NCBI RefSeq assembly: GCF_028292925.1
Contig: NZ_JAQGLK010000067.1
Span: 1 to 51,215, forward strand
DNA from: Sphingomonas bacterium
Lineage (GTDB): Bacteria; Pseudomonadota; Alphaproteobacteria; Sphingomonadales; Sphingomonadaceae
Direction of reading: 5' to 3'
Length of the DNA: 51,215 nucleotides
Shown: positions 1-51,215 of the stretch, piece by piece
How positions within the stretch are numbered: the stretch's first letter is position 1
How the letters are laid out: the number at the start of each line of letters is the position of its first letter
Made by a program: the position numbers and the translations under genes
Notes under the pieces: model-generated
Seen by the model: only the letters and a program-made list of their open reading frames with translations
Told to the model about the DNA's origin: nothing
Databases searched by the model: none

Positions 1-2
1 GG

Positions 3-191
3 CTGGCGGCCGGCTCGCGGTTGGCCGACGATCGGCTGGAGCAGCTACGTCGGCTTGCGGTGCTGGTGCGCCACCACGGCTGGCGCGTTCCGGCCTCCGA
101 AGTGAAGGCGTTCCTGACACAGTTCAGCGTCGGGCAGCTGGAAACCGTGATCGCCAGTGCCACGCGCCGCAACACCCGGCCCACCCGGTAA
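3..191 (+). CDS. C-terminal end of an unidentified protein (cut by window edge)
   Basis: An open frame enters from the left edge and ends at TAA 189-191, giving the last 62 residues of a protein whose start lies outside the window. The visible part is rich in Leu, Arg and Val, with an amphipathic helix-like stretch (LEQLRRLAVLVRHHGW) and a basic tail ending TRRNTRPTR. Codon positions show the high third-position GC expected for a real gene here. I do not recognise the family and assign no function. The next gene, on the opposite strand, converges on it. Confidence 0.5.
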   Translation: MAAGSRLADDRLEQLRRLAVLVRHHGWRVPASEVKAFLTQFSVGQLETVIASATRRNTRPTR

Positions 192-251
192 GTCGCGGCG
201 TGAACATCGCCGCCAACGCTCCACGCACAGGGCGCTGACTTCCGACGCCGT

Positions 252-449
252 TCAGCCTTCTTCGAGATCGACGAACGCCACGACATCGTTGTCGGTCGCG
301 AGGTACAGGCCCTCCTGCACCTCGGCAGGCTGCTGCCGCGCCATCGCCAGAGCCTCGCCCAGCGGGCCGTACATCAGCGTCTGGGCACCGCCCTCCCCCT
401 CGTCGAGGAAGTATAAGCGGACGGTGGTGACATCCGAGGTTGTTCTCAT
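252..449 (-). CDS. small conserved hypothetical protein, 65 aa
   Basis: A 65-residue acidic protein with ATG at 449-447 and TGA at 254-252. It has no signal peptide or membrane segment and looks cytosolic; it contains short beta-strand-like runs (TTVRLYFLD, EGLYLATDNDVVAFVDL). It lies just downstream of the peroxiredoxin gene on the same strand, 29 bases after that stop, so the two may share a transcript. I do not recognise a named domain. Its clean codon use and its position between genes make it a likely real gene, but its function is unknown. Confidence 0.65.
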   Translation of the reverse strand: MRTTSDVTTVRLYFLDEGEGGAQTLMYGPLGEALAMARQQPAEVQEGLYLATDNDVVAFVDLEEG

Positions 450-478
450 CGGCGCTGCCGTCTGGTCGGGCGCGGCGA

Positions 479-1015
479 TCAGTTCGCTTGCTTGAGGGCC
501 TTCACCGCCGCCAGCGTGCCGGTGACATGGCCCGCCGGGCTCATCGCCGAGTGGACGAACACGATCCGGCCGTTCTGGCCAATGACGTAGGAGGTGCGAT
601 CGGTCAGCCCCGCCTTCATCTTCAGCGGCACGTCATAGCCGGTGACGATCGCCGGCGTGGCCGAGCCGACGGCAAACTTGTTGCGGCATTCCTCCACCGA
701 GAACTTGTTCAGCTTTTCGATCGAATCGGCCGACAGGCCGATCACGGTGGCACCCATCTTGTTGAACTCGGGCGTGGCCTCGGCGAATTCATGCGCCTCG
801 ATCGTGCAGCCGGGCGTGAACGCGGCCGGGAAGAAGTAGAGGACCACGGGCCCCTTCTTCAGCGCATTCTGCAGCGCGAAGTTGAATGGCTTGCCGGCCA
901 GCGTCGCCTGCGCATTGAAGACGGGCGCCTTGGCGCCGATCGGCAGCGCGGCCGAGGCGGGAACCACCGCAATCGCGGCGATGGCAGCGGAGAAAGCAAG
1001 CAGGCCGCGCTTCAT
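479..1015 (-). CDS. exported peroxiredoxin (AhpC/TSA, BCP-like)
   Basis: Thiol peroxidase of the AhpC/TSA superfamily, expected to reduce hydrogen peroxide or organic peroxides with a catalytic cysteine. The 178-residue protein starts with a Sec signal peptide (basic MKR, hydrophobic core, cleavage probably after residues 20-23 at ASA), so it should act in the periplasm. The active-site signature FTPGCT places the peroxidatic Cys at residue 70 with the family Thr at 67; a further Cys at 110 could resolve the disulfide, though that is inference. AAGGAA lies about six bases before the ATG. BCP-type peroxiredoxins are usually cytosolic and about 150 aa, so the leader is the notable difference. 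The EF-hand gene is divergent on the other side. Confidence 0.88.
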   Translation of the reverse strand: MKRGLLAFSAAIAAIAVVPASAALPIGAKAPVFNAQATLAGKPFNFALQNALKKGPVVLYFFPAAFTPGCTIEAHEFAEATPEFNKMGATVIGLSADSIEKLNKFSVEECRNKFAVGSATPAIVTGYDVPLKMKAGLTDRTSYVIGQNGRIVFVHSAMSPAGHVTGTLAAVKALKQAN

Positions 1016-1211
1016 GGGAGGTTCCTTGGCGATCGTGGGTGTCCGAGCATATCGAACAAGGCAAGGGCGCGCCAGCCGCGCGGCGGGATGGCTTCGTGCC
1101 CGGCCACCGCATCGTTCCGCCGCATGCGCCCGGATCGCTGCTTGTTATCGGGGCGCACCGCCGCCAAATCCACCGCCTGAGGCGGCAGGATCGCCGCGCT
1201 GGAGTATTTGC

Positions 1212-1712
1212 ATGCCGACCACCCAGAAGCTTGCCACCATCTTCCTCACCGGCCTCGCGGTGGCGGCGGCACCCGCCCTTCACGCCGCGCCGGCCAAGCC
1301 CGCTGCGGCCGCCGGGAAGGGCGATGTCACGCGCGCCCAGATGAAGGCCGAGTCGAAGCGCGTGTTCGATCTGGCAGATACGGACAAGGACGGCTTCATG
1401 AGCAAGGCGGAGTTTCGGGTGCGGATGGGGGCGGTGCTGAACCGCACCCCGCCGGGCACCCCCGGCGCGCCGAGCAAGGAGGAGGCGCAACGCATCCTGA
1501 CGGCGGCAGATGCCGCGTTCAAGGCGGTCGATACCGATGGCAACGGCAAGCTGAACCTGAGCGAGGCAACGGCGCGCCCGCTCGCGGCGTTCGACGTCGT
1601 CGATACCAACAAGGACGGCGTCGTCACGCTGGCCGAGAAGATGGCCGCGCGCACCCCGCCAGCCGGTGCGGCCAAGGGCAAGCCGGTGAACAAGCTGGAG
1701 TCCGGCCGCTGA
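1212..1712 (+). CDS. periplasmic EF-hand calcium-binding protein
   Basis: A 166-residue protein with a signal peptide (residues 1 to about 26, ending ALHAAPA) and three canonical EF-hand loops: 56-67 (DTDKDGFMSKAE), 107-118 (DTDGNGKLNLSE) and 131-142 (DTNKDGVVTLAE). Each has Asp at loop positions 1, 3 or 5, Gly at 6 and Glu at 12, so calcium binding is likely. Proteins of this kind are abundant in sphingomonads and their roles are mostly unknown. The chosen ATG has GGAG about nine bases upstream and places the signal peptide at the N-terminus; longer forms of the frame add sequence with no such feature. The gap before it (1016-1211) shows no gene. Confidence 0.85.
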   Translation: MPTTQKLATIFLTGLAVAAAPALHAAPAKPAAAAGKGDVTRAQMKAESKRVFDLADTDKDGFMSKAEFRVRMGAVLNRTPPGTPGAPSKEEAQRILTAADAAFKAVDTDGNGKLNLSEATARPLAAFDVVDTNKDGVVTLAEKMAARTPPAGAAKGKPVNKLESGR

Positions 1713-1788
1713 TCCAGGCTGCCGGCGCTTTCGCGCGGCGCGAGTCGCGGCCTTGCGCGGGGCAGAGGGGGTGCTGCAAGGGCGGGCG

Positions 1789-3303
1789 GTGACGGTACGC
1801 ATCGACATGGGAACGGACGCGGGCGGCGCGATGGCGGTGCTCGACCTGGAGGAGCTGCTGGCTACGCGCCTTCTCGTCCAGGGGAATTCCGGTTCGGGCA
1901 AGTCGCACCTCCTGCGCCGCCTGATCGAGGGCAGCGCGCAATGGGCGCAGCAGGTCATCCTCGATCCGGAGGGCGATTTCGTCACGCTGAGCGACCGCTT
2001 CGGCCACGTCTCGATCCATGCCGGCGATTATAGCGAACAGGAGATCGGCGAGCTTGCCGCGCGCGTGCGCCGCCACCGCATCTCCGTCGTCCTCAACCTC
2101 GAGGGGCTGGAGGTGGACGGCCAGCTGCGCTGTGCGGCGACCTTCCTGAACGGATTGTTCGATGCCCCGCGGGAGCATTGGTATCCGGTGCTGGTCGTTG
2201 TCGACGAAGCGCAACTGTTCGCCCCGGCCGGCGCCGGCGAGGTAGCCGAGGATGCGCGCCGCGCCTCGCTGTCGGCGATGACCAACCTGATGTGCCGGGG
2301 GCGCAAGCGCGGGCTTGCCGGGGTGATCGCGACGCAGCGGCTGGCAAAGCTGGCCAAGAACGTTGCAGCCGAAGCGTCCAATTTCCTGATGGGGCGGACC
2401 TTTCTGGACATCGACATGGCGCGTGCGGCCGATCTGCTTGGCATGGAGCGGCGGCAGGCGGAGCAGATCCGCGATCTGGAGCGCGGCCAGTTCCTCGCGC
2501 TCGGTCCGGCCCTGTCGCGGCGGCCGAGCCTGATCCGCATCGGCGCGGTGGCGACGAGCGGCCGCACGGGCAACTTCAAGCTGACCCCGCTGCCGACGAC
2601 GTCCGGCGAAGATGCCCAGGCGCTGCTGCTGAACAATGACGGCCCGGCAGAACTCCCGCTGCCGCCGGCCCCGGATCGCCCGCCGCCGGTTTCGGCGGAC
2701 GAACTCATCCGCCGTGCCGCCCGCCCCGATCTGGGCGTGGCACAGCCCCGCACCGATCGCGCCACCCCGGACGAGGAGGCCACGGCCGCAATCGTCGCCG
2801 CCGTGCTCGCCGACATCGTCGCCGACGAGGACGCGGCGTACCGCACCGCCGGGGTGCTGTTTCAGGATTTCGCCGTCCGTTGCCGGATGAAGGGGGTAAG
2901 CGAGCCGCCGCTCGATCTCGCCGGGTTTACCCGCCGTTTGGCGATGGCCCGCGCCGGCCTGCTGGAGGAGAGCGACGGCAGCGATGGCTGGGGGGACGCG
3001 CTGGCACTCGGCGCGACGATCCCGGAGGACATGCTCGGCGTGTTCCTGCTGATCGCCCGCGCCGCCAAAACCGGCGCACCCTGCCCGGCCGACGCGGAGG
3101 TCGCCCGCGTCTATGGCACGCACTCGATCGGCCGCGCCCGCCGCTTGCTCGGCTATATGGAGGCGCGGGACATCATCGTGCCGCGCGTCGATCTGCGCGG
3201 CCGCCGCTCGCTCGCCATCCCCGCGCTGGGCTGGTCGACAGCGTCCGAGGAGCCGGAGGAGCCGATCGCCATCGCCAGGCCGGAACGGCTGACATTGTTG
3301 TAG
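1789..3303 (+). CDS. HerA/DUF87-like P-loop ATPase
   Basis: A cytosolic ATPase of about 504 residues. The N-terminal half is a RecA-type motor like the HerA/FtsK/DUF87 group: Walker A GNSGSGKS at about residues 32-39, Walker B VLVVVDEAQ ending near 142, and a later motif GVIATQR that resembles the sensor region. The C-terminal part (about 330-500) is alanine-rich with a helical, possibly DNA-binding, region (YGTHSIGRARRLLGYMEARDI). HerA proteins pump DNA with the nuclease NurA, but no nuclease is next door. The start is uncertain: GTG 1789 gives the N-terminus I remember for sphingomonad homologues, an ATG lies at 1807, and the frame stays open upstream. A small lipoprotein gene follows 74 bases downstream. 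Confidence 0.8.
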   Translation: MTVRIDMGTDAGGAMAVLDLEELLATRLLVQGNSGSGKSHLLRRLIEGSAQWAQQVILDPEGDFVTLSDRFGHVSIHAGDYSEQEIGELAARVRRHRISVVLNLEGLEVDGQLRCAATFLNGLFDAPREHWYPVLVVVDEAQLFAPAGAGEVAEDARRASLSAMTNLMCRGRKRGLAGVIATQRLAKLAKNVAAEASNFLMGRTFLDIDMARAADLLGMERRQAEQIRDLERGQFLALGPALSRRPSLIRIGAVATSGRTGNFKLTPLPTTSGEDAQALLLNNDGPAELPLPPAPDRPPPVSADELIRRAARPDLGVAQPRTDRATPDEEATAAIVAAVLADIVADEDAAYRTAGVLFQDFAVRCRMKGVSEPPLDLAGFTRRLAMARAGLLEESDGSDGWGDALALGATIPEDMLGVFLLIARAAKTGAPCPADAEVARVYGTHSIGRARRLLGYMEARDIIVPRVDLRGRRSLAIPALGWSTASEEPEEPIAIARPERLTLL

Positions 3304-3377
3304 CGACCGCGGGAACGGCACCCGGAGCGCGGCTGGAGGGTTACAGCGCCACCCTCATGCTTTCCGGAGTACGAAAG

Positions 3378-3767
3378 ATGCTGCGATCCCTGCCCCTCCT
3401 CGGCCTGCTTCTGCTCGGCGGTTGCGGCCTGTTCGGCGCGGACGATCCAGTCGTGATCGACGGCAGCAGCCAGGCAGCCTACGATCGCACGCTCGGCGAG
3501 GCCAAGGCGCAACTCGGCCCCGGCGACCGGCTGAAGCTGGAGGCCGCACTGGCGGAGTTCCGCGCCCAGATGTTCGCCAAGGCCGACAACCGCCAGGAAT
3601 ATAAGCGCCTCATCCGCGAAGGGATGGACGGGCTGACCGCCCAGCGGATCGTCGGCGAGTTCAACCGCAATGTCGACAAGGTCGGCACCGGCGCGGCCGA
3701 TGCGTTGTTCGAGGCCAAGCGTGCGATCGCCGGACGCAGCGGCGGATCGGCGGACGAGGCGCGCTGA
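3378..3767 (+). CDS. small predicted lipoprotein, 129 aa
   Basis: A short protein beginning MLRSLPLLGLLLLGGC, a clear type II signal with lipobox LLGGC, so Cys16 should be lipidated and the protein anchored in the envelope. The mature part is about 114 residues, helical and charged, with a possible amphipathic region at EAALAEFRAQMF. It resembles the DUF6694 lipoproteins, but I hold that loosely. ATG 3378 is preceded by GGAG ten bases upstream; another ATG at 3357 would add seven residues. It follows the ATPase gene on the same strand and may be cotranscribed. The function is unknown. Confidence 0.75.
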   Translation: MLRSLPLLGLLLLGGCGLFGADDPVVIDGSSQAAYDRTLGEAKAQLGPGDRLKLEAALAEFRAQMFAKADNRQEYKRLIREGMDGLTAQRIVGEFNRNVDKVGTGAADALFEAKRAIAGRSGGSADEAR

Positions 3768-3795
3768 CGGCCGCGCCCTCATATCGCCCGCCTGA

Positions 3796-5826
3796 TCAGC
3801 CGAAGGCCGGTTCCGGCTCCGGCGGGTCCTCGGGCCGGATACCATCATCGGGGAAGCGCAGTTCGATCTCGTCGCGGCGATCTTCCTGCTCCTCCTCGCG
3901 CGATCGCGGCGGCGGCGGCGCGCCATTTTCATCGATGCCCAGCTGCCGCAGCACTTCGCCTATATCGCGATCGAGGGTGAAGTTGATGTCCGGCTCCTCC
4001 TCCGCCGCCGAGGACGCGGCCGGTGGGCGGGTGGCCTGCGCCAACGGGGCGCTGTTGATCGCACTAGCCATGAAATCGCGCCAGATCCGCGCCGGAAGAC
4101 CGCCCCCGGCGACGTTGCCAAGCGGGCCGTTGTCGTCGTTGCCGATCCATACGCCGGTGATCAGATCGCCTGCAAACCCGATGAAGATCGCGTCGCGATT
4201 GTCCTGCGTCGTGCCCGTCTTGCCGAACACCTGCGTGCGCAGCGCCGCCGAACGCCCCGTACCCTGGTTGACCGTGGCGGACAGGAGATCGAGCAGCATC
4301 TGCTGCTGGCTGCGGCCGAAATGGCGCTGTCGGTTCCACAACGTCTCGATCCAGCCGCGCTCCTCCTCCGGCAGGCCGTGCGGCGGCACCGGATACGCGT
4401 TTGCCGCGACCGCGGCGTAGGCGGAGGTCAGCTCCAGCAGTGTCATGCCCGACGTGCCGAGCGCCATGCTGGCATTCTGCCGGAGCGGGCTCTGCACACC
4501 GAGATCGCGTGCGGCGCGCACCACCTTGTCGCGCCCGACCCGCTCGGCCAATCGCACCGCGGCGACGTTGCTCGACCGCGCAAAGGCTTCGCGCAGCGTG
4601 ATCTGCCCGCGATAGCGCCGATCGCTGTTGGCCGGGGACCAGCCGTCGATTTCGATCGGAGCATCCTCGATCAGGTCGTCCGGGTTCATGCCCGCCCGCA
4701 GTGCGGCAAGATAGACGAACAGCTTGAACGTCGATCCGGGCTGACGACGGGCCTGCGTCGCGCGGTTGAAGCTGCTCGCCTTGTACGACCGGCCACCGAT
4801 CATCGCCACGACCTGCCCGTCCGGCCGCATCGCCACCAGCGCGACCTGCGCCTTGCCCAGCGGCGCCCGGCCTACGGCGCGCTCGGCGGCGCGCTGCAAC
4901 CGGCGGTCCAGGGTGGTGGTCACTTCCTGCTCGGCATAGACGGCACCGGCACGGTCGCGCGCGTCCGGCATGGCCCAGTCCGCAAAGTAGGTGCCGGTGG
5001 GAATCGCACGCACCGCCATCAGCCGGACGCGGGCCGGCTGCACGCGGCGCGCCTCGCGATCGGTGAGGAAGCCGGCATCCTTCATCGCGGCGACCACCAG
5101 TTTCTGCCGGGCGCGCGCGCCGGCCAGGTTGCTGCTGGGGGCAAGCCGGGATGGCGCCTTCATCAGCCCGGCAAGCATCGCCGCCTCGGCGACCGTCAAG
5201 CGTTCGGGCTGCTTGCTAAAATAATGGCGGGAAGCGGCGCGCAGCCCGTACACGTTGTCGCCGAAATAGACGTTCGAGAGATAGCGCGAGAGGATCTGGT
5301 TCTTGGTGAGCCATGCCTCCAGCCAGAACGCGATCATCATCTCGCGCAGCTTGCGGGCAGCGGTGCGATCGGCATCCAGGAACGCCACCTTGCTCAATTG
5401 CTGGGTGATCGTGCTGCCGCCTTCCCGCACCCGGCCGGCGCGCAGATTGTGCCACGCGGCACGCGCAATGCCCTGCGGATCGATCCCGATATGGCTGTAG
5501 AAGCGCCGATCCTCGATGGCGACGAACGCCTGTGGCACGTGATCCGGCAGCGCGGTGGCGTCCACCATCCGGTCGATCGTCGCCCCGCGCCGGGCGATCG
5601 GCTTGCCGTCGGCGGCGAGCAGGGTCACGCTGGGCGGCGCGATCGGACGCAGCGAACGCGACAGCGGCGCGGTGATCACGAGCCACGCGACGAGCGCGAG
5701 GAACAGCAGCAACAGGAGTGCCACGGCGCGCGGCCACCACGGCCGACGCCGCGGCTTGGGGTCGGGCACGGGCGGTGCGAGCGGATCGGTGGAAGCGGGT
5801 TCTACGGGGGTGGCGGGAAACTGCAT
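3796..5826 (-). CDS. class A penicillin-binding protein (PBP1A family)
   Basis: Bifunctional peptidoglycan synthase that polymerises glycan strands and cross-links peptides at the inner membrane. The 676-residue protein has a proline-rich cytosolic start, one membrane segment at about 34-53, and a GT51 domain with EDRRFY (catalytic Glu105) and [11 protein letters not shown] at 136-146. The transpeptidase has all three motifs: SxxK with Ser365 in PGSTFK, SSN at 418-420 and KTG at 536-538. The last 65 or so residues form an acidic, proline-rich tail that is probably disordered. It has no same-strand neighbour close by. A TATACT -10-like box on minus lies at about 5999-5994, inside the long upstream gap. 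Confidence 0.95.
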
Positions 5827-5993
5827 CCGCGTGTTTTACATCGACAACACAGTGGCGCGCCAGCGGCTAACCGCCGCGCCGACGGCTTTGATGGGGGCGC
5901 CTCTCAGCCCGTCCGGTCCGCCGCGGAAGAGTGCAGCGATGCAAGCACGACGCCTGAAAGCAGCGAATCCGGGGCGATCGTTACGTTGTCGCA

Positions 5994-5999
5994 AGTATA
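5994..5999 (-). promoter_or_regulatory. possible -10 box for the penicillin-binding protein gene
   Basis: On the minus strand the hexamer TATACT matches five of six positions of the sigma-70 -10 box and points toward the penicillin-binding protein start 168 bases away. No convincing -35 hexamer is seen 16-18 bases upstream, so an activator may be needed, or the site may be chance. The CRP-like palindrome at 6053-6068 would be centred about 73 bases upstream of the implied transcription start. Confidence 0.3.
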
Positions 6000-6052
6000 G
6001 CCGAGCCGCGATTTTCGGCGATGTCCGCCCACGCAACAAGCAGTGCCGGATC

Positions 6053-6068
6053 CGTGATTTGTGTCACA
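6053..6068. promoter_or_regulatory. CRP/FNR-like palindrome
   Basis: CGTGA-N6-TCACA matches nine of ten bases of the CRP core TGTGA-N6-TCACA. It lies in the 556-base gap between the divergent penicillin-binding protein and small FlbD-like genes. A CRP/FNR-family regulator could bind here, but the sphingomonad site preference is not known to me, so this is a motif match only. Confidence 0.35.
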
Positions 6069-6114
6069 GAACGTAACTTTGCCGGCCGTTGGCAGGCCGC
6101 GAAAAAATGGTAAA

Positions 6115-6202
6115 GGGGCGCGGTCCGTTACCTTCGACCCGTACCGGACCGCGCCTCCCATCTGGTGAGACCCTGATGCCCCGGCTTCACGGCCGGGGCA
6201 TC
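6115..6202. other. two tandem strong hairpins, possible structured RNA
   Basis: Within the long gap 5827-6382, which has no gene I can support, two stem-loops lie 20 bases apart. The first pairs 6117-6127 (GGCGCGGTCCG) perfectly with 6145-6155, extended inward by TAC/GTA past one mismatch. The second pairs 6175-6185 (GATGCCCCGGC) perfectly with 6192-6202 around a six-base loop. Neither is followed closely by a T-run on plus. On minus a TTTTTT run lies about ten bases beyond the first hairpin. They could be part of a small RNA, a leader of the downstream gene, or terminators; the orientation cannot be decided from sequence. Confidence 0.45.
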
Positions 6203-6382
6203 TTGGATAACAAAGCATTTATCGATTCGCGCGACAATACTTCGCGAATCCGGCGGCACCTGCGCCGCGGCCCGAACGGATCCTTCCGCCGAGCGCCGCC
6301 GGCGCGATGGGCTGAACGATGGGACTCCCATTCCGCCCGTGTCGCCCTTAGGCTCCCCGGTCCATAATCAGGAGGGATGCCC

Positions 6383-6571
6383 ATGCTCGTCATGCTTACC
6401 AGCGTCGATCGGATCGAAACCGCGATCAACGCCGCCCAGGTCACGTTCGTCAGCCCGGTGACGGAAGGCACCCGCATCCGCTTCGGCGCCGGTCGCAGCG
6501 TTACCGTCGTCGAGCCGGTGGCCGAAGTCGTCGAGCTGCTCAACCGTACGCTGGCCCTCCAGCCGGGCTGA
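6383..6571 (+). CDS. small protein with FlbD-like pattern, 62 aa
   Basis: A 62-residue protein, MLVMLTSVDRIETAINAAQV at its start, ending in PVAEVVELLNRTLALQPG. The arrangement of hydrophobic strands followed by a V-x-E-x-V-x-E-V-V-E-L-L helix recalls FlbD, a small flagellar protein, but no flagellar genes are nearby, so the likeness may reflect only the fold. ATG 6383 was chosen because GGAGG at 6371-6375 sits seven bases upstream; an ATG at 6377 is too close to it and would add two residues. It converges on the DUF1810 gene, 12 bases apart. The function is unknown. Confidence 0.65.
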   Translation: MLVMLTSVDRIETAINAAQVTFVSPVTEGTRIRFGAGRSVTVVEPVAEVVELLNRTLALQPG

Positions 6572-6583
6572 TCCCCACCGGCC

Positions 6584-7024
6584 TCAGCCGCGCCGCGCGC
6601 CCTGCAGCAAATGCAGCGTCGCCTCGTCGCGCCGGCCACCGAACCATCGATCGAGCGCGGCGGCGAACATCGGATCGCCGCCCGCTGCGTCGAACAGCGT
6701 CAGCGACGATCGCAGCTTCATCGCGTCGATGCCGCCGAACACGGCCTCCGCGGTCGTCCCCGTGAGATCCTGAAGCGCAGCGACGCACGCCACCAGCCGC
6801 CGCCCGAGCAGCGGATGCGCCAGGTAGGCCCGCGCCTCGTCGATCGAGCGAATGGCATAGAATTGCGCCGTCTCGCTGCGGCCGAGCCCTTCCAGCTGGG
6901 GAAAGATGTACCACATCCAGTGCCCCCGCTTGGCACCGCGCATGATCTCCGCCCGCGCCGTGTCGTAACTATTGGCCTGTGCGGTCACGAACCGATCCAG
7001 ATCGAAACTTTCCGCCACTGCCAC
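6584..7024 (-). CDS. DUF1810 family protein
   Basis: A soluble 146-residue protein that matches the DUF1810 (COG5579) pattern: DLDRFVTAQ near residue 8, then KRGHWMWYIFPQLEGLG, YAIRSIDEARAYLAHPLLG and MKLRSSLTLFD. Family members are widespread small helical proteins with no settled function. The start is GTG at 7024; a second GTG two codons later is possible. It has no signal peptide. The next minus-strand gene upstream, 63 bases away, is a hypothetical protein that may share its transcript. Confidence 0.85.
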   Translation of the reverse strand: MAVAESFDLDRFVTAQANSYDTARAEIMRGAKRGHWMWYIFPQLEGLGRSETAQFYAIRSIDEARAYLAHPLLGRRLVACVAALQDLTGTTAEAVFGGIDAMKLRSSLTLFDAAGGDPMFAAALDRWFGGRRDEATLHLLQGARRG

Positions 7025-7087
7025 CCCCGCCTACATCGCCGCACACCTAGAACATATGGCGAACGATGCCAATGCCCGGCAGCCCGG

Positions 7088-7357
7088 TCAGCCGCCCTCG
7101 GCCCGGTCGACCCGGTCGACCGCGCGGGCATACGCCTCGGCGGCCGAGCGTTCGCGGGGATCCTTGAAGGCTCGCGCGGGATCGGGCGCGTCGCCCAGAC
7201 CGTGAAGGAGCGCCCACAAGGCGAAGCGCCGGCCGGCATCGGCTTCCGTCCCGAAGGCGATGCCGATCCGGCTTCGGCCCTCCTCGATTGCCTCGTCACC
7301 GAGCGACTCGAGTTCGGTGGTGCCGAAGAAGGTCAGGAGCAGCGCATCAAAATCCAT
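7088..7357 (-). CDS. hypothetical protein, 89 aa
   Basis: An 89-residue acidic, helical protein starting MDFDALLLTFFGT, with no signal peptide or membrane segment. It has no domain I recognise. The mostly helical composition (DEAIEEGRSRIGIAFGTEAD, SAAEAYARAVDRVDRAEG) and codon use fit a real gene. It lies upstream of the DUF1810 gene on the same strand and is divergent from the glutamine amidotransferase gene. No strong ribosome binding site precedes the ATG, so the start is less certain. The 122 bases between it and the amidotransferase gene show no other feature. Confidence 0.6.
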   Translation of the reverse strand: MDFDALLLTFFGTTELESLGDEAIEEGRSRIGIAFGTEADAGRRFALWALLHGLGDAPDPARAFKDPRERSAAEAYARAVDRVDRAEGG

Positions 7358-7479
7358 GGCCGGAGCTGGTGGGCGTACGCCGGAGCGAACGCAAGCCCGC
7401 CTGGAGACACAGCCGCAAACTGCTGCCTTCGCGGCACAAAAGCTGCCCCCGACCGTGCCGCACGTGCGTTCCCCCCGCC

Positions 7480-8433
7480 ATGCACTTCACCGCTGCACCG
7501 CCGCTATTCCTGTCCGATGCTACCGTCAGCGACGGTCCGGGCGGATGTTCCCCACCGAAGATCGCAACGCGCGCCCTCCGCTTTCTGATTGCGGAGAGCG
7601 AGCCGCCCGAGGCGCGGGCCAGACGGCGCAACAGCGTCGGGCAGAGTTCGGGCGAGACATTCCAGACGACGCTGCAAGAACTTGAGCCCGGCGCCAGCTA
7701 TCACCGGATTACGCCCGCGGATGCCGACGCCAACGTGCCGTCGGTGGCTGAGATTGCGGGCTATGACGGCGTGTTCCTGACCGGATCCCCGATCCACCTC
7801 TACGACGAGACGCCCGAAGTGGCGCGCGAACTGGCGTTCATGCGGGCCGTGTTCGCCTCCGCCACACCTGCATTCGGATCGTGCGCCGGCTTGCAGGTCG
7901 CGACGGTGGCCGCGGGCGGAAAGGTGCGGGCGATGGCGCCGCAGCGCGAGGCAGGATTCGCCCGGCGGATCAGCCCGACGGAGGCGGGCCGCCATCACCC
8001 CCTGCTGCGCGGCCGGCCCGATGCCTACGATGCACCCGCAGTCCACACCGACGAGGTCGAGTTGCTGCCCGACGGCGCGTTGCGGCTGGCAGGGAACGGC
8101 ACGACGGCGGTGCAGGCCGCCGAGATCCGGCACGACGGCGGGATCTTCTGGGGCGTGCAATATCACCCTGAACTCTCGCTGGAGGAGATCGCCGCGGCGC
8201 TTCGCCGTCAGGCCGGCGATCTGATCGAGAACGGCCTTGCCACATCGCGGAACGAGATCGAGGATCATGCCAGCCTGGTAGAGGCGCTCGGCGCCGCACC
8301 CGATCGCCGCGATCTTGCCTGGCGGCTGGGCCTGGACGAGCAGGTGACCGATCCCGATCACCGCCGAATGGAATTGCGCAACTTCATCGACCTTCTCGTC
8401 CGGCCGACGGTCAGCCGTCGCGGCCGTGGCTAG
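7480..8433 (+). CDS. class I glutamine amidotransferase-like protein
   Basis: A GuaA-like (GATase1) protein that would release ammonia from glutamine or hydrolyse a related amide. The domain starts at RFLIAES, about residue 34, and carries the nucleophile elbow GSCAGLQ and the catalytic His in QYHPEL followed by acidic SLEE. It has no fused synthetase, so the substrate is unknown. The start is doubtful: family members usually begin just before RFLIAE, but the frame has no ATG or GTG there. The ATG at 7480 adds about 33 residues of low-complexity sequence and lacks a clear ribosome binding site; a CTG start is possible. It converges with the RNase H-like gene and overlaps it by four bases. Confidence 0.75.
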   Translation: MHFTAAPPLFLSDATVSDGPGGCSPPKIATRALRFLIAESEPPEARARRRNSVGQSSGETFQTTLQELEPGASYHRITPADADANVPSVAEIAGYDGVFLTGSPIHLYDETPEVARELAFMRAVFASATPAFGSCAGLQVATVAAGGKVRAMAPQREAGFARRISPTEAGRHHPLLRGRPDAYDAPAVHTDEVELLPDGALRLAGNGTTAVQAAEIRHDGGIFWGVQYHPELSLEEIAAALRRQAGDLIENGLATSRNEIEDHASLVEALGAAPDRRDLAWRLGLDEQVTDPDHRRMELRNFIDLLVRPTVSRRGRG

Positions 8434-8822
8434 GCGCGCTCCGCATACAGCCGATCGAGCGCGATGCCGGCGAGGTTTTGGGATCTGGAGATGCGGCGGA
8501 TGCGGGCCGGAGGGCGGGTTGCCGCCACGTCGACGAACATCTGCCGATGCGCCAGCAGCTCGGGCGATCGGCACGGCCATAGACCATTGGCCTGGTTCAC
8601 GATCAGGGCCGAATCGCCCAGCAGGTCGAACGCGCCGACCTCCGCATCCTGCGCGATCCGCAGCGCGTGGATCAGCGCCAGCCACTCGGCATCGTTGTTC
8701 GTGCCGCAGCCGATCGCCGGAAAGTGGTGGGTGACGCCGCGGATGACCACCGCGACCGCGATCGCGCCGGGGTTGGGGCGGCAGCCACCGTCGAAATAGA
8801 CCTTGGTATGCCGCTCCCGCAT
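8430..8822 (-). CDS. RNase HI-like (RVT_3 type) protein
   Basis: A 130-residue RNase H-fold protein, the size of the stand-alone reverse-transcriptase-like RNase HI group. The catalytic carboxylates are visible: Asp11 in YFDGGCRPNPG, Glu46 in NNDAEWLAL and Asp70 in LLGDSALIVNQ. The C-terminal acidic site is less clear (NLAGIALDR). It would cleave RNA in RNA-DNA hybrids, removing primers or R-loops. The stop codon shares CTAG with the stop of the convergent amidotransferase gene. The 152 bases upstream, before the Nudix gene, show no further gene. Confidence 0.82.
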   Translation of the reverse strand: MRERHTKVYFDGGCRPNPGAIAVAVVIRGVTHHFPAIGCGTNNDAEWLALIHALRIAQDAEVGAFDLLGDSALIVNQANGLWPCRSPELLAHRQMFVDVAATRPPARIRRISRSQNLAGIALDRLYAERA

Positions 8823-8974
8823 CCGCCCTCTTCGCTCCGTTCAGACGCCCACCCCGTGCGATTCGCCGGGTCGGGCCAGCCGGAGCAGGCGTAGCAGCGT
8901 TTGCGCAGCCATTGCGATGCGACCAAGAAGCAGAGTGCGACCAGGAGACCAAAGCATGTCACGGGACCGAGCAG

Positions 8975-9439
8975 ATGTCGCAGCGTAGTGCCGGCATATT
9001 GTTCTTCCGCCGCGATCCGGAAGGATTGTCGGTGCTGCTGGTCCATCCCGGCGGCCCCTATTGGCGCCGGCGCGATGTCGGCGCGTGGCAGATACCCAAG
9101 GGCGGGATCGAGGAGGACGAGGAGGACGCCGCCGCTGCCCGGCGCGAGGCGGAGGAGGAGCTCGGCATCGCCGCTTCGGGCCGGATGCTGGATCTCGGCG
9201 AAGTGCGGCAGGCCGGCGGCAAGCGCGTCCGCGCCTTTGCCGTCGAGCAGGACATCGACGTCACAAGCGTCCGCAGCAACAGCTTTGCGCTGGAATGGCC
9301 ACCGCGCAGCGGCCGAATGCAGGATTTTCCGGAGGTGGACGAGGCACGGTGGCTGCCGCTGAAGCAGGCCCGGGCAGTCATGCTGCCAAGCCAGCTGCCA
9401 CTGCTCGATACGCTGGAGCGGATCGTGGCCGACGGCTGA
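8975..9439 (+). CDS. Nudix hydrolase (COG4119-like)
   Basis: A 154-residue Nudix enzyme that would hydrolyse a nucleoside diphosphate linked to another group. The box GX5EX7REUXEEXGU is complete (it begins at the first Gly of KGGIEEDEE and ends REAEEELGI), so the metal site is intact. The N-terminus GILFFRR and the WQIPKGG approach match the COG4119 group, annotated as predicted NTP pyrophosphohydrolases. The substrate cannot be told. ATG 8975 gives the expected family N-terminus, though the ribosome binding site is weak. The next feature downstream is tRNA-Ala on the other strand. Confidence 0.88.
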   Translation: MSQRSAGILFFRRDPEGLSVLLVHPGGPYWRRRDVGAWQIPKGGIEEDEEDAAAARREAEEELGIAASGRMLDLGEVRQAGGKRVRAFAVEQDIDVTSVRSNSFALEWPPRSGRMQDFPEVDEARWLPLKQARAVMLPSQLPLLDTLERIVADG

Positions 9440-9505
9440 TTTCAGCGAACCGGCGCCGCCGTCCGAGAGTGGCGGCCGCCGGCGCTTACCCGCCTGTCAG
9501 GAAAG

Positions 9506-9581
9506 TGGTGGAGACGAGGGGGATCGAACCCCTGACCTACGCAATGCCATCGCGTCGCTCTCCCAGCTGAGCTACGTCCCC
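9506..9581 (-). tRNA. tRNA-Ala (anticodon GGC)
   Basis: On the minus strand a full cloverleaf reads from GGGGACG to an encoded CCA. The acceptor stem GGGGACG pairs with CGTCTCC with one mismatch or wobble. The D arm is GCTC...GAGC, the anticodon arm ACGCG/TGCGT encloses loop ATGGCAT (anticodon GGC, reading GCC), and the T arm holds GGTTCGATCC. The CCA end is encoded at 9508-9506. It stands alone between the Nudix and FYDLN genes. Confidence 0.95.
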
Positions 9582-9681
9582 ATCCCTTTGCGCCGGCTGG
9601 GTACCGGCGGGGTGCGCCGCCCTTTAGACGGGGCGGCGCGCATTTGGCAAGTGGATCAATGCCAAAGATTTGAACGATCCC

Positions 9682-9996
9682 TCAGTGCTCGTCCTCGTCC
9701 TCCGCGGTGTTGACGCCGATATCGTCGTCCCCACCAAGATCGACGTCGTCGTCCGGGCTCGGCTCGGCATCGTCGATGTCGATGTCCTCCTCGCTCAGAT
9801 CACCATCAACCTTCTCCTTTTCGACCTCCTTCTTGGGGGCGTCGAACGGCATCGGCTGCTTGGATTTGAGGACGGTATCCGGCTCGAACGCGGCGCCGCA
9901 TTCGATGCAGGTGACCGGATCGGTCTTTTCAAGATCGTAGAAGCGGGTGCCGCATTTCGGGCAGGTCCGCTTGGTGCCCCATTCAGGTTTCACCAC
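9682..9996 (-). CDS. FYDLN acid family protein (TIGR02300)
   Basis: A 104-residue protein with a zinc-ribbon-like start: CPKC at 12-15 and CIEC at 30-33, with the FYDLEK motif between them, and then a long acidic tail rich in Asp and Glu ([19 protein letters not shown]). This is the alphaproteobacterial TIGR02300 family, conserved but without a known function. It is likely cytosolic and may bind a basic partner through its tail. It is divergent from aroA, with 105 bases between the starts. Confidence 0.9.
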
Positions 9997-10101
9997 GGTT
10001 CAGGCTCCAGTCTGTCAGGATGCGCGGTCCGATCGGATGCCGGGCCGCGAAGCGCCGCGCGCCTTGCCATAGCTCCGGGCCGCTGTCAAAAGCCGCCGCC
10101 C

Positions 10102-11472
10102 ATGGCCCACCCCCTCCCCCGCCCCCAAAGCTTCGCCCGCAGCGTACCGCTTCGCGGCACCATCCGCGTCCCCGGCGACAAGTCGATCTCGCACCGTGCG
10201 CTGATGCTTGCCGCCCTGGCGATCGGCGAGAGCGTGATCGACGGTCTGCTGGAGGGCGAGGATGTCCTCGCCACAGCCGCGGCGATGCGGGCGATGGGCG
10301 CGGACGTGGTGCGGGACGCGCTGCCGGATGGGAGCGTGCGTTGGCGCGTCCACGGTGTCGGCGTCGGCGGGCTGCTCCAGCCGCAGGCGGCGCTTGAAAT
10401 GGGCAATTCCGGCACCTCGACCCGGCTCCTGATGGGTCTGGTCGCCAGCCATCCGATCAGCTGCACCTTCACCGGCGATGCCTCGCTTTCCCGCCGTCCG
10501 ATGGGCCGCGTGATCGATCCCCTGTCCCGCATGGGCGCCGAGTTCACCGCATCGCCGGGCGGCCGGCTGCCGCTGATGGTCCGCGGGATCTGCCCGGCAG
10601 TGCCGATCGAATATCGCCTGCCGGTTGCCTCGGCGCAGGTGAAGTCGGCGGTGCTGCTGGCCGGGCTCAACACGCCCGGAATCACCCGGGTGATCGAGCC
10701 GGTGGCGACGCGCGACCATAGCGAGCGGATGCTGAAGGGATTCGGCGCCGGCCTGACCGTCGAGCAGGTGGAGGGCGCGCGGATCATCTCGATCCGCGGC
10801 GAGGCGGAGTTGCGCGCGCAGGCGATCACGGTGCCCGGCGATCCCTCGTCGGCGGCGTTCCCGGTCGTCGCCGCGCTGCTGGTGCCCGGATCGGAAGTAA
10901 CGATCGCCAATGTCGGCCTGAATCCGACGCGGGCCGGGCTGTTCGAGGTGCTGCGCGCGATGGGCGGCGACATCCGCCTGGTGGACGAGCGGACCGTCGG
11001 CGGCGAGCCGGTTGCCGATCTGGTCGTTCGCCACTCGGCGCTGCGTGGGATGGACGTGCCGCCGGAACTGGCGCCGAGCATGATCGATGAATTCCCGATC
11101 CTCTTCGTGGCAGCCGCCATGGCCGAGGGGCGAACGGTGATGCGCGGGCTGGAAGAGCTGCGTGTCAAGGAATCGGACCGGCTGACGACCATGGCCACAG
11201 GGCTGCGCGCCTGCGGCGTCGGCGTGGAGGAGCTGCCGGACGGGCTGATCGTGGCGGGCCGCGGCGGCGATCCGTTACCGGGCGGTGCCACCGTGGCGGC
11301 GATGCTGGATCACCGCATCGCGATGAGCTTTGCGGTTGCCGGTTTGATCGCCCGCGATCCGATCACGATCGACGACATCGCGCCGGTGGCGACCAGCTTT
11401 CCCGGTTTCCAGGGGATGCTCGCCCAGTTGACCGAATGGGCCGGGCCGCCCGAGGCGGCTGCGGCATCATGA
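10102..11472 (+). CDS. aroA: 3-phosphoshikimate 1-carboxyvinyltransferase (EPSP synthase)
   Basis: Catalyses the sixth step of the shikimate pathway, joining phosphoenolpyruvate to shikimate 3-phosphate. At 456 residues it has the expected length. Motifs seen are PGDKSISHR at 24-32, GNSGTSTR at 101-108, RRPMGRV at 131-137, [14 protein letters not shown], and MIDEFPIL with LRVKESDRL. The sequence resembles the class II enzymes such as Agrobacterium CP4, yet residue 104 is Gly, where CP4 has Ala. The ATG at 10102 lies soon after the divergent FYDLN gene. The stop overlaps the cmk start by four bases (ATGA), so the pair is translationally coupled. Confidence 0.96.
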
Positions 11473-12101
11473 TCATCGCGGTGGATGGGCCGGCCGCCTC
11501 GGGCAAGGGAACGATCGCCCGCGCGCTGGCCCGGCATTTCGGCATCCCGCACCTCGATACCGGGCTGCTTTACCGCGCCACCGGGATCGGCGTGCTTCGA
11601 TCGGGCGGCGATCCGGCCGATCCGCAGGCCGCCCTCGCGGCGGCCGGGTTCGACGATGCGTTGCTCGACGATCCGGCGCTCAAAAGCGATCTGGCAGGTG
11701 GAGCCGCCTCGATCGTCTCCGCCCATGCCGGCGTCCGCGCCCAGCTGCTCGATCGGCAGCGGCGTTTCGCCAGGCGCGCCGGCGGCGCGGTGCTCGACGG
11801 GCGCGATATCGGCACGGTGATCGCGCCCGATGCCGATGCGAAGCTGTTCGTCACCGCGCGTGCCGAGATCCGCGCCGCCCGCCGTCATGCCGAGCTGGAG
11901 CGGCTGGGCATGACGACGCCGCTGGAGACCGTGCTTGCCGACATCCGCGACCGCGATGCGCGCGATGCCGGCCGGGCAGCAGCGCCGCTCGTCCAGGCCG
12001 CGGACGCCGCCATGCTCGACACCAGCGATCTCGATGTGGCCGGCGCCGTCGCTGCGGCGATCGGCCTGGTCGCCGCGCGGGTCGGCCCCTCGCCCGCCTA
12101 A
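11469..12101 (+). CDS. cmk: cytidylate kinase
   Basis: Phosphorylates CMP and dCMP to the diphosphates for nucleic-acid synthesis. The 210-residue protein has the Walker A loop GPAASGKG at 7-14, the CMP-binding LDTGLLYR just after, DGRDIGT in the middle, and the LID-region pattern DIRDRDARD. The length matches the bacterial family (about 210-230). It starts inside the last codons of aroA and precedes rpsA, the usual alphaproteobacterial order aroA-cmk-rpsA. The 292 bases to rpsA hold a possible promoter and leader. Confidence 0.95.
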
Positions 12102-12121
12102 CCTCGGGCATTTACGGCCAC

Positions 12122-12150
12122 TTGCCGGGACTTGCGCATTCCGGTATCAG
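12122..12150 (+). promoter_or_regulatory. possible sigma-70 promoter for rpsA
   Basis: TTGCCG at 12122-12127 and TATCAG at 12145-12150 are separated by 17 bases, a weak to moderate match to TTGACA-N17-TATAAT. If used, transcription would start near 12157 and give a leader of about 237 bases before rpsA. The leader holds the small stem 12299-12313 (ATGCCG/CGGCAT) and the perfect palindrome CCAACCGGTTGG at 12351-12362. No gene is seen in the 292-base gap 12102-12393. Confidence 0.3.
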
Positions 12151-12393
12151 GCAAATGTTCTGCGGGCGGAAAGCTCGTGGAGGTCGGTGCGGAGCAGCGG
12201 AGCGGTGTAGAGCCGTCTCGCGGCCGCGCCCTTTTCGCATTTGCGGCTTTCCTCGCACTGCGGCCTGAAACCTTCACGCAAAGCTGGTCGTCTGCCGGAT
12301 GCCGCAGCGGCATGGGGCCGCTGGGGCGTATCGGCCAAAGACCACCGGATCCAACCGGTTGGCCGGAAACAAAGTTCGAGGAAACGTATCTAC

Positions 12394-14106
12394 ATGGCCA
12401 CTGCGGCACCAACCCCCACGCGTGACGACTTCGCGGCGATGCTCAACGAGAGCCTCGGCCAGGGCGAAGGTTTTGAAGGACGGGTCGTCAAGGGCACCGT
12501 CACCGCCATTGAGAACGACATGGCGGTCATCGACGTGGGGCTGAAGTCCGAAGGCCGCGTCGCGCTGCGCGAATTCGCTGCGCCCGGCCAGAAGGCCGAA
12601 CTGAAGGTCGGCGACGAAGTCGAAGTATATGTCGATCGTGTCGAGAACGTCCACGGCGAAGCGATGCTCAGCCGCGACCGCGCACGCCGCGAAGCCGCCT
12701 GGGACAAGCTGGAGGCCGAATTCTCCACCACCAGCCGCGTCGAGGGCGTCATCTTCGGCCGCGTGAAGGGCGGCTTCACCGTCGACCTGAACGGCGCCGT
12801 CGCCTTCCTGCCCGGCAGCCAGGTGGACATTCGCCCGGTGCGTGACGTCACGCCGCTGATGGATATCCCGCAGCCGTTCCAGATCCTCAAGATGGATCGC
12901 CGCCGCGGCAACATCGTCGTGTCGCGCCGCGCCGTTCTGGAAGAGACCCGCGCCGAGCAGCGCACCGGCCTGATCCAGTCGCTCCACGAGGGCCAGATCA
13001 TCGAGGGCATCGTCAAGAACATCACCGATTACGGCGCCTTCGTCGATCTCGGCGGGATCGACGGTCTGCTCCACGTGACGGATCTCAGCTACAAGCGCGT
13101 CGGCCACCCGAGCGAGATGATCAACATCGGCGACACGGTTCGCGTGCAGATCATCCGCATCAACCGCGAAACCCAGCGCATCTCCCTCGGCATGAAGCAG
13201 CTCGAGAGCGATCCGTGGGGCGGCGCCGCGGCGAAGTACCCGATCGGCGGCAAGTTCACCGGCCGTGTCACCAACATCACCGAATATGGCGCCTTCGTGG
13301 AGCTGGAGCCCGGCATCGAGGGCCTGGTTCACGTCTCCGAGATGAGCTGGACCAAGAAGAACGTCCACCCCGGCAAGATCGTCTCGACCTCGCAGGAAGT
13401 CGATGTGGTCATCCTCGAGGTCGACGAGGACAAGCGTCGCATCTCGCTCGGGCTCAAGCAGGCGATCAACAATCCGTGGGATTCGTTCGCCGAGCAGCAC
13501 CCGATCGGTTCGACCGTCGAGGGCGAAGTCAAGAACGCGACCGAGTTCGGCCTGTTCATCGGCCTGGATGGCGACGTCGACGGCATGGTCCACATGTCGG
13601 ATATCGCCTGGGGCGTGACCGGCGAGGAAGCACTCGCGCTGCACCACAAGGGTGAGACGGTTCAGGCCGTCGTGCTCGACATCGATGCCGAAAAGGAGCG
13701 TATCTCGCTCGGCATGAAGCAGCTTGAGCGTGGTGGCGTTTCGACGGCCAGCCCGGATGCGGCAGGCCGCCTCAACAAGAACGCGATCGTGACGGTTACC
13801 GTGATGGCGACCGGCGACGGCGGCCTCGACGTCCAGGCGGGCGACGATGGCGCGGTCGGCTTCATCAAGCGTTCGGATCTCGGCCGCGACCGCGACGAGC
13901 AGCGCCCGGAGCGCTTCCAGGTCGGCCAGAAGTTCGATGCGATGGTGATCGGCTTCGATCGTTCGAAGAAGCCCAACTTCTCGATCAAGGCGATGCAGAT
14001 CGCCGAAGAGAAGCATGCGGTGGCGCAGTACGGTTCGTCGGACTCCGGCGCATCGCTCGGCGACATCCTCGGCGAGGCCCTCAAGGCCCGCAACGAGAAC
14101 CGCTAA
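12394..14106 (+). CDS. rpsA: 30S ribosomal protein S1
   Basis: Large mRNA-binding protein of the small subunit, needed to start translation on structured or weakly bound messages. The 570-residue protein shows six S1 (OB-fold) repeats at about 27-93, 111-177, 198-266, 283-353, 370-440 and 455-525. Repeats three to five are the most canonical (for example DYGAFVDLGG, EYGAFVELEPG, EFGLFIGLDG); the first two and the last diverge, as in other S1 proteins. GAGGAAACG precedes the ATG by about ten bases. The length fits (E. coli 557). It follows cmk and is closed by a strong terminator. Confidence 0.97.
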   Translation: MATAAPTPTRDDFAAMLNESLGQGEGFEGRVVKGTVTAIENDMAVIDVGLKSEGRVALREFAAPGQKAELKVGDEVEVYVDRVENVHGEAMLSRDRARREAAWDKLEAEFSTTSRVEGVIFGRVKGGFTVDLNGAVAFLPGSQVDIRPVRDVTPLMDIPQPFQILKMDRRRGNIVVSRRAVLEETRAEQRTGLIQSLHEGQIIEGIVKNITDYGAFVDLGGIDGLLHVTDLSYKRVGHPSEMINIGDTVRVQIIRINRETQRISLGMKQLESDPWGGAAAKYPIGGKFTGRVTNITEYGAFVELEPGIEGLVHVSEMSWTKKNVHPGKIVSTSQEVDVVILEVDEDKRRISLGLKQAINNPWDSFAEQHPIGSTVEGEVKNATEFGLFIGLDGDVDGMVHMSDIAWGVTGEEALALHHKGETVQAVVLDIDAEKERISLGMKQLERGGVSTASPDAAGRLNKNAIVTVTVMATGDGGLDVQAGDDGAVGFIKRSDLGRDRDEQRPERFQVGQKFDAMVIGFDRSKKPNFSIKAMQIAEEKHAVAQYGSSDSGASLGDILGEALKARNENR

Positions 14107-14116
14107 ACTCTACCGG

Positions 14117-14160
14117 GTCCGCTCCCCTGGCGCGCAAGCGTCGGGGGAGCGGACTTCTTC
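14117..14160 (+). terminator. rho-independent terminator after rpsA
   Basis: GTCCGCTCCCC at 14117-14127 pairs perfectly with GGGGAGCGGAC at 14144-14154, an 11-bp GC-rich stem with a 16-base loop, and is followed by TTCTTC. It starts 10 bases after the rpsA stop, so it should end the aroA-cmk-rpsA transcript. Confidence 0.85.
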
Positions 14161-14265
14161 TCGCTGCCGCGATAGCGTCGGCATCGAGAGATGCGCGATC
14201 ATAACCATTGATATGATCGGCGCTCTCCGCCATTCTCGCTTTGGGCGACGGTGCGGAGCGGACAG

Positions 14266-14634
14266 ATGAACAAGCGCGACTTTCTGAAGGCCAGCGGGGC
14301 AGGCATCATGGCCGCCGCAACTGCTCGCCCCGCGCTCGCCTCGGCCTCCACCGGGCGTATAGCCATCCTGCAACAGCATCTTCCGGGCGCAGACGCCTTT
14401 GCCGAGCGGGAGCGTGCCGCTGGCGCGCGCATCCTGGTGCCGTCAGGGGATCCGATTCGCTGGTTCCGCACCACGCTCCAGCCCATCCTGGGCAGCGCGG
14501 TGATCGTCGGCTTCACCGATGCAGCACATGCGCTGATCCTAGAGGGCAGCCTGCGCGAGGCAGGCTATGCCCGCGCCGTCAGCCCCGCACATTCGGACCG
14601 CGGCACGCTGTGGAGCGTTTCCCGCCGCGCCTGA
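14266..14634 (+). CDS. putative exported protein with Tat-like leader, 122 aa
   Basis: A 122-residue protein with an N-terminus that resembles a twin-arginine signal: NKRDFLKASGA followed by an alanine-rich stretch ending RPALASA, so cleavage near residue 27 is likely. The second basic pair is KR rather than RR, which makes Tat export uncertain. The mature part (ILQQHLPGADAF, ILVPSGDPIRWFRTTLQPIL) suggests a mixed alpha/beta domain but gives no family I know. GGAG lies 12 bases before the ATG. It converges on the DUF1465 gene. Confidence 0.65.
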   Translation: MNKRDFLKASGAGIMAAATARPALASASTGRIAILQQHLPGADAFAERERAAGARILVPSGDPIRWFRTTLQPILGSAVIVGFTDAAHALILEGSLREAGYARAVSPAHSDRGTLWSVSRRA

Positions 14635-14657
14635 CCTTTACCGAGACGCAGCTCCGC

Positions 14658-15119
14658 CTAGAAAGCGCGTTCCAGCCGGCTGAGCAGGCTGCGCGCCGGG
14701 CTCGGCGTGGCCTCCTCGCGGTCGATCTCCCCGTCCAGCCGCTCGACGCGGTGGTAGAGTTCGCGGCTCTGCACGATCAGGGTGCGGGCGCCGGCGGGTA
14801 GCATGGCGTAAGCCGCCGGCTCGCTGTCATCAGCCCGGCCGAGGCGCGGCGCCTGATCGCGCGCCGCACCCGGCAGCACCTCACCCGCCTCGATCGCCCG
14901 CCGCGCAAGCAGCCACGCCACGATGTGCATCAACCGCGTGCTCAGCCTCAGTGCCTCGCACGAAAAGGTGATGCGCGGCAGCGGCGGTAGCGCGTCGCGC
15001 TCGGTCGCGTCGGCCATATCGAAATAAGCGTGCGCCTCGTCCGCCAGCAGCATCGCTTCGGTATAGAGTGCATCGACGAGCCGCGGGGCGAGCCGGCTCC
15101 GGTTCGTGGTGAATGGCAT
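14658..15119 (-). CDS. DUF1465 family protein (RcdA-like)
   Basis: A 153-residue helical protein with the DUF1465 pattern (LVDALYTEAMLLADEAHAYFD, then FSCEALRLSTRLMHIVAWLL and a long C-terminal helix LIVQSRELYHRVERLDGEI). I associate this family with RcdA, the Caulobacter adaptor that helps ClpXP degrade the cell-cycle regulator CtrA; I am fairly but not fully sure of that link. The protein is cytosolic. The chosen ATG 15119 gives the normal family start; a longer frame adds 24 residues. It is divergent from hsp20, and YdcH-type genes lie just beyond. Confidence 0.8.
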   Translation of the reverse strand: MPFTTNRSRLAPRLVDALYTEAMLLADEAHAYFDMADATERDALPPLPRITFSCEALRLSTRLMHIVAWLLARRAIEAGEVLPGAARDQAPRLGRADDSEPAAYAMLPAGARTLIVQSRELYHRVERLDGEIDREEATPSPARSLLSRLERAF

Positions 15120-15211
15120 GTCAAGGACGATGACACAGCCGCTTGTGCCGGTGAACCGGCAAAGAAGGTGAACGCTGCCGGCGCCATGCACTTTTCGGCG
15201 CGCAACCGCCT

Positions 15212-15240
15212 CTTGAACGTTTTTTGGCCGATTCCTATCT
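15212..15240 (+). promoter_or_regulatory. RpoH (sigma-32) heat-shock promoter of hsp20
   Basis: CTTGAA at 15212-15217 and CCTATCT at 15234-15240 fit the alphaproteobacterial RpoH consensus CTTG-N17/18-CYTATNT; the gap from CTTG to CCTATCT is exactly 18. Transcription would start near 15247, leaving a leader of about 95 bases before the Hsp20 gene, which is the size of a ROSE-type leader. Confidence 0.8.
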
Positions 15241-15246
15241 GGCGGG

Positions 15247-15341
15247 CGGCAGATGCCGTCGCCGTGAAGGGGCGGGATCGGCCGGTCCGGCGGGTTGCCG
15301 CGGGCCTCAACCCCTCAATCGCATCCGAAAGGATTGAGAAT
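15247..15341 (+). promoter_or_regulatory. putative RNA thermometer in the hsp20 leader
   Basis: The last hairpin of the leader hides the ribosome binding site. CTCAATC at 15314-15320 can pair with GATTGAG at 15332-15338, or ATCC at 15323-15326 with GGAT at 15331-15334 around a GAAA loop, stacked on CTCA/TGAG. In either fold the GGA of the Shine-Dalgarno AAAGGA (15328-15333) is paired, eight bases before the ATG. GC-rich stems lie upstream. Small heat-shock genes of alphaproteobacteria often carry ROSE thermometers; the usual UUGCU motif is not evident here, so this may be a variant. Confidence 0.6.
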
Positions 15342-15821
15342 ATGCGTACTCTTGATTTCGCTCCCCTCCTCCGCTCCTCGATCGGCTTCGAGAACCTCAA
15401 TCGTCTCGTGGATCTGGCCAGCCGCGGCGACGGCGATGCCTATCCGCCGTACAACATCGAGAAGCTCGGCGACGGCAGCTACCGCATCCAGATGGCGATT
15501 GCGGGCTTCAGCCGGGATGAGCTCGATCTGGTGATCCAGGAGAATATGCTGGTCGTGGTCGGGCGCGCCGGTGAGCCGCAGGAAGGCAATGCCCGTGAGT
15601 TCCTGCACCGCGGTATCGCCAAGCGCGCGTTCGAGCGTCGCTTCCAGCTTGCCGACACGATCAAGGTGACCGGCGCTTCCTACGAGAACGGGCTTCTGAA
15701 CGTGGATCTCGTCCGCGAGATTCCCGAGCACAAGAAGCCGCGCCGCATCTCGATCGATGGCAGCAATTCGCAGCAGACGATCGAAGCCCCGGTGGCTGAG
15801 GAACAGCGCGTCGCTGCGTAA
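15342..15821 (+). CDS. small heat-shock protein, Hsp20 (IbpA-like)
   Basis: ATP-independent chaperone that binds unfolding proteins and keeps them ready for DnaK/ClpB. The 159-residue protein has a short N-terminal arm (MRTLDFAPLLRSSIGFE), an alpha-crystallin domain at about 36-126 with the conserved turn YENGLLNVDL, and a C-terminal IxI motif (ISI, 136-138) used in oligomer assembly. The N-terminus and the PPYNIEKLGDG stretch are typical of class A IbpA-like members. It has its own RpoH-type promoter, a structured leader and a terminator, so it is a single-gene heat-shock unit. Confidence 0.95.
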   Translation: MRTLDFAPLLRSSIGFENLNRLVDLASRGDGDAYPPYNIEKLGDGSYRIQMAIAGFSRDELDLVIQENMLVVVGRAGEPQEGNAREFLHRGIAKRAFERRFQLADTIKVTGASYENGLLNVDLVREIPEHKKPRRISIDGSNSQQTIEAPVAEEQRVAA

Positions 15822-15844
15822 CAAGGGCGACGGCGAAAGTCCGA

Positions 15845-15875
15845 GGGTCGGCCCGGCGACGGGCCGGCCCTTTTT
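15845..15875 (+). terminator. rho-independent terminator after hsp20
   Basis: GGGTCGGCCCG at 15845-15855 pairs with CGGGCCGGCCC at 15860-15870 (11 bp, one G-T wobble) across a GCGA tetraloop and is followed by TTTTT at 15871-15875. It is the clearest terminator in the window and isolates hsp20 from the minus-strand YdcH gene. Confidence 0.92.
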
Positions 15876-15909
15876 GCTGCGCCGAGGGCGCACCCGGCAA
15901 GCGATATCG

Positions 15910-16107
15910 TCAGGCGATTATATCGGGGATGCGCATGTCATGGAGCATGGCGATCTCATCGCGGTAGCGAAGCTTGCGCCGTTTCAGCCGGGCGAGCTGG
16001 AGTTGATCCGAACCGGGCGTAATCCGCAACGCGTCGATTGCGAGGTCGAGATCGCGATGCTCCTCCTGGAGCAGAACGAGGCGCCGGCTAATTTCGTCGG
16101 GGCCCAT
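15910..16107 (-). CDS. YdcH family protein (DUF465)
   Basis: A 65-residue helical protein with the DUF465 layout: an N-terminal helix (MGPDEISRRLVLLQEEHRDLDLAIDAL), a turn TPGSD, and a second helix (LQLARLKRRKLRYRDEIAML). It probably forms a coiled-coil hairpin in the cytosol. The function of this common proteobacterial family is unknown. The chosen ATG at 16107 starts the domain exactly; upstream residues of the open frame are Gly-rich and unlike the family. It lies near the DUF1465 gene, as in many alphaproteobacteria. Confidence 0.85.
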   Translation of the reverse strand: MGPDEISRRLVLLQEEHRDLDLAIDALRITPGSDQLQLARLKRRKLRYRDEIAMLHDMRIPDIIA

Positions 16108-16309
16108 AACGTCTAACCATCCTCCGCATCCTCCGCGCAGGGTAGAGGCGAAGCCCTGCCCGCTCAAGGGGAAGCATGCGGGATGGCCATCGCGAACGGC
16201 TGATCGTGAAGTCGCCGTCAACCCGGCGCATTCACCGCGTTTGTCAGGAGACAGCTTTCACGAACCATGTTCTATTCCAGTCCCCACACCGGAATAAGGA
16301 GATTTCAGA

Positions 16310-16465
16310 ATGGAGAATGGACATTCTTCCGCACTGACTGCCAAGCATGCCGGGATCGAGGCGAAGATCGCCGCTGAAATCCGCCGCCCTGCGCCGGACC
16401 TGACGCTGGTGGCGCGGTTGAAGAAACAGAAACTCCGTCTGAAGGAAGCGCTCAGCAGGCTCTAG
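16310..16465 (+). CDS. second small YdcH/DUF465-like protein, 51 aa
   Basis: A 51-residue frame, MENGHSSALTAKHAGIEAKI at its start, ending KKQKLRLKEALSRL before TAG 16463-16465. The pattern of one short helix, a linker with paired prolines (RRPAPD) and a basic helix LVARLKKQKLRLKEAL matches the C-terminal half of DUF465 proteins. An excellent ribosome binding site, AAGGAG at 16296-16301, sits eight bases before the ATG. It points away from the longer YdcH gene at 15910-16107. A perfect hairpin follows at 16478-16505. Confidence 0.8.
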   Translation: MENGHSSALTAKHAGIEAKIAAEIRRPAPDLTLVARLKKQKLRLKEALSRL

Positions 16466-16477
16466 ACGCCGCGAGCG

Positions 16478-16505
16478 GGAGCCTGATCCGCAGCGATCAG
16501 GCTCC
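16478..16505. terminator. perfect hairpin between YdcH-like and PilZ genes
   Basis: GGAGCCTGATC at 16478-16488 pairs perfectly with GATCAGGCTCC at 16495-16505 across a six-base loop. It sits 13 bases after the stop of the small YdcH-like gene and 57 bases from the stop of the convergent PilZ gene. There is no T-run on either side, so it may end transcription only weakly or instead protect 3' ends. Confidence 0.5.
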
Positions 16506-16561
16506 GAAGCGGCAGTCACTCCGGCCGCTCATCGGCGGATCGTACACGCCGACCCGCAAAG

Positions 16562-16966
16562 CTATTCGATCCGCAGACCGGGGCGCCGCGGCTTCACCCG
16601 AACCGGCGGAACCAGCGCGGTATCCGCCGCGCGCGTTCCGACCGTCTTGCGCGCGAGTTGCGGATCGACAGGATTGTCGAAAGCGACACCGAAGCGGGCC
16701 TCCTCCGTCCAGGCGATCCGGCCCTTTACCTTGCCGATGTTGCGCAATTCGATGGTGACGGCCTGGCCTGGCGAGAGGGCTGGCCCGCCTTCCCCCATCA
16801 GCCCGCCCGCCGAGAGGTTGCGCACCCGCAGCGGGCTGGAAGCGCCATCGCCGACGCACATCGTTGCTTGCAGGAGCATGCTGTCGCGCGGATCGCCGCG
16901 CTCGTGCCGCGCTTCCTGCTCCTCGCGATCCGGTAGGAACCCGCCGTTCACTGACTGCCCTCGCAT
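16562..16966 (-). CDS. PilZ domain protein
   Basis: A 134-residue cytosolic protein with a PilZ fold, a receptor for cyclic di-GMP in most characterised members. The N-terminal arginine-rich region (REEQEARHERGDPRDS) stands where the RxxxR motif is expected, and NLSAGGLM matches the second motif (D/N)xSxxG. Downstream strands (VTIELRNIGKVKGRIAW, ARFGVAFDNPV) fit the beta barrel. The spacing of the arginines is not perfectly canonical, so binding is likely but not certain. The target process is unknown; nothing nearby is obviously motility related. Confidence 0.82.
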   Translation of the reverse strand: MRGQSVNGGFLPDREEQEARHERGDPRDSMLLQATMCVGDGASSPLRVRNLSAGGLMGEGGPALSPGQAVTIELRNIGKVKGRIAWTEEARFGVAFDNPVDPQLARKTVGTRAADTALVPPVRVKPRRPGLRIE

Positions 16967-17050
16967 TAGCGGCTGACCCGCGCCTGGAATCGACCCAACC
17001 AGAAAAACGTGTCGGTCTGGTTAATCTACACCATTCGTGGAACGCAACGT

Positions 17051-17518
17051 CTATTCGTCGCGCGATACCTTTTCCTGCCGCTCGTGCCGCTCCTGGGCTT
17101 CCACGGTCATCGTTGCGATCGGGCGCGCTTCCAGCCGCGCCAGCGAGATCGGCTCGCCAGTGACTTCGCAATAGCCATATTCTCCCTCGTCGATCCGCCG
17201 GAGTGCGGCCTCGATCTTGGAGATCAGCTTGCGCTGGCGATCGCGGGTGCGAAGTTCGATCGACCAGTCCGTCTCGCTCGATGCGCGATCGGTCACGTCC
17301 GGCTCGCGCAGGGAGTCGGTCTGGAGCTGTGCCAGCGTTCCCTGGGCCTCCCGCAGGATAGACTCCTTCCAGTCGAGGAGCTTGCGGCGATAATAACGTA
17401 GCTGCCGGTCGTTCATGAACGCTTCGTCGGCGCGCGGCCGATAGCTGGACTCGATCTCGGCCTCCGGGTTGTTCTCTCCCGCTATTTCTTCGGGATCCAT
17501 GTGTAGCGACGTCGCCAT
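17051..17518 (-). CDS. dksA: RNA polymerase-binding regulator DksA, single-cysteine form
   Basis: Binds the RNA polymerase secondary channel and, with ppGpp, adjusts rRNA and amino-acid promoter activity. The 155-residue protein has an N-terminal helix, a long coiled coil (about 40-110) with tip motif DVTDRA containing Asp74 and Asp77, and a C-terminal finger region. The finger keeps only one of four zinc cysteines: CEVT at 117-120 and TVEA at 138-141 replace CxxC/CxxC. Alphaproteobacterial DksA proteins often look like this. ATG 17518 has GGAG six bases upstream; a longer frame adds 33 residues. It is cytosolic. Confidence 0.92.
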   Translation of the reverse strand: MATSLHMDPEEIAGENNPEAEIESSYRPRADEAFMNDRQLRYYRRKLLDWKESILREAQGTLAQLQTDSLREPDVTDRASSETDWSIELRTRDRQRKLISKIEAALRRIDEGEYGYCEVTGEPISLARLEARPIATMTVEAQERHERQEKVSRDE

Positions 17519-17693
17519 GCCAGTCTCCGCCCCAGGCGCGGCTCCGGCGAACCCCACGGGCTCGTTACGCAACGCCACACCCCCAGCGGGCCTATAGCCA
17601 CGCGCCCCAACGCGCACAAGCGCCCGTTAACGCTGGCATTCCTGGCGCGATCCCGCCCCGGAACGGCGCTGCCGGCGATTGGCAGCTGGCCGC

Positions 17694-20042
<2,349 letters not shown>

Positions 20043-20091
20043 CTATCTGCAACGCCGCTGCAAGGCCATGCCTTGTGTCTCGGACGATCGA

Positions 20092-21753
20092 TCAGGCGTT
20101 CTCGATCAGCCGCCGCGCCTGGGCACGCGCCTCGTCGGTCACTTCCGCACCGGAGAGCATCCGCGCAATCTCTTCGCGCCGTTCGTCCAGATCGAGCGGG
20201 CGGACCCCGGTGCGGGTGACGAGCCCCTCATGGCTCTTGGCGATCAGCCAGTGGCGGTCGGCGCGGGCGGCGACTTGCGGGCTGTGGGTGACGACCAGCA
20301 GCTGCGCCTTGCGCGCGAGCCGGGCAAGCCGCTCGCCGATCGCGCTGGCAACCGCGCCGCCGACACCGCGGTCGATCTCGTCGAACACCATCGTCGCCGC
20401 GCCGCCCTCCTCGGCCAGGGCTACCTTGAGCGCGAGGATGAAGCGGGAGAGCTCGCCGCCGCTGGCGATGCGGATGAGGGGGCCGAACGGCGCCCCCGGG
20501 TTGGTCGATATCTCGAACTCCACGCGCTCGCGGCCGGACGGACTCCATTGCGCCTCCGCCAGCGGCTCGACGACGGTGCGGAACCTTGCGGCATCGAGCT
20601 TCAGCGGCGCCAATTCCGCGGCAACCGCCGCATCAAGCCGGGTGGCGGCCGCGCCCCGCGCCATGGTCACCGCCTCCGCCGCGGCCCGATAGGCGCCCGC
20701 CGTTGCCTTTACGTCCGCCTCCAGCCTGGCGATCCCCGCGCCGCCAGCTTCCAGGCGGGCCAGCTTGTCGGCCAGTTCCTCCGTCAGCCCGGCCAGCGCG
20801 TCGGGCGTGACGCGGTGCTTGCGGGCCAGCGCGCGAAGATCGAACAACCGGGTCTCGATCCGCTCCAGCCGGCTGGGATCGAAACTGAGAGCGTCGAGCG
20901 TGGCGGCCAGCTTGTCCTCGACCTCCGAGGCCTCGTTCACCGCGCGGTCCAGCGCGGCGAGCGCCTCGGCCAGCAACGGATGCTCGTCGCCCATCCGATC
21001 GAGCCGCCGCGCCGCCTGGCGCAGCTGGCTGAGCGCGCCATCCGACCCGTCGAGATGCGCGCTGACCCCCGCCAGATCGTCCGCAAGCCGCGCGCCCTTC
21101 TGCATCGCGCCCCGCTCTTCGGCGAGCGTCTCCTCCTCGCCTGGCTCGGCGGCGAAACCGGTCAGTTCGGCAACGGCATGTTCCAGCCACTCGCGATCGC
21201 GCTCGGCGGTTTCCAGTTCGGCACGGGCGGCGGCGAGCGCGTCGGTGGCGGCGCGCCACGCGCCGTGCGCCGCCGCGACCGCCCGCGTATCGACACGCCC
21301 GAACGTATCGAGCAGGGCGCGGTGCCCCCGTGCGGCGAGCAGCCCACGTTCGTCATGCTGGCCATGAATCTCGACGAGGTGCGTGGCGAGTTCACGGAGC
21401 AATCCGGCCGAGGCCGGCTGATCGTTGACGCTCGCCCGGCTGCCGCCATCCGCCCGCACGATGCGGCGGATCAGCAACGGTTCGCCCGGTTCGGCATCGA
21501 TGCCGCTGTCTGCCAGAAGGGTGGCCACGGGATGATCGGCGGGCAGATCGAACGTGGCGACCACCACCGCCTGCGCCGCCCCCTGCCGCACCAGCCCCGT
21601 CTCCGCCCGCTGGCCGAGCGTGAGGCCGAGCGCGTCGAGCAGGATCGACTTGCCGGCCCCCGTTTCGCCGGTAAGCGTGCCGAGCCCGCGCCCGAACTCC
21701 AGGTCCAGCGCCTCGATCAGCACGACATCGCGAATGGAGAGCCCGGTCAGCAT
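20092..21753 (-). CDS. recN: DNA repair protein RecN
   Basis: SMC-like ATPase that acts early in double-strand break repair, tethering ends for recombination. The 553-residue protein has Walker A GETGAGKS at 29-36, a long coiled-coil middle (about 160-370, rich in Ala, Glu and Leu) and a C-terminal ATPase half with the signature SGGELSRFILALK and Walker B MVFDEIDRGVGG. The length fits (E. coli 553). The ATG at 21753 was chosen as the family start (MLTGLSIRDVVLIE); the frame is open 36 codons further. It follows bamD, 59 bases downstream, the usual alphaproteobacterial order. Confidence 0.95.
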   Translation of the reverse strand: MLTGLSIRDVVLIEALDLEFGRGLGTLTGETGAGKSILLDALGLTLGQRAETGLVRQGAAQAVVVATFDLPADHPVATLLADSGIDAEPGEPLLIRRIVRADGGSRASVNDQPASAGLLRELATHLVEIHGQHDERGLLAARGHRALLDTFGRVDTRAVAAAHGAWRAATDALAAARAELETAERDREWLEHAVAELTGFAAEPGEEETLAEERGAMQKGARLADDLAGVSAHLDGSDGALSQLRQAARRLDRMGDEHPLLAEALAALDRAVNEASEVEDKLAATLDALSFDPSRLERIETRLFDLRALARKHRVTPDALAGLTEELADKLARLEAGGAGIARLEADVKATAGAYRAAAEAVTMARGAAATRLDAAVAAELAPLKLDAARFRTVVEPLAEAQWSPSGRERVEFEISTNPGAPFGPLIRIASGGELSRFILALKVALAEEGGAATMVFDEIDRGVGGAVASAIGERLARLARKAQLLVVTHSPQVAARADRHWLIAKSHEGLVTRTGVRPLDLDERREEIARMLSGAEVTDEARAQARRLIENA

Positions 21754-21812
21754 CGTCCGGCCGAGAGACCTCTCCTCGAACAGCGGCAGCGACGCGGGCG
21801 CGTCGCCGGCCG

Positions 21813-22592
21813 TCAGGCCGCGTTGTGCTTGTTCACCAGTTCGTAGGCGCGTTCGTACCACTTGGATCCCGGATAGTTGGTGCCCAGCACGGCGGCCGCC
21901 TTCCTGGCTTCCTCCGGCACACCCAGGCCGAGATAGGATTCCGTCAGCCGCATCAAGGCCTCGGCGGCGTGGGTGGTGGTCTGATAGTCGTCGACGACCT
22001 TGCGGAAGCGGATCACCGCCGCCAGCCAGTCGCGCCGCCGCTCATAGAAGCGGCCGATCTCCATCTCCTTGCCGGCAAGGTGGTCGCGCACGAGATCCAT
22101 CTTCAGGCGGGCATCGGCGGCATAATTGCTGTCCGGGTAGCGGCGAACAAGCTCCCCCATCGCGTCGAGTGCCTGCTGCGTGATCTTCTGGTCCCGCGTG
22201 ACGTCCTGGATCTGCTCGTAATAATCGAGCGCGATCAGGTAGAGCGCGTAGGGCGCATCCTTGTTGCCGGGGTGGATCGACAGGAAACGCTGCGACGACT
22301 TGATCGAATCCGGAAACTCGCGCGCCAGATAATAGCTGAACGCGCTCATCAGCTGGGCACGGCGGGCCCACACCGAATAGGGATGCTGGCGCTCGACTTC
22401 GTCGAACAATGCGGCGGCAAGCTTGTACTGCCCCCGGTCCAGCCGTTCCTTGGCGGCGTTGTAGAGCGTATCCACGTCGCGTGCGACATATTTGGTGTCG
22501 GTCTTCGATCCGCCCGTGGCGCACCCGGCAAGCGGGACGAGGAGCGCGATGGCAACGGCGACGGCGAACGGGCGAACACGATGAAGCTGCAT
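21813..22592 (-). CDS. bamD: outer membrane assembly lipoprotein BamD
   Basis: Essential lipoprotein of the BAM complex that folds beta-barrel proteins into the outer membrane. The 259-residue precursor has a type II signal with lipobox LAGC (Cys24) and five tetratricopeptide-like helix pairs (for example LYNAAKERLDRGQYKLAAALFDEVERQHP cut short here: first repeat about 42-70; others follow to about 245). The length and repeat number fit the family. It is the first gene of the minus-strand group with recN downstream, and is divergent from the glycosyltransferase gene, with 117 bases between the starts. Confidence 0.94.
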   Translation of the reverse strand: MQLHRVRPFAVAVAIALLVPLAGCATGGSKTDTKYVARDVDTLYNAAKERLDRGQYKLAAALFDEVERQHPYSVWARRAQLMSAFSYYLAREFPDSIKSSQRFLSIHPGNKDAPYALYLIALDYYEQIQDVTRDQKITQQALDAMGELVRRYPDSNYAADARLKMDLVRDHLAGKEMEIGRFYERRRDWLAAVIRFRKVVDDYQTTTHAAEALMRLTESYLGLGVPEEARKAAAVLGTNYPGSKWYERAYELVNKHNAA

Positions 22593-22709
22593 GACCCATG
22601 CTCTTAGCCGAGCCGAACGGCCAGGAGAAGAGGCGAACCGTGGCCACCCGCCGCACCGCGGCTGCACGGAACTGGACGGCCGCGGCCGGCCGCGGATAGG
22701 GATCGCGGA

Positions 22710-23876
22710 ATGCTTCGCGTGCTCACCCTGTCCAGCCTGTTCCCCGATGCCGGCCGCCCCACGTTCGGGGTGTTCGTCGAACGGCAGACGCTGGGCCTCG
22801 CTGCCCATCCGGAGGTCGACCTGCGGGTGGTAGCGCCTGTCGGGGTGGCATCCTTCCCCTTCAGCCGCCATCCCCGCTACCGCGGCCTTGCCGCGCTGCC
22901 CCGGCAGGAAACGTGGAAGGGATTGACCGTCTACCGGCCACGCTTTCCTGTGGTGCCGGTGATCGGAGGGCGGCTCTCCCCTGCCCTCATGGCGCGCACG
23001 CTGCTGCCGCTGCTGCGGCGGATCCGCGCCGAGTTCCCTTTCGACGTGATCGATGCCGAGTTCTTCTATCCCGACGGCCCCGCCGCGGCACGGCTTGGCA
23101 AGGCGCTGGGCGTGCCGGTATCGATCAAGGCGCGGGGCAGTGACATCCATCACTGGTCGAGCCGGCCGGGGTGCCGCCGCCAGATCGTAGCCGCGGGGGC
23201 GGCCGCCGCGGGGCTGCTGGCGGTCAGCGCGGCGCTCCGCGGGGACATGATCGCGCTCGGAATGGCAGCGGACAAGATCCGCGTCCATTATACAGGCGTC
23301 GACCTCGATGCCTTCCGCCCGCGGGAACGCAGCGCGGCCAAGGCGGCGTTGGGCCTCACCGGCCCACTGCTGCTGAGCGTCGGATATCTGATCGATCGCA
23401 AGGGCCAGCAGATCGCGGTGGCGGCAATGCCGGCGATCCCGGACGCGACATTGCTGATCGTCGGGCAAGGCCCGGCGCGCGCGGCACTGGAGGCGCAGGT
23501 CGCCGCGCTCGGCCTGCGCGATCGCGTGCGGCTGCTCGGTCCGCTCCCGCACGAGGCGTTGCCGGCGCTGTTTGCGGCGGCGGACGTGATGGTCCTGCCC
23601 TCGGTCGCCGAAGGGCTGGCCAACGCCTGGGTAGAAGCCCTGGCGAGCGGAACGCCGGTGGTGACGGCCGATGTCGGCGGCGCGCGCGAGGTGATCGACC
23701 GTCCCGCCGCCGGCCGGCTGGCAGCGCGTGATGCGGCCAGCGTCGCCGCGGCGATCCACGGCCTGCTCGCGAACCCGCCGGCCCAGGCCGAAGTTCGTGC
23801 GGTGGCGGAACGCTTCACCTGGGAGGCGAACAGGGCGGCTTTGTACGATCATCTCAGCGGTTTGATCCCGGCTTGA
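22710..23876 (+). CDS. GT4-family glycosyltransferase
   Basis: A 388-residue two-domain (GT-B) glycosyltransferase. The N-terminal acceptor domain begins MLRVLTLSSLFPDAGRP with the glycine-rich loop, and the C-terminal donor domain carries the family signature EGLANAWVEALASGTPVV near residue 300 (EX7E motif) plus VLSVGYLIDRKGQ-like strands. It would move a sugar from an activated nucleotide to a lipid or saccharide, probably in envelope or exopolysaccharide synthesis, but the substrate is not readable. It is cytosolic or membrane-associated. No other sugar-biosynthesis genes lie close by, which is odd for this type. Confidence 0.88.
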   Translation: MLRVLTLSSLFPDAGRPTFGVFVERQTLGLAAHPEVDLRVVAPVGVASFPFSRHPRYRGLAALPRQETWKGLTVYRPRFPVVPVIGGRLSPALMARTLLPLLRRIRAEFPFDVIDAEFFYPDGPAAARLGKALGVPVSIKARGSDIHHWSSRPGCRRQIVAAGAAAAGLLAVSAALRGDMIALGMAADKIRVHYTGVDLDAFRPRERSAAKAALGLTGPLLLSVGYLIDRKGQQIAVAAMPAIPDATLLIVGQGPARAALEAQVAALGLRDRVRLLGPLPHEALPALFAAADVMVLPSVAEGLANAWVEALASGTPVVTADVGGAREVIDRPAAGRLAARDAASVAAAIHGLLANPPAQAEVRAVAERFTWEANRAALYDHLSGLIPA

Positions 23877-23927
23877 TCCCCGACGCCCGTTCGCGCAGCA
23901 AGGGTGGGGGCAACGGGACGTTTTCAG

Positions 23928-25850
23928 ATGCGGCCAAGAAGTATCGTGCTGGTGGCGCTGGCGCTCGCCGCAGGCGGCAGCGCCGCAGCGCCCGCGAGTG
24001 ATATCGACGACTTCCAGGCGGCGCTCGACCGTGACGACGTTCGTGCCACTGCTGCGATCTATGCGGCGCGGGTAGAACGGATCTCCGGTGCGCAACCCGC
24101 CCGGGATGCCCAGCTCGATCAGATGGCGGGCGAGTTACTGCTGAGGAGCGGGATGCGCCCGGCCGGGCTGGCGTTTCTGGAACAGGCAAGGCTGAGCGGT
24201 GAGGAGGCGCAGAAGCCTGGCATCGCCCTGGCCATCGGCCGCACATACGAAGGGTTTGGCGGGCTGGAGACCGCGATCCGCGAATATCGCGTTGCCGCCG
24301 CGCTGCCTGCCTCCGACCGGATGGGGCGCGAGGCGCGGATCGCCTTGGCGCGGATCCTGCTGGCCCGCGCACCCGAAGAGGCTGCCACGCTCACGGCCGA
24401 GGTGATCGCCGCCGCCGGCAATCCGGGCGAGCGTTGGGAAGCGGAACTGATCGCCGCCCGCGCGGCGGCGCTGGCTGGGCGCGGGCCCGCCGCCAGCGCG
24501 CTCCTCGCCTCCGCCTGGGCGGACGCGACCGCGGCAAAGCCCGGCGAACGGGCCGTGGTCCGCGTCGCGCGGGATATGGCGCAGGATGCATTGGCTGCGG
24601 GGGATCGCGCGCGCGGCATCGCCCTGTACGCGCTCGGCGGCGCAAGCCCGGCACCAAGCGGAAGCGTGCAGCTTCCCCCGTGCGGCAAGGACGGGCTCCG
24701 CCCGGAGGACAGTGTGATTGTCGAGATCGGGTACGGCCGATACGGCCCTCAATATAGCGCGGTGCGATCCAGCCGGCCCGGCATCGCCGCGCCGTTCGTC
24801 AACGCTATCGCCGCGGGCACCCTGCCCTCGCAACCCGGGGCCCCCCTGGTAGAGTTGCGCTGCGAGTTCGATAGTCTGCCGTCTACCGCCCGCAAGCCCA
24901 CCGATCCGATGGCCGAATGGACCGCTCGGTCAGGCCTCTACCCGCTGTTTGGCGATCATACGGACGGGCTGGATGCCGCGATCGCGATCGCCGACGCCAT
25001 TGTCAGCAAACGCGAGCAGGCGCGTGGCCCGAAAACCATCGCGCTGTACCAGCCCCTGATCTCGCTATCGTCGATTTATGCGGCTCAGGCAGCGGCGACC
25101 GGCAACGCCGGCTATATGGAGCGTTCCTACGAGGCCAGGCAGCGCGCGATCGATATCGCCACGGCGGCCGGCGCACCGGCCGACGGCATCCGGTTCGCCG
25201 CGGCGGACATGGCGTTTGCCAAGGCGATGCGCTCCAATATGGGTATGGCCGCGATGGCGGCTGCCGCCAGCGCCCTGGTAGAGACGCTCGCCAGCTTGCC
25301 GAGCATGGACGATATAACGGTCGCCCGGATTACGCGCAACTTCCTCATTGCAGACAGTACGCCGCCTGAAGTGGCGCGGACGATCGCCGAACGGGCCCGC
25401 GCTGCGCTCCTGAAGCGCGGCGCGGCACCGGCCGGACCGGAAGTTCGTGCGCTGACGGCGTCGATCCTGGACATCCGGCGCAAGCTTGGCGAGACGACCG
25501 GGTCCGACGTGCTCGTAAGGTCGATGGGGCTCGCGGCGGGGTCCTGCGGCTTGCTTGCCGCCCCTCCGACGATGGATCAGCCTTCGCAGGCGATCATCGG
25601 ACCGGATTCGTATCCCAAGGATCTGTTGGCCCCTCCAATCGACGGAATCGTCCAGGTGGCGATGGACATCGATGCCAGAGGCGGATCGACGAACAACCGG
25701 ATCGTCTATGCCTCCCCGCCGCGCCTGTTCGACGAAGTGACCCTGGCGGGCACACGGCAGTTCCGGTTCGAGCCAGCCGCAGGTGCCAAGTCCGTCCCGG
25801 CCTGCCGAGGATATTCGCAGCAGATCCGCTGGGAGGTGCCGAAAGACTGA
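23928..25850 (+). CDS. secreted protein with helical repeats and a C-terminal TonB-like domain
   Basis: A 640-residue protein with a cleavable signal peptide (MRPRSIVLVALALAAGGSAA) and a long alanine-rich, helical body with TPR-like repeats (for example TYEGFGGLETAIREYRVAAA near 110-130). The C-terminus (about 565-635) resembles a TonB C-terminal domain: DGIVQVAMDIDARGG, NRIVYASPPRLFDEVTL and RQFRFEPA. True TonB has an N-terminal membrane anchor and a proline-rich rod; neither is seen here, so it is not a standard energy transducer. ATG 23928 follows GGGACG; an upstream GTG at 23904 is possible. The specific job is unknown. It is the gene after the glycosyltransferase. Confidence 0.75.
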   Translation: MRPRSIVLVALALAAGGSAAAPASDIDDFQAALDRDDVRATAAIYAARVERISGAQPARDAQLDQMAGELLLRSGMRPAGLAFLEQARLSGEEAQKPGIALAIGRTYEGFGGLETAIREYRVAAALPASDRMGREARIALARILLARAPEEAATLTAEVIAAAGNPGERWEAELIAARAAALAGRGPAASALLASAWADATAAKPGERAVVRVARDMAQDALAAGDRARGIALYALGGASPAPSGSVQLPPCGKDGLRPEDSVIVEIGYGRYGPQYSAVRSSRPGIAAPFVNAIAAGTLPSQPGAPLVELRCEFDSLPSTARKPTDPMAEWTARSGLYPLFGDHTDGLDAAIAIADAIVSKREQARGPKTIALYQPLISLSSIYAAQAAATGNAGYMERSYEARQRAIDIATAAGAPADGIRFAAADMAFAKAMRSNMGMAAMAAAASALVETLASLPSMDDITVARITRNFLIADSTPPEVARTIAERARAALLKRGAAPAGPEVRALTASILDIRRKLGETTGSDVLVRSMGLAAGSCGLLAAPPTMDQPSQAIIGPDSYPKDLLAPPIDGIVQVAMDIDARGGSTNNRIVYASPPRLFDEVTLAGTRQFRFEPAAGAKSVPACRGYSQQIRWEVPKD

Positions 25851-25899
25851 AGAAGCTGCGCCGCAGTCCCGGCGCGGGGTTCCCGCGGGTGGCGCTGCC

Positions 25900-26283
25900 C
25901 TAACCCAGCGGGAGCAACGCGGCGACGATCCAGCGGCCCTCCGCACGGAGCAGGCCCCAGGCGCGGGCAGCCGCGCGGCTGTCCATCGGCTCGATGCCGA
26001 TACCACGGGCATCCAGCGCGGCGACGAGGATGGAGGACGGACGGCGCATCGTCGCGCCGGTTCCGAGCAGCAGGAATTCGGGCGCCGGATCCAGCGCCAG
26101 CAGATCGGCCAGCGCGCCTGCCTCCAGTGCCTCCAGCGTCGGGGCGGCCCATGGGCGCGCCTCCTCCGGGGTCAGGATCAGCCCGTCCGGAAAGACGTGA
26201 TCGCCGATGCGGAAGCCTGTGCCCGAGAACCCGGTGATGATCGGGCCCGGCGCCGCCGCGTCGCGATCGAGCCGGGCCGACAT
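25900..26283 (-). CDS. Mth938-like domain protein (DUF498)
   Basis: A 127-residue cytosolic protein with the Mth938/NDUFAF3 fold: ITGFSGTGFRIGDHVFPDGLILTP near the N-terminus, then PEFLLLGTGATMRRPSS and GIGIEPMDSRAAARAWGLL. Homologues include a mitochondrial complex I assembly factor, but the bacterial role is not settled. Its ATG shares one base with the secF stop (TGATG on minus), so it is almost certainly cotranscribed and coupled to secD-secF, as seen in other alphaproteobacteria. Confidence 0.88.
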   Translation of the reverse strand: MSARLDRDAAAPGPIITGFSGTGFRIGDHVFPDGLILTPEEARPWAAPTLEALEAGALADLLALDPAPEFLLLGTGATMRRPSSILVAALDARGIGIEPMDSRAAARAWGLLRAEGRWIVAALLPLG

Positions 26284-27260
26284 CAGCTGCGGCCTTCCGT
26301 CCTCGGGCCGACGCGCTCGGCGCCGCCACGGGCACTCTTGTCGGCCGCCGCCGGCAGCCGCGGCCGCAGCCCGAGCGTCAGGAGCAGCGACGAGGAGACG
26401 TATACCGACGAGTAGGTGCCGACGACGATGCCGAGCATCATCGCGGCGGTGAAGCCGCGCAGCACGTGCCCGCCGAACAGCAGCAGCGCCGCCAGCGCGA
26501 GCAGCACCGTGACGGAGGTCATCACCGTGCGTGGCAGCGTCTCGTTCACCGAAAGATCGATCAGCGCGCGCATGTCCATCTGCCGGTACTTGCGCATATT
26601 TTCGCGGATACGATCGTCGATGACGATCTTGTCGTTGATCGAATAGCCGATGATCGTGAGGAACGCGGCGACGATGTTCAGATCGAACTCGAACTGGGTG
26701 AGCGCAAAGAAACCCAGCGTCATCAGCAGATCATGCGCGATCGCGATGAACGTCGACACGCCGAACTGCCATTCGTAACGAAACCAGCTGAACAGCGCGA
26801 TCGCGATCATCGCGATCAGCACGGCCAGGATACCGTTGCGGATCAGCTCGCCCGAAACCTTGCCCGAAACGGTATCGTAGCGCGGAAAGGTCACGCCCGG
26901 GTTGGTCGCCTGAAGCGCGGTCTTGACCTTGTTGACCACCGCGTTCGTCGCGCCCTCATCCGCGCTTTGCGGCAGCGGCAGGCGGATGGAGACGGTGTTC
27001 GGATCGCCGAACTGCTGCAGCGAAGCCTCGCCGACCTCCAGCCGATCGACCGTGGAGCGCACCGTATCGAGCGAGGGCCGCTCCGGGAACTTGGCCTCGA
27101 TCATCAGGCCGCCGACGAAATCGACGCCGAGGTTGAGCCCGCGCGCGGCGACCAGGCCGATCGCCAGCACGGTCAGCAGGGCGGTCAGCCCGAACGCCCA
27201 GTTGCGCAGCCGGACGAAGCCGATGTTCGTATTGTCCGGGACGAGTTTGATGAGACGCAT
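26283..27260 (-). CDS. secF: protein translocase subunit SecF
   Basis: Membrane partner of SecD that uses the proton gradient to pull proteins through the SecYEG channel. The 325-residue protein has six membrane segments and the family features GVDFVGG near residue 46, a periplasmic P1 region, and the later ALTQFEFDLNIVAAFLTIIG and GYSINDKIVIDDRIREN motifs. The length is normal. It is 16 bases downstream of secD and overlaps the following Mth938 gene by one base. Confidence 0.96.
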   Translation of the reverse strand: MRLIKLVPDNTNIGFVRLRNWAFGLTALLTVLAIGLVAARGLNLGVDFVGGLMIEAKFPERPSLDTVRSTVDRLEVGEASLQQFGDPNTVSIRLPLPQSADEGATNAVVNKVKTALQATNPGVTFPRYDTVSGKVSGELIRNGILAVLIAMIAIALFSWFRYEWQFGVSTFIAIAHDLLMTLGFFALTQFEFDLNIVAAFLTIIGYSINDKIVIDDRIRENMRKYRQMDMRALIDLSVNETLPRTVMTSVTVLLALAALLLFGGHVLRGFTAAMMLGIVVGTYSSVYVSSSLLLTLGLRPRLPAAADKSARGGAERVGPRTEGRS

Positions 27261-27276
27261 GGTCGCGGATCCCGGA

Positions 27277-28887
27277 TCAGATATGGAGTTCGGTCGGCCG
27301 GTGCCGGCGCAGATAGCTGGCCGCCATCATCCGCGTGAAGAACACCGCGGTGAAATAGGAGACGAAGATACCGATCAGCAGCACCACCGCAAAGCCCTTC
27401 ACCGGGCCGGAACCCAGCATCAGCATCACCAGACCGGAGATGAAGTGGACGGTGTTCGCCTCGAAGATCGTCCGGCTCGCTTCCTTGTAGCCAAGCTCGA
27501 CGGACTGCATCGGCGATCGGTTGCGGCGCTTCTCCTCGCGGATGCGCTCGTTGATCAGCACGTTGGCGTCCACCGCCGTGCCGATCGTCAGCACGAACCC
27601 GGCGATGCCCGGCAGGGTCAGCGTGGCGTTGAAGATCGCCATGACGCCCAGGATGATCAGCACGTTGATGACCACCGCCATGTTCGCATAGACGCCGAAG
27701 CGGCCATAGGTGAGCAACATGAAGACGATCACTGCGATGGTGGCGATCACCGAGGCGAGCACGCCGGCGCGGATCGAATCGGCGCCAAGCTGCGGCCCGA
27801 CGGTCCGCTCCTCGATCACCTTCAGGGCCACCGGCAGCTTGCCGGATCGCAGCGCGATGGCGAGCTGATTGGCGCTTTCCACGGTGAAGTTGCCGGAGAT
27901 CTGGGCCGAACCACCGAGGATCGGCTCGTTGATGTTCGGCGCGGAGAGTACCTGATTGTCGAGGATCATCGCGAACGGCTTGCCGACATTCTCCTGCGTC
28001 ACGCGGGCGAACTTGCGGCCGCCGGCGCTGTCGAAGCGAATGTTGACGACCGGGCGATTGTTCTGCTGGTCGAAGCCCTGGCTGGCGTCGGCGAGTTCGT
28101 CGCCGTTGATGATCGCGCGGCGCACCACGGCAATCGCCTTCACCCCGGACGGACTGTCCGGATAGGATAGCACCTGGCTACCGATCGGCGCCCGCCCGGC
28201 GGTGAGCGCGGCGACATCGCCGCTGCCGACCTGGTCGACCAGCTTGAATTCGAGTTTGGCGGTGCGGCCGAGCAGCGCCTTCAGCGCCTCCGGGTTCTGG
28301 AGGCCGGGCACCTGGACGACGATCCGGTTGTTGCCCTGGCGGATGATCGTCGGCTCGCGCGTGCCGAGTTCGTCGATGCGCTTGCGCACGACCTCGGTGG
28401 CCACCTGCATCGCATTGTCGATCGCGGCGGTCAGGCCCGACTGGGTCGGCGTCATCACCACGCGGGTGGAATCGACGACGCGCACGTCCCAGTCGCGCTG
28501 GCCGGTCACCCCGACGCCATCGGTAAGCGTGCGAATCGCCTCGACCGCGGTGTCGAGCTGGGTGCTGTCCCGCACCATGAAGGAGAGCGAACCGCCCGCC
28601 GTGGAGATGTCGCCGATCGAGACGCGCGGCCGGTTGGTGCGCATCTTGTCGCGGACCTGATCCTCCATCGCGGCCAGCCGCTGACGCGCGACATCGGCGG
28701 TGTCAGCCTCGAGCAGGATGTGGCTGCCCCCGGACAGATCGAGCCCGAGGTTGATGCGCGGCACCTTGCTCACATCGACCACGCGGGCCAGCGTCGCCTC
28801 TGGAATAAGGCTCGGGATCGCGAACGCGATACCGATCGCGATTACGGCGAGGATGGACCAGATCTTCCAGCGCGGGAAATCGAGCAT
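27277..28887 (-). CDS. secD: protein translocase subunit SecD
   Basis: Large inner-membrane subunit of the SecDF complex, which helps complete export of unfolded proteins after SecA. The 536-residue protein has an N-terminal membrane segment (WSILAVIAIGIAFAIPSL), the P1 head starting GLDLSGGSHILLE, a conserved IDGD-free middle, and five further membrane segments from about 370 on, with ANVLINERIREE and FTRMMAA at the end. It follows yajC by five bases and precedes secF, the standard order, so the four genes form one operon. Confidence 0.96.
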   Translation of the reverse strand: MLDFPRWKIWSILAVIAIGIAFAIPSLIPEATLARVVDVSKVPRINLGLDLSGGSHILLEADTADVARQRLAAMEDQVRDKMRTNRPRVSIGDISTAGGSLSFMVRDSTQLDTAVEAIRTLTDGVGVTGQRDWDVRVVDSTRVVMTPTQSGLTAAIDNAMQVATEVVRKRIDELGTREPTIIRQGNNRIVVQVPGLQNPEALKALLGRTAKLEFKLVDQVGSGDVAALTAGRAPIGSQVLSYPDSPSGVKAIAVVRRAIINGDELADASQGFDQQNNRPVVNIRFDSAGGRKFARVTQENVGKPFAMILDNQVLSAPNINEPILGGSAQISGNFTVESANQLAIALRSGKLPVALKVIEERTVGPQLGADSIRAGVLASVIATIAVIVFMLLTYGRFGVYANMAVVINVLIILGVMAIFNATLTLPGIAGFVLTIGTAVDANVLINERIREEKRRNRSPMQSVELGYKEASRTIFEANTVHFISGLVMLMLGSGPVKGFAVVLLIGIFVSYFTAVFFTRMMAASYLRRHRPTELHI

Positions 28888-28892
28888 GACGA

Positions 28893-29231
28893 TCAGTCGT
28901 TGGCAGGCTTGGTGCCGCCGGCCGGGCGGACATCGGAAAGCGTCGCCTTGACGGCGCGCACACGAACGCCCGGCGCGATCTCGATCTCCACCTCGTTATC
29001 GTCGACGCGGGTGACCCGGCCGATCAGCCCGCCGCCGGTGACGACGGTATCGCCCTTCTTGGCGGCGTCGATCGTCGCGCGCTGTTCCTTCAGACGCTTC
29101 TGCTGCGGACGGATCAGCAGGAAGTAGAAGACGATGAAGATGAGGACCAGCGGCGCCATCTGCAGGAAGATGGCGGCGCCACCAGGGGCAGGCTGACCGG
29201 CAACCTGGGCGTAAGCGGGGGATGCGAACAT
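28893..29231 (-). CDS. yajC: preprotein translocase subunit YajC
   Basis: Small inner-membrane protein associated with SecDF. The 112-residue form begins MFASPAYAQVAGQ, has one membrane segment at about 24-42 (IFLQMAPLVLIFIVFYFLLI), the conserved IRPQQKRLKEQ after it, and a cytosolic tail with GDTVVTGGGLIG and VEIEIAPGVRVR. Some frames read 30 codons further upstream, but the ATG at 29231 gives the family start and has AGGAAG upstream. It heads the yajC-secD-secF-Mth938 operon. Confidence 0.95.
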   Translation of the reverse strand: MFASPAYAQVAGQPAPGGAAIFLQMAPLVLIFIVFYFLLIRPQQKRLKEQRATIDAAKKGDTVVTGGGLIGRVTRVDDNEVEIEIAPGVRVRAVKATLSDVRPAGGTKPAND

Positions 29232-29427
29232 GCGGACTCGGCTTCCTGGAAGCTGGACGGCGCGGGCAGAATGGCGCGCCTGAAGGGAAGCCGCGCGCCT
29301 ATCACGTTCGCCGCGTCGCATGCAACCGCCCAGGGCGGCAGGGCCCTGCCCGTGGCCGGCTTGCGCGGGCCGCGTGCAAGCACGCTTGCAAGTCCCGGCG
29401 GCTGTCCCTAAAGCGCGCCTCCTGGAT

Positions 29428-29504
29428 CGGGGCGTAGCGCAGCCTGGTAGCGCATCAGACTGGGGGTCTGGGGGTCGCAGGTTCGAATCCTGTCGCCCCG
29501 ACCA
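29428..29504 (+). tRNA. tRNA-Pro (anticodon GGG)
   Basis: The sequence from CGGGGCG to an encoded CCA folds into a full cloverleaf: acceptor CGGGGCG/CGCCCCG, D arm GCGC...GCGC, anticodon arm TCAGA/TCTGG enclosing CTGGGGG (anticodon GGG, reading CCC), and T arm with GGTTCGAATCC. A T-run (GCTTTTTTC) follows at once and may end transcription. It is a single tRNA between the yajC operon and the next gene. Confidence 0.95.
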
Positions 29505-29623
29505 GCTTTTTTCGTGGGAGCAGCCGGCCGACAGGCCGGCCGCCTGGCACGGCGGCAGAGCCCGCCGGCCGGCCCTCCCCGCACATACCGACTATCCTGC
29601 TTGAGTATTCCGCACGAAGCGAA

Positions 29624-29652
29624 GCAGCGGCCGCCTTGTCGGCTGCCGCTGC
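29624..29652 (-). terminator. hairpin after the 112-aa membrane protein gene
   Basis: On minus, GCAGCGGCAGCC (29652-29641) pairs with GGCGGCCGCTGC (29635-29624), twelve positions with one mismatch and a five-base loop. It starts ten bases after the gene stop. No real T-run follows, so it is a likely but weak terminator. The remaining part of the 29505-29661 gap holds other GGCCGGCC-rich repeats and no gene. Confidence 0.5.
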
Positions 29653-29661
29653 TCTGGTGCG

Positions 29662-30000
29662 TCAGCCGACCTTGATCTCGGACGCATCGCCATGCGTGAG
29701 ATGGCCCGGCGCTGCGGGCTCGGCGGGTATGGCGCCCGGCGCGGGGGGCGGCGGCACCGGCGCAGAGGCCGATTTCGGCCGGTTGAGCCGCCCGGAGAAC
29801 AGCAACGCCGCAGCGATCGCCGCCGACCCCACGGCGATACCGGCGACACCGGCCACGATCCGCTTGTCCACTCCACCGATCCGTTCAGGCTCTTCGTCGC
29901 GCCGGGCGGAGTCGGTTGCACCATCGTTGGCGACGTGCGGCGCCGGGGTGGCAGGCCACGGCGGAGTGGCGGCTTCGGGCAGCGGTGGCTTGTGCGTCAT
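29662..30000 (-). CDS. hypothetical single-pass membrane protein, 112 aa
   Basis: A 112-residue protein with a proline- and alanine-rich N-terminal arm ([20 protein letters not shown]), one membrane helix at about 47-68 ([20 protein letters not shown]), and a proline-rich C-terminal arm ([20 protein letters not shown]). This low-complexity, single-helix design looks like a membrane-anchored protein with disordered flanks, but I recognise no family. A ribosome binding site, AGAGGACG, precedes the ATG. It is divergent from hslV. Confidence 0.7.
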
Positions 30001-30192
30001 GCGTCTCGTCCTCTTGTTTCATCCGGTCGCGCTGCACGGTGCCGGCTACCGACCTGCATCGGCATCCGGCGCCCGGTGCTCGTCAACCAACCCGCCCTGA
30101 ACGCAGCAGCAGCGAATTGGGTGCCAGCCGCGATGATTGCGGAGCGCGGGTCGGCCGCCCATATCGCCACCATCGAGACAAGCGGAGCAGGC

Positions 30193-30747
30193 ATGGGCGA
30201 AGACAAAATCGGCTGGCACGGCACGACGATCCTGTCGGTACGGCGCAGCGGCAAGGTGGTGGTGATCGGCGACGGCCAGGTTTCGATGGGTCAGACGGTG
30301 ATGAAGCCGAACGCCCGCAAGGTTCGCCGCCTGCACGACGGATCGGTTATCGGCGGCTTCGCCGGGGCGACCGCGGACGCCTTCACGCTGTTCGAACGGC
30401 TGGAACGCAAGCTGGAGCAGCATCACGGGCAGTTGATGCGCTCCGCGGTCGAGCTTGCGAAGGACTGGCGGACGGACAAGTTCCTGCGCAATCTGGAGGC
30501 GCTGATGATCGTGGCCGACAAGGATGTCAGCCTGATCCTCACCGGCAATGGCGACGTTCTGGAGCCCGAGTCCGGGATCGCCGCGATCGGATCCGGCGGT
30601 AATTACGCGCTCGCCGCAGCCCGCGCACTGGTCGACTATGAGGCGGATGCCGAGACGATCTGCCGCAAGGCGATGGGCATCGCCGCGGATGTCTGCGTCT
30701 ATACGAACGATCGGCTGACGCTGGAGACGCTCGACTCTACGTCCTGA
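30193..30747 (+). CDS. hslV: ATP-dependent protease subunit HslV
   Basis: Proteasome-like peptidase that forms a double ring and works with HslU to degrade damaged proteins in the cytosol. The 184-residue precursor starts [10 protein letters not shown], and the catalytic Thr is residue 11, giving an exposed TTILSVRR after removal of a ten-residue leader; in E. coli only the Met is lost. Conserved [13 protein letters not shown] and [10 protein letters not shown] are present. ATG 30193 has GGAG five bases upstream; the frame is open further but without family sequence. hslU follows 74 bases downstream. Confidence 0.96.
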
Positions 30748-30821
30748 GCGCCCCTCCCCGCTTTTTCTATCACTCAACGTCCGTGCCCGGCGCCGGGGCG
30801 AACGATGTACCGGAACCCCAT

Positions 30822-32123
30822 ATGAACGACGCTCTCACCCCGAAATCCATCGTCGCCGCGCTCGATGCGCACATCGTCGGCCAGTCGGACGCCAAGCGCG
30901 CGGTGGCCGTGGCGCTGCGCAACCGCTGGCGCCGCCAGCAGCTCAGCCCCGAACTTCGCGACGAAGTTTCCCCCAAGAACATCCTGATGATCGGGCCGAC
31001 GGGGTGCGGCAAGACCGAGATCAGCCGCCGTCTGGCCAAGCTGGCGGACGCACCGTTCGTAAAGGTGGAGGCGACCAAGTTCACCGAGGTCGGCTATGTC
31101 GGCCGCGATGTCGAGCAGATCGCCCGCGACCTCGTCGAGGAAGCGGTGCGGCTGGAAAAGGAACGCCGCCGCATCGCCGTGAAGGACAAGGCGGAGGAAG
31201 CGGCGCTGGCCCGGCTGCTAGACGCGCTGGTCGGCAAGGAAGCGAGCGAGGCGACGCGCGCCTCGTTCCGCCAGCGTTTCGCGGACGGTCACCTGGACGA
31301 CAAGGAGGTCGAGCTGGAACTGGCCGACAGCGGCGGCGCGCCCATGGAGATACCCGGCATGGGCGGGCAGATCGGCATGATCAACCTCAGCGACATGATG
31401 GGCAAGGCGTTCGGGGGCAAGCCGCCCAAGCGCCGCAAGCTGAGCGTGCGCGCCGCGTGGAACGCGTTGATCGAGGAGGAAGCGGACAAGCGCCTCGATC
31501 AGGATGAGGTCAATCGCGTCGCCCTGGCCGACGCAGAGGCAAACGGCATCGTCTTCCTGGACGAGATCGACAAGATCGCCGTCTCCGACGTGCGCGGCGG
31601 GTCCGTCAGCCGCGAGGGGGTGCAGCGCGATCTGCTGCCGCTGATCGAGGGTACAACCGTCGCGACGAAGTACGGCCCGATGAAAACCGATCACGTACTC
31701 TTCATCGCTTCCGGGGCGTTCCACGTCGCGAAGCCATCCGATCTGTTGCCCGAGCTGCAGGGCCGCCTGCCGATCCGCGTCGAGCTGAAGGCGCTGACCG
31801 AAGCGGATTTCGTCCGGATCCTGACCGAAACGCGCGCCAGCCTGGCGGAGCAATATCGTGCGCTGATCGCCACCGAGGGCGTGACGATCGCGTTCACCGA
31901 GGACGGCATCGCCGCCATCGCGCGGATCGCCGCCGAGGTGAACGCCAGCGTGGAGAATATCGGTGCGCGCCGGCTTCAGACGGTGATGGAGAAACTGCTG
32001 GAGGAAGTAAGCTTCGATGCCGAGGATCGTCGGGGCGAGGCGCTGACCGTGGACGCTGCCTATGTCGAAAAGCAGCTGGCGGCGATCGCCCGCAACACCG
32101 ATCTGAGCAAATACGTACTCTGA
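30822..32123 (+). CDS. hslU: ATPase subunit HslU
   Basis: AAA+ unfoldase that feeds substrates into the HslV ring. The 433-residue protein shows Walker A GPTGCGKT at 58-65, GYVGRDVEQ next, an inserted I domain (about 110-240, rich in charged residues), Walker [10 protein letters not shown] and the sensor region near [12 protein letters not shown]. Its C-terminus ends NTDLSKYVL, the conserved tail that docks into HslV. The length is normal. It follows hslV in the usual order and is probably cotranscribed, although a separate promoter in the 74-base gap cannot be excluded. Confidence 0.97.
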
Positions 32124-32235
32124 TCGGCGGGCGGTAACCGGTCGATTTCTTGGGCCCGGAGACCATGCAGGTTAAAGCCGGACCCTTTTGGGCGTGGGAG
32201 AATTGGTGGGCTGACAACCATGCGGAGTCCGTTTC

Positions 32236-32577
32236 ATGAACGAACCAGAACGCAAGCCGCTACGCCCCGCGATAATCGCGGTGGTCCTCATCGCCCTGGC
32301 CGCTACCCTCCCGGGATACTTCGCCACGCAGATGCTCGACGTCGGCGGCCGCAACAACAGCGCCGTCGGGTTGTCGGCGGCGATGCTGGCAGGAGTGTTC
32401 TGCCTCAGCGTGATCGTGGGTCTGGTGTTGCTCCTTTCCGGACGAAGCAGGCCGGGCGGTAACCGGCGCGTGGCGCTTGTCGCGACGCTGGTCGTGGCCG
32501 TGTTCCTGCTACTGGTCGCCTTTGCTGCGGGAACGAGCAGCACGGAACCGGCATCCACCACCATCGAGGCCAGCTAA
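32236..32577 (+). CDS. hypothetical membrane protein, 113 aa
   Basis: A 113-residue protein with three predicted membrane helices at about 13-32 (AIIAVVLIALAATLPGYFA), 46-67 (AMLAGVFCLSVIVGLVLLL) and 80-98 (VALVATLVVAVFLLLVAFA). The N-terminus MNEPERKPLRP is short and basic, so it is likely cytosolic. No family is recognised. It follows hslU by 112 bases, and a perfect ten-base hairpin (32583-32592 with 32603-32612) lies five bases after the stop and may terminate transcription. Confidence 0.7.
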   Translation: MNEPERKPLRPAIIAVVLIALAATLPGYFATQMLDVGGRNNSAVGLSAAMLAGVFCLSVIVGLVLLLSGRSRPGGNRRVALVATLVVAVFLLLVAFAAGTSSTEPASTTIEAS

Positions 32578-32582
32578 CCGCT

Positions 32583-32612
32583 CCGCACGCTCCCGAACCG
32601 TCGAGCGTGCGG
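32583..32612 (+). terminator. hairpin after the 113-aa membrane protein
   Basis: CCGCACGCTC at 32583-32592 pairs perfectly with GAGCGTGCGG at 32603-32612 around a ten-base loop, five bases after the stop of the small membrane protein. It lacks a T-run, so it is a probable but incomplete terminator. Confidence 0.5.
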
Positions 32613-32675
32613 CCCAAGCGTGGCGGTTTCGCTGTCGCTCGACAATGCGGCAGCGAGCCGCCACAGGCCGCGGCC

Positions 32676-33338
32676 ATGAGCATCCACACCATTCTCGCCT
32701 GGCTCGCCGGCATCATCATCGCCGTCATCTCGGCAACCGGCTATGTCGGTATCGCTCTGCTGATGGCCATCGAGAGCGCGTGCATCCCGCTCCCGTCCGA
32801 GATCATCATGCCGTTTGCCGGCTATCTGGTCTCGACCGGCAAGCTGAACATCTGGTGGGTGGCGACGGCCGGGGCGATCGGCTGCAACATCGGATCGATC
32901 GCGGCCTATGAAGCGGCCAAATGGGGCGGACGGCCGTTCGTCGCCAGGTTCGGCAAGTATGTGCTGGTGAGCCTGGAGGATCTGGACCGGGCCCAGCGTT
33001 TCTTCGAGAGGTTCGGCAGCGCCGCGGTGCTGGTGTGCCGGATGCTGCCGGTGGTGCGATCGTTCATCGCCTTTCCGGCCGGGCTGGCGCGGATGAACCT
33101 CGTCAAGTTCCACGTCTATACGTTCGTCGGATCCTGGCCGTTCTGCTTCGCGCTCGCGCTCGTCGGCCGCGAGCTGGGCGAGGCGTGGCAGGAGGATCCG
33201 CGGGTCAAGGCGCTGTTCCACCAGCTCGACGCGGTGATCCTCGGGCTGATCGTGATCGGGGGCATCGGGTTCGTCTGGCACAAGCTTCGCCAGAGCAGCG
33301 ACGACGAACAGCAGATCGAGGAAGAGCGCAAACGCTGA
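32676..33338 (+). CDS. DedA family membrane protein
   Basis: A 220-residue inner-membrane protein of the DedA (VTT/SNARE-associated) family. Diagnostic stretches are ESACIPLPSEIIMPFAGYL near residues 31-50 and GRPFVARFGKYVL, with FFERFGSAAVLVCRMLPVVR later on, the last containing the conserved arginine. Four to five membrane helices are expected. Family members take part in lipid flipping, undecaprenyl phosphate recycling and resistance to envelope stress, but the substrate here is unknown. The tail (SSDDEQQIEEERKR) is charged and likely cytosolic. Confidence 0.92.
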   Translation: MSIHTILAWLAGIIIAVISATGYVGIALLMAIESACIPLPSEIIMPFAGYLVSTGKLNIWWVATAGAIGCNIGSIAAYEAAKWGGRPFVARFGKYVLVSLEDLDRAQRFFERFGSAAVLVCRMLPVVRSFIAFPAGLARMNLVKFHVYTFVGSWPFCFALALVGRELGEAWQEDPRVKALFHQLDAVILGLIVIGGIGFVWHKLRQSSDDEQQIEEERKR

Positions 33339-33378
33339 AGGCGGCGGCACCCGGGCAAAACCCGGATACCGCCGCCTT
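33338..33378. terminator. bidirectional hairpin between dedA-like and helicase genes
   Basis: AAGGCGGCGG at 33338-33347 pairs perfectly with CCGCCGCCTT at 33369-33378, with an inner CCGGG/CCCGG stem at 33351-33355 and 33361-33365. It sits at the stop of the DedA gene and 29 bases from the stop of the convergent DEAD-box helicase gene, so it can end both transcripts. The T-rich flanks are modest. Confidence 0.75.
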
Positions 33379-33406
33379 CTGATTCGTCGGCGCTAGCCTC
33401 AGCGGA

Positions 33407-34720
33407 TCAGCGGCCGCCGGTGGTGCGCACCGCATTCTTGTGGGCACCGACGCCGCTCTTGACGCCACGCGGCGGGAAGCGGCGCTTGGGCTGCTCGCCG
33501 GCACCGTGGCGCTGCTCGCGACCACCGCGACCCTCGTCATGGCGACGCGTGGTCGGCAGGACTGCGGGCAGCTTGGCCTTTTCCGCCACGAAGTTCTCCG
33601 GCAGCGGCATCATCTCGAGCTTGACGTGGGTCAGCTTCTCGATCGAGCGGAGGTAAGGCCGCTCGTCGTCCGCGACGAAGGCCATCGCGATACCCGTCGC
33701 GCCGGCGCGCGCGGTGCGGCCGATGCGGTGGACATACTGCTCGGCCACGTTCGGCAGCTCGAAGTTGAAGACGTGGCTGATGCCGCCGACATCGATGCCG
33801 CGCGCCGCAATGTCCGTCGCGACGAGGATCTTGATCTCGCCGCTGCGGAACATGGCCAGCGCCCGCTCGCGCTGCGGCTGGCTCTTGTTGCCGTGGATCG
33901 CCTCCGAACGGACGCCCGCGGCCGCCAGGTTCTTCACCACCCGATCGGCACCGTGCTTGGTGCGGGTGAAGACGAGCGCGCGGTCGATCGGCTCGGACTT
34001 GAGCTTCATCGTCAGCAGCGCCTGCTTCTCGCCCTGCGTCACGAACGTCGCATATTGCTCGACGCGCTCCGCGGTGGTCGACTGCGGCGCGACCGACACC
34101 TTGACGGGATCGTTGAGGAACCGATCGCCCAGTTCCGCGATCGCCTTCGGCATCGTCGCTGAGAAGAACAGCGACTGACGCTTCTTCGGCAGCATCGTAT
34201 CGATGCGCTTGAGCGCATGGATGAAACCGAGATCGAGCATCTGGTCGGCCTCGTCGAGCACGAAGATCTCGACGTTCTTCAGGCTCAGCGCGCGCTGGTC
34301 GATCAGGTCGAGCAGCCGGCCGGGGGTGGCGACGAGAATGTCGACGCCCGCCTGAAGCTGGCGCATCTGCCGGCCGATCGGCACGCCGCCGAACACCGTC
34401 ATCACGCTCAGGCGCAGGAACTTGCCGTACTGGACGAAGCTCTCGGCGATCTGGCTGGCCAGTTCGCGCGTCGGCGCCAGGACGAGCATGCGGCAACCCT
34501 GCGGCGGCCGCCCCTTGGGATTGTTCGAGAGGTAGTGGAGCGAGGGCAGCGCGAACGCGCCGGTCTTGCCGGTGCCGGTCTGCGCGATGCCGCACAGATC
34601 GCGGCCGTCCAGCAGCGGCGGGATGGCCTGCACCTGAATCGGGGTCGGAACGTCGTAGCCCTTGGCCGCGAGCGCCTTCTGGATCGGCTCGGCCAGGCCG
34701 AGTTCGGAAAATTTGGTCAA
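33407..34720 (-). CDS. rhlE: DEAD-box RNA helicase (RhlE-like)
   Basis: ATP-dependent RNA helicase that unwinds short duplexes and remodels RNA-protein complexes. The 437-residue protein has the Q motif before VPTPIQVQAI, motif I AQTGTGKT at 46-53, PTRELA, GG, TPGRL, motif II DEAD at 156-159, SAT, and the C-terminal RecA domain with ARGIDV and HRIGRTARAG. The tail is rich in Arg and Gly (GGREQRHGAGEQPKRRFPPRG), typical of RhlE. It starts with TTG at 34720; an in-frame TAA 18 bases upstream rules out an earlier start. The start lies in an inverted repeat, described separately. Confidence 0.95.
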   Translation of the reverse strand: MTKFSELGLAEPIQKALAAKGYDVPTPIQVQAIPPLLDGRDLCGIAQTGTGKTGAFALPSLHYLSNNPKGRPPQGCRMLVLAPTRELASQIAESFVQYGKFLRLSVMTVFGGVPIGRQMRQLQAGVDILVATPGRLLDLIDQRALSLKNVEIFVLDEADQMLDLGFIHALKRIDTMLPKKRQSLFFSATMPKAIAELGDRFLNDPVKVSVAPQSTTAERVEQYATFVTQGEKQALLTMKLKSEPIDRALVFTRTKHGADRVVKNLAAAGVRSEAIHGNKSQPQRERALAMFRSGEIKILVATDIAARGIDVGGISHVFNFELPNVAEQYVHRIGRTARAGATGIAMAFVADDERPYLRSIEKLTHVKLEMMPLPENFVAEKAKLPAVLPTTRRHDEGRGGREQRHGAGEQPKRRFPPRGVKSGVGAHKNAVRTTGGR

Positions 34721-34760
34721 AGGACGTGCTTTCGCTTAAGCGCGCATGCCGCACGTCCTT
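34720..34760 (-). promoter_or_regulatory. inverted repeat and tiny ORF ahead of the helicase start
   Basis: On minus, AAGGACGTGC (34760-34751) and GCACGTCCTT (34729-34720) are perfect ten-base arms with a 21-base loop; the second arm ends at the first base of the TTG start. A Shine-Dalgarno-like AAGGA in the first arm precedes ATG CGC GCT TAA (34747-34736), a three-codon reading frame inside the loop. This could be a translational control element. The rest of the gap (34761-35020) holds no gene I can support. Confidence 0.5.
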
Positions 34761-34926
34761 GTCAGACGCACCGCCGGCGGGTGTTTCTGACAACCCGCGT
34801 GAATAGGGAAGCCTCTAGGGGGCAACGTCGTAAGTGGGGGAGCTCAGCCCTGCCATTTGGAAGCGACAGGATATCACGCTGCTCCGTCCGGACACCCGCG
34901 GTGCGGACGTCGACGTTGAGGCGCAT

Positions 34927-34989
34927 ATGGCACGGCGGATGCTGCGGCGCAAGATGCTCCGCGGAAAACGTCTGCGACAACGCCCTTGA
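34927..34989 (+). CDS. possible arginine-rich mini-ORF, 20 aa
   Basis: MARRMLRRKMLRGKRLRQRP is coded by 34927-34989, with GAGG five bases before the ATG. Eleven of twenty residues are Arg or Lys. The frame is short enough to arise by chance in this GC-rich sequence, and no homologue can be checked here. It ends 31 bases before the Nfu start and could act as a leader or be meaningless. Confidence 0.2.
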   Translation: MARRMLRRKMLRGKRLRQRP

Positions 34990-35020
34990 TCCTGCTGCCC
35001 GGACGGCCCAAATCGGCACC

Positions 35021-35587
35021 ATGTTCATAGAAACCGAGACCACTCCCAACCCTTCGACCCTGAAGTTCCTTCCGGGGCAGACGGTGATGGAAACCGGCGT
35101 GCGCGACTTCGCCGACATCGACGAGGCCGACGCCTCGCCACTCGCCGCCGCCTTGTTCAGCCTGGGCGACGTTACGGGGGTTTTCCTCGGGCGGGACTTC
35201 GTGTCGGTCACGGCCGCGCCGGGATCGGACTGGCGGACGCTCAAGCCGCAGGTATTGGGCGTGCTGCTCGATCATTTCGCCAGCGGTGCGCCGCTGTTCC
35301 GCGCCGGCAGCGCATCGGAAATCGTGATCGAGGGCGGTTTCCCCGAGGATCCGGAAGATGCCGACGTCGTCGCGCAGATCAAGGATCTGATCGACACCCG
35401 CGTCCGCCCGGCGGTGGCGCGGGATGGCGGCGATATCGTGTATCGCGGGTTCGATCGCGGCACGGTCTATCTGGCGATGCACGGCGCCTGTGCCGGGTGC
35501 CCCTCCTCTACCGCAACGCTGAAGCAGGGGATCGAGACCTTGCTCAAGCATTACGTGCCGGAAGTGACCGAAGTGCGCGCTGCCTGA
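35021..35587 (+). CDS. NifU/Nfu family iron-sulfur scaffold protein
   Basis: A 188-residue protein that carries and passes on iron-sulfur clusters. The N-terminal Nfu_N domain (MFIETETTPNPSTLKFLPGQ, about 1-88) is followed by a NifU-type domain (about 112-185) with the cluster ligand pair Cys157 and Cys160 in CAGC. This two-domain form is the Nfu type common in alphaproteobacteria and mitochondria. It lies upstream of tsaB and starts the long plus-strand cluster. It is cytosolic. Confidence 0.93.
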   Translation: MFIETETTPNPSTLKFLPGQTVMETGVRDFADIDEADASPLAAALFSLGDVTGVFLGRDFVSVTAAPGSDWRTLKPQVLGVLLDHFASGAPLFRAGSASEIVIEGGFPEDPEDADVVAQIKDLIDTRVRPAVARDGGDIVYRGFDRGTVYLAMHGACAGCPSSTATLKQGIETLLKHYVPEVTEVRAA

Positions 35588-35641
35588 TCCGGCCGGCGCC
35601 GCAGTCTAGCCGCCCAGAATGCCGTGCCCAGTGACGCTGCC

Positions 35642-36262
35642 ATGAAAATACTCGTCATAGAGACTGCGACAGCCGCCTGCTCCGTGGCGCTGATCGACGC
35701 GGGCCGCCTGGTGGCGGAACGGCATGAACTGGTCGGCCGCGGGCATGCCGAACGGCTGGTGCCGATGATCGCGGAACTGCCCGGCGGCGGACGCGCCGAT
35801 CTGGTGCTGGTGGATTGCGGGCCGGGCAGCTTCACCGGGGTTCGCGTCGGCCTGGCGGCGGCGCGCGGGCTGGGGCTTGGCTGGGGCGTGGAGGTCCGCG
35901 GCTTCTCGTCGCTGGCGCTGATCGCGGGCGCCGCCTTCGCCGCCGATGCCGCCCTGGCGACGCTGACGGTGGCATTGACCGGCGGCCACGGCGAGTTGTT
36001 CGTACAACGCTTCGCCGCTGCCCCGCTCCGCGCGCTTGGCCCCCTCGCCTCTCTGCTCCCGGCCGATGCCGCGCATGCTGCGGGGGACGATGTCGTGGCC
36101 GGCTCTGGCGCCGCCGTGCTGGCCGAGGCACGCGGCGGTGGCGATGCGCGCGACCTGCTGCCGCGTGCCGCCGACATCCGGGTGCTTCCCGAACTGCTCA
36201 CCGCCTTGCCGCCCACACCGATTTACGGGCGGGCACCAGATGCGAAACCGGCCGCGGCATGA
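35642..36262 (+). CDS. tsaB: tRNA threonylcarbamoyladenosine biosynthesis protein TsaB
   Basis: Partner of TsaD in making threonylcarbamoyl-adenosine (t6A37) in tRNAs that read ANN codons. The 206-residue ASKHA-fold protein has ILVIETATAACSVAL at the start, then GPGSFTGVRVGLAAARGL, the signature of the family. It is catalytically inactive on its own but needed as a scaffold. Its stop overlaps the rimI start by four bases (ATGA), so the two are translationally coupled. The length fits the family. Confidence 0.95.
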   Translation: MKILVIETATAACSVALIDAGRLVAERHELVGRGHAERLVPMIAELPGGGRADLVLVDCGPGSFTGVRVGLAAARGLGLGWGVEVRGFSSLALIAGAAFAADAALATLTVALTGGHGELFVQRFAAAPLRALGPLASLLPADAAHAAGDDVVAGSGAAVLAEARGGGDARDLLPRAADIRVLPELLTALPPTPIYGRAPDAKPAAA

Positions 36263-36753
36263 CGGCCGGGCTGGTGCTGCACGAAGGCGGCGCGCGCGAC
36301 ATCGCCGAAATCATGACAGTCATGCACGACGCCTTCTGCGCCGCCTTCGGCGAAGCGTGGACCAGCGCCCAATGCCTGGGTGTCCTCGATCTGCCCCGCG
36401 TCTGGGTGACGATCGCGCGAATCGACGATCAGCCCGCCGGCTTCGCCCTGTCCCGCACCGTGGTCGACGAGGCGGAGCTGCTGCTGCTGGCGGTCCGCCC
36501 GGCGTTCCGCTGCCGGGGCGTCGGCACGGCGCTCGTCCACCGGACTATGGCCGTTGCGGTGGCGTCCGGCGCCCGAAAGCTGCATCTGGAGGTGCGGGAA
36601 GGTAATTTCGCGCACAAAATGTACAATGGGATCGGCTTTGACGAAGTCGGTCGGCGTCCTGGTTATTATCGGGGCAACGACGGCAAAATCTTCGACGCGC
36701 TGAGCCTATCCGTTCGACTTTCGCCAGGCCCGGCTGGAAACAATCCAACTTGA
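36259..36753 (+). CDS. rimI: GNAT acetyltransferase, RimI-like
   Basis: A 164-residue acetyltransferase that would acetylate the N-terminal alanine of ribosomal protein S18, as RimI does elsewhere. GNAT motifs are visible: the acetyl-CoA loop RCRGVGTALVH, the strands AELLLLAVRPAF, and KLHLEVREGN with MYNGIGFDEVGRR near the C-terminus. The target is inferred from position next to tsaB, as is normal for RimI in proteobacteria. It overlaps tsaB by four bases. Confidence 0.9.
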   Translation: MTAGLVLHEGGARDIAEIMTVMHDAFCAAFGEAWTSAQCLGVLDLPRVWVTIARIDDQPAGFALSRTVVDEAELLLLAVRPAFRCRGVGTALVHRTMAVAVASGARKLHLEVREGNFAHKMYNGIGFDEVGRRPGYYRGNDGKIFDALSLSVRLSPGPAGNNPT

Positions 36754-36834
36754 AATGTCGCAGCTGATGCGCAATTGCACCGTCGGCCCCTTCAAGGGAG
36801 CCTAGCAATACTCCACAAAGGGGTCGCACAGATA

Positions 36835-37248
36835 ATGAACGAGAACGTCGCTCAGGCGGACGCGATTATCGCGCTTACTGCCGATATTGTTTCCGCACAT
36901 GTGAGCAACAACAGCGTCGCGATGGCGGACTTGCCGTCGCTGATCCAGAACGTCCACAGTGCGCTGACCGGGCTAGGCCGCGAGGAGCCGGCACCCGAGC
37001 CGAAGCGCGAGCCGGCCGTGTCGATCCGCGCGTCGGTCAAGCCGGATTACATTGTCTGTCTGGAAGACGGCAAAAAGCTGAAGATGCTGCGCCGCCACCT
37101 TCTGACCAACTATCAGATGACGCCCGAGCAGTACCGCGCCAAGTGGAACTTGCCGCTCGATTATCCGATGGTCGCACCCAATTACACCGAACAGCGCCGG
37201 ACCCTGGCCAAGAAGATCGGGCTTGGTACGCGCGGCCGGGCGCGCTGA
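36835..37248 (+). CDS. MucR/Ros family transcriptional regulator
   Basis: A 137-residue zinc-finger-type regulator. The C-terminal region has CLEDGKKLKMLRRHL (Cys75, His88), TPEQYRAKW and YPMVAPNYTEQR, the MucR core that binds AT-rich DNA and forms higher-order oligomers. Members control exopolysaccharide, cell cycle and host-interaction genes. The second ligand pair is atypical, as in other MucR proteins. It sits between rimI and fur, a usual place for this family in this lineage. It may autoregulate, as many MucR proteins do. Confidence 0.93.
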   Translation: MNENVAQADAIIALTADIVSAHVSNNSVAMADLPSLIQNVHSALTGLGREEPAPEPKREPAVSIRASVKPDYIVCLEDGKKLKMLRRHLLTNYQMTPEQYRAKWNLPLDYPMVAPNYTEQRRTLAKKIGLGTRGRAR

Positions 37249-37400
37249 CGCGCGGCGCAGGCGTTGCCGCGCACCAGTCTCCCTGATGCCGGCGCGACCG
37301 ATCCGGCAAAAGGCGATTGTTCATCGCGCCGTCTTTCTTCAAACGGCAAATGGCTTTACCTCAGCCGATCGCAGCAACGACCCGGCGGGCGGATAACAGC

Positions 37401-37823
37401 ATGAACCGTAAGATAGACGTCGAGGCGCTCTGCGCGCAGAAGGGCCTCCGCATCACCGAACAGCGCCGGGTGATCGCCCGCGTCCTGTCCGAAGCCGAGG
37501 ATCATCCCGACGTGGAGGCGCTGCATGCCCGCGCCTCGGCGATCGATCCGGGCATTTCGATCGCCACCGTGTACCGCACCGTGCGCCTGTTCGAGGAAGC
37601 GGGCATCCTGGAGCGGCACGATTTCGGCAAGGGCCGATCGCGCTACGAAGCCGCGTCGGAGGCGCACCACGATCACCTGATCGATGTCGAGACGGGCAAG
37701 GTGATCGAGTTCGTCGATGCGGAAATGGAAGCGTTGCAGCGGCGGATTGCGGAGAAGCTGGGCTTCCGCCTGGTCGATCACCGCATGGAACTCTACGCGG
37801 TTCCGCTCGGCCGCGATCATTAG
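37401..37823 (+). CDS. fur: Fur family transcriptional regulator
   Basis: A 140-residue metal-dependent repressor. The N-terminal winged helix shows ITEQRRVIARVL and SIATVYRTVRLFEEAGI, and the C-terminal part carries metal-site residues in HHDHLIDVETGKVIEF and DHRMELYAVPL. In alphaproteobacteria, close Fur relatives can respond to iron (Fur), manganese (Mur) or haem (Irr), and sequence alone does not settle which. It is followed directly by the acyltransferase gene, whose GTG starts right after the stop. Confidence 0.92.
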   Translation: MNRKIDVEALCAQKGLRITEQRRVIARVLSEAEDHPDVEALHARASAIDPGISIATVYRTVRLFEEAGILERHDFGKGRSRYEAASEAHHDHLIDVETGKVIEFVDAEMEALQRRIAEKLGFRLVDHRMELYAVPLGRDH

Positions 37824-38570
37824 GTGACGATCGCGCAGCGTTTGCGCATCGCACGGCGGACGATGCAGGCGCTGGGCGTCTTGCTGTTCTGCCTCGCGGG
37901 TTACGGCCTGGCGCGTCCGTTCGGGCGGGGCGACCGCTGGGTACAGGGCTTCCTGGGTGCGGCAGCGCGGGCGTTCGGCGCACGCGTGACCATCGTCGGC
38001 CGCCCCATCCCGCGCGGCGTGCTGTTCGTCGCGAACCACCTGTCGTGGATGGACATCCTGGTGCTGGGCGGAGCCACGGGCACCGCCTTCGTTTCCAAGG
38101 AATCGGTCTCCCGCTGGCCGCTGGTCGGCTGGCTCGCCCGGATCGGGGGCACCATCTTCGTTCGGCGCGAAAGCCGGACTGCCGCCCGCGGCCAGGCCGA
38201 TGCGCTTGCCGACGCGCTGCGGACGGGCCGTCCCGCCGCATTCTTCCCGGAAGGGACGACAGGCAACGGCGTTGTGCTCGCCCCGTTTCGCGCGTCTCTC
38301 TTTGCCTCGGTCGCGCCGCCGCCGCCGGGGATAGCCGTGCAGCCCGTCGCAATCGACTATGGTGCGGCGGCGAGGCAGATCGCTTGGATCGACGGCGAGA
38401 GCACGCTCGCCAATGCCCGGCGCCTGATCGCCCGGCCCGGCCCGCTCGCGGTGACGCTGCGCTTCCTCGATCCGATCGACCCCGCCCAACGTGCCGACCG
38501 CAAGTCTATCGCGCGGGCGGCCGAAGCCGCTATCGCCGCGGCGCTTCCGCGCGACGCCGTCCTCAGCTAA
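37824..38570 (+). CDS. lysophospholipid acyltransferase (PlsC family)
   Basis: Inner-membrane 1-acyl-glycerol-3-phosphate acyltransferase, the second acylation step in phospholipid synthesis. The 248-residue protein has an N-terminal membrane helix (about 13-32), the catalytic HX4D box NHLSWMD (His72, Asp77) and the substrate box FPEGTT at about 141-146. The start is GTG at 37824, with no gap after the fur stop, so it depends on fur for translation or transcription. It lies ahead of miaB, as in other alphaproteobacteria. Confidence 0.92.
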
Positions 38571-38580
38571 AGGCGCGGCC

Positions 38581-39918
38581 ATGGATCGCGCGCCCCCCAA
38601 GAGCTTTCACGTCAAATCGTTCGGCTGCCAGATGAACGCCTATGACGGCACCCGCATGGGCGAGCTGCTCGAGGCCGAGGGGATGGTCGAGGCTGGCGTC
38701 GATACCGCCGATCTCGTCGTCCTGAACACCTGCCACATTCGCGAGCGGGCGGCCGAGAAGGTCTATTCGGATATCGGCCGGCTGATCCGGCGGGAGGCCG
38801 CGCCGGCGCCGATGATCGCCGTCGCCGGCTGCGTCGCCCAGGCCGAGGGTGCGGAGATCCCGCGCCGCGCGCCTGCGGTGGATATCGTCGTCGGCCCGCA
38901 GGCGTATCACCGCCTGCCCGCTCTCGTTCGCGCCGCCAGCGCCGGCGGCGCCCGCGCGGCGATCGATACGGACATGCCCGCTTTGTCCAAGTTCGATGCG
39001 TTGCCGCCGCGCCGGCGGCAGGGGCCGGGCGCATTCCTGACGGTGCAGGAGGGCTGCGACAAGTTCTGCACCTACTGCGTCGTCCCCTATACGCGCGGCG
39101 CCGAGGTGTCGCGGCCGTGGGGCGCGGTGATGGACGAGGCCCGCGCGCTGATCGACGCGGGCGCGCGGGAGATCACTTTGCTCGGCCAGAACGTCAACGC
39201 CTGGACCGCGCAGGACGCGTCCGGCCGCAAGCAGGGGCTGGACGGGCTGATCCGCGCGATCGATCGGCTGCCGGGGATCGCCCGCATCCGTTACATGACG
39301 AGCCATCCCAACGACATGACGCAAGGGCTGATCGATGCCCATGCGGATGTCGAAACGCTGATGCCCTTCCTCCACCTTCCGGTGCAGGCGGGCAGCGATC
39401 GCATCCTCAAGGCGATGAACCGAAGCCACAGCCGCGATTCCTACCTGCGGCTGATCGAGCGGGTCCGCGCCGCGCGGCCGGACATCGCCGTGTCGGGCGA
39501 CTTCATCGTCGGCTTTCCCGGCGAGACGGAGGCGGATTTCGAGGAGACGCTGTCGCTGGTCCGGGCGGTCGGGCATGCCCAGGCGTTCTCGTTCAAATAC
39601 TCCCCGCGCCCCGGCACGCCGGCGGCCACGATGGGCGATCCCGTGCCCGCCGCAGTGATGGACGAGCGGCTGCAACGGTTGCAGGCGCTGCTCAACGAGC
39701 AGCAGCACGCCTTCAACCTCGGCACCGTCGGGCGCCGCATCGACGTGCTGATCGAACGAAACGGCAAGCGCGCGGGACAGCGGCTCGGCAAGTCGCCGTG
39801 GCTGCAATCCGTGATCGTCGAAACGGAAGCAGCGATCGGCGAGATGCTGACCGTCGATATCCCGGCGGCGGGCCCGAACAGCCTGACCGGCGTGATCGGG
39901 CGTCAGGAGGCAGCCTGA
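38581..39918 (+). CDS. miaB: tRNA-2-methylthio-N6-dimethylallyladenosine synthase
   Basis: Radical SAM enzyme that adds a methylthio group to i6A37 of tRNAs reading UNN codons. The 445-residue protein has three N-terminal cluster cysteines (16, 51 and 84), the radical SAM motif CDKFCTYC at 159-166, and a C-terminal TRAM domain from about 370. The length fits. It begins ten bases after the acyltransferase stop and precedes phoH by 117 bases, a gap that holds small imperfect repeats (39990-40012) and no gene. Confidence 0.96.
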
Positions 39919-40035
39919 TCCGCATCAGCGACTCCCGGCGCCGCTCATCCTACGCAGCGGCTATCAAAAGCCACGCGGCACATTATCTTCGGATCCGTCG
40001 ATCCGAATCCGACGTCGCTAGTCGAAGGGAGCTGA

Positions 40036-41031
40036 ATGTCGCGTAAGCCCATACCTGCCCGGCCCGGTGATCGCGGCCGCCTCGAGGTTCTGTTCGACAA
40101 GCCCCAGCTGCTCGGCCGACTGTTCGGCGAATATGATCAGAACCTCGTCGCCATCGAGAACCGGCTGGGCGTGTACATCGCCGCCCGTGGCAACAAGCTT
40201 CAGATCGAGGGCGAGACGGAGGCGGCGGGGCGCGCGCGCGAGGTGCTGACCGGGCTCTATAACCGGCTGGTGCTCGGCCAGGAGATCGATGCCGGCGCGG
40301 TAGAGGCGGTCATTGCGATGGCCACCGAGCCGGTGCTGGACGGCATCATCCGCGCCGATACGTCGCAGCCGCCGAGCGTGATGATCCGCACCCGCAAAAA
40401 GACCATCGTGCCGCGATCGGCCACGCAGATCCGCTACATGGAGTCGCTCGGCCAGGACGACGTTATCTTCGCCCTCGGCCCGGCGGGCACCGGCAAGACC
40501 TATCTGGCCGTGGCGCAGGCGGTGCAGCAGCTTATCGGCGGCTCGGTCGACCGGCTGATCCTGTCTCGTCCCGCGGTCGAGGCGGGCGAGCGGCTGGGCT
40601 TCCTGCCCGGCGACATGAAGGAGAAGGTCGATCCCTATCTTCGCCCGCTATACGATGCCTTGTACGACATGCTGCCTGCCGAGCAGGTGGAACGGCGGAT
40701 CACGTCCGGCGAGATCGAAATCGCCCCGCTGGCCTTCATGCGCGGGCGGACGCTGGCCGATGCGTTCGTGATCCTGGACGAGGCGCAGAACACCACCCCT
40801 GCGCAGATGAAGATGTTTCTCACCCGCTTCGGCCAGAACAGCCGGATGGTGATCTGCGGCGATCCCAAGCAGGTCGACCTGCCCGATCCCGGCAAGTCGG
40901 GGCTGGCCGACGCGGTCGCCCGGCTGGAAGGGATCGATGGAATCGGCACCGTGCGCTTCAAGTCGGGCGATGTCGTCCGCCACCCGATCGTCGGCCGCAT
41001 CGTCGAAGCATATGAGGGCCGCGATGATTGA
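40036..41031 (+). CDS. phoH: PhoH family ATPase
   Basis: A 331-residue P-loop protein with Walker A GPAGTGKT at 148-155, RPAVEAGERLGFLPG next, and Walker B VILDEAQN. A KH-like segment occupies the first 100 residues. PhoH proteins are thought to act on RNA, and the gene is nearly always next to ybeY, which suggests a shared role in rRNA maturation; this is inference. The last eight bases overlap ybeY, so translation is coupled. Confidence 0.93.
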   Translation: MSRKPIPARPGDRGRLEVLFDKPQLLGRLFGEYDQNLVAIENRLGVYIAARGNKLQIEGETEAAGRAREVLTGLYNRLVLGQEIDAGAVEAVIAMATEPVLDGIIRADTSQPPSVMIRTRKKTIVPRSATQIRYMESLGQDDVIFALGPAGTGKTYLAVAQAVQQLIGGSVDRLILSRPAVEAGERLGFLPGDMKEKVDPYLRPLYDALYDMLPAEQVERRITSGEIEIAPLAFMRGRTLADAFVILDEAQNTTPAQMKMFLTRFGQNSRMVICGDPKQVDLPDPGKSGLADAVARLEGIDGIGTVRFKSGDVVRHPIVGRIVEAYEGRDD

Positions 41032-41530
41032 GATCGAAACGAGCGAAGAAGGCTGGGGCGACGGCGACTGGGAGGGCCTTGCCGCCCGCGCGGTACGTTC
41101 CGCCATCGCGCACAGCCCATACACTTTCCTCGCCGGGCTGCGGCTTGGCGTGGAGGTGTCGGTCAAGTTCGCCGAGGACGAGGAAGTCCGCACGCTGAAC
41201 GCCAGCTTCCGCGGCAAGGACAAGGCGACGAACGTGCTGTCCTTTCCGATGGTGCAGCGCGACCTGATCGAGGCGCTGGAAAATGGCGAGACCGACGGCG
41301 AGGCGCTTCTGGGGGATATCATCCTGGCGCGCGGAGTCTGTGCGGCGGAGGCGGCCGAGAAGGGTGTGACCGTCGCCACCCATGCCACCCACCTCGTCGT
41401 CCACGGCACGTTCCACCTGCTCGGCTTCGACCACGAAAACGATATCGACGGCGAGCAGATGGAGCAGCTGGAGCGCGACGCGCTCGCCGCGCTCGGGATT
41501 GCCGATCCCTATGCCGTCACCGAAAGTTGA
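41024..41530 (+). CDS. ybeY: endoribonuclease YbeY
   Basis: Metal-dependent single-strand RNase that matures the 3' end of 16S rRNA and takes part in ribosome quality control. The 168-residue protein carries the zinc motif HX3HX5H in VVHGTFHLLGFDHEN (His127, His131, His137), and KATNVLSFPM before it. The length is typical. It starts inside phoH and is followed by corC 83 bases later, the standard alphaproteobacterial order. Confidence 0.96.
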   Translation: MIEIETSEEGWGDGDWEGLAARAVRSAIAHSPYTFLAGLRLGVEVSVKFAEDEEVRTLNASFRGKDKATNVLSFPMVQRDLIEALENGETDGEALLGDIILARGVCAAEAAEKGVTVATHATHLVVHGTFHLLGFDHENDIDGEQMEQLERDALAALGIADPYAVTES

Positions 41531-41613
41531 ACCGCCGAAAACTCCGAGTTCACGCCATGGCCGCACCACGCAGCTGCCGGCCGGTTGAGCCAACAGGGAA
41601 CGACTGAAACGAC

Positions 41614-42519
41614 ATGCCCGACGATTCCAGTACCACCGAAGCCGCGCAGGGCGGCAGCGGCCGATTGTGGCGCGGCCTGCGCGGCCTGATCTTCGGCGAG
41701 GAAAGCGAAACGTCCCTTCGCGACCAGATCGAAGACGCGATCGACGAGCATGAGGGCGACGCCCCGGCCTCCGGCGATCTTTCATCCGTCGAGCGGCAGA
41801 TGCTGCGCAACCTGCTTCACTTCGGCGAGCGCAACGTCGGCCGGATCGGCGTGCCCCGCGCGGACATCATCGCGGTGCCGGAAACGATCCCCTTTGCGGA
41901 TCTGGTCGCCACCTTTGCCGAGGCGGGGCACAGCCGGCTGCCCGTGTATCGCGAGAGCCTGGATCACGTGATCGGCATGGTCCACATCAAGGATGTGTTC
42001 GGGATTCTCGCGGGTGGCGGCCCGCCGCCGGAAACGCTGGCCGCCCTGATCCGGGAGCCGCGCTACGTGCCCGAATCGATGGGCGTGCTCGATCTGCTGG
42101 CGGAGATGCGGGCGACGCGCACCCACCTGGCGATCGTGCTGGACGAATATACCGGCACCGAAGGGCTGGTGACGATCGAGGATCTGGTCGAGGAAATCGT
42201 CGGCGAGATCGAGGACGAACATGACGAGGCGGCGACGGCCCACCTGATCGCCCTGGACGGCGGTGGCTGGGACGCGGATGCCCGCACCGAACTCGACGAG
42301 GTCGCAAGCGTCGTCGATCCCCGGCTTGCCGAGATCGAGGAGGATGTCGATACGCTCGGCGGCCTCGTCAGTGTGCTGGCCGGCTATGTGCCGCAAAGCG
42401 GCGTGATCGTGGAACATGCGAGCGGCTGGCGGCTTGAGGTGACGGAGGCGGACAGCAAGCGCGTCGCGCGGCTCCGCCTCCATCCGCCGCAGGCCCGCGA
42501 CGGTACGAACGAGGATTGA
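41614..42519 (+). CDS. HlyC/CorC family protein with CBS domains
   Basis: A 301-residue soluble protein without the N-terminal DUF21 membrane domain. It has two CBS repeats at about 70-190 (SRLPVYRESLDHVIGMVHIKD; LAIVLDEYTGTEGLVTIEDL) and a C-terminal CorC/HlyC domain at about 215-295. CorC-type proteins are linked to magnesium and cobalt efflux and to hemolysin-like annotation, but the soluble form may regulate a partner transporter. It follows ybeY, as is common. The stop lies at 42517-42519, five bases before the next gene. Confidence 0.9.
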   Translation: MPDDSSTTEAAQGGSGRLWRGLRGLIFGEESETSLRDQIEDAIDEHEGDAPASGDLSSVERQMLRNLLHFGERNVGRIGVPRADIIAVPETIPFADLVATFAEAGHSRLPVYRESLDHVIGMVHIKDVFGILAGGGPPPETLAALIREPRYVPESMGVLDLLAEMRATRTHLAIVLDEYTGTEGLVTIEDLVEEIVGEIEDEHDEAATAHLIALDGGGWDADARTELDEVASVVDPRLAEIEEDVDTLGGLVSVLAGYVPQSGVIVEHASGWRLEVTEADSKRVARLRLHPPQARDGTNED

Positions 42520-42524
42520 AGCGC

Positions 42525-43928
42525 ATGGCCAGGTGGAAACGGGTGCTGATCGCGCTTCTCGCGATCGTGCTGGTCGCGATCGTGATCTTCGCGATCGTTC
42601 GCAGCCGCAGCGGCAAGGCGAGCCTCCCGGTGGAGGCCGTGATGGGCGTAAAGCCGAACATCACCGATCCGAAGCCGCCGCTGCTGACGACGGTCAACAT
42701 CGCGCCCGTCAGCGAGTGGAAGGGCAATGCCACTCCCGTGGCTGCGGACGGGCTGAAGGTCGCGGCGTTCGCCACCGGGCTCGATCATCCGCGCTGGCTG
42801 CTCGCGCTCGCCAATGGCGACGTCCTCGTCGCCGAGGCTCAGGCGCCGCCCAAGCCCAAGGGCAGCGTGGGCATTTACGACAAGATCATGCAATTCGTGA
42901 TGGGCCAGGCGGGATCGGGCGGCAAGCCGAGCGCGAACCGCATCACCCTGCTGCGCGATGCCGATGGCGACGGCGTGGCGGAGGCGCGATCGGTGCTGCT
43001 GTCGGGGCTGCACTCCCCGGTCGGCATGGCACTCGCCAACGGCCAGCTCTATATCGCCAATGCCGACGCGATCGTCCGCGTGCCGTTCACCGTCGGCCAG
43101 ACCAAGATCACCGAAACCCCGGTCAAGGTCGTCGATCTGCCGGCAGGCATCAATCATCACTGGGTGAAGAACGTCGTCGCCAGTGCGGACGGATCCAAGC
43201 TCTACGTCTCGGTCGGATCGAACAGCAACATCGGTGAGAACGGCTTGGAGGCCGAGGTAGGCCGCGCCGCGATCTGGGAAGTGGACGCCAGGACGGGCCA
43301 GCACCGCATCTTCGCCGGCGGCCTTCGCAACCCCAACGGTATGGCGTGGGAGCCGACCACGGGCGAGCTGTTCACCGTGGTCAACGAGCGGGACGAACTG
43401 GGATCGGACATGGTGCCCGATTACCTGACGAGCGTGCAGTTCGGCGGTTTCTATGGCTGGCCCTGGTTCTACTGGGGCGGGTATATCGACAAGCGCGTTC
43501 AGCCGGCGAACGACGATATGCAGCAATATGTCATCCGTCCGGATTATGCATTGGGGCCGCACACCGCCTCGCTGGGGCTGACGTTCGCGACCGGGCAGAA
43601 ACTCAGCCCGCGCTTTGCCAGCGGCGCCTTCATCGGCCAGCACGGTTCGTGGAACCGCAAGCCCAAGTCCGGCTACAAGGTGATCTTCGTGCCGTTCGTG
43701 AAGGGGCGCCCGGCGGGCAAGCCGATCGACGTGCTGACCGGCTTCCTCGACAAGGACGAACAGGCGCAGGGGCGGCCGGTCGGCGTGCAGATCGATCGCA
43801 CCGGCGCACTGCTGGTGGCAGACGATGTCGGCAACCGGGTGTGGCGGCTCAGCGCGCCAGTGTCAGCGCCAGCGTCGGCGTCGGCACCAGTGCCGGCCTC
43901 TCCCCCGCCACGGGTCGCCGCGCGCTGA
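42525..43928 (+). CDS. sorbosone dehydrogenase-like (PQQ-type beta-propeller) protein
   Basis: A 467-residue protein with an N-terminal membrane anchor (about 6-25) and a beta-propeller like L-sorbosone/PQQ-dependent sugar dehydrogenases (GLDHPRWLLALANGDVLVAEA; GLRNPNGMAWEPTTGELFTVVNERDELG). It would sit in the periplasm and may oxidise a sugar or aldehyde with PQQ, but the cofactor site and substrate cannot be confirmed here. A Ser/Pro/Ala-rich tail ends it. ATG 42525 has GAGG ten bases upstream. It interrupts the usual corC-lnt order. Confidence 0.85.
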   Translation: MARWKRVLIALLAIVLVAIVIFAIVRSRSGKASLPVEAVMGVKPNITDPKPPLLTTVNIAPVSEWKGNATPVAADGLKVAAFATGLDHPRWLLALANGDVLVAEAQAPPKPKGSVGIYDKIMQFVMGQAGSGGKPSANRITLLRDADGDGVAEARSVLLSGLHSPVGMALANGQLYIANADAIVRVPFTVGQTKITETPVKVVDLPAGINHHWVKNVVASADGSKLYVSVGSNSNIGENGLEAEVGRAAIWEVDARTGQHRIFAGGLRNPNGMAWEPTTGELFTVVNERDELGSDMVPDYLTSVQFGGFYGWPWFYWGGYIDKRVQPANDDMQQYVIRPDYALGPHTASLGLTFATGQKLSPRFASGAFIGQHGSWNRKPKSGYKVIFVPFVKGRPAGKPIDVLTGFLDKDEQAQGRPVGVQIDRTGALLVADDVGNRVWRLSAPVSAPASASAPVPASPPPRVAAR

Positions 43929-43930
43929 GC

Positions 43931-44362
43931 TTATTTGGCGAAGAGCTGGCGCAAGTCGGTGAAGGCCTTGAATTCCAGCGCGTTGCCGGACTGGTCGAGG
44001 AAGAACATCGTCGCCTGTTCGCCCGGCTGGCCCGGAAAGCGGACGTGCGGAGCGATGCCGAAAGCAATGCCGGCCGCCTCGACCCGGTCCGCCAGCACCC
44101 GCCAATCGGCCATCGTCAGCACCACGCCGAAATGCGGCACCGGCACGTCGTGGCCGTCCACCGCGTTCGACGTGGCGACTGCCGAATGCGGCTGCATATC
44201 GGGCTTCAGATGCGCCACGATCTGATGCCCGAACAGATCGAAATCGATCCACTCCGGCGCGCTCCGGCCCTCCGCGCAACCGAGCACGCCGCCATAGAAG
44301 GCACGCGCCGCGGCAAGATCGTGAACGGGAAAGGCGATGTGGAAGGGGCGCAGACCGGACAT
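43931..44362 (-). CDS. VOC family protein (glyoxalase/dioxygenase superfamily)
   Basis: A 143-residue metal-binding-fold protein: [23 protein letters not shown] near the N-terminus and [14 protein letters not shown] near the end, the two halves of the VOC fold. The putative ligands are His at residue 8, His in VPHFGV and Glu in LEFK. The substrate is unknown; members include glyoxalases, dioxygenases and resistance proteins. Its stop is two bases from that of the convergent sorbosone dehydrogenase-like gene. It is divergent from lnt, with 83 bases between the starts. Confidence 0.88.
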
Positions 44363-44445
44363 GCACCTATTCCTAGCTGCCACCGCGGTGCGCGTCATGC
44401 GGGAATCGGTTTCGGCCGGCCGCATCCTCCTTTAACAGCCCGGCC

Positions 44446-45954
44446 ATGAAGATCGCGCCCCGGCTGCCTTTCGCCTTTGTCGCGGGGATGGTCTCCGCAA
44501 CCGGCTTTGCACCGCTCGACCTGTGGCCGCTGACGATCGCCGCGTTTGCGGTGCTGCTGGCGATGGTCATCGATGCGGCTCGGCTGCGCGGGGCGCTGGC
44601 GCTCGGCTGGTGGTTCGGGTTCGGCCATTTCGTGATCGGGCTGAACTGGATCGCGACGGCGTTTACCTATCAGGCGGCAATGCCGGCCTGGCTCGGCTGG
44701 ATCGCGGTGGCTCTGCTGTCGCTCTACCTGGCCGTCTTCCCCGCCGTCGCGACAGGGCTTGCGTGGCGGTGGGGCCGCGCCGATCCGGTACGGTTCGCGC
44801 TGATCTTCGCCGCGGCGTGGATCCTGAGCGAGTGGCTGCGCGCATCGCTTTTCACGGGTTTTGCCTGGAACCCGCTGGGGGTGGTCGCGCTGCCGATCGG
44901 CGGCACGGCTCGCATCGCCACCCTGGTCGGCACGTTCGGCCTGTCCGGGCTCGTCGCGCTCGCGGCGGGTGGGCTGCTGATGCTCGTCCGGGGGCGCCGG
45001 CTGGCGGGTGCCGTGGCCCTGCTCGTCGCGCCGGCCGCTGCGGCACTGCTGGTGCAACTGCCCGCGCGGACCACGCAACCGGCGGCTGCCCAGGCAGGCG
45101 CGCTGATGCGGATCGTGCAGCCCAATATCGGCCAGGATAAAAAGTGGCAGGCCGGGTTCGAGGGCGCCAATTACCGCCGCCTGTTCGCCTTGAGCGGCGC
45201 ACCGGCGGGTGAGCCGCGGCTGCTGCTGTGGCCGGAGGCGGCGGTGCCCGACTATCTGGAGGAGGAGCCGCGCGTCCGCCGGCGACTCGCCGGGCTGCTC
45301 GGCCCGCGCGACGTGCTGCTTACCGGCGGCGTCGCGCTGGAGTTCGGCGGCAACGGCCGCGTCATCGCCGCGCGCAACAGCCTGTTCGCGATGAACGCAG
45401 CGAGCCGCCTGCTCTGGAGATACGACAAGGCACACCTCGTTCCCTACGGCGAATATCTGCCGATGCGTCCGATCCTGTCCGCGATCGGTCTGTCGCGGCT
45501 GGCCCCCGGCGATCTCGATTTCTGGCCGGGGCCGGGCGCGCAGAGCTTCGTCCTGCCGGGGTTCGGCGTGATCGGCGTGCAGATCTGCTATGAAATCATC
45601 TTCCCTGGCCACGTCGTCGATGCCGCGCATCGCCCCACCCTGCTCTTCAATCCGTCGAACGATGCGTGGTTCGGCGCATGGGGCCCCCCGCAGCACCTGG
45701 CGCAGGCACGGCTGCGCGCGATCGAGGAGGGGATCACCGTCGTCCGATCGACGCCGACCGGGATCTCCGCCGTGATTGGTGCGGACGGGCGGCTGCTCGC
45801 CAGCCTGCCGTGGCGTACCGCTGGCGCGATCGACTGGCGGATCCCCAGGCCGACCGCGCCGCCGCTGTTCGCGCGGTTCGGCAACATGCTGTCGCTGCTG
45901 CTGGGATTCGCGCTGGTCGGCGTCGCAATTGCGCTCCGCAAACCATCACGCTAA
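44446..45954 (+). CDS. lnt: apolipoprotein N-acyltransferase
   Basis: Adds the third acyl chain to lipoproteins at the inner membrane, needed for their sorting. The 502-residue protein has six or more membrane helices in residues 10-205, then a nitrilase-like domain with the catalytic triad Glu264 (LWPEAAVP), Lys328 (YDKAHLVPYGEYLP) and Cys381 (VQICYEIIF). A final helix lies near 480-495. The length fits. It precedes metK, as in many alphaproteobacteria, though a transcriptional regulator often found between them is absent. Confidence 0.96.
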   Translation: MKIAPRLPFAFVAGMVSATGFAPLDLWPLTIAAFAVLLAMVIDAARLRGALALGWWFGFGHFVIGLNWIATAFTYQAAMPAWLGWIAVALLSLYLAVFPAVATGLAWRWGRADPVRFALIFAAAWILSEWLRASLFTGFAWNPLGVVALPIGGTARIATLVGTFGLSGLVALAAGGLLMLVRGRRLAGAVALLVAPAAAALLVQLPARTTQPAAAQAGALMRIVQPNIGQDKKWQAGFEGANYRRLFALSGAPAGEPRLLLWPEAAVPDYLEEEPRVRRRLAGLLGPRDVLLTGGVALEFGGNGRVIAARNSLFAMNAASRLLWRYDKAHLVPYGEYLPMRPILSAIGLSRLAPGDLDFWPGPGAQSFVLPGFGVIGVQICYEIIFPGHVVDAAHRPTLLFNPSNDAWFGAWGPPQHLAQARLRAIEEGITVVRSTPTGISAVIGADGRLLASLPWRTAGAIDWRIPRPTAPPLFARFGNMLSLLLGFALVGVAIALRKPSR

Positions 45955-46027
45955 AGGACATAAGGAAAGCTTTATATGAGCGTCGGCGCGCGCGCCGGGG
46001 CAACCCACCAAGAGGAATAGTCCGAAG

Positions 46028-47263
46028 ATGCGCAGCAATTATCTCTTCACGTCCGAGAGCGTTTCCGAGGGGCATCCCGACAAGGTCGCCGATCAGATCT
46101 CGGATGCCGTGGTCGATCTGTTCCTCGCCGGCGATCCGGAGGCGCGCGTCGCTTGCGAGACGATGGTGACGACGCAGAAGATCATCCTGTCCGGCGAGGT
46201 CCGCTCGTCCGATCGCAGCATCATCGATGCCGACGGCGTGCTGACCGACGAGGGCCGCGCCCAGATCGAAAAGGTCGCGCGCGCCGCGGTCAAGCGGATC
46301 GGGTACGAGCAGAACGGCTTCCACTGGGAAACGGCCGAGTTCCAGAACAACCTGCACGCGCAGTCCGCCGAAATCGCGCAGGGCGTCGATTCCAGCGGCA
46401 ACAAGGATGAGGGCGCCGGCGATCAGGGCATCATGTTCGGCTACGCGACCGACGAGACGCCCGATTTTCTGCCTGCCACGCTCTATTACTCGCACCGCAT
46501 CCTGGAGCAGATGGCCGCGGATCGCCATTCCGCCAAGGTGCCGTTCCTCGAGCCTGACGCCAAGAGCCAGGTGACCCTGCAGTATGAGAATGGCGTGCCC
46601 GTCCGCGCCACCGCACTGGTCGTCTCGACCCAGCATGCGCCGGGCTATTTCGACGATGGCAGCGCGGGCAGCGACCCCGCCAAGTACAAGGAACTGCGCG
46701 ACTATGTTGTCGGCGTGTTCCACAATGTCCTTCCGGCGGGCTTCATCAACGATGACACCGCCATCTACGTCAACCCGACCGGCCGGTTCGAGATTGGCGG
46801 CCCCGATGGCGATTGTGGGCTGACCGGGCGCAAGATCATCGTCGACACTTACGGCGGCGCTTCCCCGCACGGCGGCGGCGCATTCTCGGGCAAGGACCCG
46901 ACGAAGGTCGATCGGTCCGCCGCGTATGTCGCGCGCTATCTGGCGAAGAACGTCGTCGCGGCGGGCCTCGCCAAGCGGTGCACGATCCAGCTGAGCTACG
47001 CGATCGGCGTTGCCGAGCCGCTGTCCCTCTATGTCGACACGCATGGCACCGGCACCGTGGACGAGGCGAAGATCGAGGAGGTGCTCGCCACCATCCTCGG
47101 CGGCAGGAAGCTGACCCCGCGCACGATCCGCACCCACCTCAGCCTCAACAAGCCGATCTACGAGCGGACGGCCAGCTACGGCCACTTCGGCCGCACCGCG
47201 GACGGAGACTTCTTCACCTGGGAGAAGACCGACCTGGTGGATGCGCTGAAGAACGCATTCTGA
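46028..47263 (+). CDS. metK: S-adenosylmethionine synthetase
   Basis: Makes S-adenosylmethionine from methionine and ATP. The 411-residue protein has [18 protein letters not shown] at the N-terminus, [12 protein letters not shown] in the middle and the P-loop-like [16 protein letters not shown] toward the end. The 73-base leader has the palindromic CGGCGCGCGCGCCG (45984-45997) and AAAGCTTT (45966-45973) but nothing I recognise as a SAM riboswitch. AGAGGAA lies about 11 bases before the ATG. Two hairpins follow the gene. Confidence 0.97.
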
Positions 47264-47270
47264 TCCGATC

Positions 47271-47304
47271 GGCGTTCCCGCGGCTTGAACGCCGTGGGAA
47301 CGCC
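47271..47304 (+). other. 14-bp hairpin after metK
   Basis: GGCGTTCCCGCGGC at 47271-47284 pairs with GCCGTGGGAACGCC at 47291-47304 (one G-T wobble) around a TTGAAC loop. It sits seven bases after the stop and is not followed by a T-run. It may stabilise the 3' end, act as a first terminator, or back up the second hairpin 17 bases downstream. Confidence 0.6.
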
Positions 47305-47320
47305 ATCGCGCCCGACATGA

Positions 47321-47357
47321 AAAAGGCCCGCTAGAGCATTGCTCCGGCGGGCCTTTT
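47321..47357. terminator. bidirectional terminator between metK and acyl-CoA dehydrogenase
   Basis: AAAAGGCCCGC at 47321-47331 pairs perfectly with GCGGGCCTTTT at 47347-47357, with A-run and T-run in the arms and T-rich sequence after (GTTTGC). It lies between convergent genes, so it can end both transcripts. Confidence 0.92.
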
Positions 47358-47374
47358 GTTTGCGCTGATCTGCG

Positions 47375-49168
47375 TCAGAAGGCGTCGGCGGGCAGCGCCA
47401 TCAGCGCCTCGGCGCCGCCTTCGATCTTGCGGCGGAGGGAGCCCGCATCCGGCAGCATCCGCTCGGCAAAGAAGCGGGCGGTGACGATCTTCGCCTCGTG
47501 CCGGGTGCGGTCTGCGGCGCCCGCCTCGATCGCCAAAGCCGATGCACGCGCCATGCGCAGCCACATCCAGCCGAGCGCCACGACACCCATCAGCGTCAGG
47601 TAGCTATATGCCCCCGCGCCGATCTCGTTCACGTCGATCCCGGCGTGGCGCATCAGCCATGCGGTGGAACTGCGCAGCTCGGCGAGCGCCTCCTCCAGCC
47701 GAGCGGCGATATCGGCCGTCTCCGCCACGCTCCGGGCTGCGGCGATCTCCTGATCGATCAGCGCGAAGAACGCCTCCGCGGCCCGCCCCTCGTCGCGGAC
47801 GAGCTTGCGGCCGACCAGGTCCATTGCCTGAACGCCGTTCGCGCCCTCGTAGATCATCGCCACCCGCGCATCGCGGACAAACTGCTCGACGCCCCACTCG
47901 CTGATGTAGCCGTGGCCGCCATAGACCTGCTGCGCCAGCACCGCGACTTCGAACCCCTTGTCGGTCAGGTAGCCCTTGATGACAGGGGTGAGCAGCGAGA
48001 TGAGCTGGTCCGCGGCCTGTCGCTCCTCCTCCGTCGGTGCCTGGTGCGCGAGATCGACCTGCAACGCCCCCCACAGGCAGAGCGCGCGCGCGCCCTCCGT
48101 ATAGGCTTTGCATTCCATCAGCATGCGGCGGACGTCGGGGTGCACGAACAGGGTATCGGCACGCTTGTCCGGCTCGGCGGCGCCGGTCAGCGCCCGCCCC
48201 TGCCGGCGATCCTTGGCGTACAGCACGGCGTTCTGGTAGGCGGCCTCGCCCAGCGCCAGCCCTTGCAGCCCCACGCTGAGGCGCGCGGCGTTCATCAGGA
48301 TGAACATCGCGGCCAGCCCCTTATTCTCGTCACCGACGAGATGCCCGGTCGCGCCGTCATAGTTCATCACGCAGGTGGAATTGCCGTGCACCCCCATCTT
48401 GTGCTCGATCGACCCGCACGTCACCGCATTCTGCTCCCCCAGGGAGCCGTCCGGGCCGACGATCCGCTTGGAGACGATGAACAGCGAAATGCCCTTCACG
48501 CTGTCCGGCGCGCCGGCAACCTTGGCCAGGACGAGATGGACGATGTTCTCCGTCAGGTCCTGCTCGCCGCCCGAAATGAAGATCTTGCTCCCGGTGATCC
48601 GGTAGCTGCCGTCAGGCTGGGGATCGGCGCGGGTGCGGATCATGCCGAGATCGGTGCCGCACTGCGCCTCCGTCAGGTTCATGGTGCCGGCCCACTCGCC
48701 GCTCACCATCTTCGGCACGTAGATCGCCTGCTGCTCGGCCGTGCCCTTGGCGACGATCGCGGCAACCGCGCCCAGCGTCAGGCCGTTATACATCGCGAAA
48801 CCGTGATTGGCGCCGACCATATATTCTTCGAACGCGGTGCCCAGCACGTGGGGCATGCCCTGTCCGCCTTGGTCCGCCGGAGCGGCCAGCGTCGGCCAAC
48901 CGGATTCGACGAACTTCACCCAGGCCGCGGGGAAGCCGGGCGGGGTCGTCACCGATCCATCCGGATGGCGGGTGCAACCGGCCCGGTCGCCGATCTGGTT
49001 GAGGGGGGCAAGCACCTCCTCGCAAAACCGCGCCCCTTCGGACAGGATCGCGTCGATCATGTCCGGCGTCGCATTCTCGAATGCGGGCAGGTCCGCATAG
49101 CGTTCCAGCCCCAGTATATGATCGATCACGTAGCGGGTATCGGCGACGGGCGCATGGTAGCTGGGCAT
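47375..49168 (-). CDS. acyl-CoA dehydrogenase (about 600-residue type)
   Basis: Flavoenzyme that oxidises acyl-CoA to the enoyl form in beta-oxidation. The 597-residue protein belongs to the long ACAD group with an extra N-terminal helix domain and a C-terminal extension. [12 protein letters not shown] and [10 protein letters not shown] are in the middle domain, and [12 protein letters not shown] near residue 440 carries the catalytic base region. The substrate chain length is unknown. The ATG at 49168 starts a family-like N-terminus; the frame is open 34 codons upstream. hisI follows divergently only in the sense of distance: both are on minus, with hisI 26 bases upstream. Confidence 0.93.
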
Positions 49169-49194
49169 GCGGGAGGCATAGCCCCCGGCCCCGT

Positions 49195-49587
49195 TCAGGG
49201 CAATGCGGCAGCAGCCGGCACCGCATCGTCGCGGACCAGGGAATCGCCCTCGATTCGCCGGTAGAAGCAACTGCGCGCTTCAGTGTGGCACGCCGGCCCG
49301 ACCGGATCGACCCGGAGCCATATCGCATCCTGATCGCAATCGACCCGCGCGTCGACGACCCGCAGGATGTGGCCGCTCGTCTCGCCCTTCTTCCACAGCC
49401 GCCCGCGGGACCGCGACCAGAAGTGCGCCTCTCCGGTCGCGATCGTCTGGGCCAGCGCCTCGCGGTTCATGTGCGCGACCATCAGCAGCTCGCCCGTGGC
49501 CGCATCGCTCGCCACCGCGGTCACCAGCCCGGCAGCATCCCATTTCGGCGCCAGGACGGTGCCCGTTTCACGTTCCAGATCCGCCAC
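49195..49587 (-). CDS. hisI: phosphoribosyl-AMP cyclohydrolase
   Basis: Opens the purine ring of phosphoribosyl-AMP, the third step of histidine synthesis. The 130-residue protein has [33 protein letters not shown] and [13 protein letters not shown], with zinc ligand cysteines at 84, 100 and 107. It is the monofunctional HisI form, separate from HisE. The gene lies upstream of the acyl-CoA dehydrogenase gene on the same strand, an unrelated partner. It is divergent from purF, with 109 bases between the starts. Confidence 0.95.
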
Positions 49588-49696
49588 GGAGTTAACCTTT
49601 GTCGTTGACGTAAATTGTTATGTCGCATTCCGGGCGACAAGCCGCCCCCTCCTCCCTATATGCCCCGCAGACCGCCATGACGACGGGTCGCTCCCC

Positions 49697-51166
49697 ATGA
49701 TTACGACGAATCCCTTCGATACCTCCGACGACGGCGACAAGCTGCATGAGGAGTGTGGCGTCTTCGGCATCTGGGATGCCGATACCGCCGCCGCGCTCGT
49801 CGCGCTCGGCCTCCATGCGCTTCAGCATCGTGGGCAGGAGGCTGCCGGCATCACCAGCTTTGACGGGCGCCAGTTCCACACCCACCGCGCGATGGGCCAC
49901 GTCGCCGGCAATTTCGACCGTGACGATGTCATCCGCGGGCTGCCCGGCCGGGCAGCGTGCGGCCACGTGCGCTACGCCACGACAGGCGATACCGCGCTGC
50001 GCAACGTCCAGCCGCTGTTCGCCGAGCTGTCTTCCGGCGGGTTCGCCGTGGCGCACAACGGCAACCTCTCCAATGCGACCAAGCTGCGGCGCGAGCTGGT
50101 CCGCCGCGGCGCGATCTTCCAGTCGACATCCGATACGGAGACGATCCTCCACCTCGTCGCGATGTCGAACTACCGCACGCTGCTGGATCGCTTCATCGAC
50201 GCGCTGAAGCAGGTCGAGGGTGCCTATTCGCTGGTGTGCCTGACGCCCGAGGGAATGATCGGCTGCCGCGATCCTCTGGGCGTTCGCCCGCTGGTGATGG
50301 GCCGACTTGGCGAGAACGTGATCTTCGCTTCCGAGTCGGTGGCGCTGGATGTCGTCGGCGCGCGCGTGGTCCGGGAGATCGAGCCGGGTGAGATGGTGAT
50401 CGTATCGGATGCCGGTGTCCGCTCGATCAAGCCGTTCGCACCCGTCAATCCGCGCCCCTGTGTCTTCGAGCATGTCTATTTCGCCCGGCCCGATTCGGTG
50501 ATGGACGGATCGTCCGTCTATTCGGTCCGCAAGCGGATCGGGGCCGAACTGGCGATGGAGAGCCCGGTCGCGGCGGATCTCGTCATCCCCGTGCCCGATT
50601 CGGGTACGCCGGCGGCGATCGGCTACGCGCAGGAGAGCGGTATCCCGTTCGAACTCGGGATCATCCGATCGCATTATGTCGGCCGCACCTTCATCCAGCC
50701 GGGCGATCAGGTCCGCCATCTCGGCGTCAAGCTGAAGCACAATGCCAACCGCGCGTTGATCGACGGGCAGCGGGTGGTGCTGATCGACGATTCGATCGTT
50801 CGCGGCACGACCAGCGTGAAGATCCTGCAGATGCTGCGCGATGCCGGCGCCGCCGAGGTCCACCTCCGCATCGCCAGCCCGCCCACGCGGCACAGCTGCT
50901 ACTACGGCGTCGATACGCCGGAACGGGCAAAGCTGCTTGCCGCCAAGATGACCGTTCCTGAAATGGCGGCCTATATCGGTGCGGACAGCCTGGCGTTCGT
51001 CAGCGTCGACGGCCTGTACCGCGCGCTCGGCCAGGAAAAGCGCGCCGCGGTGCCCAATCACTGCGATGCCTGCTTTACCGGCGACTACCCGACCCGCCTG
51101 ACCGACCAGGAAGAGGCAACTCCGCTGGATCAACTGGCACTCACCGACGAGCGCGTCGACGCCTGA
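49697..51166 (+). CDS. purF: amidophosphoribosyltransferase
   Basis: First committed enzyme of purine synthesis, adding ammonia from glutamine to PRPP. The 489-residue protein carries a short propeptide before the N-terminal nucleophile Cys20 (EECGVFGIW), the glutamine domain with RGQEAAGI and VAHNGNL, and the C-terminal PRTase domain with the PRPP loop VVLIDDSIVRGTTS. The upstream gap (49588-49696) has AT-rich sequence with TTGACG at about 49604 that could be a -35 box. A perfect 14-bp hairpin spans the stop codon. Confidence 0.97.
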   Translation: MITTNPFDTSDDGDKLHEECGVFGIWDADTAAALVALGLHALQHRGQEAAGITSFDGRQFHTHRAMGHVAGNFDRDDVIRGLPGRAACGHVRYATTGDTALRNVQPLFAELSSGGFAVAHNGNLSNATKLRRELVRRGAIFQSTSDTETILHLVAMSNYRTLLDRFIDALKQVEGAYSLVCLTPEGMIGCRDPLGVRPLVMGRLGENVIFASESVALDVVGARVVREIEPGEMVIVSDAGVRSIKPFAPVNPRPCVFEHVYFARPDSVMDGSSVYSVRKRIGAELAMESPVAADLVIPVPDSGTPAAIGYAQESGIPFELGIIRSHYVGRTFIQPGDQVRHLGVKLKHNANRALIDGQRVVLIDDSIVRGTTSVKILQMLRDAGAAEVHLRIASPPTRHSCYYGVDTPERAKLLAAKMTVPEMAAYIGADSLAFVSVDGLYRALGQEKRAAVPNHCDACFTGDYPTRLTDQEEATPLDQLALTDERVDA

Positions 51167-51178
51167 CGCGCTCGTCGG
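51144..51178 (+). terminator. 14-bp hairpin spanning the purF stop codon
   Basis: CCGACGAGCGCGTC at 51144-51157 pairs perfectly with GACGCGCTCGTCGG at 51165-51178, with the stop TGA (51164-51166) at the loop/right-arm boundary. The downstream part is C-rich with few T, so a standard T-run terminator is not evident before the window ends. Confidence 0.55.
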
Positions 51179-51215
51179 CTGCCTCCCCCCTTCGCTGACC
51201 TACCGGAAGACCCCG

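Follow-up and report, generated by a model that had tools for sequence, protein, structure and literature searches.

The hsp20 locus

The window, the whole stretch of 51,215 nucleotides of Sphingomonas DNA analysed here, carries on its forward strand an hsp20 gene (15342–15821, ATG start at 15342) encoding an IbpA-type small heat-shock protein of 159 residues (Pfam PF00011, E = 1e-17). A genome search finds no second HSP20 gene. The protein is 51% identical to E. coli IbpA, and its nearest named relative in the searched collection is that of Sphingomonas oleivorans, with 75% identity. On the 3' side, at 15853–15872 (forward strand), a hairpin followed by a T run matches the pattern of an intrinsic terminator; with two such matches found against 0.9 expected, the pattern is weak evidence when taken alone. 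Divergent from hsp20 lies a DUF1465 gene (14661–15191, reverse strand). The GTG at 15191 probably lies too far upstream to be its true start, since the domain match begins only at residue 33; an ATG near 15119 is likelier and would leave an intergenic region of about 220 nt.

The hsp20 promoter

A −35 element of the RpoH (sigma-32) type, CTTGAA (15212–15217, forward strand), is followed after 16 nt by a −10 element, CCTATCT (15234–15240), giving CTTGAA-N16-CCTATCT over 15212–15240. Counted from CTTG (15212–15215) the spacer is 18 nt, and this is exactly the CTTG-N18-CCTATCT in which a preliminary description of the DNA had recognized an RpoH promoter. The hsp20 promoter fits the alphaproteobacterial consensus CTTGAA-N15-16-CCTATAT/CCTATCT as set out in PMC4843759, which gives for Sinorhizobium CTTGAA-N15-16-CCTATAT (RpoH1) and CTTGCC-N15-16-CCTATCT (RpoH2) after Barnett et al. 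(2012). Across the 2.8 Mb genome the strict pattern CTTGAA-N15..17-CCYATNT occurs once, at hsp20, and the reversed control pattern does not occur at all. The looser CTTG-N17/18-CCTATNT has three sites genome-wide and is no commoner than its reversed control, so the argument rests on the full −35 element and on conservation.

Conservation was assessed in a set of 158 distinct hsp20 leaders, the window included, from sphingomonads, other Alphaproteobacteria and Aeromonas. CTTGA lies 95–150 nt 5' of the ATG in 131 of them (6.8 expected from shuffles), mostly with 17 or 18 nt between it and CCNA, and the CCTATCT form of the −10 element recurs in close relatives (e.g. leaders L007, L008, L012, L013 and L014). 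The genome encodes RpoH itself (G000:C16, 361.6 bits against an NCBIfam cut-off of 323.1). Promoter match and conservation together point to transcription of hsp20 that would depend on RpoH, starting near 15247 if the −10 element sets the start.

Two other heat-shock loci of the genome were inspected. The region upstream of groES (L177, G000:C199) lacks an RpoH-type site and holds a CIRCE-like inverted repeat, TGGCACTC-N9-GAGTGCTA, which suggests, as far as upstream sequence can, that groESL is under HrcA and hsp20 under RpoH. Upstream of clpB (L180, G000:C181) a possible weaker RpoH-type site, CTTG-N18-CCACATC, can be seen by eye; it is without CTTGAA and is missed by the strict genome pattern.

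Folding of the leader

The leader of about 95 nt that such a start would define (15247–15341, forward strand), folded alone, forms three successive hairpins. Hairpins I (15248–15283, consensus core 15254–15277) and II (15284–15306, GGUCCGGCGGGUUGCCGCGGGCC) are stable and GC-rich. Hairpin III (15314–15338), the putative thermosensing element, pairs CUCAAUC (15314–15320) with GAUUGAG (15332–15338) and has a predicted free energy of −8.3 kcal/mol at 37°C and −5.7 kcal/mol at 50°C. The Shine–Dalgarno (SD) sequence AAGGA (15329–15333) enters this hairpin with its GGA (15331–15333): the last two bases, GA, lie inside the CUCAAUC/GAUUGAG helix and G15331 can pair with C15322 across a bulged G15321. 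The preliminary description, which had a leader hairpin pairing 15331–15333, is thus upheld by the minimum free energy fold, and the helix is supported by the comparison of homologues given below.

Two pairings had been offered there for these bases. CAATC/GATTG is the conserved one and stands; ATCC/GGAT does not. The latter belongs to a GNRA-capped AUCC-GAAA-GGAU hairpin in which four pairs are possible (15323–15326 with 15331–15334), and which would mask the SD sequence directly and constitute a new class of thermometer. At 37°C it is predicted at −3.6 kcal/mol, 4.7 kcal/mol weaker than the −8.3 kcal/mol of the conserved hairpin, and it can form in 3 of 154 leaders, the sister leader L002 not among them. 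We regard a new class built on this hairpin as extremely improbable.

The 40-nt stretch around hairpin III is mildly unusual when folded alone (z = −2.07; 9 of 200 shuffles reach its stability), and longer stretches give z of −0.9 to −1.2; single-sequence folding being no more distinctive than this, the case rests on comparative evidence, which is strong. Between 30 and 42°C the mean accessibility of the SD sequence is predicted to rise from 0.16 to 0.20 under nearest-neighbour rules. Such a small thermal opening, and the predicted stability of the helix at 37 and 50°C, would suit a static hairpin that lowers translation or stabilizes the mRNA, with heat control exerted through the RpoH promoter alone, which by itself would suffice for heat induction. 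However, the proven thermometer of E. coli ibpA also barely opens in the same calculation (0.10 to 0.21), so nearest-neighbour folding cannot decide on melting. Against a static role there is also the imperfect ROSE pairing with its bulged G, conserved across alphaproteobacteria and Aeromonas, a geometry that is thermosensing elsewhere; in P. putida, deletion of the bulged G locks the hairpin (PMC3669281). A purely static hairpin is therefore unlikely in our judgement.

Covariation among homologous leaders

Since MAFFT did not align the 3' hairpin correctly when given the leaders at full length, the SD helix was analysed on the 3' part alone. In a model-fitted alignment 86% of the cells of this helix are paired, compared with 74% after shuffling and 37–57% in controls with the register slid. 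Compensatory changes among homologues, named in the preliminary description as the check on its hairpin, were found in eight of the nine pairs, and 61 cells are double-changed, where shuffling gives 27. Because a model-fitted alignment leans toward structure, the test was repeated with anchors taken from sequence only. Outer pairs 2–5 then exceed all 1000 shuffles over 154 leaders, and pairs 3 and 4 exceed all shuffles within the 44 sphingomonads. Sequence relatedness inflates tests of this kind; the slid registers keep that relatedness, yet score far lower for pairs 2–5.

The two 5' hairpins are conserved as well. In an alignment made without the window (columns 27–52 and 61–85) compensatory changes occur in 13 of the 18 pairs of hairpins I and II. 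Eight of the 9 consensus pairs of hairpin I and nine of the 10 of hairpin II are present in the window.

Covariance model and Rfam searches

For hairpin III, 38 sphingomonad leaders, the window's not among them, were used to train a covariance model. Searched with filters off against the 51 kb, it has a sole significant match, at 15305–15347 (28.0 bits, E = 2e-4; next best 10.7 bits). The hsp20 leader is also the best match in the whole 2.8 Mb genome, with 28.0 bits against 16.6. As the model spans the first codons, some of its score comes from gene homology, a contribution for which the window's other gene starts provide a control. In E. coli, this sphingomonad-only model also matches the hairpin that precedes ibpB (26.6 bits, E = 5.5e-5; L185:2893–2937), in a region where the Rfam ROSE_2 model marks the ibpA leader and not the ibpB hairpin.

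Rfam itself gives no ROSE family match in the window's leader, either at the gathering threshold or at E = 10, and none of 20 alphaproteobacterial and Aeromonas hsp20 loci reaches a ROSE gathering score (RF00435, RF01832, RF02523). When these 20 relatives were searched permissively, seven of ten weak matches were to ROSE, ROSE_2 or ROSE_3, all below gathering; the weak ROSE matches mostly end at the ATG. Nearly all collected hsp20 leaders carry the ROSE motif, and the Rfam ROSE models under-cover the family.

The ROSE motif

The signature of ROSE-like thermometers is U(U/C)GCU (PMC3669281). In 149 of the 158 leaders T[CT]GCT followed by an SD sequence stands directly before the start codon, compared with 2.9 in shuffles. 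At the position in register with it the window has UCGCA (15319–15323, forward strand), which retains four of the five motif bases and the bulged G. A15323 cannot pair with A15330, so an A–A mismatch results beside the loop, and the outer helix is unbroken.

The sister leader L002, from the same genus, reads UCGCU, and the last U is also missing in five more close relatives (L003, L004, L007, L010 and L011). Loss of this U was considered as the mark of one clade and rejected: on the Hsp20 tree the departures from the motif amount to about six changes, which cluster no more than expected by chance. From this distribution they look like scattered drift and not like one derived class. That leaders without this U have a more stable hairpin was likewise considered and rejected, as predicted folding shows no clear difference.

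Since homologues carry UCGCU or UUGCU where the window has UCGCA, the element is ROSE-like and one base off. The preliminary description had seen a variant thermometer class here, on account of a motif it could not find and a GAAA loop. That view is not sustained, the motif position departing from ROSE by one base and the loop coming from the non-conserved alternative hairpin. The locus shows a leader before an HSP20 gene, an SD sequence imperfectly paired around a bulged G, three hairpins (ROSE-like thermometers have two to four) of which the 5' ones are stable, and homology to other such leaders. We conclude, with a probability of roughly 0.87, that hsp20 has an RpoH promoter and, in its leader, a ROSE-like RNA thermometer that would act by melting.

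Proposed mechanism

At growth temperature, the hairpin at 15314–15338 would pair the SD sequence with the ROSE-motif strand and so block ribosome binding. The closed state would contain U15319–A15333, C15320–G15332 and C15322–G15331, with G15321 bulged, and five more outer pairs. On heating, the imperfect helix would open and translation would start, hairpins I and II remaining folded, and RpoH would simultaneously raise the level of the hsp20 transcript. The gene is predicted, then, to be switched on twice by heat, and probably is.

A third layer, compatible with the thermometer, may be added if Hsp20 represses translation by binding to its own leader, except when aggregates titrate it. In E. 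coli, such self-repression by IbpA requires Y34 and R93 (PMC10474464). The corresponding residues in the window's Hsp20 are Y34 and R95, and its R99/R100 are aligned with IbpA R97/K98; as the single HSP20 protein of its genome, it also lacks an IbpB-like partner. Self-repression has, however, been demonstrated for gammaproteobacterial IbpA only. It could explain part of the conservation of the leader. We put it forward tentatively, with the odds somewhat against it.

More speculative still, and on balance doubtful, is the idea of a motif-degenerate ROSE subtype in some Sphingomonadaceae, in which the last ROSE base is no longer constrained (UCGCA, CGCC, UGCC) and a longer outer helix has taken over control. 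With the conserved Y34 and R95 of Hsp20, the gene might then have three layers of control: RpoH, RNA melting and self-repression.

The ROSE-like reading of the leader adds the sphingomonads, for which the papers searched yielded no study, to a thermometer family that rests on experiment; in the paper on Sphingomonas melonis Hsp17, thermometers are named in the reference list alone. The Rfam ROSE models miss the sphingomonad elements, and the leaders collected here would give a better one. The natural variants UCGCA, CGCC and UGCC offer a test of which of the 'invariant' bases of U(U/C)GCU matter for temperature sensing.

Comparison with known systems

FourU thermometers such as that of Salmonella agsA have a hairpin sequestering the SD sequence, as the window does. 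Assignment to this type was rejected; the strand opposite the SD sequence is AUCGC, without a four-U run.

The hairpin before E. coli ibpB, which the sphingomonad model matches, resembles the window's in having UCGCUU...AAGGAG before AUGCGU. It is intergenic, within the ibpAB operon, whereas hsp20 in the window is a single gene.

The closest parallel is with the ROSE-like thermometers, namely ROSE1/hspA of B. japonicum and the ibpA leaders of E. coli and Pseudomonas (RF00435, RF01832, RF02523). Common to these and to the window are a small heat-shock protein gene, an RpoH-type promoter and a leader of 60–110 nt whose 5' hairpins are stable and whose 3' hairpin is imperfect, the SD sequence there facing U(U/C)GC(U) and a G being bulged. 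Unlike them, the window has A as the last base of its UCGCA and a perfect outer helix of 7 bp, and it has diverged below the Rfam thresholds. In Pseudomonas ibpA, sigma-32 transcription and a ROSE thermometer occur together (PMC3669281), and the combination of RpoH with a ROSE thermometer has been noted in rhizobia (PMC3989490); dual heat control is thus an arrangement already known for ROSE-controlled ibpA-type genes.
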